A DNA stretch of 36,391 nt. Origin: Elusimicrobiaceae bacterium (GTDB taxonomy: Bacteria; Elusimicrobiota; Elusimicrobia; Elusimicrobiales; Elusimicrobiaceae). Of the stretch, positions 1 to 36,391 are shown in pieces. The translations under genes were made by a program, and so were the position numbers. Numbering within the stretch: the stretch's first letter is position 1; the number at the start of each line of letters is the position of its first letter. The notes beneath the pieces are model-generated. The model did no database searches and was not told where the DNA came from. It saw only the letters and a program-made list of their open reading frames with translations. The stretch lies in the NCBI GenBank assembly GCA_017501565.1, contig JAFVWP010000112.1, positions 1 to 36,391 of the forward strand. Reading direction: 5' to 3'.

Positions 1-2
1 AT

Positions 3-653
3 ATGGAGTTAATAGAACAGGAAGGCTTTGACAAAGTGAAAGATTTGCTGGCTTTTGAACGCACCAAGGACGATAAGTTTTCCCCCGTATTTGAAAAAAT
101 CGTGACCCGCGCCGCCCGCACCAAAGGGTTGGTCTTGCGTCGGTTAAATTTAAAGAAATTAAAAGAAGAAGCCTCCGTCATTCGCAAAATTTACAATGAT
201 GCTTGGGCAGAAAATTGGGGTCATACGCCCATATCCGAGCAAGAAATCCAAGATATGGTGCAAGAATTAAAGTGGATTGTAAAACCCGAAGGGACTTGCG
301 TGGCAGAAGTGGACGGAGTGCCCGCCGGATTTTATATTGCTATCCCCAATATGAACCATGTTTTACGCATTTTACAAGGTTCTTTATTGCACCCGGTGCG
401 CACCCTAAAAGCTTTATGGAAGTGGCCCAAAATACGCGATGCGCGTTTGATTATGCTGGGGGTAGACCCCAATTACCGCAAACGCGGCCTGGATTTGGTA
501 CTCATCAAACACATTGTAGATTACGGCGTAGCCATTTGGGACGAAGCAGAACTTTCTTGGATTTTGGAAGATAATGAAGGCATCATCCGCGCCATGACCG
601 AAGCCGGATGCCGCCAAACCAAAAGGTACCGCCTATACCAAAAAAGTTTATAG
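3..653 (+). CDS. GNAT-family N-acetyltransferase, C-terminal part (5' end outside window)
   Basis: The reading frame is open to the left edge and the first Met has no visible ribosome binding site. I therefore read this as the last 216 residues of a longer protein; the family I recall is about 370-380 residues. The text is typical of a stand-alone GNAT family of unknown substrate: YNDAWAENWG at about residues 64-73, an AEVDGVPAGF strand, and the acetyl-CoA loop region LGVDPNYRKRGLD at about 152-164, where the R-x-x-G/A part of motif A is RKRG. The conserved SWILEDNEG segment and the YRLYQKSL end fit the C-terminal half of the fold. The substrate cannot be told. It ends at a bidirectional terminator shared with the convergent gene downstream. 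Confidence 0.8.
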   Translation: MELIEQEGFDKVKDLLAFERTKDDKFSPVFEKIVTRAARTKGLVLRRLNLKKLKEEASVIRKIYNDAWAENWGHTPISEQEIQDMVQELKWIVKPEGTCVAEVDGVPAGFYIAIPNMNHVLRILQGSLLHPVRTLKALWKWPKIRDARLIMLGVDPNYRKRGLDLVLIKHIVDYGVAIWDEAELSWILEDNEGIIRAMTEAGCRQTKRYRLYQKSL

Positions 654-660
654 AGAAATA

Positions 661-685
661 AAAACCCCGCTTCAGCGGGGTTTTT
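661..685. terminator. Bidirectional Rho-independent terminator
   Basis: A CCCCGC stem with a TTCA loop and GCGGGG (665-680) is flanked by AAAA on the left and TTTTT on the right. It can therefore end both the GNAT gene (plus) and the convergent membrane protein gene (minus). Confidence 0.85.
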
Positions 686-686
686 A

Positions 687-1445
687 TCAAAAGAGATAAG
701 GCGCTATCAAAAAGGACAATATCATTCCCACCGAATAGCTGGTTACATTGATAGCCAAACTCAGCATGAAAGAGGCTTTCCAAGAGAGCATTTTTCGGCT
801 GAACATTTTAACAAATAAGGCTTCAAACACGAAGCTGAAAATCCATATCAAAGAAGGCTCCGGCACCACTTTTGCCAAAAACTGCCAAGACACCGGCATC
901 GTGATTAAGTTTGCTAAAATAACGCCGTAAATAATGCGGTACTTTTTACCGCTGTAAAGTAAATACGCAAAAGCGGCCAACGTTTCCAACAGCAAAATAA
1001 GCACCAAAGACACCCACGCATCGGCCCGCAAAAGCGCATTGAAATGTTGCGGTTGGGCAGAAGGCTCTACCCATAAGTCTTTTTCGCGCACAGACACCAC
1101 AAAGCTGTTTCTCAGTTTTTCCGGGGTAGCAAAGACATTACTTTCTCTTTTTACTCCGTCGGAAAAATCAATAATCAGCTTTTGATAAGGCGCATATTCA
1201 TAAGCAATGGAAAAACACCCTTGCGCACGGCAATAAAGCTTTTGTATTCCATATACCCCCAAAGGCTCTTGCTTCATACATTGGTTATCTTGGCATTGGA
1301 TTTGCTCACTGGTGGCGGGCAAAACAGATATGGGTTGACTCGTTTGATACTGAAAAGAAAAATCCATCTCCGGCTTAGGAGAGAGTCCCCCCCACCCGGG
1401 CAACGCACCCAATACAAAAGCGCAAAAAAGCAGTAATTTTTTCAT
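687..1445 (-). CDS. Exported or membrane protein of unknown function
   Basis: 252 residues. I chose the ATG at 1445 over an upstream in-frame start because it begins a clear signal peptide (MKKLLLFCAFVLGALPGWGG) and has GAGG 8 bases upstream. A periplasmic-looking region of about 110 residues follows, with four cysteines (in CQDNQC and CRAQGC) that may form disulfides. The C-terminal half holds about four hydrophobic segments (LVLILLLETLAAFAYLLY, IIYGVILANLITMPVSW, LIWIFSFVFEALFV, MLSLAINVTSYSVGMILSFL). I recognise no family. It is divergent from the M29 aminopeptidase gene, with only about 60 bp between the starts and overlapping promoters. Confidence 0.7.
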   Translation of the reverse strand: MKKLLLFCAFVLGALPGWGGLSPKPEMDFSFQYQTSQPISVLPATSEQIQCQDNQCMKQEPLGVYGIQKLYCRAQGCFSIAYEYAPYQKLIIDFSDGVKRESNVFATPEKLRNSFVVSVREKDLWVEPSAQPQHFNALLRADAWVSLVLILLLETLAAFAYLLYSGKKYRIIYGVILANLITMPVSWQFLAKVVPEPSLIWIFSFVFEALFVKMFSRKMLSWKASFMLSLAINVTSYSVGMILSFLIAPYLF

Positions 1446-1466
1446 TTTTTTCGCCTCGCAATTTAT

Positions 1467-1485
1467 ATTTGCTATTATAACATTA
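1467..1485. promoter_or_regulatory. Overlapping divergent extended -10 promoters
   Basis: On the plus strand TGCTATTAT puts a -10 at 1473-1478, with a predicted start near 1485. On the minus strand TGTTATAAT puts a -10 at 1474-1479, with a predicted start near 1467. The two boxes share five bases, so polymerase should bind for only one gene at a time. Confidence 0.5.
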
Positions 1486-1506
1486 TACGAAGAAATGGGG
1501 GAAGAT

Positions 1507-2712
1507 ATGATTTTTACCAACAAACAATTATCCAATTATGCTGATGTATTGGTTTGGGCCATGGAAAAGGCCCGCCGCGGCGGAAAATTTAAAAAATACG
1601 ATCAAATACTCGTCCGCTATGACAATGCCGCTTTGCCGTTGGCACAAGCCGTTTATGAACGCTTATTGCAAAAAAAATATTTGCCTACCGCCCGTACCAC
1701 CATGCCCGAAGAATTGCAACGCAGTTTTTATACCTTGGCAGATGAAAAACAATTAAAACATATCTCTGCGGGGGAAGCCGCTTTTCAAGAGTCTTTAAAC
1801 GGGCTGATTGCCTTGCACGCACCGCAAGATTTGACGGCACTGAAAAGCGTTGACCCCGCCCGCATCGGCACTGCGGCGGTGGCCCGCAAAAGTTTGCGCG
1901 AAATTTTAGACAAAACAGAGCAAGCCGGATTATTTTCCTGGACCTTGTGCAATTATCCGACCGAAGAGCAAGCCGCTAAAGCCGGCCTTACCTTAAAGCA
2001 ATATGCCGCACAAATTGCCAAAGCTTGCTTTTTAAATGACAAAAATCCGCTTCAAAAATGGGAAGAAGTAATGGCGCAGATTACGGAAATAGGCCATTGG
2101 CTCAACAGCTTAAAAATCCACACGTTGCATGTTCAATCCCAAAATATGGATTTTGAAATCTTGTTGGGCGAAAAACGCAAATTTATTTCCGGCGGCGGGA
2201 ACAATATCCCGTCTTTTGAAATTTTCACCTCTCCAGATTGGCGCGGCACAAAGGGGGTGTATTTTGCTGACTTATCTTCTTACCGCACCGGCAACTACGT
2301 AAAAGCGGTCCGTTTGGAATTTAAAAAAGGCCGCGTGGTCAAAGCCACTGCCGAAGCCGGGCAAGACTACCTGCGCAAAATGTTAACCATGGACCGCGGG
2401 GCCAGCCAAATCGGCGAATTTTCTTTGACGGACAGACGCTTTTCCAAGATTGATAAGTTTATGGCTGATATTTTATTTGACGAAAACTTCGGCGGAAAAT
2501 ATGGCAACTGCCATGTGGCAGTAGGATCAAGCTATGCCGATACTTATGACGGCGATATGAGTAAATTGGACAAAAAACTCAAAGAAAAATTAGGCTACAA
2601 TGACTCTTCTTTGCATTGGGATTTAATCAATACCGAAAACAAAAGCGTACATGCCACATTGACAAACGGCAAAAAAGTATTGATTTACGAAAAAGGTCAG
2701 TTTAAATATTAG
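1507..2712 (+). CDS. Aminopeptidase, peptidase family M29 (thermophilic aminopeptidase type)
   Basis: 401 residues from the ATG at 1507, preceded by GGGGGAAG at a good distance. An in-frame ATG at 1495 is possible, but the family begins close to the second Met. The C-terminal half carries the M29 metal site: E238 in SFEIFTSPD, E304 in GEFSL, H336 in YGNCHVAVG, Y343, and H370/D372 in LHWDLI. The spacing fits that of characterised M29 enzymes. The family removes N-terminal residues from peptides using two metal ions in the cytoplasm and has no signal peptide, as here. Likely role: final hydrolysis of imported peptides, in line with the other peptidases in the window. It ends at a shared bidirectional terminator. 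Confidence 0.93.
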   Translation: MIFTNKQLSNYADVLVWAMEKARRGGKFKKYDQILVRYDNAALPLAQAVYERLLQKKYLPTARTTMPEELQRSFYTLADEKQLKHISAGEAAFQESLNGLIALHAPQDLTALKSVDPARIGTAAVARKSLREILDKTEQAGLFSWTLCNYPTEEQAAKAGLTLKQYAAQIAKACFLNDKNPLQKWEEVMAQITEIGHWLNSLKIHTLHVQSQNMDFEILLGEKRKFISGGGNNIPSFEIFTSPDWRGTKGVYFADLSSYRTGNYVKAVRLEFKKGRVVKATAEAGQDYLRKMLTMDRGASQIGEFSLTDRRFSKIDKFMADILFDENFGGKYGNCHVAVGSSYADTYDGDMSKLDKKLKEKLGYNDSSLHWDLINTENKSVHATLTNGKKVLIYEKGQFKY

Positions 2713-2718
2713 TCTGCA

Positions 2719-2748
2719 AAAAGCCCCGGTTATTACCGGGGCTTTTAT
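2719..2748. terminator. Bidirectional Rho-independent terminator
   Basis: The hairpin AAGCCCCGGT-TATT-ACCGGGGCTT (2721-2744) has an A run before it and a T-rich tail after it. It lies between the convergent M29 aminopeptidase and zinc transporter genes. Confidence 0.85.
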
Positions 2749-2749
2749 T

Positions 2750-3523
2750 TTAAAAGATAAGTAAAGACAGGGCCATAATCATCATACCGCCGATTACCCC
2801 CCAAATAACATGATGTCCGTCTGCATATTCATGTGCGGTGGGCAAAAGTTCGTCCAAAGAAATATACACCATAATCCCCGCCACCAACGCAAACATAACA
2901 CCGAAGGCCCCTTCGTGCAAGAAATAGCGGAAAATCAAAAACCCTAAAAGAGCCCCCAAAGGCTCGGCCATGCCGGAAAACGTGCTATATAAAAAAGCTT
3001 TCCCCTTACTGCCGGTGGCGTGATAAACGGGTAAAGCTACCGCTATGCCTTCCGGGATATTGTGTACTGCTACCGCAATGGCGATAGAAATACCCAAGGT
3101 CATATTTTCCATGGTAGCCATAAACGTAGCCAACCCTTCGGGAAAGTTATGTATAGCCAAAGCCAAAGCGGTAAAAAGCCCCAAATGCTTGAGTTTATTT
3201 TTCTTTTCCAAAGCATCAGCTTGGATATGATGAGAAGGCATAAAGCGGTCTATTAACCAAGCCAACATAACACCGCCAAAAAACAACCCCACGCTTAACC
3301 AAGCCCCGGCATCGGGCCCGTACAAAGCCGCCAAAGAAGCTTTGGCTTCGGGCATCATTTCCATAAAAGAAACATAAATCATAACCCCGGCCGAAAAACC
3401 AAGACCCAACGCAAGCGCGGCAAAATTATCTTTTTTAACAACAAAAGAAAGTAGCCCGCCTATGCTGGTGGCGGCCCCGGCTAAAAAACTTAAAAAAAGT
3501 GCACAGAAAATAGGTTCATTCAT
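2750..3523 (-). CDS. zupT: ZIP-family zinc/divalent metal transporter, ZupT type
   Basis: 257 residues, the usual ZupT length, with about eight hydrophobic segments. The two metal-binding signatures of ZIP transporters are present: HNFPEG at 125-130 and HNIPEG at 154-159. A third conserved segment near the end is YISLDELLPTAHEY. A His-containing loop (PSHHIQADALEKKNK, about 96-110) precedes the signature helices. The family imports Zn2+ and other divalent cations across the inner membrane. No ribosome binding site is seen. Instead an extended -10 (TGCTATCAT, 3530-3538) sits so that transcription would start on the A of the ATG, predicting a leaderless message. Confidence 0.95.
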   Translation of the reverse strand: MNEPIFCALFLSFLAGAATSIGGLLSFVVKKDNFAALALGLGFSAGVMIYVSFMEMMPEAKASLAALYGPDAGAWLSVGLFFGGVMLAWLIDRFMPSHHIQADALEKKNKLKHLGLFTALALAIHNFPEGLATFMATMENMTLGISIAIAVAVHNIPEGIAVALPVYHATGSKGKAFLYSTFSGMAEPLGALLGFLIFRYFLHEGAFGVMFALVAGIMVYISLDELLPTAHEYADGHHVIWGVIGGMMIMALSLLIF

Positions 3524-3529
3524 ATTTAT

Positions 3530-3591
3530 ATGATAGCAAACTCCCTTTTATATGTACTCAAAAAGATGGGTTAGAATACAATTGCTATAAT
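3530..3591. promoter_or_regulatory. Divergent extended -10 promoters for zupT and the Pif1-like helicase
   Basis: Minus strand: TGCTATCAT with the hexamer at 3530-3535. Plus strand: TGCTATAAT with the hexamer at 3586-3591. Seven bases downstream of each hexamer lies exactly the A of the ATG (3523 and 3598), so both messages are predicted to lack a 5' leader. Neither gene has a Shine-Dalgarno sequence. Confidence 0.6.
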
Positions 3592-3597
3592 AGTTAT

Positions 3598-4929
3598 ATG
3601 AATTTGGCAACATCTGCGGACGAACCGATAGAAATAACCGATGAATTTAAACACGCACTTGCCCTGCTGGAAGCCCCGGCAGAGCAGTACCCGCTTATTT
3701 TTATTACGGGTAAGGCCGGCACCGGCAAAACCACCTTACTCAAATATTTTGCCAAACACACCACCAAAAGCGCCATCGTGTTGGCCACCACCGGGTTGGC
3801 GGCTATCCATGTGCAAGGGCAAACCATTCATTCTTTTTTCCGCTTAAAACCGCAAAATTTGTTGGATTTTTCTTCCTTAAAAAAATTATCCAAAAAGGAA
3901 GCAGATGCCATAGAAACTATTATTGTGGACGAAGCCTCTATGTTGCGGGCGGACTTATTGGACGCGATGGACCATATTTTGCGTATTTCCACGCGCAAAG
4001 ACATAGCCTTTGGCGGCAAACAAATTATTTTATTCGGAGATATTTTTCAACTGCCCCCTGTGGAAGAAAACCGCCAAGACGGCCTTTTTAATCTCTTTTA
4101 CCAAATGTATCAAAGCCCCTATTTCTTTGATTCCCGCATTGTTAAAAAAACACAAATAGAAGTTTTTGAATTACAGCATATTTTCCGTCAAAAAAATGAT
4201 AAGGCTTTCGCGCGGTTGCTCAACAAAGTCCGCGAAAACCAAATAACCCAGCTTGAGTTAGACGAAATGCTCAACAAGCGCGTAACCCAAGAAGAACCGA
4301 CGGACCTGGACCAAGCGGTTATTCTTTCCCCCACCAACGAAGGGGTAGCTTGGCGCAACAACCGCTATTTGGCCGCATTGCCCGGGAAAGAATTTGTCTA
4401 TCAGGCCACCATAGACCCCAACTTTAAAAAGAAAATCGGCCCGGCAGAAGAATGCCTTCGCTTAAAACGCGGCGCCAAAATTATGATGTTAAACAATGAC
4501 ACAGATGGTTTTTGGGTCAATGGAGACATCGGCACCATTTATGACTTGGGCGAAGATTTTATCAAAGTGGAGCTGAAAGGCGTTGTTTATTCGGTACAAC
4601 CCCACGCTTGGGAAGATATTAAATATGTATATGATCCCCTGGAGCAAAAGATGAAACCCCAAAAAAATGGTTTTTTTATCCAATACCCCTTAAAATTAGC
4701 CTGGGCCATTACCATACACAAAAGCCAGGGGCTCACTTTTGACGGCATTTATTTGGACATGGGACGCGGCGCTTTTGCCCCGGGGCAAACCTATGTGGCT
4801 TTAAGCCGTTGCCGCACCTTGGAAGGGATCCGCCTTAAAAAACCCATTACATGCCGGGATATTCGTTGCGACCAGCGCGTAGTGTCCTTTTTTCAAAACA
4901 TTCGCGCCCAACAACCTTTTTTAAAATAA
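3598..4929 (+). CDS. Pif1-like superfamily 1B DNA helicase
   Basis: 443 residues. Motifs in order: Walker A GKAGTGKTT (38-46), ATTGLAAIHVQGQTIHSFF (63-81, the Pif1-type motif Ia region), Walker B DEASM (111-115), GDIFQLPPV (147-155, motif III), ELQHIFRQ (motif IV region), and near the end AITIHKSQGLTFDGI and YVALSRC (motifs V and VI). The family unwinds DNA 5' to 3' using ATP and acts in replication and recombination, with a liking for structured DNA such as G-quadruplexes in known members. The protein is a minimal helicase core without an added nuclease. It appears leaderless and is followed 20 bp later by a flavoprotein gene. Confidence 0.9.
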   Translation: MNLATSADEPIEITDEFKHALALLEAPAEQYPLIFITGKAGTGKTTLLKYFAKHTTKSAIVLATTGLAAIHVQGQTIHSFFRLKPQNLLDFSSLKKLSKKEADAIETIIVDEASMLRADLLDAMDHILRISTRKDIAFGGKQIILFGDIFQLPPVEENRQDGLFNLFYQMYQSPYFFDSRIVKKTQIEVFELQHIFRQKNDKAFARLLNKVRENQITQLELDEMLNKRVTQEEPTDLDQAVILSPTNEGVAWRNNRYLAALPGKEFVYQATIDPNFKKKIGPAEECLRLKRGAKIMMLNNDTDGFWVNGDIGTIYDLGEDFIKVELKGVVYSVQPHAWEDIKYVYDPLEQKMKPQKNGFFIQYPLKLAWAITIHKSQGLTFDGIYLDMGRGAFAPGQTYVALSRCRTLEGIRLKKPITCRDIRCDQRVVSFFQNIRAQQPFLK

Positions 4930-4949
4930 AAACTTTCGGGAGGAATTTT

Positions 4950-5492
4950 ATGCCTGCAAAAAAAGTGTTGATCATTTCGTCCGGCCCGCGCAAAAACGGA
5001 AATACGGACTTATTATGCAGCCAATTTCAAAAAGGCGCCAAAGAAGCCGGACATAAAGCCGAAAAAATCTTTCTGCCCAATTACAAAATCAATTATTGTA
5101 GCGGGTGCGGTGCCTGCCGCGAAAGCCATACTTGCGTACAAAAAGACGATATGGCTAAATTGCTGGATAAAATGGTAAAAGCCGATGTCATTGTATTAGG
5201 CACGCCGGTCTATTTTTACTCTATGTGCGCCCAATTAAAAACCTTTATTGATCGTTGCGTTGCACGTTATACGGAAATATCCGGCAAAGATTTTTACTTT
5301 ATTTTAGCCGCGGCGGATACGTCCAAAAAGAACATGACCCGCACAATAGAAGCCTTGCGCGGATTTACCGAAGATTGTTTGGAAAATACCCGCGAAAAAG
5401 CCATTATTTACGGAGTAGGCGCCTGGGAAAAAGGGGAAGTAAAAGATTTGCCTGTATTTGAAAAAGCATACGAAGCGGGCAAGAAATGTTAA
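4950..5492 (+). CDS. Flavodoxin-fold NAD(P)H reductase / iron-sulfur flavoprotein-like
   Basis: 180 residues from the ATG at 4950, which follows a strong GGGAGGA site. An upstream in-frame start inside the helicase gene is rejected. The FMN phosphate loop is SSGPRKNGNTDLL (10-22). It is followed by CSGCGACRESHTC (50-62), a C-x2-C-x2-C-x5-C pattern like the compact [4Fe-4S] motif of iron-sulfur flavoproteins. The second flavin-contact loop is GTPVYFYSMCAQLKTFIDR. Likely a cytoplasmic redox enzyme passing electrons between FMN and a cluster; the partner and substrate are unknown. Whether the cysteines bind a cluster cannot be told from sequence alone. It probably shares a transcript with the helicase gene and ends at the terminator at 5501-5526. 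Confidence 0.85.
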   Translation: MPAKKVLIISSGPRKNGNTDLLCSQFQKGAKEAGHKAEKIFLPNYKINYCSGCGACRESHTCVQKDDMAKLLDKMVKADVIVLGTPVYFYSMCAQLKTFIDRCVARYTEISGKDFYFILAAADTSKKNMTRTIEALRGFTEDCLENTREKAIIYGVGAWEKGEVKDLPVFEKAYEAGKKC

Positions 5493-5500
5493 CATACAAA

Positions 5501-5526
5501 AACCCCGGCAAAAGCCGGGGTTTTTT
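5501..5526. terminator. Bidirectional Rho-independent terminator
   Basis: The hairpin CCCCGGC-AAAA-GCCGGGG (5503-5520) is preceded by AAAAA and followed by TTTTTT. It serves the flavoprotein gene on plus and the convergent tRNA-Ser on minus. Confidence 0.88.
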
Positions 5527-5538
5527 CTGATAAAAATA

Positions 5539-5625
5539 CGGAGAGAGAGAGATTCGAACTCTCGATACGGTCACCCGTATACAGTCTTTCCAGGACTGCG
5601 CCTTCAACCACTCGGCCATCTCTCC
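5539..5625 (-). tRNA. tRNA-Ser (anticodon GGA)
   Basis: Read on the minus strand, the acceptor arms GGAGAGA (5625-5619) and TCTCTCC (5546-5540) pair, with discriminator G at 5539. The anticodon stem CAGTC/GACTG closes the loop CTGGAAA, giving anticodon GGA (5591-5589). The long variable arm (ACGG-GTGA-CCGT) and the T loop TTCGAAT are typical of serine tRNAs. CCA is not encoded. Confidence 0.96.
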
Positions 5626-5658
5626 AAAATTCTTCCTTCTGTTTAAGACTACTTATTT

Positions 5659-5687
5659 ATTATAGCAAATTAATTTTTGTTTGGAAA
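5659..5687 (-). promoter_or_regulatory. Promoter of tRNA-Ser
   Basis: The extended -10 TTTGCTATAAT has its hexamer at 5659-5664. A weak -35 (TTTCCA, 5682-5687) lies 17 bp upstream. The predicted start is about 27 nt before the mature tRNA. Confidence 0.6.
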
Positions 5688-5743
5688 AGAAACTTAATTT
5701 TTAAATTTAGTAAAATTTACTTCTTAAACATTTGGAGAAAACG

Positions 5744-6493
5744 ATGAAATCAAATCTTTTACTGCTTGTTTTACTCACTTTTTGCAGTGTTGCTTCTTGG
5801 GCACAACTGCAAGATATTCACGGCGTTATCCCAACGGAAAACGTTACTTCTTTGGAAATTCTGCCCCGATTTAAAGCTAAAGACGACAGCAAAAACATTT
5901 CCGTTGCCACACTGGAAATCAACCCGACTTTTAAGTTAAACAAACATTGGAAGTTCGGCGCGGAAATCCCGCTGACCCGCTACGGAAAAGAAGATTTTTC
6001 TGAAAAAGGCTTGGGGGACCTGGTAACTTCTTTCTATTATACGGACTATTCCCCCAACAAAATTTTTTCTTATGGTATCGGTGCGGAAATGACTTGGCCG
6101 ACGGCTTCTCATGAATTATTGGGTGACGGAAAAGCCGTAGCCGAACCGGAAATCTTTTTAGTATGGCAAATCACCCCCCATTTCTTTATTGAAACGGAAT
6201 ACCGCCATATTTTTTCTTACGCGGGCAATGGCTCCCGCGATGACATCAACGAAAGCCGCTACCGCATGATTTTTGGCTATATGTCCGACAATAAATGGTG
6301 GATAGAATTGGACCCGCGCTATATTGTAGATTATGAAAATCCGTCCGAAGCGGAATTAATCGGCAAAGCGGAAATAGGCACCATGATTAATGCCGGCTCT
6401 TCCATTTATGCCCGTGCCGGCTGGCACTTGGCGGGCAATAAATATTCCCACGATTGGGAGTTTATGGTAGGTTTTAAAATTTTATACCTGTAA
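5744..6493 (+). CDS. Predicted outer-membrane beta-barrel protein
   Basis: 249 residues from the ATG at 5744, which has TTGGAG upstream; a TTG further upstream overlaps that ribosome binding site. The signal peptide is MKSNLLLLVLLTFCSVASWA, with cleavage likely after AWA-like SWA before QLQD. The rest is alternating polar/hydrophobic strands rich in aromatic residues (WKFGAEIPLTRYG, FFIETEYRHIFSYAG, IYARAGWHLAGN, FMVGFKILYL), ending in a hydrophobic strand as outer-membrane barrels do. The overall pattern resembles the MetA-pathway/transporter-like barrel families, but this is a fold-level impression. Single gene with its own -10 (TAAAAT, 5711-5716) and terminator. Confidence 0.7.
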   Translation: MKSNLLLLVLLTFCSVASWAQLQDIHGVIPTENVTSLEILPRFKAKDDSKNISVATLEINPTFKLNKHWKFGAEIPLTRYGKEDFSEKGLGDLVTSFYYTDYSPNKIFSYGIGAEMTWPTASHELLGDGKAVAEPEIFLVWQITPHFFIETEYRHIFSYAGNGSRDDINESRYRMIFGYMSDNKWWIELDPRYIVDYENPSEAELIGKAEIGTMINAGSSIYARAGWHLAGNKYSHDWEFMVGFKILYL

Positions 6494-6517
6494 AAAAGCC
6501 CCGAAAGGGGCTTTTTA
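6492..6517. terminator. Bidirectional Rho-independent terminator
   Basis: An AGCCCC-GAAA-GGGGCT hairpin (6497-6512) lies between AAAAA and TTTTT runs. The stop codon of the convergent small membrane protein lies inside its T run. Confidence 0.85.
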
Positions 6518-6766
6518 CTTTCGTAAAGTTTTAATCTGCAGCCCCAATATCCGCCCCAACAACATCAAGGGAAAGACAATAAACACCATAAACACCGCCA
6601 TCAAAAGCATCATAATAAAACTAAAGGCCAACGCCACAAACCCCGTCAAAAAACCCGCTTTAGCTTGCAAGCGCGGCGGCTCTTTTTGCCCGGTCAACAG
6701 CACCCCGTTTTCATCTATAATTTCCGCTTCTACTGCGGCGGTTTCGTCTATCTGTTTTTTCTTCAT
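6515..6766 (-). CDS. Small membrane protein of unknown function
   Basis: 83 residues. A charged, acidic N-terminal segment of about 35 residues is followed by one long hydrophobic stretch (about 38-72: GFLTGFVALAFSFIMMLLMA, then VFMVFIVFPLMLLGRI), enough for one long or two short membrane helices. It ends in a basic tail (LQIKTLRK). No family recognised. No ribosome binding site is seen. An extended -10-like TGCCAAAAT (6773-6781) is placed so that transcription would begin on the ATG. Codon use matches the neighbours, so I accept it as a gene. Confidence 0.6.
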   Translation of the reverse strand: MKKKQIDETAAVEAEIIDENGVLLTGQKEPPRLQAKAGFLTGFVALAFSFIMMLLMAVFMVFIVFPLMLLGRILGLQIKTLRK

Positions 6767-6831
6767 ATTTACATTTTGGCATAATTTGCTTTATTTTCGC
6801 TCAACAATAAATGATTAGATGGCGCCTAAAG

Positions 6832-6895
6832 TGGTAAAATATAAATAGGTTACGCGTGAAGTCACATCACGTAATTTCAAAACCGAGGAAAAAAT
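6832..6895 (+). promoter_or_regulatory. valS promoter and 5' leader
   Basis: The extended -10 TGGTAAAAT (6832-6840) predicts a start near 6847 and a leader of about 49 nt. The leader has a small hairpin, CGTGA (6855-6859) with TCACG (6867-6871), and the ribosome binding site GAGG before the ATG. I see no T-box features. Confidence 0.5.
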
Positions 6896-9613
6896 ATGTT
6901 ACCCAAAGCTTATGAACCGCAAGAAGTAGAAGCAAAACTAATCAACCAATGGCAGGAAGCCAAACTTTTTACCGCCCAGGTAGATAAAAATAAAAAACCT
7001 TTTGTCGTCGTTATTCCCCCGCCCAACATTACAGGTGCTTTGCACATGGGGCATGCTTTAAATGACACTTTACAAGATGCACTTATTCGCTCTCACCGCA
7101 TGTTTGGTGAAGAGGCCTATTGGGTACCGGGCACAGACCATGGCGGTATTGCCACGCAAAATGTGATAGAAAAGAAACTCGCAAAAGAACAACACCTTTC
7201 CCGCCATGATTTAGGACGTGAAAAATTTGTAGAAAACGTGTGGGATTGGTACCACGAATGCGGCAATGCCATTTTTAATCAATTCAAAAAAATGGGTTGG
7301 AGCTTGGATTTATCCCCCGAAAATCTTCGTTTTACCATGGACGAAAAGCGCGCAAAATCCGTCTATGAATGTTTCAAACGCCTATGGGAAAAAGGCTATA
7401 TTTACCGCGGCAAACGCTTAATCAATTGGTGTGTGCGCTGCTCTACGGCTTTGTCGGATATTGAAGTAGAACACGAACAGCAATCTGCCAAACTTTGGCA
7501 TTTGCAATATAAAGGGGAAGACGGCTCGGAAGGGATTGTCATTGCCACCACCCGCCCCGAAACCATTTTTGCCGATGCCGCTATTGCCGTCAATCCCAAA
7601 GATGAGCGCTACAAAGATTTAGTAGGCAAAAAAGTAATCATTCCTTTGGCCGGACGCGCCATTCCCGTCATTGCCGATGAAGCGGTGGAAATGGAGTTCG
7701 GCACCGGCGCCCTTAAAATTACTCCGGCTCACGACGCTACGGACTATGAAGTAGGCCAACGCCACAACTTGCCCATCATGAGCGTCATCAACGACAAAGG
7801 CAAGATGGTCAACTGCCCTGAAAAATACTTGGGCATGGACCGCGAACTTTGCCGCAAAGAAAGCGTAAAAGATTTGGAAGAAGCCGGCTTGCTCGTCAAA
7901 GAAGAAAAATACAACAATGCCGTTTCCACCTGCTACCGCTGCCATAGCGCCATTGAGCCGTTTATGAGCGAACAATGGTTTGTCAAAATGGATAAGCTCG
8001 CCGCACCCGCTATTGCCGCGGCTGAATCGGGCGAATTGCAATTTCACCCCGCCAGCTGGAAAACGCCGTTTGTCAATTGGCTCAAAAACATTCAAGATTG
8101 GTGCATTTCCCGCCAAATTTGGTGGGGGCACAGAATCCCGGTATGGTATTGCCGCCACTGCAGCGAAAAAGGCCTTACCTTTGCTACGGACAAACAAGGC
8201 CATGAACAATTAACTAAAGTTTCTTTTGAAGACGGCGCACAACCTATTGTATCCTACGGCGCTCCCGAAAAATGCCCTGTTTGTGGCGGCACGCACTTTG
8301 TGCAAGATCCGGACGTATTGGACACATGGTTTTCTTCTGCCTTATGGCCGATGTCCGTATTCGGTTGGCCGGAAGAAACCGAAGAGCTTAATTATTTTTA
8401 TCCCACCACGTCTATGGTTACCGGGTATGAAATTTTATACCTGTGGGTAGCGCGCATGGTCATGATGGGGTTGGAATTTAAGGGCCAATTGCCGTTCAAA
8501 GATGTTTTCTTAAACGGCATCGTGCGTGATAAACGCGGTAAGAAAATGTCCAAATCTTTGGGCAACGTGATTGACCCCTTAGACATGACCGCCAAATACG
8601 GCACCGATGCGGTGCGCTTTTCGCTATTGATGCAAGCCGTCCCCGGCAAAGATATTCCGTACGCCGAAGAAAGCATCACCGGCGCGCGTAATTTCTGCAA
8701 TAAAATTTACAATGCTTCCCGTTTTAGTTTGATGAATATGGAAGGGATTAAAGGGCCTTTAGCGATGCCGAAACAGGCCAAGGAATTAGCCGACCAATGG
8801 ATTTTGGACCGCTATACCACCGCCGTCAAAACCGCCCGCGAAGGCATTGAAAAATACAATTTGGCCCTAACCGCCAACACACTCTACCACTTCTTGTGGG
8901 GTGATTTTTGCGATTGGTACATTGAGTTGGCCAAACAACGCTTTCAAACGGAAGAAAAAGAATATGTCATGGCTTTGTGCGTTAACATTTTGTACGGCAC
9001 GCTGAAAGCCTTGCACCCGCTCATTCCGTTTATTACCGAAGAAATCGCCGCCGGTTTACGTCCCTATGTAGCCGAAGAAGGTCAATTTTTACTTCAACAA
9101 AAATATCCCGAATTTGACCCCGCTTTGCAAAATGAGCAAGCCGTCAAAAAAATGGAAATCGTACAGGGCATCACGCGCGAAATCCGCACCATTCGTGCCC
9201 AATTTAATGTACCGCCGGGATTAAAAATCAATGCAGTCTTATCTGCCCAAGATGAAGCGGAATTGTCCATCGCCAAAGAATATGCGCCGTACATAGAGTT
9301 GATGGCTAAAATCGGTCAATTAACCATCGGCGTAAACGAACAAAAACCCAAACAAACCGCTACGGCAACCTTTGGCAAAGTGGCTATTTACGTACCTTTA
9401 ACCGGGCTGATTGACTTTGAAAAAGAAAAGAAACGCTTGGAAAAAGATATTGCCGCCGCACAAGCCAATATCGTTTCCCGCAAAGCCCGTTTAGCGCAAG
9501 AAAACTTCATCAAAAATGCGCCCCAGGAACAAATAGATAAAACCAAAGCCGAGCTTGCCGCCGCCGAAACCTTACTCGCGCAAGCGCAAGCGGCCTTGGC
9601 TGACTTGGCCTAG
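6896..9613 (+). CDS. valS: Valine-tRNA ligase
   Basis: 905 residues, the normal bacterial length. Class I synthetase motifs: PPPNITGALHMGH with the HIGH-type HMGH at 50-53, and KMSKS at 550-554. The editing domain segment ATTRPETIFADAAIAVNP is present (about residues 217-234). Zinc-type cysteine pairs occur in CPVCGG and CYRCH. The C-terminal arm is the coiled coil typical of ValRS (FEKEKKRLEKDIAAAQANI onward). The enzyme charges tRNA-Val with valine in the cytoplasm and hydrolyses misactivated threonine. The stop codon is followed at once by GGAGG for the next gene, a peptidase, so the two are probably co-transcribed. Confidence 0.98.
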   Translation: MLPKAYEPQEVEAKLINQWQEAKLFTAQVDKNKKPFVVVIPPPNITGALHMGHALNDTLQDALIRSHRMFGEEAYWVPGTDHGGIATQNVIEKKLAKEQHLSRHDLGREKFVENVWDWYHECGNAIFNQFKKMGWSLDLSPENLRFTMDEKRAKSVYECFKRLWEKGYIYRGKRLINWCVRCSTALSDIEVEHEQQSAKLWHLQYKGEDGSEGIVIATTRPETIFADAAIAVNPKDERYKDLVGKKVIIPLAGRAIPVIADEAVEMEFGTGALKITPAHDATDYEVGQRHNLPIMSVINDKGKMVNCPEKYLGMDRELCRKESVKDLEEAGLLVKEEKYNNAVSTCYRCHSAIEPFMSEQWFVKMDKLAAPAIAAAESGELQFHPASWKTPFVNWLKNIQDWCISRQIWWGHRIPVWYCRHCSEKGLTFATDKQGHEQLTKVSFEDGAQPIVSYGAPEKCPVCGGTHFVQDPDVLDTWFSSALWPMSVFGWPEETEELNYFYPTTSMVTGYEILYLWVARMVMMGLEFKGQLPFKDVFLNGIVRDKRGKKMSKSLGNVIDPLDMTAKYGTDAVRFSLLMQAVPGKDIPYAEESITGARNFCNKIYNASRFSLMNMEGIKGPLAMPKQAKELADQWILDRYTTAVKTAREGIEKYNLALTANTLYHFLWGDFCDWYIELAKQRFQTEEKEYVMALCVNILYGTLKALHPLIPFITEEIAAGLRPYVAEEGQFLLQQKYPEFDPALQNEQAVKKMEIVQGITREIRTIRAQFNVPPGLKINAVLSAQDEAELSIAKEYAPYIELMAKIGQLTIGVNEQKPKQTATATFGKVAIYVPLTGLIDFEKEKKRLEKDIAAAQANIVSRKARLAQENFIKNAPQEQIDKTKAELAAAETLLAQAQAALADLA

Positions 9614-9622
9614 GAGGCTACG

Positions 9623-10969
9623 ATGAAGAAACTTTTAGTTGCTGTGATTTGTGCCGCTCTGCCCTTGGGTGCGGCGGCACAACAAAATTGGAAAGCGGTC
9701 ATGCGTTATGACAAGCAAAACGCCAAAGCCGCTTTGCAGGAACGTTTCTTAAAGTACGTAACCTACGAAACCACTTCCGACCCTGCGGCACAACAAGTGC
9801 CTTCTTCCAAGGGGCAGATTGCCTTTGGAAAAGTCTTAGCCAAAGAATTAAAGAGCATCGGAGCCAAAAACGTAAAAATCAGCAAAACCGGTATTGTGAC
9901 GGCCGACATTCCGGCTACGACGGCTAAACCGGCCCCGACCCTGGCTTTTTTGGCGCACATGGATACGTCTAATGCCGCGCCTGGCAAAAATGTAAAACCG
10001 CAAGTGCATGCCAAATACAAAGGGGGAGACATCGTCATCAACCAAGCCTTGGATTTGCGCTTGACCGAATACAACAGCCCGCAACTGCTGCAAGCGCGCG
10101 GACACGATATTATTACCGCGTCCGGGGAAACCTTGCTCGGTGCTGACGACAAAGCCGGCATTGCTATTATCATGACTTTTGCCGATTACCTTTTAGGCAA
10201 CACCGGCATAGAACACGGCCCCATTAAAATTGCCTTTACCCCCGATGAAGAAATTTCCACCGGAATTAAAACTTTAGATACTGCTTCCTTCGGTGCCGAT
10301 TATGCCTACACCATAGACGGCGGGGATTTAGGGCAAACCATTGTGGAAAACTTTAACGGACGTTCTTTTACAGCTATTTTTGACGGGGAACGCGGCGTCC
10401 ATGCAGGCTCGGCCATGAACTCTGCTTTTGCCGACAATTTACTCATGGCTTCTGATTTTCACACTTTACTGCCGCGCCATCGCCGCCCGGAAACCACCGC
10501 CGGGGACAGAGGTTTTATCCTTGTCAAATCCATTGAAACCCAAGGCAACCGCAGTATCATCAAAGGGAACATTCGCGCTTTTACACAAGAAGAATTGGAA
10601 GAATTAACCCAAATTGTTAAAACCACTTTCAATACTATTAAAGCCATGAATCCCAAAAACAAAGGGGCGGAACTTTCTTTCAAAGACCAATACAAAAATG
10701 CCAAAGATGTCATTCCGGCAAAATTGATTGAAGTTTTGGAAAAAGCAATGATAGCGGAAGAAATTACCCCCAAAAGAGTATCTATCCGCGGCGGCACGGA
10801 CGGAGTAACGCTTTCTTTTAACGGGCTGCCGACGGCTGATATTTTTGCCGGTATGTATAATTTACACGGCCCGATGGAGTATGCGGATTTGGACGTTATG
10901 GAAGCTTCTCTGCGCACTTTATTCTCTACGGCTTCGCTGTGGAGTGAGCAACCCAAACCGACCCGCTAA
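9623..10969 (+). CDS. Peptidase T-like M20 metallopeptidase, predicted exported
   Basis: 448 residues. An N-terminal signal peptide (MKKLLVAVICAALPLGAAAQ) precedes a complete M20B/peptidase-T domain. Zinc and catalytic residues: H112 and D114 (AHMDT), D175 (GADDKAG), E209-E210 (TPDEE), D232 (TIDGG) and H415 (NLHGPMEY). Peptidase T cleaves the N-terminal residue of tripeptides and is normally cytoplasmic at about 410 residues; the extra length here is the leader. Likely acts in the periplasm on tripeptides. The RBS overlaps the valS stop, so the gene depends on the valS transcript. It ends at a strong terminator, and a second exported paralogue follows. Confidence 0.88.
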   Translation: MKKLLVAVICAALPLGAAAQQNWKAVMRYDKQNAKAALQERFLKYVTYETTSDPAAQQVPSSKGQIAFGKVLAKELKSIGAKNVKISKTGIVTADIPATTAKPAPTLAFLAHMDTSNAAPGKNVKPQVHAKYKGGDIVINQALDLRLTEYNSPQLLQARGHDIITASGETLLGADDKAGIAIIMTFADYLLGNTGIEHGPIKIAFTPDEEISTGIKTLDTASFGADYAYTIDGGDLGQTIVENFNGRSFTAIFDGERGVHAGSAMNSAFADNLLMASDFHTLLPRHRRPETTAGDRGFILVKSIETQGNRSIIKGNIRAFTQEELEELTQIVKTTFNTIKAMNPKNKGAELSFKDQYKNAKDVIPAKLIEVLEKAMIAEEITPKRVSIRGGTDGVTLSFNGLPTADIFAGMYNLHGPMEYADLDVMEASLRTLFSTASLWSEQPKPTR

Positions 10970-10974
10970 TTTTC

Positions 10975-11000
10975 CCCCCGCCCAAAGCGGGGGTTTTTTT
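10975..11000 (+). terminator. Rho-independent terminator
   Basis: CCCCCGC (10975-10981), loop CCAAA, GCGGGGG (10987-10993), then TTTTTTT. It closes the valS-peptidase T unit. Confidence 0.88.
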
Positions 11001-11043
11001 CGTTTTATTTCTGGTCCTATTTATTTTTTAGGTCTTTTGGCCC

Positions 11044-11072
11044 TTGTGCATTTTTGCTTGGATTCATACAAT
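11044..11072 (+). promoter_or_regulatory. Possible promoter of the second peptidase T-like gene
   Basis: TTGTGC (11044-11049), a 17-bp spacer and TACAAT (11067-11072) suggest a start near 11079. An AAGGAG ribosome binding site (11116-11121) precedes the ATG at 11131. Confidence 0.4.
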
Positions 11073-11130
11073 AATAGAAACAAGGATTATTCTATCCTTT
11101 CTGTTTTTATTTTATAAGGAGAAATTTCAC

Positions 11131-12570
11131 ATGAGAAAAACGCTTTCCGCTCTTGCCGTATTGGTGGCATTACTTTGCTCCAATACGCTTTTTGCCGCTT
11201 CCCCGGCCCAACCCAAAAAATACCGCACGGCTTTATTGGACCGCTTTTTAGAATACGTTCAGGTGGACAGCCAAAGCCAATATGGCAAATTCTACGGGGA
11301 TTGGGTTATGACCGAAGAAGTAGCCAAAGCCGGTGAACTCTTGTACCAAGAAATCAGCGGCATTTTGAGCAAAAACAATGCAAAATCTTCTATTCACTTT
11401 TCCCAAGATAAATATATTTATGTGCATTTTCCGTCCAACTTACCGGAAGGTTTGCAAAATGTAAAAGTGCCCGTATTAGGTTTGAGCGCCCACTACGATA
11501 CCACCCCCGAAGCCCCCGGAAAAGGCATTAAACCGCAAGTAATTAAAAATTACCAAGGCGGTAAAGTGGTAGTAAATGCGCAGGAAAATATTGTTTTAGA
11601 TCCCCAAACCGCCGATGCTTATTTGAACCAATTAATCGGCCAAACCATTGTCACTTCCGACGGCACCACCATTTTAGGGGGCGACGACAAAGCCGGCACC
11701 GCCATCGTGGTAACCACCATTCAAACCTTGGCTGAAAACCCGAACATTCCGCATGGTGATTTGCAATTTATGTTGGTCCCCAGCGAAGACGTAGGCTTGG
11801 CCGCACACCGCGTGGAAACCCAATATTACAAACCTGAAATTTCTTTTGACTTTGACGGAGAAGTGGAAGGCGAAATATCCGACGAAAGCTTTACGGCAAA
11901 AGGGTTTGTAGTTACCTTGCGCGGACGTGCCGCCCACCCGTCTGAAGCCATGGCCCAACAAGGGGTAGAAGTATCTGAAGTATTAGGTACTTTCTTACAA
12001 CAAATCAACCAAGCCACCGATTTAAAACCTAACCAAAGCGCCGATAGAGAACCTTATATCCGCTTTCCGTTCGGCGAAATCAAAAAAGGTGATGAAGCAG
12101 AATCGGTCGTATTGCAAGGTTATGCCCGTTTCTTTACCGAACAAGAATGGGAGCGCATGAAAGCCTTGGTCACCAACACCATTGAACATTTAAATTTAGC
12201 ATACGGCACGCAAAACGAAGTAGTCATTGACGAAGCTTGCCAATACAAAAATTTAGCAGACGGCAGACACCCGTTAACCAAAAGCATCATTGACAAAGCC
12301 GCCCGCGACGCCGGAGTAACCCCCAGATACGTAACCATTCGCGGTGGCATTACCCCGGGTATGTTAAATGCCAGACACGGCATCAGCGGTATGGGTGTAT
12401 GGACCGGGCAACAACGTGTCCACTCCGTATATGAATGGTTAAGTGAAAAAGATATGTTTGAAGCTTATTCCACCGCTTTAAACATCATTCACGAAACCTT
12501 ACAACAAAGCTTAACGGAAGATAAAACCAAAAAAGACCTGAAGGCCGCGTTGCGCAGCATTAAAAAATAA
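11131..12570 (+). CDS. Second peptidase T-like M20 metallopeptidase, predicted exported
   Basis: 479 residues from the ATG at 11131 (AAGGAG upstream). It begins with a signal peptide (MRKTLSALAVLVALLCSNTL, cleavage likely after LFAA). M20 residues: H121 and D123 (SAHYDTTP), D185 (GGDDKAG), E219 then D220 (VPSEDVG) where the other paralogue has Glu-Glu, D240 or D242 in SFDFDGE, and H431 (QRVHSVYEW). It is divergent from the upstream paralogue, not a recent duplicate, and has a C-terminal basic tail (about 464-479). Likely a periplasmic aminopeptidase on short peptides; the substrate may differ. rdgB follows 4 bp after the stop and is probably translationally coupled. Confidence 0.85.
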   Translation: MRKTLSALAVLVALLCSNTLFAASPAQPKKYRTALLDRFLEYVQVDSQSQYGKFYGDWVMTEEVAKAGELLYQEISGILSKNNAKSSIHFSQDKYIYVHFPSNLPEGLQNVKVPVLGLSAHYDTTPEAPGKGIKPQVIKNYQGGKVVVNAQENIVLDPQTADAYLNQLIGQTIVTSDGTTILGGDDKAGTAIVVTTIQTLAENPNIPHGDLQFMLVPSEDVGLAAHRVETQYYKPEISFDFDGEVEGEISDESFTAKGFVVTLRGRAAHPSEAMAQQGVEVSEVLGTFLQQINQATDLKPNQSADREPYIRFPFGEIKKGDEAESVVLQGYARFFTEQEWERMKALVTNTIEHLNLAYGTQNEVVIDEACQYKNLADGRHPLTKSIIDKAARDAGVTPRYVTIRGGITPGMLNARHGISGMGVWTGQQRVHSVYEWLSEKDMFEAYSTALNIIHETLQQSLTEDKTKKDLKAALRSIKK

Positions 12571-12574
12571 ATGT

Positions 12575-13180
12575 ATGAAAATACTTATTGCCACCGGCAA
12601 CGAACATAAATTTAAAGAAATTACCGCCATTCTCCCCCGCCAAACACAAACGGGGGAGCATTTGGAGTATGTCAGCCTAAAAGACATTGGCGGGTTACGT
12701 TTGCCGGAAGAAACCGGAAGTACATTGCAAGAAAATGCCGAACTAAAAGCCTGTTTTGCCGCTAAAGAAACAGGATTATGGACAATATCTGACGATACCG
12801 GTTTGGAAGTAGATTTCTTAAACGGACGGCCCGGCGTACATACGGCCCGCTACGCAGGAGAGCATGCAGATACCGCCGATAACAACCGCAAGCTGTTAAA
12901 TGAATTGGAAGGCTTGTTTTTAGGTAAAAGGACAGCGCGCTTTCGCACCATAGCTTGTTTGTCCGACCCGCAAGGCAAAGCCACCTGTGTAGAAGGAGTG
13001 TTGGACGGATTTATCGGTTTTGGATACCGCGGGGAAAACGGATTTGGCTACGACCCTTTGTTTATTGTGGAAGGAACTACCAAAACTTTGGCCGATATGA
13101 CCGACCAAGAAAAAAATGCCATCAGCCACCGCGCCAAAGCATTTGCCAACTTATCGCAAGAACTTATCAAACTTGCTTAA
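12575..13180 (+). CDS. rdgB: XTP/dITP pyrophosphatase (HAM1/RdgB)
   Basis: 201 residues, the normal length. Family landmarks: the N-terminal TGNEHKFKEI (7-16), LPEETGSTLQENAELKA, the metal/catalytic SDDTGLEV segment (72-79), RPGVHTARYAG, GENGFGYDPLF, and ISHRAKAF near the end, where SHR is the base-recognition motif. It hydrolyses non-canonical purine triphosphates (ITP, XTP, dITP) to monophosphate and pyrophosphate, keeping them out of DNA and RNA. The start is 4 bp after the preceding stop and has no clear ribosome binding site, so translation is likely coupled. Terminator follows. Confidence 0.97.
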   Translation: MKILIATGNEHKFKEITAILPRQTQTGEHLEYVSLKDIGGLRLPEETGSTLQENAELKACFAAKETGLWTISDDTGLEVDFLNGRPGVHTARYAGEHADTADNNRKLLNELEGLFLGKRTARFRTIACLSDPQGKATCVEGVLDGFIGFGYRGENGFGYDPLFIVEGTTKTLADMTDQEKNAISHRAKAFANLSQELIKLA

Positions 13181-13195
13181 TTTTTACCCGTCAAA

Positions 13196-13226
13196 AAGGC
13201 CCTTCATAAAGAAGGGCCTTTTTTTA
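13196..13226. terminator. Bidirectional Rho-independent terminator
   Basis: AAGGCCCTTC-ATAAA-GAAGGGCCTT (13196-13220) is a perfect 10-bp stem with A and T runs on either side. It lies between convergent rdgB and the prepilin peptidase gene. Confidence 0.9.
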
Positions 13227-13237
13227 TCTGACAAATT

Positions 13238-14026
13238 TTATTTGGAGAAATCTATCGTCAGCATTTCCGGCACAATCAAATAATACATACTAATCAAAGC
13301 CCCGGCGCTCAAAAAAGGCCCGAACGGAATAGCGTCGCCCTTTCCCTTGCCTTTAAAAATCATTAAAAATACGGAGTAAACAAGCCCCAAAGCTGATGCA
13401 AAAATAATGGTGGTAATCACACCTTCCCAACCGACAAAAGCCCCAATACCGCCCATCAGCTTTACATCACCGCCGCCCATGGCTTCTTTCTTAAACATTA
13501 CATATCCGAGCAAGGCTACCGCCAAGGTGCCGAAAAACCCTACCCCGGCCCCCAGCAAGCTTTGCAAAAAGCGGTCCAATAAGGTGCCGGCAAAGTTGGG
13601 ATTTAAAGCAAAAGTAGCCAGCCCCAAAACAATTAATCCCAAAGAAAAGCGATCCGGAATAATCATCAGCTCCAAGTCAATCACGGATAAAATAATCAGG
13701 CAATATACCGCCGTCAACAATACGGCCGTCCAAGGCGTTAAGCCCCAATGCCAAACAAACAAAAGGGTAAGCGCGCCGGTAATAAACTCCACAATGGGAT
13801 ATTGGCAAGAAATCGGCGCTTTACAATGGCGGCACTTTCCCCATAAAATCAAATAGCTTAACAAAGGAATATTGTCATAAAACGCAATATGTTTCCCGCA
13901 TTTCGGGCAGCCGGACGGCGGCCACACAATAGATTTATTTCTGGGAATGCGATAGATGCAAACATTCAAAAAACTGCCGATAATCAAACCGAAAATGGTC
14001 GCAAAAACTAAAATTAACGTTTCCAT
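13238..14026 (-). CDS. pilD: Prepilin peptidase / N-methyltransferase
   Basis: 262 residues. The cytoplasmic zinc-type loop has CPKC (40-43) and CRHC (65-68), as in the bifunctional peptidase/methyltransferase. The aspartyl protease residues are D117 or nearby D125 (VIDLELMIIPD) and D187 (MGGGDVKL). About seven to eight membrane helices. It cleaves the leader of type IV pilin-like proteins at G-F and methylates the new N-terminus in the inner membrane. Good ribosome binding site (AAGGAG). It is the last gene of a minus-strand operon directly behind a pseudopilin gene, its likely substrate. Confidence 0.96.
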   Translation of the reverse strand: METLILVFATIFGLIIGSFLNVCIYRIPRNKSIVWPPSGCPKCGKHIAFYDNIPLLSYLILWGKCRHCKAPISCQYPIVEFITGALTLLFVWHWGLTPWTAVLLTAVYCLIILSVIDLELMIIPDRFSLGLIVLGLATFALNPNFAGTLLDRFLQSLLGAGVGFFGTLAVALLGYVMFKKEAMGGGDVKLMGGIGAFVGWEGVITTIIFASALGLVYSVFLMIFKGKGKGDAIPFGPFLSAGALISMYYLIVPEMLTIDFSK

Positions 14027-14051
14027 GAAAGCTCCTTATATTCAAAAGAAT

Positions 14052-14074
14052 CCCCCGAAGAAAAATCTTCGGGG
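14052..14074 (-). terminator. Intergenic hairpin, possible attenuator between pseudopilin and pilD
   Basis: A CCCCGAAGA/TCTTCGGGG stem sits between the pseudopilin stop and the pilD ribosome binding site. On the minus strand no clean T run follows. It is therefore more likely a partial terminator or RNA-stabilising stem that lets the pilin be made in excess of the peptidase. Confidence 0.5.
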
Positions 14075-14084
14075 AATTGATAAA

Positions 14085-14501
14085 TTAATGAGTATGCCAG
14101 GCTTTGCCGTAGCTGTCTTCTTTATCCGTATTTACAAAAACATCACCAAAGCGCGGGTCGGCCGGGTCACTGACATAGGCCCAACCGCCTTGTTTGCTAA
14201 AGGCATTTTCATAAGTGCCGAAGGATACTTCGTTGCTGGGTTTTAATCCGGGCACTTTGACTTGCGGAATAGACTCTATATATCTGGGCACCAGGCTATT
14301 TAAATTATCGGTCGGATAGACCCCCTGATTTTCCCCATAATAGGCGGCAATCGCACTGCGCAAGCGTACCAATTGATGTTTGGTGCTGCCTTCTTTGGCT
14401 TTATCTACCAAAGAAACAAACTTGGGTATTGTAAACCCTAATAACACCGCAAAAACAACAATCGTTACCAAAATTTCAAAAAGGGAAAAGCCTTTCTTCA
14501 T
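14085..14501 (-). CDS. Type IV pilin-like / GspG-like pseudopilin
   Basis: 138 residues. Short basic leader MKKG, cleavage before F5, and the conserved glutamate at +5 (GFSLFE), followed by the hydrophobic helix ILVTIVVFAVLLGFTIPKFV and KAKEGSTKHQLVRLRSAI. The C-terminal globular part (YPTDNLNSLVPRYIESIPQ, then GGWAYVSDPADP) resembles type II secretion major pseudopilin GspG and gut Elusimicrobia-type pilins. After processing by the neighbouring peptidase it would assemble into a pilus or pseudopilus. No assembly ATPase or platform gene is in the window. AGAGG ribosome binding site; 11 bp from the upstream M20 gene. Confidence 0.9.
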   Translation of the reverse strand: MKKGFSLFEILVTIVVFAVLLGFTIPKFVSLVDKAKEGSTKHQLVRLRSAIAAYYGENQGVYPTDNLNSLVPRYIESIPQVKVPGLKPSNEVSFGTYENAFSKQGGWAYVSDPADPRFGDVFVNTDKEDSYGKAWHTH

Positions 14502-14512
14502 TTTGCTGCCTC

Positions 14513-15751
14513 TTATTTTAAGTTCAAAGCCACCAACGTAAATACTTTGGCATCGCCCATCGTGTTTTTGATGCTGGAGTTTTCGTTCGGTTGGTGCATG
14601 GTTTCATCTAATTTGGAGTAAACCACAGCCGGATAGCCCGCATTGCGCAAGAAAGAAGCCACCGTTCCGCCACCGACGCCTTGAGCGGACGGATTATTGC
14701 GGTAAACAGCTTTTACAGACTGCGCCACCAATTTTACAATGTCAGACTTTTTATCCGTCGGTTTGGATTTTTCATTAATCAAAACATCTACTTTAATGCT
14801 TACTTTGAATTTCTTTTCAATGGTTTTGACAATTTTGCCGATTTCTTTCAGCACTTCTTCGTTGGTATAGCAAGGCAAAACGCGGCTGTCTAAATAAAAT
14901 ACGTCGCTTCCCGGAATGGTGTTTACGTTCGGCACATTGGCTTCTTTTTTCGTCGGCTCAAATACGCTGTAAGGCACATCGCCGAACAGGCGGTCTTTTT
15001 TCGGGAATTTCTTATATAACTCGCGCAAAGCCACAATCAAATGACTAGACGCCACAAAAGCATTGTTACCATTATTAGGCGTAGAAGCGTGGGTTTGTTT
15101 ACCGGTGGTGGTAATTTTTAACCACAACATATTTTTTTCGGCAATTTCTACCATATCTCCGGCAGGATTTCCGGAATCGGGCACCAAGAAAGTATCTTCT
15201 TTCCCGAAAAGTTTGCCGTATTTTTTCATAATCGGCGCGATGCCATATTGGCTGCCGGTTTCTTCATCGCTGATTAACAACAAAGCATAGTTGACCGGGG
15301 GACGCACGCCGCTTTCCATCATAGCTTTAGCAACCAACAAACCAGACACCAAGCCTTGTTGGTTGTCTTCTACGCCGCGGCCATAAATTTTATCGCCTTT
15401 GACTACCACTTTGTAAGGGTCAGTTTTCCACAAGCTCAAATCACCCGGCGGTACAATATCCATGTGCGCCATCACCCACAATGTTTTTTGGCGGTTTTCA
15501 CCATAATATTTGGCAATAATGTTCGGGCGGACACCGGTGGGAGATTTCGGGTCTTTAATGTCTATGACTTTAATTTCATCAAATTTCATGGCTTTTAAAG
15601 CTTTGAGCAATACTTCCGCTTTGGCAGATTCGCCCAAACCGCCTTCTTCGTGCGGGGTAATGGCAGGGCAAGCTGTCATCTGGGTTTGCAAATCAATGAT
15701 AAAATCTCTATATCCGTCAATTTTTTTGAATAAATCCTTTGCTAATGTCAT
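14513..15751 (-). CDS. M20-family metallo-hydrolase / dipeptidase (ArgE/DapE/CPG2-like)
   Basis: 412 residues, cytoplasmic, with no signal peptide. Metal/catalytic residues: H96 and D98 (AHMDIVPPGD), D129 (GRGVEDNQQG), E163-E164 (SDEETGS), D192 (VPDSG), and the C-terminal His in DETMHQPNE. The dimerisation lid domain occupies about 210-330. The family removes residues from small peptides or deacylates amino acids; the exact substrate is not clear, but the broad architecture fits a dipeptidase. GGAGAAGGA ribosome binding site. It sits between the Nif3-like gene (13 bp) and the pseudopilin gene (11 bp) in one operon. Confidence 0.88.
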   Translation of the reverse strand: MTLAKDLFKKIDGYRDFIIDLQTQMTACPAITPHEEGGLGESAKAEVLLKALKAMKFDEIKVIDIKDPKSPTGVRPNIIAKYYGENRQKTLWVMAHMDIVPPGDLSLWKTDPYKVVVKGDKIYGRGVEDNQQGLVSGLLVAKAMMESGVRPPVNYALLLISDEETGSQYGIAPIMKKYGKLFGKEDTFLVPDSGNPAGDMVEIAEKNMLWLKITTTGKQTHASTPNNGNNAFVASSHLIVALRELYKKFPKKDRLFGDVPYSVFEPTKKEANVPNVNTIPGSDVFYLDSRVLPCYTNEEVLKEIGKIVKTIEKKFKVSIKVDVLINEKSKPTDKKSDIVKLVAQSVKAVYRNNPSAQGVGGGTVASFLRNAGYPAVVYSKLDETMHQPNENSSIKNTMGDAKVFTLVALNLK

Positions 15752-15764
15752 GGTTCCTTCTCCG

Positions 15765-16517
15765 TTAAATAGGGTTTTTTACATCTATAAATTCAACATC
15801 TACCGTAAACTGCTCCGCCACCCATTCCATCAGCGCCAATACGCCGATTTTTTCTGAATTATAGTGGCCTAATGCCGCACAATGGATTTTGCCTTCACGA
15901 CAAATTTCCTGTGCCGGCTCATCTAAACTGCCGGTTACAAACAAATCCAGCCCTTGGGCAATGGCGTCCGGAAGCATGGACCACCCGCCCCCGCTCACAA
16001 TGCCCACCTTCCGGATTTGCTTGGGCCCAAACGGCAAAACGACAGCCTTACCGCCGCAAATTTTTTCCAGCTTGCTTACCACCGCCGTCAAGGCAGTTTT
16101 CGCAATTTCTCCGCAAAAACCGATGGTTTGCCCGTGATATTCGGCAAAAGGCAGAATATCCTTAGCCGACAAACATTTCATCAGCAAAGCATTATGACCG
16201 ATTTGCGGGTGTTTGTCCAAAGGCAAATGATACCCGAGCAAGCTGATTTGATTCTGAAGCAAGAAACCCACGCGGCGGCCGAAAGCGCCCGTCAACGCCT
16301 GTTCCTTGCCCCACAATAGGCCGTGATGCACTACTATCATATCTGCACCGGCCTTTTGCGCACGCTTAAAAAGCTCTAAGTTGGCAGACACGCCAAACAC
16401 AATTTTTTGCACACGCGCGCGCCCTTCCACCTGCAAGCCGTTTAAGCTCGCATCGGCAACAGACGATATTTGCAAATACTCATTAATAGCAGAAACAACC
16501 TTGTCGCGCGTAGTCAT
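15765..16517 (-). CDS. Nif3-like dinuclear metal centre protein (GTP cyclohydrolase I type 2 homologue)
   Basis: 250 residues, matching the short YbgI/Nif3 form without the inserted PII-like domain. Metal ligands: H64-H65 (VVHHG), D101 and H97 (YHLPLDKH), and H218 with E222 (GHYNSEKIG). The family forms a hexameric ring with a two-metal site. Its physiological role is unsettled, though GTP cyclohydrolase-like activity has been reported for a homologue. First gene of the minus-strand operon. There is no ribosome binding site; an extended -10 (TGATAACAT) lies exactly 7 bases before the ATG, predicting a leaderless message. Confidence 0.93.
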   Translation of the reverse strand: MTTRDKVVSAINEYLQISSVADASLNGLQVEGRARVQKIVFGVSANLELFKRAQKAGADMIVVHHGLLWGKEQALTGAFGRRVGFLLQNQISLLGYHLPLDKHPQIGHNALLMKCLSAKDILPFAEYHGQTIGFCGEIAKTALTAVVSKLEKICGGKAVVLPFGPKQIRKVGIVSGGGWSMLPDAIAQGLDLFVTGSLDEPAQEICREGKIHCAALGHYNSEKIGVLALMEWVAEQFTVDVEFIDVKNPI

Positions 16518-16540
16518 AAATTTATGTTATCATTTTTATA
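16517..16540. promoter_or_regulatory. Overlapping divergent extended -10 promoters
   Basis: The plus -10 is TGTTATCAT with its hexamer at 16528-16533 (predicted start about 16540, 3 nt before the amidase ATG). The minus -10 is TGATAACAT with its hexamer at 16524-16529 (predicted start 16517, the Nif3-like ATG itself). The near-palindromic ATGTTATCA serves both directions. Confidence 0.55.
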
Positions 16541-16542
16541 CG

Positions 16543-18381
16543 ATGAAAAGAATGTTTTTTTGTATAGTGATGCTATTTTGCGGTCCGTTTGCGGCCGGTG
16601 CACAGGATATACCCGTCGCACCGCACTTGCCCGCGGTCCAATCCGCCCAAGCTCAAAATGCCCCCATCACCCTGCAATTTCCGCAAGAAAAAGCCTCCGT
16701 TTTGCCCGGGGCCCAAAACATTTATTTATTCGGAAAAATAAATTTACCCAATCCCACTTTGCAAATCAACGGACAAAAAGTGCCTTTGTACCATAACGGA
16801 ACTTTTCTGACATTTCTGCCGGTACAACAAGGGGAATTCTCTTTTTTGATGACGGCCCAAAGCCAAGGAAAGACCTACCAAGCCGTACGCAATATCATCG
16901 TGCCGGGTGTTCCGTTGCAACACTTTACCGGAAAAGCACGCTTTGACGAAACGGAAATTTACCCTAAACGCCCCTTGTGGGTATTGCCGGGGGACATCGT
17001 CCTGCTTTCCGCCCGAGGGACCCCGGGGGCCAAAGTAAAAGCCCGCATTCACGGCGTAAAAGGAGCCAAAAACATTGAGCTGAAAGAAAATGTCAAAAAG
17101 CCCGGCCTTTATCAAGCGCGTTTTTTTATACGCGAAACCGAAAAGCCCCGCCTGGCGAAAGTAACCTATTTTTTACAAGACCCGGCCACCAAAACAAAAG
17201 CCAAAATCCATGCGCCGCAACGCATCAAAATTTTGGATAAAAACAATTACTTAATCCCCGCACAAGTCACAGACCCGGGTGTAAAACTGCGTCAACTTCC
17301 GGTGCATCAAGGCAGTTTGTTCCCGTACTACCGCGCGTTTGGGCGGGTGCTTGTCGGCGGGAGAGAAAACGGCTTATACCGCATTCATTTGGGCAACGGC
17401 GAAAGAGCCTGGTTGGAAGAAAGCAAATTAAAATTGATTTCTGCCGACCGATCTCCGCGCAATGAAATTTTAGAATTAAACACCTATGCGACCCCCCAAA
17501 AAACTAATGTGCATTTCAGTTTAACCCAACAAGTGCCGGTATCCGTGCATGAATTTAATAACCGCATGGAAATCATTTTTTACTATACGCCTTCGTTTGA
17601 TGAAAATTTTAATTTTGACGCCACCAGCACCTTGTTGGAACGCATTGAATGGGAAGAGCCGAAAGACGGCGTTTTGAAGTTTATCTTGTATTTTAAGCCC
17701 AATACCCCGTTATGGGGCCATGCTTACCGCTATCAAGGCTCTACTTTTGAGTTAGATTTGCACCATGCCGTGCAAACAGCGCCCTTGCGTAAAAAGCCAT
17801 TAAACGGCGCGCGGATTTTGATAGATGCCGGCCACAGCCCCAAACGCACTTCCCCATACGACGGCATGGTAACCCCTTCCGGCATTTTGGAATATGAGTT
17901 AAACCTGGCCTTAGCCGAAACCTTAAAACCCAAGTTGGAAAAAGCCGGCGCCGAAGTGATTATGACCCGTAGCGGACAAAACCATATCAGCTTGCCCAAG
18001 CGCTACCAAAAAGCATTGCAGGAAAATGCCCATATTTTTGTCAGCTTGCACTATAACGCACTGCCCGACACCATTAACCCCTTGGCGGCCCCGCGCGGAT
18101 ATTCCGTATATTACACCTATCCGCACAGCTTTGCTTTGGCTGAAAGTGTCTATAAATCATTTAACAAACGCGTGCCGCTGCCGGATAATGGGTTAATTGC
18201 CAATGACATTCTTTTCATTCCGCGTATTTCGGAAATGCCCAGCATTTTGATAGAAAACGCCTTTCCCATTTTGCCCGAACAGGAAGAGTTCGTGCAAGAC
18301 CCGAAAGGACGGGAAATTTTGGCCCAAGCTATTTTTCAAGGGATTTTGGATTTTTACAAAAACCGGCCATCCGCGCATTAA
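16543..18381 (+). CDS. N-acetylmuramoyl-L-alanine amidase (Amidase_3) with long N-terminal region
   Basis: 612 residues from the ATG at 16543. A longer in-frame start would overlap the divergent Nif3-like gene. Signal peptide MKRMFFCIVMLFCGPFAAGA. The first 400 residues are beta-rich and probably cell-wall-binding: an SH3-like stretch near 245-300, then a segment (about 310-405) with AMIN-like character. The catalytic Amidase_3 domain starts near 424: H431 (IDAGH), E450 (GILEYELNLAL), H503 (FVSLHYNA) and E571 (ILIENAF) are the zinc and catalytic residues. It cuts the bond between MurNAc and L-alanine in the periplasm during cell separation or wall remodelling. It heads the envelope cluster with the M23 peptidase and bactofilin. 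Confidence 0.92.
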   Translation: MKRMFFCIVMLFCGPFAAGAQDIPVAPHLPAVQSAQAQNAPITLQFPQEKASVLPGAQNIYLFGKINLPNPTLQINGQKVPLYHNGTFLTFLPVQQGEFSFLMTAQSQGKTYQAVRNIIVPGVPLQHFTGKARFDETEIYPKRPLWVLPGDIVLLSARGTPGAKVKARIHGVKGAKNIELKENVKKPGLYQARFFIRETEKPRLAKVTYFLQDPATKTKAKIHAPQRIKILDKNNYLIPAQVTDPGVKLRQLPVHQGSLFPYYRAFGRVLVGGRENGLYRIHLGNGERAWLEESKLKLISADRSPRNEILELNTYATPQKTNVHFSLTQQVPVSVHEFNNRMEIIFYYTPSFDENFNFDATSTLLERIEWEEPKDGVLKFILYFKPNTPLWGHAYRYQGSTFELDLHHAVQTAPLRKKPLNGARILIDAGHSPKRTSPYDGMVTPSGILEYELNLALAETLKPKLEKAGAEVIMTRSGQNHISLPKRYQKALQENAHIFVSLHYNALPDTINPLAAPRGYSVYYTYPHSFALAESVYKSFNKRVPLPDNGLIANDILFIPRISEMPSILIENAFPILPEQEEFVQDPKGREILAQAIFQGILDFYKNRPSAH

Positions 18382-18404
18382 ACTCTGCGCTACTGCCCCC
18401 AATA

Positions 18405-18413
18405 TGATAGAAT
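18405..18413 (+). promoter_or_regulatory. Extended -10 promoter of the M23 peptidase gene
   Basis: TGATAGAAT with its hexamer at 18408-18413 puts the start near 18420, one base before the ATG at 18421. An alternative upstream ATG (18412) lies inside this box and is unlikely to be used. Confidence 0.5.
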
Positions 18414-18420
18414 GAAAAGG

Positions 18421-19341
18421 ATGGGTAAAAAAGCCAATTCTATAAATAGATTTTTAAGCGACCGCGTGGATATTATCATCATGCCGCGCGCGGGTGCATC
18501 TAAAAAGCTAAAATTGACCGGGCTCTCTTTTGTGGTCTTGATTGCAATATGGCTTCTTATTACCCTGGGTGCGTTGTGGGTGTGGAGCAAAGCGTATAAT
18601 TATCATTTAACCAAAGCCGATAATAAAATTATGCGTGTCAAAATGCAGTTGATTGCCGACGAGTTAGAACGCGGCAGAAAGTATTTGGACCTGACCCAAA
18701 ATACGGACCGACAAATGCGCCAGATGTTGGGTATGTCCGGCGGGAAATTTATCAATTTACCCAAAGGTTTAGAAGAAAAAAAACGCAAAGAAGACGACCG
18801 CGCCCAACAGCTTTTCGGTACGGACTTAAAAGAGTTTGATACGGAAGAATTTGAAAAATATATAGACAGCATGCAGGAAACGGCCGAAGAAAGATTGGCT
18901 TCTTTTCAGGAAATCGCCTGGTATTTTGCCAACCGCAAAGAAGGGTTAAACTCTACCCCTTCCATTCGTCCTTCATCTTCGCGCATCAGCTCCGGCTATG
19001 GTTATCGGCGCGATCCGTTTGGCAAACCGACCGGACGCATGCACAACGGATTGGATTTTGCCGGCAAACCCGACAGCCCGATTGTATCCACTGCAGACGG
19101 CGTAGTGCGCCACACCGGGTGGGTAAACGGCTACGGCCAAGCCGTACTGATTGACCATGGGTTTGGCTATTCTACGCTTTATGCCCATGCCACCGGCATT
19201 AAAGTACAGCCTAACGAAGTAGTCAAACGCGGGCAAATTATCGCTTTTATGGGCACAACCGGACGTAGCACCGGCACCCATTTACATTATGAAGTATGGA
19301 AAGACGGCAGACCCGTCAATCCGCGCAACTATTTTAAGTAA
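18421..19341 (+). CDS. M23 (LytM-type) peptidoglycan endopeptidase, membrane-anchored
   Basis: 306 residues. A basic cytoplasmic N-terminus is followed by a membrane helix (about 33-55, LTGLSFVVLIAIWLLITLGA), a charged, probably coiled-coil region (65-170), and the C-terminal LytM domain. Zinc ligands are H208 and D212 (MHNGLDFAG) and H289, with catalytic His H256 (YAHATG) and H287 (THLHYEVW), so the enzyme looks active. It would cut peptide cross-links of peptidoglycan from the periplasmic side. The bactofilin gene follows 16 bp later. This pairing of M23 peptidase with bactofilin is common and is linked to cell shape in Helicobacter and others. Confidence 0.94.
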   Translation: MGKKANSINRFLSDRVDIIIMPRAGASKKLKLTGLSFVVLIAIWLLITLGALWVWSKAYNYHLTKADNKIMRVKMQLIADELERGRKYLDLTQNTDRQMRQMLGMSGGKFINLPKGLEEKKRKEDDRAQQLFGTDLKEFDTEEFEKYIDSMQETAEERLASFQEIAWYFANRKEGLNSTPSIRPSSSRISSGYGYRRDPFGKPTGRMHNGLDFAGKPDSPIVSTADGVVRHTGWVNGYGQAVLIDHGFGYSTLYAHATGIKVQPNEVVKRGQIIAFMGTTGRSTGTHLHYEVWKDGRPVNPRNYFK

Positions 19342-19357
19342 CTTTTAGGAGGAAGCC

Positions 19358-19741
19358 ATGAGCTTTTTGAAAAAAGATTCTGATTTCGCATCCGGCGAAC
19401 ATTTTTCCATCGTCAGTGCGGAATGTTATTTCCAAGGTACGTTAAGCGTGCAAGGGTCCTTGCGCGTGGACGGCACGTTGGAAGGTTCGGTAGATAATGC
19501 CCGCCAAGTCATCGTAGGGGAAGGCGGCAAAATCGTGGGTGACGTTACCGCGGCCACCGTTGTTTGCGGCGGTGAAATTTTGGGTAATGTTTGCGCCGAA
19601 ATGTTGGAAGTATTGGGCAAAGCCTCTATCAAAGGGGATATTCGCGCCCAAAAAATGATTGTGGAAGAAGGCGGCCGCATTGAAGGTATGTGCAATATCG
19701 GCGGCAGCGAACAACCGCAAGAAGAACAAGAAGACAAATAA
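19358..19741 (+). CDS. Bactofilin (polymer-forming cytoskeletal protein)
   Basis: 127 residues. After a short flexible N-terminus, the core (about 18-112) is a run of short beta repeats typical of the bactofilin right-handed helix: GTLSVQGSLRVDGTLEGSVD, VIVGEGGKIVGDV, TVVCGGEILGNV, ASIKGDIRAQKMIVEEGGRI. The tail is acidic (EQPQEEQEDK). Bactofilins polymerise without nucleotide and place cell-wall enzymes at the membrane. The immediate upstream M23 peptidase is the likely client. Strong AGGAGG ribosome binding site. Confidence 0.96.
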   Translation: MSFLKKDSDFASGEHFSIVSAECYFQGTLSVQGSLRVDGTLEGSVDNARQVIVGEGGKIVGDVTAATVVCGGEILGNVCAEMLEVLGKASIKGDIRAQKMIVEEGGRIEGMCNIGGSEQPQEEQEDK

Positions 19742-19757
19742 TTAAGGAGCCGGAAAT

Positions 19758-20444
19758 ATGATTTCTTTTCTGATTAAATATAAAAGAGCCATCTTGATTA
19801 TTACGTTAGCGTTTTTCATCGGCAGTATTGCCTATATCGGGTTGGATTCTTACCAAAGTGGCGCTTTTAGAGATAAAATAGCCATGGTGGGCAACACGCC
19901 CATTACCTACCGCATGTTTTCCAAAGCAACCGACACCCAAATACGGGCCTTGCAAAAAAACGGCTTGGATATTGATGCGCAAATGAGCAACATCATCAAG
20001 CAACAGGTATTAAGCGGGCTCATTAACGAAGAAATTTTGAACCAAGCCGCCGAAGAATTCGGCATTGCCGTAGCGGATTATGAAGTGGCGTTGGATATTC
20101 ATTCTTCTCCTTTGTTTAGCCAAAACGGGCAATTCAACAAACAAGCCTACGAAGATGCCGTCAAATATCAAGTCGGCGCGACCCCGGCTCAATTTGAAGA
20201 GCAAATCCGCCGCAGTAAATTGGCCGACCGCTTCCGCATGGCTTTATATTCCATTTATAAACTCACTCCGGAAGAAGTGCGCTTTTCTTACTTGACTCAA
20301 AACGGCAATATGAAAAATTTTGAAAAAAACAAAGCCGATTTTGAAAAGCAATTGTTTGAAACCAAAATGGAAACAGCCCAACAAGCTTTCTTGGAAGATT
20401 TCAACAATCGCGTACAAATCAAAACTTTCTTGGATCAAGAATAA
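19758..20444 (+). CDS. Membrane-anchored SurA/PpiD N-terminal-like chaperone without a PPIase domain
   Basis: 228 residues. N-terminal basic stretch and membrane anchor (about 8-28, YKRAILIITLAFFIGSIAYI), then a SurA_N-like helical chaperone region: VGNTPITYRMFSKATDTQI, QQVLSGLINEEILNQAAEEF, FSQNGQFNKQAYEDAVKYQV, FEEQIRRSKLADRFR and YKLTPEEVRFSYL. This is the arrangement at the start of PpiD. The parvulin PPIase domain and the second chaperone half of full-length PpiD (about 620 residues) are missing. The gene ends cleanly with its stop overlapping the next start (TAATG), so it seems complete, not broken. Likely a periplasmic holdase in the envelope cluster. Confidence 0.8.
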   Translation: MISFLIKYKRAILIITLAFFIGSIAYIGLDSYQSGAFRDKIAMVGNTPITYRMFSKATDTQIRALQKNGLDIDAQMSNIIKQQVLSGLINEEILNQAAEEFGIAVADYEVALDIHSSPLFSQNGQFNKQAYEDAVKYQVGATPAQFEEQIRRSKLADRFRMALYSIYKLTPEEVRFSYLTQNGNMKNFEKNKADFEKQLFETKMETAQQAFLEDFNNRVQIKTFLDQE

Positions 20445-21352
20445 TGAAAAACCGCATACTCGTAGTCGGTTCCGTTGCGTTTGACTCTATTGAAAACTCC
20501 CGCGGCCGTGCCGAGCGCGTGTTGGGCGGAGCAGCTAGCTATTCGTCCATTTCCGCCAGCTATTTCGCTCAGCCTTCCGTAGTGGCGGTAGTAGGGACGG
20601 ACTTCACGTCCAAAGACCGCGCACCTTTTAAAAAATGCGGGGTGGATATTTCGGGTCTGGAAGTGAAAGAAGGAAAAACCTTCCATTGGGGCGGCAGTTA
20701 TGATAAAGATTTAAAAAATGCCACCACCCACTTTACGGATTTAAACGTATTTCAAGACTTCAATCCGGTCCTTTCCAAAGACCAACAAGACGCCAAAGCG
20801 GTCTTTTTGGCCAATATTGACCCGGAACTGCAACTGAGCGTATTAAAACAGGTTAAAAATCCTAAATTAGTGGCTTGCGACACGATGAACTATTGGATCA
20901 GCTCCCGCAAAGAAGCCCTGCTTAAAGTACTCAAAAAAACGGACTTATTCTTTTTGAACGAAGCGGAAGCGCGCCAATTAACCGGGGAATATAATTTGAT
21001 TACCGCCGGCAAAAAAATATTAAAAATGGGTGCCAAACACGTAATTATTAAGCTGGGGCCCAACGGCTCTATGTTGGTCAGCAAATTAGGTATCGTGCAA
21101 TTTCCCCCGTATATTTTAGAACAAGTATATGATACCACCGGTGCCGGAGATACCTTCGGCGGCGGGGCTACGGGATATTTGGCCAGCTTACGCAAGTGGG
21201 ATACTTTATCTGCCATTAAACGCGCGATGATGATTGGAAATGTGATGGCTTCTTTTACCATTGAATCTTTCAGCGTCAAACGTTTAGCCGGTATTAAAGA
21301 AGGCGAAATTGAAAAACGCTTAAGCGAATACACCTCTATGTTGCGCTTTTAA
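20444..21352 (+). CDS. PfkB-family sugar/nucleoside kinase
   Basis: 302 residues. The N-terminal substrate-binding glycines are in RVLGGAASYSSISAS (25-39), and the C-terminal PfkB signature is DTTGAGDTFGGG (230-241), with D236 as catalytic base. Ribokinase fold, ATP-dependent phosphorylation of a sugar, nucleoside or similar small molecule. It lacks features that would fix the substrate; homologues of this shape are often annotated as sugar or adenosine-type kinases. Its start overlaps the preceding stop by one base, implying coupling with the envelope operon, which is an odd companion for a sugar kinase unless it feeds cell-wall or nucleotide-sugar metabolism. Confidence 0.9.
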   Translation: MKNRILVVGSVAFDSIENSRGRAERVLGGAASYSSISASYFAQPSVVAVVGTDFTSKDRAPFKKCGVDISGLEVKEGKTFHWGGSYDKDLKNATTHFTDLNVFQDFNPVLSKDQQDAKAVFLANIDPELQLSVLKQVKNPKLVACDTMNYWISSRKEALLKVLKKTDLFFLNEAEARQLTGEYNLITAGKKILKMGAKHVIIKLGPNGSMLVSKLGIVQFPPYILEQVYDTTGAGDTFGGGATGYLASLRKWDTLSAIKRAMMIGNVMASFTIESFSVKRLAGIKEGEIEKRLSEYTSMLRF

Positions 21353-21360
21353 AACATCTG

Positions 21361-21391
21361 CCCCAAGCGCCTTCTTACAAGGAGCTTGGGG
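21361..21391 (+). terminator. Hairpin after the PfkB gene, weak terminator
   Basis: CCCCAAGC...GCTTGGGG with an inner CCTT/AAGG gives a stem of about 12 bp with one mismatch. No T run follows on plus, so it may stabilise the 3' end or act with other factors. Confidence 0.45.
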
Positions 21392-21419
21392 TAAAAGAAA
21401 AAAATATTTTGTAAAATAT

Positions 21420-21448
21420 TTCACTTTCTTCAAAAAATTTGTTATAAT
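21420..21448 (+). promoter_or_regulatory. Promoter of tRNA-Leu
   Basis: TTCACT (21420-21425), a 17-bp spacer and the extended -10 TGTTATAAT (hexamer 21443-21448). Predicted start about 11 nt before the tRNA. Confidence 0.65.
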
Positions 21449-21465
21449 AGTTATATAGATTTGAT

Positions 21466-21549
21466 GCCGGGGTGCTGGAATTGGTATACAGGATAGTCTC
21501 AAAAACTATTGCCCGCACGGGCTTAAGGGTTCAAGTCCCTTCCCCGGTA
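21466..21549 (+). tRNA. tRNA-Leu (anticodon CAA)
   Basis: Acceptor GCCGGGG (21466-21472) pairs with CCCCGGT (21542-21548) with one G-T pair; discriminator A. The anticodon stem ATAGT/ACTAT closes loop CTCAAAA, giving anticodon CAA (codon UUG). A long variable arm (GCCCG-CAC-GGGC) and T loop TTCAAGT confirm a class II leucine tRNA. CCA is not encoded. Confidence 0.96.
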
Positions 21550-21558
21550 AAAATATAA

Positions 21559-21584
21559 AAACCACCTGAAAAGGTGGTTTTTTT
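21559..21584. terminator. Rho-independent terminator (copy 1 of a repeated hairpin)
   Basis: AACCACCT-GAAA-AGGTGGTT with an A run before and TTTTTTT after. It ends tRNA-Leu and possibly the convergent lipoprotein operon. An essentially identical hairpin lies at 23376-23404. Confidence 0.88.
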
Positions 21585-21611
21585 ATTTAAATATGAAGTT
21601 TTCTGATATTT

Positions 21612-22022
21612 TTATAAAACTTCATTGGCAGTTAAAAATAGAGACTGCGACAAGGCATTAAAGAAATTTTGATAAGCCTGTGGTTCTTTGATGGCTTTAC
21701 GGCCCTTTTCAGCATTAGCACGCACAATTACACTATTAGCACGAAGTCTCACACTCACAGTAATAGTAGTTTGGTTGGTAAAAGAAAAACCAGAAATTGT
21801 TCCAATATCTCTATCTGCTCTTTCAATTACAAATCCTAAATCTTGCATTGTAGCCACAATATTATTCATCACATTATCAACATCGATGGTTTCAAAAGAA
21901 CGAGATTGATAATTTCTCACTGCTACTTGCGAAGTGCCAGAATCTAAAGCATGTTGGTTCATAGTAGTACATGCATTAGTAAAGAAAACTGCAAAAAAAC
22001 ATAGAATTAAAATCTTTCTCAT
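21612..22022 (-). CDS. Small lipoprotein, paralogue of its upstream neighbour
   Basis: 136 residues. Signal peptide MRKILILCFFAVFFTNAC with lipobox TNAC (C18). The body has the same order of motifs as the gene upstream: an NIVATMQDLGFVIERADRDI segment, IGTISGF, a beta-rich middle (TTITVSVRLRANSVIVRANA), and the shared end AYQNFFNALSQSLFLTANEV. I recognise this as a conserved family of small lipoproteins often found in tandem copies, with no known function. This copy is shorter than its neighbour and lacks the central hydrophobic Ala-rich stretch. GGAG ribosome binding site; last gene of the operon. Confidence 0.8.
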   Translation of the reverse strand: MRKILILCFFAVFFTNACTTMNQHALDSGTSQVAVRNYQSRSFETIDVDNVMNNIVATMQDLGFVIERADRDIGTISGFSFTNQTTITVSVRLRANSVIVRANAEKGRKAIKEPQAYQNFFNALSQSLFLTANEVL

Positions 22023-22031
22023 AGTATGCTC

Positions 22032-22547
22032 CTAAATATCATTATTTGTTAAGAAAATAGATTGACTTAATTTATCAAAAAATTCTTGATAAAGTTGTTC
22101 ATCTTCTAATTTTTGAATAGTCAAAACATTTCCATAATTATCGTAACTTGTTCTCGCAAAAATAACTCTTACTCTTGTTTGTTTCTCATTTATTTTTGTA
22201 TTAACAATGCTTACATAGAAACGTTGACTATCTTCATATACGGCTTGAGTTCCAGCAAAAGCCGCCAAAAACACCAATGCCGCCTTACCTGCGGCAGATC
22301 CCGATTCTCTCAGTTTAGAGGCCGTGAGAACTCCTATTTTTGCCTCAGATTCACTGATAGAATACCCCATATCTTGTAGTACTTGAGCCGAAGAAATTAA
22401 GATTTTTTTATTTTCTGTTGTGTTGAAAATTCTTGTTTCTATATTTCTCCTTTCCAAATAGTCCTTTTCCAGTGTATATAAGTTCTTGTGATTAACACAG
22501 GCCCCCAAACAAAATAGACTAATAATTAGTATGCAGTATTTTTTCAT
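22032..22547 (-). CDS. Small lipoprotein with Ala-rich hydrophobic segment
   Basis: 171 residues. Lipobox LGAC (C17). Then RRNIETRIFNTTENKKILIS, SAQVLQDMGYSISESEAKIG, an alanine-rich hydrophobic stretch (AAGKAALVFLAAFAGTQAV, about 86-104), and the family end LYQEFFDKLSQSIFLTNND. This is the fuller version of the family to which the next gene belongs. The function is unknown; the hydrophobic stretch could insert into or sit on a membrane, and the lipid anchor places it in the envelope. AAGGGGAT ribosome binding site, 12 bp after the BamE-like gene. The codons are more AT-rich than in the genes outside 21.6-23.6 kb. Confidence 0.8.
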   Translation of the reverse strand: MKKYCILIISLFCLGACVNHKNLYTLEKDYLERRNIETRIFNTTENKKILISSAQVLQDMGYSISESEAKIGVLTASKLRESGSAAGKAALVFLAAFAGTQAVYEDSQRFYVSIVNTKINEKQTRVRVIFARTSYDNYGNVLTIQKLEDEQLYQEFFDKLSQSIFLTNNDI

Positions 22548-22559
22548 TTAACTATCCCC

Positions 22560-22949
22560 TTAAAAACTTGAAGTTCTATAAGCAAAATCTCTTACTTTGT
22601 TTGAACTGTCAAATTTCACGATAATGGTCAATGTTTTTTGGGAACTACGAGTAGAAGATCTAGAATTACTACCTGCTCCCAATAAAAACCAAACACCCAT
22701 TTCCGAGCCGGAAGAATCTATTTGGGTAGAAATTTTATCATACACCCAAGTTTCTCTACGCAAGTCATCTGTAGTTACCATATTAGGACTTCCTAAAATC
22801 TCAACTACTTCTGCGGAAGACATTCCCACTTTTATTTCTTTCTGAACCTTAGCGATGGTCATTCTTTCTTGCTTTTCAGAAGGAAAAGATGCATAGCACC
22901 CCATTGTGACCAAACATCCAACTAATAATACTAGCAATGTTTTCTTCAT
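22560..22949 (-). CDS. SmpA/OmlA (BamE)-like lipoprotein
   Basis: 129 residues from the ATG at 22949, preceded by AGGAGAT; an upstream in-frame GTG-type start is rejected. Lipobox VTMGC (C18). The core TIAKVQKEIKVGMSSAEVVEI, LGSPNMVTTD and RETWVYDK is the BamE/SmpA_OmlA pattern (K-G-M-s-x-x-e-V-x-x-x-L-G-x-P ... W-Y). A Ser-rich loop and a beta strand (TLTIIVKFDSSNKVRDFAY) finish it. True BamE belongs to the outer-membrane assembly complex, but this fold is reused widely, so that role is not claimed. First gene of a three-lipoprotein operon that lies behind the structured RNA region. Confidence 0.8.
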   Translation of the reverse strand: MKKTLLVLLVGCLVTMGCYASFPSEKQERMTIAKVQKEIKVGMSSAEVVEILGSPNMVTTDDLRRETWVYDKISTQIDSSGSEMGVWFLLGAGSNSRSSTRSSQKTLTIIVKFDSSNKVRDFAYRTSSF

Positions 22950-23003
22950 AAGATATCTCCTATTTTCTTTCGAATCTTTAACAACCATTTATTTAAAAAC
23001 AAA

Positions 23004-23255
23004 TAAAAAAACGGCTGTTATATTTGAGCCAGTAACGCTAACCCAAAAGTAACAGCCGTGGCTCCTGCCATATTTATATGGCAGGAAGCACTCGACACAA
23101 CATATCCAAGGGATCAACTCGGATATGTTGTGTCTAAAACGACTGTCTTTGGAGCGTTACTGTGCCATTGGTATCCCAACAGCGCACCGTATTCTGCACA
23201 CGGTTCCAAAAACAGATTCAAATTGTATACTACTATTGGCAAATAAGTAGCCAAT
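23004..23255 (-). ncRNA. Candidate novel structured RNA or attenuating leader
   Basis: A minus-strand unit of about 250 nt, with a promoter upstream and a terminator at its end, containing no credible ORF. Stems (plus-strand coordinates): 23235-23240 with 23250-23255 (6 bp); 23162-23165 with 23184-23187 plus an inner 6-bp helix (23166-23171 with 23176-23181); 23094-23107 with 23121-23134 (14 bp perfect); 23064-23071 with 23078-23085, closing a 6-nt loop; 23030-23039 with 23153-23162 (10 bp perfect, enclosing the previous two); and 23011-23020 with 23050-23059 (10 bp, then T run on minus). The last two interleave in pseudoknot order. It does not match tmRNA, RNase P RNA, SRP RNA or any riboswitch I can recall. 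It could be a stand-alone RNA or the regulated leader of the lipoprotein operon that starts 55 nt beyond the terminator. Confidence 0.6.
23005..23059 (-). terminator. Terminator of the candidate RNA, with a 29-nt loop
   Basis: On the minus strand ACGGCTGTTA (23059-23050) pairs with TAACAGCCGT (23020-23011), followed by TTTTTT. The loop of 29 nt is unusually long and contains a segment complementary to an upstream part of the same transcript. Confidence 0.7.
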
Positions 23256-23261
23256 ATCTCA

Positions 23262-23290
23262 ATTATAATAACTTCAGATTATTTTGTCCA
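23262..23290 (-). promoter_or_regulatory. Near-consensus sigma-70 promoter of the candidate RNA
   Basis: On the minus strand TGGACA (23290-23285), a 17-bp spacer and TATAAT (23267-23262). One mismatch in the -35 and none in the -10. Predicted start near 23255. Confidence 0.7.
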
Positions 23291-23375
23291 CTGATCCAAT
23301 ACTTTAACATAATAAACTAGATGGATAAAATTTTCATTACATTGGTTCCAAAATTCGTTTGAATTGCAGTAAAAT

Positions 23376-23404
23376 AAAAAAACCACCTGAAAAGGTGGTT
23401 TTTT
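23376..23404. terminator. Rho-independent terminator (copy 2 of the repeated hairpin)
   Basis: AACCACCT-GAAA-AGGTGGTT (23381-23400) with A and T runs, matching the terminator of tRNA-Leu at 21559-21584. On plus no gene precedes it. On minus it could end a short transcript from the hairpin-rich stretch at 23419-23492. Confidence 0.8.
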
Positions 23405-23520
23405 ATTTTGTCCAGGGAGCACACCAACTGCTTGGTGTGCGTGAAGGGCTTGAAAGGCGCAGTGATGTTTTTGTTTGAGCCACAAGTGCGCCCGCTTTAA
23501 ATGCTTTTTATTTTTTTTAT
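23405..23520 (-). other. Gene-free hairpin-rich stretch, possible second small RNA
   Basis: The interval from 22950 to 23595 holds no credible protein gene. This part has a perfect 9-bp hairpin, GCACACCAA-CTGC-TTGGTGTGC (23419-23440), and a 6-bp stem GGCGCA/TGCGCC (23456-23461 with 23487-23492), both upstream on minus of the terminator at 23376-23404. A weak minus promoter may lie near 23505-23534. The stretch between 23291 and 23375 shows nothing I can name. Confidence 0.35.
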
Positions 23521-23548
23521 TTGACTTTTCCCAAAATCTTTTTATAAA
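23521..23548 (+). promoter_or_regulatory. Promoter of the orphan HTH gene
   Basis: TTGACT (23521-23526), a 16-bp spacer and TATAAA (23543-23548). Predicted start near 23555, followed by a leader with an AAGGAAG ribosome binding site before the ATG at 23596. Confidence 0.6.
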
Positions 23549-23595
23549 ATAAAAAAAATAGTTAATAACCATCATTTCACAAGGAAGTGCCGCTT

Positions 23596-23946
23596 ATGAG
23601 CCGATACAACATCAAAACCTTAAAAGAAAAACAAGCCATTATGGACTGCCTGTTAAAACATGGTTGGAAAGAAACTTTGAAAAAATATGACGTCCCCCGC
23701 TCCACCTTGGTTCATTGGAAAGAAAGAGTTCAATCCGGCAACAAAGTGGATTTAGCACTTTTGCAACGCAAGGTAAAAAGACGCACCATTCGCCCCGAAA
23801 CGGCGGCTTTGGTCAAAAAATTACATGCTGAAAATCCGTCTTATTCTTTGGAGCAAATCAGGGAAAAAGTCCTTAAAACACAAAAAATATCCAGAACCAA
23901 AATTTGGCATATTTTGCACGACGAAAAAGACGTTATTTTCCAATAA
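23596..23946 (+). CDS. Orphan double helix-turn-helix protein, transposase/integrase DNA-binding-domain-like
   Basis: 116 residues from the ATG at 23596; the GTG at 23587 lies too close to the AAGGAAG site. Two HTH-like units are visible: residues about 8-48 (KEKQAIMDCLLKHGWKETLK, then KYDVPRSTLVHWKERVQSGN) and about 67-110 (IRPETAALVKKL, then YSLEQIREKVLKTQKISRTK). This bipartite form is that of the DNA-binding head of IS3/IS481/IS630-type transposases and integrases. No DDE catalytic domain follows: the frame stops and a clean terminator comes next. So it is either a transposase remnant kept as a DNA-binding protein or a small regulator. It has its own promoter and terminator, which argues for function. 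Confidence 0.7.
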   Translation: MSRYNIKTLKEKQAIMDCLLKHGWKETLKKYDVPRSTLVHWKERVQSGNKVDLALLQRKVKRRTIRPETAALVKKLHAENPSYSLEQIREKVLKTQKISRTKIWHILHDEKDVIFQ

Positions 23947-23953
23947 AATTTAA

Positions 23954-23984
23954 AACCCCGCCATCAAAAAGCGGGGTTGTTTTT
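23954..23984 (+). terminator. Rho-independent terminator of the HTH gene
   Basis: AACCCCGC (23954-23961), loop CATCAAAAA, GCGGGGTT (23971-23978), then GTTTTT. Confidence 0.85.
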
Positions 23985-24001
23985 ATCCTGTCAAAAATTT
24001 C

Positions 24002-24400
24002 ATGAAAAAGCCTTTTTTTATGTTTGTTGTCGGCCTGGTCCACTTACTTCCTGCCTATTTAATGGCTTGGCTGGGCTGTAAGGCTATGTTTTGGGGCTGG
24101 CAAACGCAATCTTTTATCAAAATTATTTTGATATGGGGCGCATGGTGGCTGTTTTGGTTTATTATGTACCATTCCTTTATCTCTGAAGGAACCCAGGGAG
24201 TACAGAAAGAAGACGCAGCGTGCTTTGTAATCATGACAGGGGTTACCTTTGGGCTTGTTTTTATATCCGTAGTCATTTTACCTTGGTTTTTCCCCCCTTA
24301 CACGCTCTCTTGGGTTCTTTTAAGAGTCGCTTGGTGTTGGGTATCCTTACACACTATATTCTGGGCCGTTGTGATGGGTGCAATGGCGCTGGAGCGATAA
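24002..24400 (+). CDS. Small multi-pass membrane protein of unknown function
   Basis: 132 residues with four hydrophobic segments: FFMFVVGLVHLLPAYLMAWL, IKIILIWGAWWLFWFIMYH, FVIMTGVTFGLVFISVVILP and LLRVAWCWVSLHTIFWAVVM. The short loop SEGTQGVQKEDAAC joins helices 2 and 3. Very rich in tryptophan. No family recognised. There is no ribosome binding site near the ATG; the sequence just upstream (TGTCAAAAA) only loosely resembles the extended -10 boxes of other genes here. It converges with the ankyrin gene, with 4 bp between stops and no terminator between them. Confidence 0.6.
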   Translation: MKKPFFMFVVGLVHLLPAYLMAWLGCKAMFWGWQTQSFIKIILIWGAWWLFWFIMYHSFISEGTQGVQKEDAACFVIMTGVTFGLVFISVVILPWFFPPYTLSWVLLRVAWCWVSLHTIFWAVVMGAMALER

Positions 24401-24404
24401 AATC

Positions 24405-25199
24405 CTACTCGTGCGCCCCCTGTCGGCGCAAATATTCGGCGATTTCCTTAAATCCGTATTTGACGGCAAGAGATAAAGGAGTGTGCGGGGCAACGTCCTT
24501 TTTCGTTACTTGGGGTTTATTAACGTCGGCTCCTTTTTCCACAAAATGCTTCACCAACCCCAACATTCCCGTTTCAACAGCCAAAAGCAAGGCGGTTTGT
24601 CCTTTGGCATTGGTGCCATTCACATTCGCGCCGGCCTCTAAAAGAATATCTATGATTTCACACCCGCCCGAAAGGCCGTCTTGCAGTGCGACCCCTAAAA
24701 TCGTCAAACTATGGCCGGAGGAACGCACGTCGCCCGCTAATCGCAACACATCGGCTTTCGCCCCGGCAGCCAATAAGGCGCGAATAAGCTCCACATTCTT
24801 TTTTTCAACAGCAAAAGCCAAGGGAGTAATGAAATTAATTTCATCAATATCCGCCATTCCCGCCACCAATTTTTTTTCGTAATAATGCAAATTCGGGTCG
24901 GCTCCTTTGCTTAATAACCAAAGGGCTTTCTGTGTCATATTTTCTTTGCATGCGTAGGCCAAAGCAGGGCACATTAAATCGCCCAAAAAGGGGCCGAAGC
25001 GGCGGTGGTGTTCATCGGCCGCATTTACATCTATGCCACCGGAAGATAACAAAAATGCTGCCACCTGAATAGACGCAGTATAAACAAAAGCTCTTCTGAC
25101 AATTCTCATTTCTTGCACATTTGGTAAAAGTTCTTGCACGCAAGCCAAATTGCCTTCCCGCGCGGCTACAATTAAAGGTTCTTGTAAATAGTCATTCAT
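24405..25199 (-). CDS. Ankyrin-repeat protein
   Basis: 264 residues built almost wholly of ankyrin repeats, about six to seven units, some degenerate. Clear ones: PALAYACKENMTQKALWLLS KGADPN (around 78-103), TPLAFAVEKKNVELIRALLA AGAKAD (about 125-150), LEAGANVNGTNAKGQTALLL and ALLLAVETGMLGLVKHFVEK GADVN, and TPLSLAVKYGFKEIAEYLRR QGA at the end. No signal peptide or membrane segment, so presumably cytoplasmic; ankyrin repeats bind other proteins and the partner is unknown. GGAG ribosome binding site. It is 11 bp behind the DMT transporter gene and shares its transcript. Confidence 0.93.
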   Translation of the reverse strand: MNDYLQEPLIVAAREGNLACVQELLPNVQEMRIVRRAFVYTASIQVAAFLLSSGGIDVNAADEHHRRFGPFLGDLMCPALAYACKENMTQKALWLLSKGADPNLHYYEKKLVAGMADIDEINFITPLAFAVEKKNVELIRALLAAGAKADVLRLAGDVRSSGHSLTILGVALQDGLSGGCEIIDILLEAGANVNGTNAKGQTALLLAVETGMLGLVKHFVEKGADVNKPQVTKKDVAPHTPLSLAVKYGFKEIAEYLRRQGAHE

Positions 25200-25210
25200 G
25201 GTTTTCTCCT

Positions 25211-26125
25211 TTATTTAACGCCGATATAAGAGCCGATTCCCAATAAAATCATACCGATTAATACAAAGCACAAATCCAACGCTTTGGCGCGTAAGTTTTT
25301 CTCCCGAAAAAACAATGCCCCGCCCACAAAACTGACCAATACCGACGAGCGCCGAATCATGGATACCATAGAAATCATGACTTGCGGGTCTTTCAAAGCG
25401 TACAAATAAAAAAACTCCGACACTACCATCAACACAGACACCGCCAAAATGGACCAATGCCAACGAAAATCAAAAATTTTTTCTTTGGAAAAACGAGCAA
25501 AGACACCCACAAAAACCAACATCAGTACAAACTGATAAAACGTGTACCAACTTTGCACAAACATAAAATGGACCTGGCGCATTAAAAACTTATCGTATAG
25601 CCCGCTGGCAGCACTAAACAAAGCACTGATGCCCAACAGCCAAATCCACTTATTGCGGGCAAAGAAAATACCTTCGTTTTTGCCGCTTTGCTTCAGAAGA
25701 ACCAAAGAATAAACGGACACTAAAATCCCCGCCCATTGATACAAATTCAGCCTTTCGCCAAAAATTACAATAGCCCCTAACAGGGTCAATATCGGGTAAG
25801 TGGCATGTATCGGTGCCGTCAATGTAATAGGTAAATATTTCAAAGCAAAATACATGGATAGCCAGGAAGCCAAAACAATTACCGCTTTTAAAAACACCCA
25901 GCCATGCGCTGCCCAAGAGCCGCGCGGAATAGCCAGCCAAGTATTATTTTCAAACCAGCCAAGCCCCGCTTGCGAAGATAAAACAAGCGGAGAGAGAATC
26001 AATGCACAAAAAAACACGTTGAGCAGCAACACCAATAATACGTTGTTGCCCACCAATGCTTTTTTACGGGCGATGTCTTGCAGTCCTATTAAAAAGGCGG
26101 AAATAAAAGTAGCCAATATCCACAT
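25211..26125 (-). CDS. EamA/DMT-superfamily transporter
   Basis: 304 residues with ten hydrophobic segments in two halves, the standard 5+5 EamA layout. Typical stretches: the end of the first half PITLTAPIHATYPILTLLGA, IVIFGERLNLYQWAGILVSV, and in the second half MVSMIRRSSVLVSFVGGALF, FREKNLRAKALDLCFVLIGM. The family exports amino acids, metabolites or purine-like compounds, or carries sugars; the substrate cannot be read from sequence. First gene of a two-gene operon with the ankyrin protein. A -10-like TAAGAT lies about 12 bp before the ATG, implying a very short leader. Confidence 0.9.
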   Translation of the reverse strand: MWILATFISAFLIGLQDIARKKALVGNNVLLVLLLNVFFCALILSPLVLSSQAGLGWFENNTWLAIPRGSWAAHGWVFLKAVIVLASWLSMYFALKYLPITLTAPIHATYPILTLLGAIVIFGERLNLYQWAGILVSVYSLVLLKQSGKNEGIFFARNKWIWLLGISALFSAASGLYDKFLMRQVHFMFVQSWYTFYQFVLMLVFVGVFARFSKEKIFDFRWHWSILAVSVLMVVSEFFYLYALKDPQVMISMVSMIRRSSVLVSFVGGALFFREKNLRAKALDLCFVLIGMILLGIGSYIGVK

Positions 26126-26262
26126 ACTCAGTAGTTATCTTACAATTTATCTTCCTTTTTCTGCAGAAGAAATCCCCGATAATGTCATAAGAAGAAAAAC
26201 TTTTTTCATTTTCGGCTCTTTTTTAAGTACAATGTAAGTATCTTATAACATAAGAGGAATCT

Positions 26263-26742
26263 ATGAAACTAAAAACTTTACTACTGACGATCTCTGCCGC
26301 TGTTTTATTGGGCGGATGTGTCAAAGTGCCCCAAGCACCGAAATTGGACGTTACTTTACCGGTAGCCGGTGCGGAAGAAGTATGGGTTTCTTCTGCCCAA
26401 AAAGGCAAACCCGTATTGATTGCCGTTATGGCCAGCTACTGCGGTTGGTGCAAAAAATCTTTGCCCGCTTTGGAAACGGCCAATAAAGAATTTGGCGACA
26501 AAGTGCAAGTCATCGGTGTTTTTGTAGACCAAGACGATGCCAAAGTAAAACAAATCATTGAAGATTACGGCTTAAACAGCAAAATCTTGTATAAAGGCGG
26601 TGATGCCGCCACGTCCTTAGGCGTACAAGGTTTCCCCCATATCATGCTGTTTAACAAAAAACATCAATTGGTTAAATATTGGAGCGGTTATTCTGACACA
26701 TTGGCCGATCAGTACCGCGAAGAAATCAACAAATTGATTTAA
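26263..26742 (+). CDS. Thioredoxin-like (TlpA/ResA-type) lipoprotein
   Basis: 159 residues. Lipoprotein signal with lipobox LGGC (C19). Thioredoxin fold: active-site CGWC at 60-63 (ASYCGWCKK), the TlpA-type strand-helix insert VIGVFVDQDDAKVKQIIEDY, and the cis-proline P125 (VQGFPHIMLF). It would act at the periplasmic face as a thiol-disulfide reductant or oxidant, for example in cytochrome maturation or protein repair. The needed partner (CcdA/DsbD type) is not in the window. AAGAGGA ribosome binding site and a likely -10 TACAAT at 26230-26235. Confidence 0.93.
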   Translation: MKLKTLLLTISAAVLLGGCVKVPQAPKLDVTLPVAGAEEVWVSSAQKGKPVLIAVMASYCGWCKKSLPALETANKEFGDKVQVIGVFVDQDDAKVKQIIEDYGLNSKILYKGGDAATSLGVQGFPHIMLFNKKHQLVKYWSGYSDTLADQYREEINKLI

Positions 26743-26752
26743 CAAAACTCAC

Positions 26753-26787
26753 AAGAGCCCTGTCTTTTTGGGACAGGGCTCTTTCTT
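26753..26787 (+). terminator. Rho-independent terminator
   Basis: A 12-bp stem AAGAGCCCTGTC / GACAGGGCTCTT with a 7-nt loop (26753-26783), then a T-rich tail. It lies just before the ribosome binding site of the DUF2339 gene, which suggests readthrough or a separate promoter for that gene. Confidence 0.85.
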
Positions 26788-26806
26788 TTACCGGGAGGTG
26801 CAATTC

Positions 26807-29800
26807 GTGTTTTTCGTATTATGTGGACTATGTCTTGTTTTTCTTATTTCTCTCTTTCCGCTTTTTTATTCATTACATTTAGGCGGAAAAGTAAGCAGTT
26901 TGCAATGGCGCTTGGATAAATTGGAAAAAGAACTCCAAGGGGCTAAATCCACGCAAACGGCTACGGACGAGACTCACACCGCCCCAACAGAAACGCAAGC
27001 TACTTCCGAGCCTGCACCACAGCCCGAAGCAGCGCAATCTCCCGAAGTTACATCTCAACCGGCCGTTATGGCACATGCCCAACCGAAACAGGACCCTGTC
27101 GCTCAAGCACTTACTCCTGAATCCGCCCAAAACCCTGTTCACAACGCACTACGCCCGGAACAAACAGAACCGGCTACCGCTTTGACGCCCCAAGACTCTG
27201 TTATCGCGGTGCAAGAGCCGACATTACAAAAAGAAGATGCTCCCAAAACGGCGTCCCGCCAAACGACCGAAGGCATTGCCGCGGGACAGGTATTCTCTTG
27301 GGTAGGCGGATTTACGCTTTTCTTAGCCATTGTTTTTTGGATTAAATATTCCATAGATAACAATTTACTGACCCCCGTTATGCGCATTGTTTTAGGCAGT
27401 GCCGTCGGGATTGTTTTGTTAGTGAGCGGGCTTTTGATCCGCAAAGAAAAAATACAAACCACCGCCAATACTTTAGCCGGCAGCGGTTTGGCTATTTTAT
27501 ATGCGGTCGTTTTCTGCGGCTACACGTTTTATCAATTATTTTCCATGCAAACGGCATTTGGAGCAATGGTGGTCATTGCGTTAATGTCTTTTGCGGTGGC
27601 CTTGTATAAACAGACCCAATATATCGGCTTTTTAGCTGTTATTACCTCTTTCTTAACGCCTTATTTGGTAGCCGGCCAAGAGCCGAATATGCTTTTCTTT
27701 TTACTCTATTTGGCGCTTGTGAATGCCGCCGCTACGGCTACGGCCTTAAAAGCCCGCTGGAACGGCCTTTTGATGGCGGCCTTTATCTTTACGGGTTTGG
27801 GCCAATTATCCGTATTTGGCGCTATATCCAAAACCGATACAGCCCTAGCTATCGGATACGGCATCTTTTGCGCGCTATACGGCATAGCCGCGGCGTGGAT
27901 TTGTCTGAAAAAACAAGATATTATTTCCACTCCTTGCCGCGCGGTATTGCTCTCTTTTATCGTATTTAACCTGTTTTTGGCATGTACTGGGTTGACGAGC
28001 TGTGCCCATTTTTTCAATGTTTCCTTGGTTTTCTTGGCAGTGGCTTTGTGCTTAAATCTGCTATTGTGCCGCATGGCTCATGCGTCTGATGATTTTAGCC
28101 ACGGCTTTTTAATGGCCGGAAAAATTATTATCGTTCTGGGCCTTTTTCTGTGGACTGCAAGATTAGCCAGCGGCGAATTTTTGGCTTTACAATTATCGGC
28201 CATCTTGGCCTTTGCCGCTATCAATGCCACCTACGATATATTGATGTATAGAAAGAAAAAAGTCTTTTCTACCTTTGCCGGCATTTTCCCTATTTTGTTA
28301 ATGCTGACGGCATTTATCCAATCGCAAAGCATGACTTTTGGGATATTAATGTCGTTCTCGGCCTTGATGATTGTGCTGTTGGGGGCGGCGGTTGTGTATG
28401 CCTTGGTTTGCAAAAAGATTGTACCCGCTGTTGTGGCGGCTGTACTTTTTACCCTTTTCTTGCTGCAAGCTCCGACAATTACCCTGGAATATTTTTTCAG
28501 CAGCACACAATGCTTGCTGATGTGGATATTGGGCGTTGTACCCGCGGTAATCTGCGCCGTAGCGGGAGCGTGCTTGCGTAAACGCTTTGACATTCCCCCC
28601 CATAACGGCTTGGTCTTTACCTGTACGCTTTTGCCATACTTATTGGTCGTATCCGTATTGGCCAACAACCAGGTGCAAGCAGATACTTCTGTGCATTTGT
28701 TTTTTGGCTTTACCTTGGCCTTAAACGCGCTTTGTGCTTTGTTTACTTGGATATATAAAGAAGCCCGCCCGATGTGGGGAGCTTTGGCCGGCACGGCTCT
28801 TTTGCAACTCATTTATTTATTCAACGGCGTTGGAGAAAGCGCGGTCCCCTTTATGCTTTGGGTGGGCGCTATATGGCTTTTGTTCTTTCTGTATCCGTTC
28901 TTCTGCGGCAAAGACCGCATTCCCGGCAGAAGCCCTTGGGCCGTCGGCTCGCTCAGCGGTGTCATTTCCGTATTAATTTGCGTAGATATTTTGAAAAACG
29001 ATATGGAAATAGTTTACACAACTGCCTTGCCGTTTTTTATGGCAACGATATACGCTTTAGCCATTTACTATGTGTATAAATGGGAACCTATCACCCAAGA
29101 AAGGCAAAAACAGCGCATCTTGTGGTTAAGTGCGGCGGCTTTGTCTTTCATCACCTTAATTTTCCCGTTGGAAATGAACAAAGCTTGGTTGACCTGTGCG
29201 TGGGCTTTGGAAGGATTGGCCTTGGTTTACTTAAACAAGTTCTTACCCCACAAAGGCTTGCGCATCGCGGCGCTGGGATTGTTGAGCATCGCGTTTATCC
29301 GCTTGGTATTAAACCCGGCGATCTTCAGCTATTACGAAACCACTTCGTCTTTGTTTAATTGGTATTTATATGCCTTTTTATTGGTTGGCAGTTGTTTGTT
29401 AACTTCGGCGAGTTTATGGACTTCTTCGTCCGAAAACAAAGCCCCTGTTTATTATTTACAAACCTTAGGCGGCATTGTCTTGTTTGTATTGATGAACATA
29501 GAAATCACCAATTACTTTGCAACGGAAGAAGGGTTAAAATTCCATTTCTTTGGAGATTTTGCCCCCGCTATCACCTATACTTTAGGGTGGACGATTTTCG
29601 GGGCGATATGTATTTTCTTAGGATTAAACAGAAAAGGAAGCATCATCAGCAAAGTGGGCATTGTCTTGGTCTGCTTTTCCTTGATGAAACTTTTCCTGAG
29701 CGATATTTGGACGTTAGGCGGCCTGTATAGAATCGCCGGGCTGTTTGGTATTGCGATGGTCCTGATCGCCATATCCTTTGCTTACCAATACATTCACAAA

Positions 29801-29809
29801 AAAGAATAA
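26807..29809 (+). CDS. DUF2339 giant multi-pass membrane protein
   Basis: About 1000 residues from the GTG at 26807, which follows GGGAGG by 8 bases; a TTG further upstream lies inside the terminator hairpin and is rejected. Order: a membrane helix (1-20), a short coiled coil (SSLQWRLDKLEKELQG, about 26-41), a disordered linker rich in Ala, Thr, Gln, Glu and Pro (about 45-155), then the family hallmark GQVFSWVGGFTLFLAIVFWI KYSIDNNLLTPVMRI and about two dozen further hydrophobic helices to the end. DUF2339 proteins have no known function. Their size and helix number suggest an inner-membrane transport or polymer-handling role, but this is not shown. Ends at a bidirectional terminator. Confidence 0.9.
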   Translation: MFFVLCGLCLVFLISLFPLFYSLHLGGKVSSLQWRLDKLEKELQGAKSTQTATDETHTAPTETQATSEPAPQPEAAQSPEVTSQPAVMAHAQPKQDPVAQALTPESAQNPVHNALRPEQTEPATALTPQDSVIAVQEPTLQKEDAPKTASRQTTEGIAAGQVFSWVGGFTLFLAIVFWIKYSIDNNLLTPVMRIVLGSAVGIVLLVSGLLIRKEKIQTTANTLAGSGLAILYAVVFCGYTFYQLFSMQTAFGAMVVIALMSFAVALYKQTQYIGFLAVITSFLTPYLVAGQEPNMLFFLLYLALVNAAATATALKARWNGLLMAAFIFTGLGQLSVFGAISKTDTALAIGYGIFCALYGIAAAWICLKKQDIISTPCRAVLLSFIVFNLFLACTGLTSCAHFFNVSLVFLAVALCLNLLLCRMAHASDDFSHGFLMAGKIIIVLGLFLWTARLASGEFLALQLSAILAFAAINATYDILMYRKKKVFSTFAGIFPILLMLTAFIQSQSMTFGILMSFSALMIVLLGAAVVYALVCKKIVPAVVAAVLFTLFLLQAPTITLEYFFSSTQCLLMWILGVVPAVICAVAGACLRKRFDIPPHNGLVFTCTLLPYLLVVSVLANNQVQADTSVHLFFGFTLALNALCALFTWIYKEARPMWGALAGTALLQLIYLFNGVGESAVPFMLWVGAIWLLFFLYPFFCGKDRIPGRSPWAVGSLSGVISVLICVDILKNDMEIVYTTALPFFMATIYALAIYYVYKWEPITQERQKQRILWLSAAALSFITLIFPLEMNKAWLTCAWALEGLALVYLNKFLPHKGLRIAALGLLSIAFIRLVLNPAIFSYYETTSSLFNWYLYAFLLVGSCLLTSASLWTSSSENKAPVYYLQTLGGIVLFVLMNIEITNYFATEEGLKFHFFGDFAPAITYTLGWTIFGAICIFLGLNRKGSIISKVGIVLVCFSLMKLFLSDIWTLGGLYRIAGLFGIAMVLIAISFAYQYIHKKE

Positions 29810-29822
29810 AATTCCATAAAAA

Positions 29823-29850
29823 AACCCGGGTTCATAGACCCGGGTTTTTT
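29823..29850. terminator. Bidirectional Rho-independent terminator
   Basis: AACCCGGGT-TCATAG-ACCCGGGTT (29823-29846) with AAAA before and TTTTTT after. It lies between the DUF2339 gene and the convergent long minus-strand operon. Confidence 0.88.
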
Positions 29851-29851
29851 A

Positions 29852-31153
29852 TTAAAAGCTATACGGACAAATATGCGGTTTCTCCATACACACATAAACA
29901 ACCGCATGGGGAAAAAGCTTTTTAAGTTGCGGAACCAAAAGTTCATACACCTTTTTGCGCAACTCATGATGATAGCGCATTTTTCCGTCAAACTCCAGCA
30001 AAAATTCGCCGTCTAAAATATAGTTCTGCGGAAAACGATTTTCCACCACTTTCTTCAGCTCCCGCGAAAAACGCAAAAGCCCCACGCTGATCCAGGCCAC
30101 TTCGTCAACAGGCACGTTGGCGGCCATTTGTTCAAAGGTTTGCAGATAGGCCTGTTCCCAGCCGCCAAAAGGCACGACCGGGTCAAAGTGATAGCCGATG
30201 CGGTAGCCCGCCTGCGCCACTTGGCGCGAAGCCGCCAAGCGCTGCTCCAACGAAGGGGTAAAATGCTCCACTTCTGCGATAAATTTAGGCGCATTGACCG
30301 ACCAACTGACCACCACATTTTCCGCCCCGCCGGCCTTCAATAAGCCGTCAATACAAGTGCTTTTGGTTTTAAATTCAAATTGCAGATGGGGCCGTTGGCG
30401 GAAGAAAGGCACCAACGCTTGGCTATATTGGGTTAAGTCATCAAATACCAAAGAATCGGTAAACTCCCCACTGCCGATGCGCACGCGGTCAAAAGGCCCT
30501 TTTCTAAAAGTAGCGCCATCTATTTTGTCCAAAAAGTCCTGTACGTTGGCCGGCAGTAGTACGGCATGTTGGTTTTGGTATTGTTGCAAAAAGCAATACT
30601 CGCACTCAAAGCAACAACCAAAACCTAAATTTATCAGGTTATATCCGCACCCGGCATTCCCGGCAGAGCATGGGCAAGGCTTTAAAAAATCATACTTTTC
30701 TTGATGAATTAACAGGGTTTCCGTACGGCGGGAAAAATTGTCTGAGCCCACTTTTTGCCGTCCGTCCCACCGGTGGAAAGCCGCCCGGGGGAACATTTCT
30801 TTGGCACGCAAAGCTAAAGGAGTTTGGCTGACGCTATCTTCTATATAAATATTTTTCGGGTAGAAATCCCTGGGGGTTAAATCGGCCCGCAAACTTTCGT
30901 CCAGCTCCAATTTGGGCAAATAAAAAGCACTTTTGGCAACGTGGGCAAAAGTATGGGGATAGCGTTTTTTAAGCAAAATATTTTTGGCCCTTTCAAAAGT
31001 TAAATTCTTTTCCAAAGGCAAAATTTGCTCCAAATCCTGTGTATGGGTTTTGGCAAGCTCATACATCAAGCGTAACAATTCGCGCTGTTTATTAATCCCC
31101 AAACCGGGCAAACATTGTTGCAGATGTTGGGTAATGGCTTCTATATTAACCAT
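29852..31153 (-). CDS. Spore photoproduct lyase-family radical SAM protein
   Basis: 433 residues from the ATG at 31153 (AAGGAG upstream); a longer start inside the preceding gene is rejected. The radical SAM cluster motif is C180-x3-C184-x2-C187 (GCCFECEYCFLQQY), the C-x3-C-x2-C spacing of SplB-type enzymes. Further family features: RVRIGSGEFTDSLVFDDLT, FEFKTKST, VVSWSVNAP, and GYHFDPVVPFGGW for SAM binding. Extra cysteines precede the motif (CPCSAGNAGC, 160-169). Classical members split thymine dimers in spores; this organism has no sign of sporulation, and the function of non-spore homologues is unsettled. The start overlaps the aldo/keto reductase stop by 8 bp, implying translational coupling. 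Confidence 0.9.
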   Translation of the reverse strand: MVNIEAITQHLQQCLPGLGINKQRELLRLMYELAKTHTQDLEQILPLEKNLTFERAKNILLKKRYPHTFAHVAKSAFYLPKLELDESLRADLTPRDFYPKNIYIEDSVSQTPLALRAKEMFPRAAFHRWDGRQKVGSDNFSRRTETLLIHQEKYDFLKPCPCSAGNAGCGYNLINLGFGCCFECEYCFLQQYQNQHAVLLPANVQDFLDKIDGATFRKGPFDRVRIGSGEFTDSLVFDDLTQYSQALVPFFRQRPHLQFEFKTKSTCIDGLLKAGGAENVVVSWSVNAPKFIAEVEHFTPSLEQRLAASRQVAQAGYRIGYHFDPVVPFGGWEQAYLQTFEQMAANVPVDEVAWISVGLLRFSRELKKVVENRFPQNYILDGEFLLEFDGKMRYHHELRKKVYELLVPQLKKLFPHAVVYVCMEKPHICPYSF

Positions 31154-32069
31154 AAAGTAAAAACTCCTTTTCTTGGGGGGTAAACGTAACGGACAGAGCC
31201 GATATATTTTGCCGCAATTGACAAGCATTTCTGGCCCCGACCAGCACCGCGCCCACCTTCTCTTGCGTTAAAGCCCAAGCCAATGCCACCGCAGACGGAG
31301 CCACCCCTTGTTGGGCGGCCACTTGCGCCACCCGCGCGGCCGTTTGTTGGGCAATGCTAAATTCCGGCCCATAATAATATTTATAAAAATACCTTCTGGC
31401 ATCACAGCGGCGAAAATTAGGCACCTGGCGGTATTTGGCACTTAAAATACCACCTTCCAAAACACCATAGGCAATAAAAGAAATATTCTGCTCTGCGCAA
31501 AAAGAAAGCTCTTCTTGTTGATGCGGGCGCAACAACGAAAGGGGATTTTGCAGACTTTCCACCGCCATCAGTCGGCTGATTTTTTTCAGTAAATCAAGTG
31601 AAAAATTACAGACACCGACGGCCCTTATTTTGCCTTGTTCTTTTAGCTTAAGCAAAGCTTCAGCCGCTACTTCTAAAGGTACTTTCGGGTCCGGCCAATG
31701 GATTTGATACAAATCTATATAATCGGTTTGCAGATGCTGCAAAGATTGTTCGCATTGGGCGATGATGCTTTGCGCGCGCAAATCATGGTCCGGGCGGCCG
31801 CCGTTTCGGCTGATACCGCATTTGGTGGCGAGCAAAACTTGTTGGCGGTGTTTTTTCAGTTGCTCGCCTAAAAACTTTTCCGCCGCACCCCAGCCGTAAA
31901 TGGGAGAAGTATCTATCAGTTCTATGCCGTTTTCCAAAGCAAAGGCTAATACTTCTTGAAAATCCCGGGCGGGGGTTTCCCCCCAATCGCTCCCGCCGCC
32001 CAAAGCCCACGTGCCCAACCCTAAACGGCAGACATTTTTAACAGACTTCGGGCAAAGCGGAGCACACAT
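31146..32069 (-). CDS. Aldo/keto reductase
   Basis: 307 residues. The catalytic tetrad is complete: D53 and Y58 (LIDTSPIYGWG), K83 (ATKCG) and H124 (YQIHWPDP). The N-terminal GLGTWALGG and C-terminal ALAWALTQEKVGAVLVGARN fit an NADPH-dependent TIM-barrel AKR of the YghZ/Tas-like broad group. It reduces an aldehyde or ketone, or works in reverse; the substrate is unknown. Unusually cysteine-rich at the N-terminus (MCAPLCPKSVKNVCRLG). The ribosome binding site is weak (AGGCGA about 14 bases from the ATG). It sits 12 bp behind ybaB and overlaps the radical SAM gene. Confidence 0.93.
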   Translation of the reverse strand: MCAPLCPKSVKNVCRLGLGTWALGGGSDWGETPARDFQEVLAFALENGIELIDTSPIYGWGAAEKFLGEQLKKHRQQVLLATKCGISRNGGRPDHDLRAQSIIAQCEQSLQHLQTDYIDLYQIHWPDPKVPLEVAAEALLKLKEQGKIRAVGVCNFSLDLLKKISRLMAVESLQNPLSLLRPHQQEELSFCAEQNISFIAYGVLEGGILSAKYRQVPNFRRCDARRYFYKYYYGPEFSIAQQTAARVAQVAAQQGVAPSAVALAWALTQEKVGAVLVGARNACQLRQNISALSVTFTPQEKEFLLYG

Positions 32070-32081
32070 ACAAAAATTCGC

Positions 32082-32381
32082 CTAAGCGTTAGGCATACCG
32101 CCGGCCATAGAGCCCATTGCTTGGGCTGCTAAGGCTTGGCTGTCGCGCACGGCTTTGTTGATGACAGATTTCAATTCTTCGCCCAATTGTTCTTGGTTAA
32201 AGCTTTGCATATTTTCATTTACTTTTACTTCTTTTACTTCTTGAGAGCCGGAAATGGTTACTTCAAATACATGATTAGGGCTTTCTACTTTAATTACCAT
32301 ATTATCCAAGCGTTTTTTAATTTCTTGGATTTGGTTTTTTAAATTCCATAAATCTTTTAATTGTCCTAACTTGTTAAACAT
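32082..32381 (-). CDS. ybaB: YbaB/EbfC-family nucleoid-associated protein
   Basis: 99 residues. The N-terminal helix LGQLKDLWNLKNQIQEIKKR is followed by beta strands (FEVTISGSQEVKEVKVNENM), the C-terminal helix EELKSVINKAVRDSQALAAQ, and a Met/Gly-rich tail AMGSMAGGMPNA, as the family shows. The dimer binds DNA and bends or bridges it. In many bacteria ybaB lies with dnaX and recR; here it lies behind an AddA-like helicase-nuclease instead, still a recombination setting. Very strong GGAGGAG ribosome binding site. Confidence 0.93.
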   Translation of the reverse strand: MFNKLGQLKDLWNLKNQIQEIKKRLDNMVIKVESPNHVFEVTISGSQEVKEVKVNENMQSFNQEQLGEELKSVINKAVRDSQALAAQAMGSMAGGMPNA

Positions 32382-32420
32382 ACGTCTCCTCCTAAATATC
32401 TTTCTTAAATTTTACCAATT

Positions 32421-35400
32421 TTAGAGCACTGCCATTTGCTGGGTACGCAAAAAGACAATGCCTGCCTTTATTTCCGTTTGCGGGTACAGCTGTTGCACCG
32501 CCTGTCTGTAAGCATTTATCTGTGGCACATATTTCTGGGCTTGGCGGGCTTCTTCGCCTAAAGAAATCATGTCCGTTTTGTAATCCACCACCCACAAGGT
32601 CCCTTTTTCATCTTGCAACAACAGGTCTATCACGCCGTTTATAAGGCCGTCTTGCGTCTGGTGAGTAAAGGGCATTTCCACCCCCAAAGTTTGCATACGG
32701 CGCAGTTTGGCAAACAAGGCAGAGTTTTGATAAAGTTGCAAAAGTTCTCCTGCTTTGTCTCTGTATTTTTCCTTTTCACCGCGGCAGACACAATCCAAGG
32801 CTTGCTCCAACCCTTGTTGCGGCAGTTGCCAAAAGCGGGCTAAAGCGCGGTGCAGCAAAGTACCCGCTTCCATCGCTTCCAGATGAGCGTTGTCCGTCAC
32901 GGCATACGCTATGGACGGAGTTTTGGCTTTCTGCTGTTGCAAGGCAGATTCATAGGTGTTTTTGCGCTCAGCCAAGCATTCTTTCCACGCTGTAAATGAA
33001 GGCAGATCTTCTTCTTGTAAGCCGGAAGAAGACGTCCTATACAAAAATTCTGCCGGTTTAATATAAGGCTCGTAGCGCAACGCAAGGCCGCCTTCGCCCC
33101 CGAGATGCTCTTTTTGCTCTTCGGCAACAGCAAAACGGCCCGCGGCGGCAAACATGGCGGCAAAGGTTTTTTCTTCGCTGGATTCATTACCGAATACCAA
33201 GAGCTTTTCCCGCGCACGCGTGATGGCGACATACAAAAGACGTACATCTTCGCAACGCTCATGTTCGCGTTGTTCTTCTTCCAACCAAGCCATATTCATA
33301 TCGGCATATTTTCCGATGCGTAACCCGTTCAACTGATAACGCCACGAATACAAATGTTCGGGTCTTTTATCGGGGTTCATACTCTCTACTTTAGAAATAT
33401 CCACCAACATCACGACCGGAAATTCCAGCCCTTTGGATTTGTGTATGGTCAACAAATTAACGGCGTTTAAGGTTTCCCCTTCCGGTAAGGCAGTCAAACG
33501 GCTGAGTTCTTCTTCCATTAATTTTTCTACTCCGGCCAAAAACTGACCCAATGTGGCCGGTCTTTGTAAGGAATAACTTTCTGCCAAAGGTACTAATTTT
33601 TCCAAGGTGGAAATGCTTCTTTCCCCGTCGTAGGCCATGGCACAGCTTTCTCTTAAAAAGCTCTCTTGTAATAAAGCGCGCAACAACCGGCGCAAAGGCT
33701 GCCGTCCGACCCGAAGCGCAAAACTGCGCAACCATGCAAATAAGCGTTCTTGATGCGGATAAATGCCGGTTTTCTTAAAATCTAAAGTATCGGCCCGACT
33801 TGCTTGGTAAATCTCTTCGTCCGTCATACCGCCCCAAGGGCTGCGCATCACCCCTACCAAAGCAATGCGGTCTTGCGGATTATCCAATACGCGCAAAATA
33901 TTTAAAAAATCGTGGATTTCCTGACGCTTGTAAAAGTCTTTGTCTTCCCCCACCAAAAAGGGAATACCGCTACGGCGCAGAGCATCGGTATAATAATGCA
34001 GTTGTGTACCGGCCCGGGAAAGAATGGCAATATCTTTGTACTGCAATTTTTGCCCGTTTCGCAAAGTCATTTTTCCTACGTTTTGCGCTATCCATTGAGC
34101 CGCCCGGTGGGCTTGGTTTTGACGATAAGTTTCAGCATTGGCTTGTGCATCAACGCCAATCAAGTGCATCTCTGCGGCACCGCGGAGCTCTTTTTTATCC
34201 GTAAAAATCGGTTCATACGGCGGTTGAAAGGCGGGTTTTTCTTTCATCACGACAGAGCAGACATCATTGGCCAAGGCAATAATTTCGCGTTCGCTGCGGA
34301 AATTTTGGCGCAGATAGGCCTTTTCGCCGCCTTGTCTTAATATCAAATCCGTAAACATTTCATAAGCGGTAATATCCGCTCCGCGAAAACGATAAATGGA
34401 TTGTTTCGGGTCTCCCACCACGAACAACTTGCCGGGTTGAAGGTTTACCTGTTCCCAAGACAGCGCCGTAGTGCCGGGTTTCTCTGCCAATAAAAGCAAA
34501 AGTTCCCCTTGCACAGGGTCCGTATCCTGAAATTCATCAATAAAGAAAATATCGTACTTATCTTGAACGCATTTACGCACGTGGATATTGTTTTTTAACA
34601 AATCACGCGTTTTGACAATCAAGTCATCAAAACTCAATATCCCTTCTGCCGCATATCTCGCACGCACTTCTTGCACGAAGCCTTCTAATAAAGCATAAAT
34701 TTTCAAAATACGTTCTTGAATATGCGGTTGCACTTGCGTAGCCAGCGCACACAAGGCCTTGGCTTGGCTAAAGGCTTCTTTCTCCCACCCCGCGGGAGCG
34801 TCAGTGATTTTGATGCTTTCCTGAGCCGGAGCCACTTGGCGGGTACGCAACCATTGTGCCGCTTGCTCAAATCGTTCTGCCGCTTGTTCCAAAGCTCTCT
34901 CTATCACGCGCATTTTTTTCTTTTTTTCATCTAAAAAAGCGGTGCTCATATAGCTGGCTTCCCGGGCGCGTTCTTCAAAAATTTCTATCAGTTTATCTTT
35001 TTGGGCAAAAAAATCGTACTTTCCTATTTTTCCGCTACACAGCACGCGGGCACACGCGCCCAATTGCCCCAAGTCCACTAAAGCCAAAATCTCTTTCCAC
35101 TCTTGCGGACGCGGAGCATTTTCCCCCAATTCTTTATCTAAAAAATGATTCCATTGGGTTTCAAAAATAGCATTTCCGCGCGGGCCCTTGTCTATCTCCG
35201 CATTCGGAGTCAAGCCCGCTTCTAAAGGGTAAGCCCTTAAAATATCGGCACAAAAGCTGTGAATGGTACCGATAGCACTGCGGTCCAATTGACTCAGGGC
35301 CGATTCGGCGCGGGAGACAATATCTTCGGTAGAAATATGAAAATGCTCTTTTAAATCTTTCAACGTAGGGTCTGATTTTTCTTCTCGGACAGCCCGCAAA

Positions 35401-35624
35401 ACCGCCTGCAACTTGGTAATTAAACGGGTCTTGATTTCGGCGCCGGCTTTTTCGGTAAAGGTCAAAGCCACCAGACGCGTAGCCGGTATGCCTTGGGCCA
35501 AAAGAGCAAAACAAATCCGGTCAATCAAAGAAGTGGTTTTCCCCGTACCGGCCCCGGCTTCCACCACCATATTAACCCCCAAAAGGGTACGCGCCCGAAA
35601 GCGGTCTTCTTTTAAATCGTTCAT
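32421..35624 (-). CDS. addA: AddA/RecB-like UvrD-family helicase-nuclease
   Basis: 1067 residues. Superfamily 1A helicase motifs: Walker A EAGAGTGKTT (about 22-31), TFTEKAGAEIKTRL, Walker B and following FFIDEFQDTDPVQGE (about 365), VVGDPKQSIYRFRGAD, LRQNFRSE, NLLTIHKSKGLEFPVVML, and LLYVAITRAREKLLVF. The C-terminal PD-(D/E)XK nuclease has GVIDLLLQ and WVVDYKTD (about 1000-1020). AddAB-type complexes unwind and trim broken DNA ends for RecA. Its ATG overlaps the stop of the upstream nuclease gene (ATGA), the arrangement expected for addB-addA. Compared with Bacillus AddA (about 1230 residues) it is short. The symbol is by family and context, not proven. Confidence 0.9.
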   Translation of the reverse strand: MNDLKEDRFRARTLLGVNMVVEAGAGTGKTTSLIDRICFALLAQGIPATRLVALTFTEKAGAEIKTRLITKLQAVLRAVREEKSDPTLKDLKEHFHISTEDIVSRAESALSQLDRSAIGTIHSFCADILRAYPLEAGLTPNAEIDKGPRGNAIFETQWNHFLDKELGENAPRPQEWKEILALVDLGQLGACARVLCSGKIGKYDFFAQKDKLIEIFEERAREASYMSTAFLDEKKKKMRVIERALEQAAERFEQAAQWLRTRQVAPAQESIKITDAPAGWEKEAFSQAKALCALATQVQPHIQERILKIYALLEGFVQEVRARYAAEGILSFDDLIVKTRDLLKNNIHVRKCVQDKYDIFFIDEFQDTDPVQGELLLLLAEKPGTTALSWEQVNLQPGKLFVVGDPKQSIYRFRGADITAYEMFTDLILRQGGEKAYLRQNFRSEREIIALANDVCSVVMKEKPAFQPPYEPIFTDKKELRGAAEMHLIGVDAQANAETYRQNQAHRAAQWIAQNVGKMTLRNGQKLQYKDIAILSRAGTQLHYYTDALRRSGIPFLVGEDKDFYKRQEIHDFLNILRVLDNPQDRIALVGVMRSPWGGMTDEEIYQASRADTLDFKKTGIYPHQERLFAWLRSFALRVGRQPLRRLLRALLQESFLRESCAMAYDGERSISTLEKLVPLAESYSLQRPATLGQFLAGVEKLMEEELSRLTALPEGETLNAVNLLTIHKSKGLEFPVVMLVDISKVESMNPDKRPEHLYSWRYQLNGLRIGKYADMNMAWLEEEQREHERCEDVRLLYVAITRAREKLLVFGNESSEEKTFAAMFAAAGRFAVAEEQKEHLGGEGGLALRYEPYIKPAEFLYRTSSSGLQEEDLPSFTAWKECLAERKNTYESALQQQKAKTPSIAYAVTDNAHLEAMEAGTLLHRALARFWQLPQQGLEQALDCVCRGEKEKYRDKAGELLQLYQNSALFAKLRRMQTLGVEMPFTHQTQDGLINGVIDLLLQDEKGTLWVVDYKTDMISLGEEARQAQKYVPQINAYRQAVQQLYPQTEIKAGIVFLRTQQMAVL

Positions 35625-36391
35625 TGTTTACTCTCCTCTAACTTGTGAAAATCCGCTTCGTTTCGCACGCGTATAAACGTACGGAAAGAATCTTTACGGC
35701 AAATAGCCGTGTAAGGACAATACTGACAAAAATCCGACGGATTGATAAAGAAATGTCCTTTTTTTAAAAAACTCATCAATAAGGCCAAAAAGTCATTTAC
35801 TCTCGGACGAAGAGTCAAGAAAGCGTCCGGACTTAACTCCTGTCGGGCGTAAATCTTGTTTCCGTCTTTGATGTTTAACAAGGCCGCTCCGTCCGGCAGA
35901 CAGCCCCGCATTTTGGGGTCGTCCTGGGCCAAAATTAAGTAAATAAACGGCTGCAAAATGACCCTTTTAAACATTTCCACCGCCAAATCTTTACCGCCGT
36001 GTTTGCTGGATTTATAATCCAACACCCGAAATGTTTTGGACTTGACGTCTAAGTCTATGCGGTCTATGATTCCCTTTAATTTTATTTTTAACTGCGGGTT
36101 TATTTCATAGTTTTTTTCAAATTCTGTCTCAAAAATACTCGGAATAAAATTTTCCAATTTTTTAGCATCTTTTGTAACAAATTCGGCTAAACTTTCTTTC
36201 AAATCCTGTAAAATCATGTCCCAAATAACAGGATAAATGCCAAAAGACTGATAACTTTTGGGTTGGTAATACTTGTCCACGCTGGCCAATACGCGCTCTT
36301 GCAAGGCGCTTTCAAACAATTGTCCGCTTAGGCCGTCTTTATATAAACGCTCATAATAATCCATCAAAATAGCATGATAAGCGTTTCCGCG
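35621..36391 (-). CDS. addB: AddB-like PD-(D/E)XK nuclease, C-terminal part (5' end outside window)
   Basis: The frame is open to the right edge, with RGNAYHAIL in frame before the first Met-like codon. That matches the nuclease-domain entry motif (G-x-x-x-H), so the gene is cut by the window and its helicase-like part is missing. Nuclease residues: GIIDRIDLD (about 118-126 from the TTG codon at 36367) and RVLDYKSSK for the D and D-x-K positions. Near the end, CQYCPYTAICR gives C-x2-C-x5-C, three cysteines of the iron-sulfur cluster known from AddB; the fourth usually lies before the nuclease domain and would be outside the window. It overlaps addA by 4 bp, so the two are translationally coupled. 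Confidence 0.85.
   Translation of the reverse strand, partial: RGNAYHAILMDYYERLYKDGLSGQLFESALQERVLASVDKYYQPKSYQSFGIYPVIWDMILQDLKESLAEFVTKDAKKLENFIPSIFETEFEKNYEINPQLKIKLKGIIDRIDLDVKSKTFRVLDYKSSKHGGKDLAVEMFKRVILQPFIYLILAQDDPKMRGCLPDGAALLNIKDGNKIYARQELSPDAFLTLRPRVNDFLALLMSFLKKGHFFINPSDFCQYCPYTAICRKDSFRTFIRVRNEADFHKLEESKQ

Follow-up and report, generated by a model that had tools for sequence, protein, structure and literature searches.

What is encoded by a gene-free stretch that starts at a strong-looking promoter and ends at an intrinsic terminator, in a genome of the poorly studied phylum Elusimicrobiota? The window analysed here is a contig of 36,391 nt from an Elusimicrobiaceae bacterium (JAFVWP010000112.1, assembly GCA_017501565.1), in which positions 23255-23005 on the minus strand correspond to a promoter-to-terminator RNA of about 250 nt. 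An earlier note on this DNA had proposed a structured RNA of no recognised family. As described below, the window RNA is one member of a new leader-RNA family of Elusimicrobiota, and most of its relatives directly precede a gene.

The RNA element in the window

The minus strand carries a sigma-70-like promoter followed by perfect stems (P0 to P4) and a final hairpin with the end GCCGTTTTTTT (23015-23004), and no convincing gene was found within this stretch (Table 1). The promoter, the lack of genes, the stems, the terminal hairpin with its T run and the size of about 250 nt were thus all as the earlier note had described them. Its impression that the pairing density exceeded chance was also borne out, with a minus-strand fold of -120 kcal/mol compared to a mean of -73.3 kcal/mol for 100 dinucleotide shuffles (z = -10.5), none of which reached as low. 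The exclusion of tmRNA, RNase P, SRP and 6S RNA needed no revision either; ARAGORN detected no tmRNA in the window, and at the gathering scores of Rfam 15 no family reached threshold for the RNA, with two tRNAs being the only elements across the window to do so. A permissive Rfam search of the RNA gave just terminator-like matches at chance level. Rfam, one of the checks that the earlier note had suggested, had thereby given no match, and a further one, covariance analysis, revealed overwhelming covariation in homologues. The element is therefore real, but two features had been overlooked, namely a pseudoknot (23162-23153 with 23039-23030) and a gene on the same strand, having its ATG at 22949, 57 nt behind the RNA.

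Table 1. Positions of the RNA, its parts and the downstream genes in the window
Feature	Position	Strand	Remarks
Sigma-70-like promoter, TGGACA-17-TATAAT	23262..23290	-	11/12 consensus matches; expected start site ~23255
P0, 5' hairpin, ATTGGC-TACTTATTT-GCCAAT	23235..23255	-	At expected 5' end
P1 5' strand, CTGTTTTTGGA	23205..23215	-	Nearly invariant
P2a hairpin	23187..23203	-	5/5 pairs covary
P2b hairpin	23164..23183	-	7/8 pairs covary
PK5, pseudoknot 5' arm, CAGTAACGCT	23153..23162	-	7/7 pairs covary
P1 3' strand, TCCAAAGACAG	23143..23153	-	From alignment
Candidate antiterminator strand, GACAGTCGT	23139..23147	-	Complementary to terminator 5' arm; calculated helix energies
P3 long hairpin	23094..23134	-	16/16 pairs covary
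P3 apical part, GAGTTGATCCCTT, with palindrome GATC	23120-23108	-	Loop palindromes across copies
P4 hairpin	23063..23087	-	10/11 pairs covary
Intrinsic terminator	23004..23059	-	5' to 3': T5, inner stem, pseudoknot loop, T3, U run
Terminator 5' arm T5, ACGGCTGTTA	23059-23050	-	
PK3, pseudoknot 3' arm, AGCGTTACTG	23030..23039	-	Inside terminator loop
Terminator 3' arm T3, TAACAGCCGT	23020-23011	-	U run 23011-23005
Shine-Dalgarno AGGAG of predicted regulated gene	22957..22961	-	
First predicted regulated gene, BamE/OmlA-like lipoprotein, 129 aa	22560..22949	-	PF04355, 28.8 bits vs cut-off 23.2
Second gene of probable operon, lipoprotein-like, 171 aa	22032..22547	-	No Pfam match
Third gene of probable operon, lipoprotein-like, 136 aa	21612..22022	-	No Pfam match

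Upstream of the RNA promoter, a nearly symmetrical terminator (AAAAAACCACCTGAAAAGGTGGTTTTTT, 23377-23404) could act on both strands. Further away lies an ORF of 119 aa with a helix-turn-helix (23587-23946), its weak HTH_32 match being below the cut-off, which is perhaps a transposase remnant.

Fold and covariation

Within the fold, P2a and P2b are enclosed by P1, and P3, P4 and the terminator follow. A first alignment of 18 copies, from which covariance model R1 (208 positions) was built, had 94% of its cells paired, with both sides changing in 47 of the 75 pairs and with 233 double-changed cells compared to 70 in shuffles. A set of 20 copies from a second group, left out of model building and yet aligned by model R1, gave a similar picture (both sides changing in 50/68 pairs; 198 double-changed cells, 61 when shuffled). 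The RNA fold is supported by covariation in both alignments. This included the pseudoknot, all pairs of which covaried in the first alignment and which was kept in the second group too. Because P1 and the lower stems of the terminator hardly vary across copies, direct proof of these by covariation is impossible. Among the more variable parts, many copies have by eye a hairpin of variable sequence at the position of P0, most have a TATAAT-like box 5' of P1 (positions clustering near -75 or at -40 to -15), and in some the U run is short or interrupted.

Spread and copy number of the family

A search at the DNA level gave copies in 16 of the 41 genomes covered, and some of these genomes had several. 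Model R1 matched 62 of the 66 genomes in the genus and 82 of the 90 in the family Elusimicrobiaceae, as well as 12 of the 90 genera of the phylum. Those records that carry names were, with few exceptions, Elusimicrobiaceae genomes, most of them obtained from gut samples of ruminants and other animals. The second group (family f15), with up to 25 copies per genome, belongs to a separate class, which from its place in the phylum is probably Endomicrobia. Copy numbers ranged from one to about 100 per genome, with three full copies in the source genome of the window (the window copy and those on C119 and C78). At E <= 0.01 genome G057 had 59 matches and G055 had 135, of which about 100 scored above 100 bits, the others including weak antisense shadows. 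Pattern matches outside Elusimicrobiota, in a gammaproteobacterial MAG (L149) and in Glaciecola (L186), were discarded as chance, the covariance model giving no match there, and an exact-pattern scan of viral contigs for the leader RNA found none.

One cassette, consisting of a leader and the gene for an HsdR-like protein, was 92-98% identical between two genera with differing upstream flanks (L338-L341), from which sequence comparison the leader and gene are seen to move together between genera. In another locus of this group (L339) the leader abuts different downstream DNA.

Genes behind the RNA

A Shine-Dalgarno sequence with an ORF of 80 aa or more, starting 15-130 nt past the terminator, followed 168 of 185 copies (91%), as compared to 19% when looking upstream and 11% for randomly placed positions. 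For this reason the RNA is most likely, judging from gene order, a regulatory leader of the downstream gene and not an isolated RNA gene, while the earlier note's structured RNA without a recognised family did hold. The median gap between terminator and gene was 39 nt, and there is therefore no room for a separate promoter plus a ribosome-binding site.

Most leader-linked genes are type IV pilin-like. In G055 and G057, 82 of 88 sampled leaders stood before pilin-like genes with a prepilin motif, and examples from the source genome contained PF07963. Other leader-linked genes encode outer membrane barrels, lipoproteins, glycosyltransferases (GT2, GT8 and GT9), pyruvyl transferase, a sulfatase-family membrane protein and YrbL, or belong to restriction-modification (a DNA methylase and an HsdR N-terminal protein). 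Surface and restriction-type genes of these kinds are typically phase-variable in other bacteria.

Several observations concern the pilin-like genes as such. The loci sampled (L090-L129), which belong to two genomes of 1.5-1.7 Mb, held 106 prepilin-type ORFs in about 785 kb, scattered rather than arrayed. Some pilin-like genes of G055 (L090-L109, e.g. minus-strand ORFs in L105) have no leader and instead a T12-13 tract between a -35 (TTGACG/TTGACT) and a -10 element (GATATT), and many of them are arranged divergently, back to back, with a pilin gene that has the leader. Promoters resembling slipped-strand phase-variable ones and the leader thus serve one pilin-like family in G055, but the leader RNA has no repeat tract and its control would be exerted at termination. 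In the window, a prepilin peptidase (PF06750/PF01478) adjoins a pilin-like gene without a copy of the leader RNA (13238-14501).

Possible alternative pairing between P1 and the terminator

The P1 3' strand plus extension (AACAGUCGU) and the terminator 5' arm (ACGGCUGUU) are complementary to each other. Mean calculated helix energies (n = 183) were -13.3 kcal/mol for P1, -13.1 kcal/mol for the antiterminator and -16.3 kcal/mol for the lower stem of the terminator, while other leader segments reached a mean of -4.7 kcal/mol against T5. By calculation, the P1 and antiterminator helices are isoenergetic and would form a balanced alternative pairing. In eight copies P1 has CUA for CUG (G-to-A), and the terminator arm also has CUA in five of these eight and in none of the 175 others; several of the eight copies are related, so that this coupling represents few independent events. 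Complementarity, balanced calculated energies (183 copies) and coupled substitutions make a mutually exclusive antiterminator pairing possible, with an intrinsic terminator located between the promoter and a gene on the same strand, and no space for a second promoter.

We hence read the leader, with a rough probability of 0.62, as a cis-acting transcription attenuator for surface and contingency-type genes, predicted to operate through a P1/antiterminator/terminator switch and probably as a homodimer. By default, P1 would close, the copy-specific pseudoknot would fasten the terminator loop to the P1 junction, and transcription would stop around 23005. In the alternative state AACAGUCGU would pair with ACGGCUGUU, the terminator would be blocked and the gene would be transcribed. 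Conditional termination and the direction of switching are here what we infer from the pairings.

A further strand complementary to P1-5' was found just before the Shine-Dalgarno sequence in 43% of copies (e.g. L124 and L009), as compared to 4% of shuffles, but the window shows no clear counterpart. It reads UUCCAAAAACAGA, or in G055 GUUUCAUAAACAGA.

A copy-specific pseudoknot

In the pseudoknot, the terminator loop pairs over about 10 bp with the segment that precedes P1-3'. In 99% of 129 copies this duplex ran without interruption for 7 bp or more, most often 10, as compared to 23% with arms combined from different copies, and these 129 copies had 110 distinct pseudoknot strands. The pseudoknot sequence consequently appears, in comparisons between copies, to behave like a tag. 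Among sampled copies of one genome no two had the same 8-mer of this tag, and between unrelated leaders its identity was on average 33%. In several groups of orthologues across genomes (YrbL, GT2, a pilin and pyruvyl transferase) the tag was identical, with P3-P4 drifting there to 67-85% identity. A few orthologue-like pairs did differ in tag. Unlike a slow drift, the HsdR leader of G049 has both arms of its tag changed almost throughout relative to those of G021, G102 and G104, whereas the rest of the leader shows few changes; L341 is the member of the HsdR cassette group having both arms replaced.

Matches to the tag showed no excess in the flanking gene or the upstream region, and the exact 10-mer tag of the window recurred twice elsewhere in its source genome, close to the number expected by chance. 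Apart from the absence of identical tags (0/1956 pairs within genomes, and also 0/1716 between G055 and G057), there was no detectable tendency for copies in one genome to avoid similar tags.

A palindromic loop that changes in sequence

The apical loop of P3 holds palindromes with turnover in sequence, including UAAUUA, GAUC, UUAUAA, UUCGAA, UUGCAA, UCAUGA, AGCU and others. Every distinct P3 loop of at least 6 nt contained a palindrome of at least 4 nt (40% when shuffled), and 70% had one of at least 6 nt (6% when shuffled), with no such excess being seen in the loops of P2 or P4. The layout of the apical loop was 2+6+1 in 57 of 132 copies. Self-complementarity of the loop is hence kept through sequence turnover, for which pairing of one RNA copy with another is the best explanation. 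Since almost every P3 loop is palindromic, homodimers would be implied. Leader RNAs that share a loop type could kiss pairwise, and the RNA would then probably act as a homodimer or be controlled through one.

The kissing loop of the HIV-1 DIS has an apical palindrome of six bases with unpaired flanking bases (PMC7357161). P3 of the leader likewise has a palindromic apical loop with unpaired flanks, but its palindrome varies by copy and lies within a bacterial gene leader, and its dimer is a prediction from sequence.

What may control the switch

As to the trigger, recognition between leaders is our favoured guess, which we rate slightly above a small molecule. The palindrome would then provide contact and the pseudoknot sequence identity, so that both unusual features would be put to use. 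The boldest version of it would be a barcoded RNA-sensing switch, in which the palindromes join two leaders and the 10-bp pseudoknot arms, swapped between the partners or not, check the tag of the partner. We hold this elaborated form to be speculative, and somewhat less probable than a riboswitch.

In a small-molecule riboswitch, P1 to P4 would be an aptamer that binds a metabolite or a second messenger, e.g. a cyclic dinucleotide, and the palindrome would merely aid folding or ligand-induced dimers. The layout of P1, antiterminator and terminator is common to many riboswitches, and GGDEF proteins occurred in 9 of 9 genomes tested. They were, however, equally present in G078, a genome without a detected copy, and the alignments revealed by eye no strongly conserved unpaired core, with the P2a-P2b junctions and the hairpin loops varying freely. 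In other bacteria c-di-GMP riboswitches of pilus and adhesin genes are known, e.g. before type IV pilus genes in Clostridium difficile (PMC6200980), a placement that the leader shares, but the leader has no match to those Rfam families and its regulon includes restriction-modification and LPS-type genes. The regulated genes have no common metabolic theme, and a small ligand would leave the differences in pseudoknot sequence from copy to copy unexplained. We regard a riboswitch as a possible but not a probable reading.

Antitermination that depends on a protein (LoaP/RfaH, ANTAR or similar), with the RNA as a leader for surface-gene operons, is in our view unlikely. Such factors typically target surface polysaccharide genes and pilins, which fits the genes found here, and proteins could bind at the conserved sequences of P1 and T5. 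The regulated units are, however, mostly short genes, and each of five genomes had one NusG-family gene and no RfaH/LoaP paralogue, with no NusG-family gene found in the incomplete source assembly.

The RNA could also be a stand-alone small RNA acting in trans, its gene merely being placed before surface genes. Its own promoter and terminator would suit this, and terminated leaders would build up as RNAs of about 250 nt. Given a tight and directional gene association without space for another promoter, and a pseudoknot sequence without excess matches in flanking genes, we consider this quite improbable; an Hfq-type small RNA was dropped from consideration, as six genomes had no Hfq. A MITE-type mobile repeat that folds by chance would fit about 100 copies in one genome and the joint movement of leader and gene between genera, but is hardly credible and was dropped in view of covariation and fixed position, the copies being strongly divergent with helices kept through compensating changes, their location being fixed relative to start codons, no transposon ends being seen and viral contigs giving no pattern match.

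Relation to known leaders and meaning of the family

The attenuator that we favour resembles known transcription-attenuating riboswitches and leaders in its order of promoter, closed P1 domain, P1 3' strand complementary to a terminator arm, intrinsic terminator, ribosome site and gene. It differs from them in that no conserved ligand core was found, in having about 100 copies in one genome, and in a terminator loop joined to the folded domain by a copy-specific 10-bp pseudoknot. To our knowledge, copy-specific pseudoknots and changing self-complementary palindromic loops have been described for no bacterial leader RNA. We found no literature on this leader RNA, or on a leader-linked pilin expansion, in Elusimicrobiota, in a search covering few subscription papers or preprints, and provisionally regard the family as undescribed so far.

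These results reveal a large, well-supported RNA family in a gut phylum that has been little studied; in some genomes an exceptional number of pilin-like genes is present and the leader precedes most of them. The tags and palindromes make direct sensing between leaders in bacteria a testable question, and the family provides a candidate mechanism by which antigens could vary without any rearrangement of DNA. Should the barcoded switch be true, about 100 paralogous pilin genes in one cell could each be autoregulated, bistable or mutually exclusive through RNA alone, and such an RNA-sensing leader switch would be a new route to antigenic variation.
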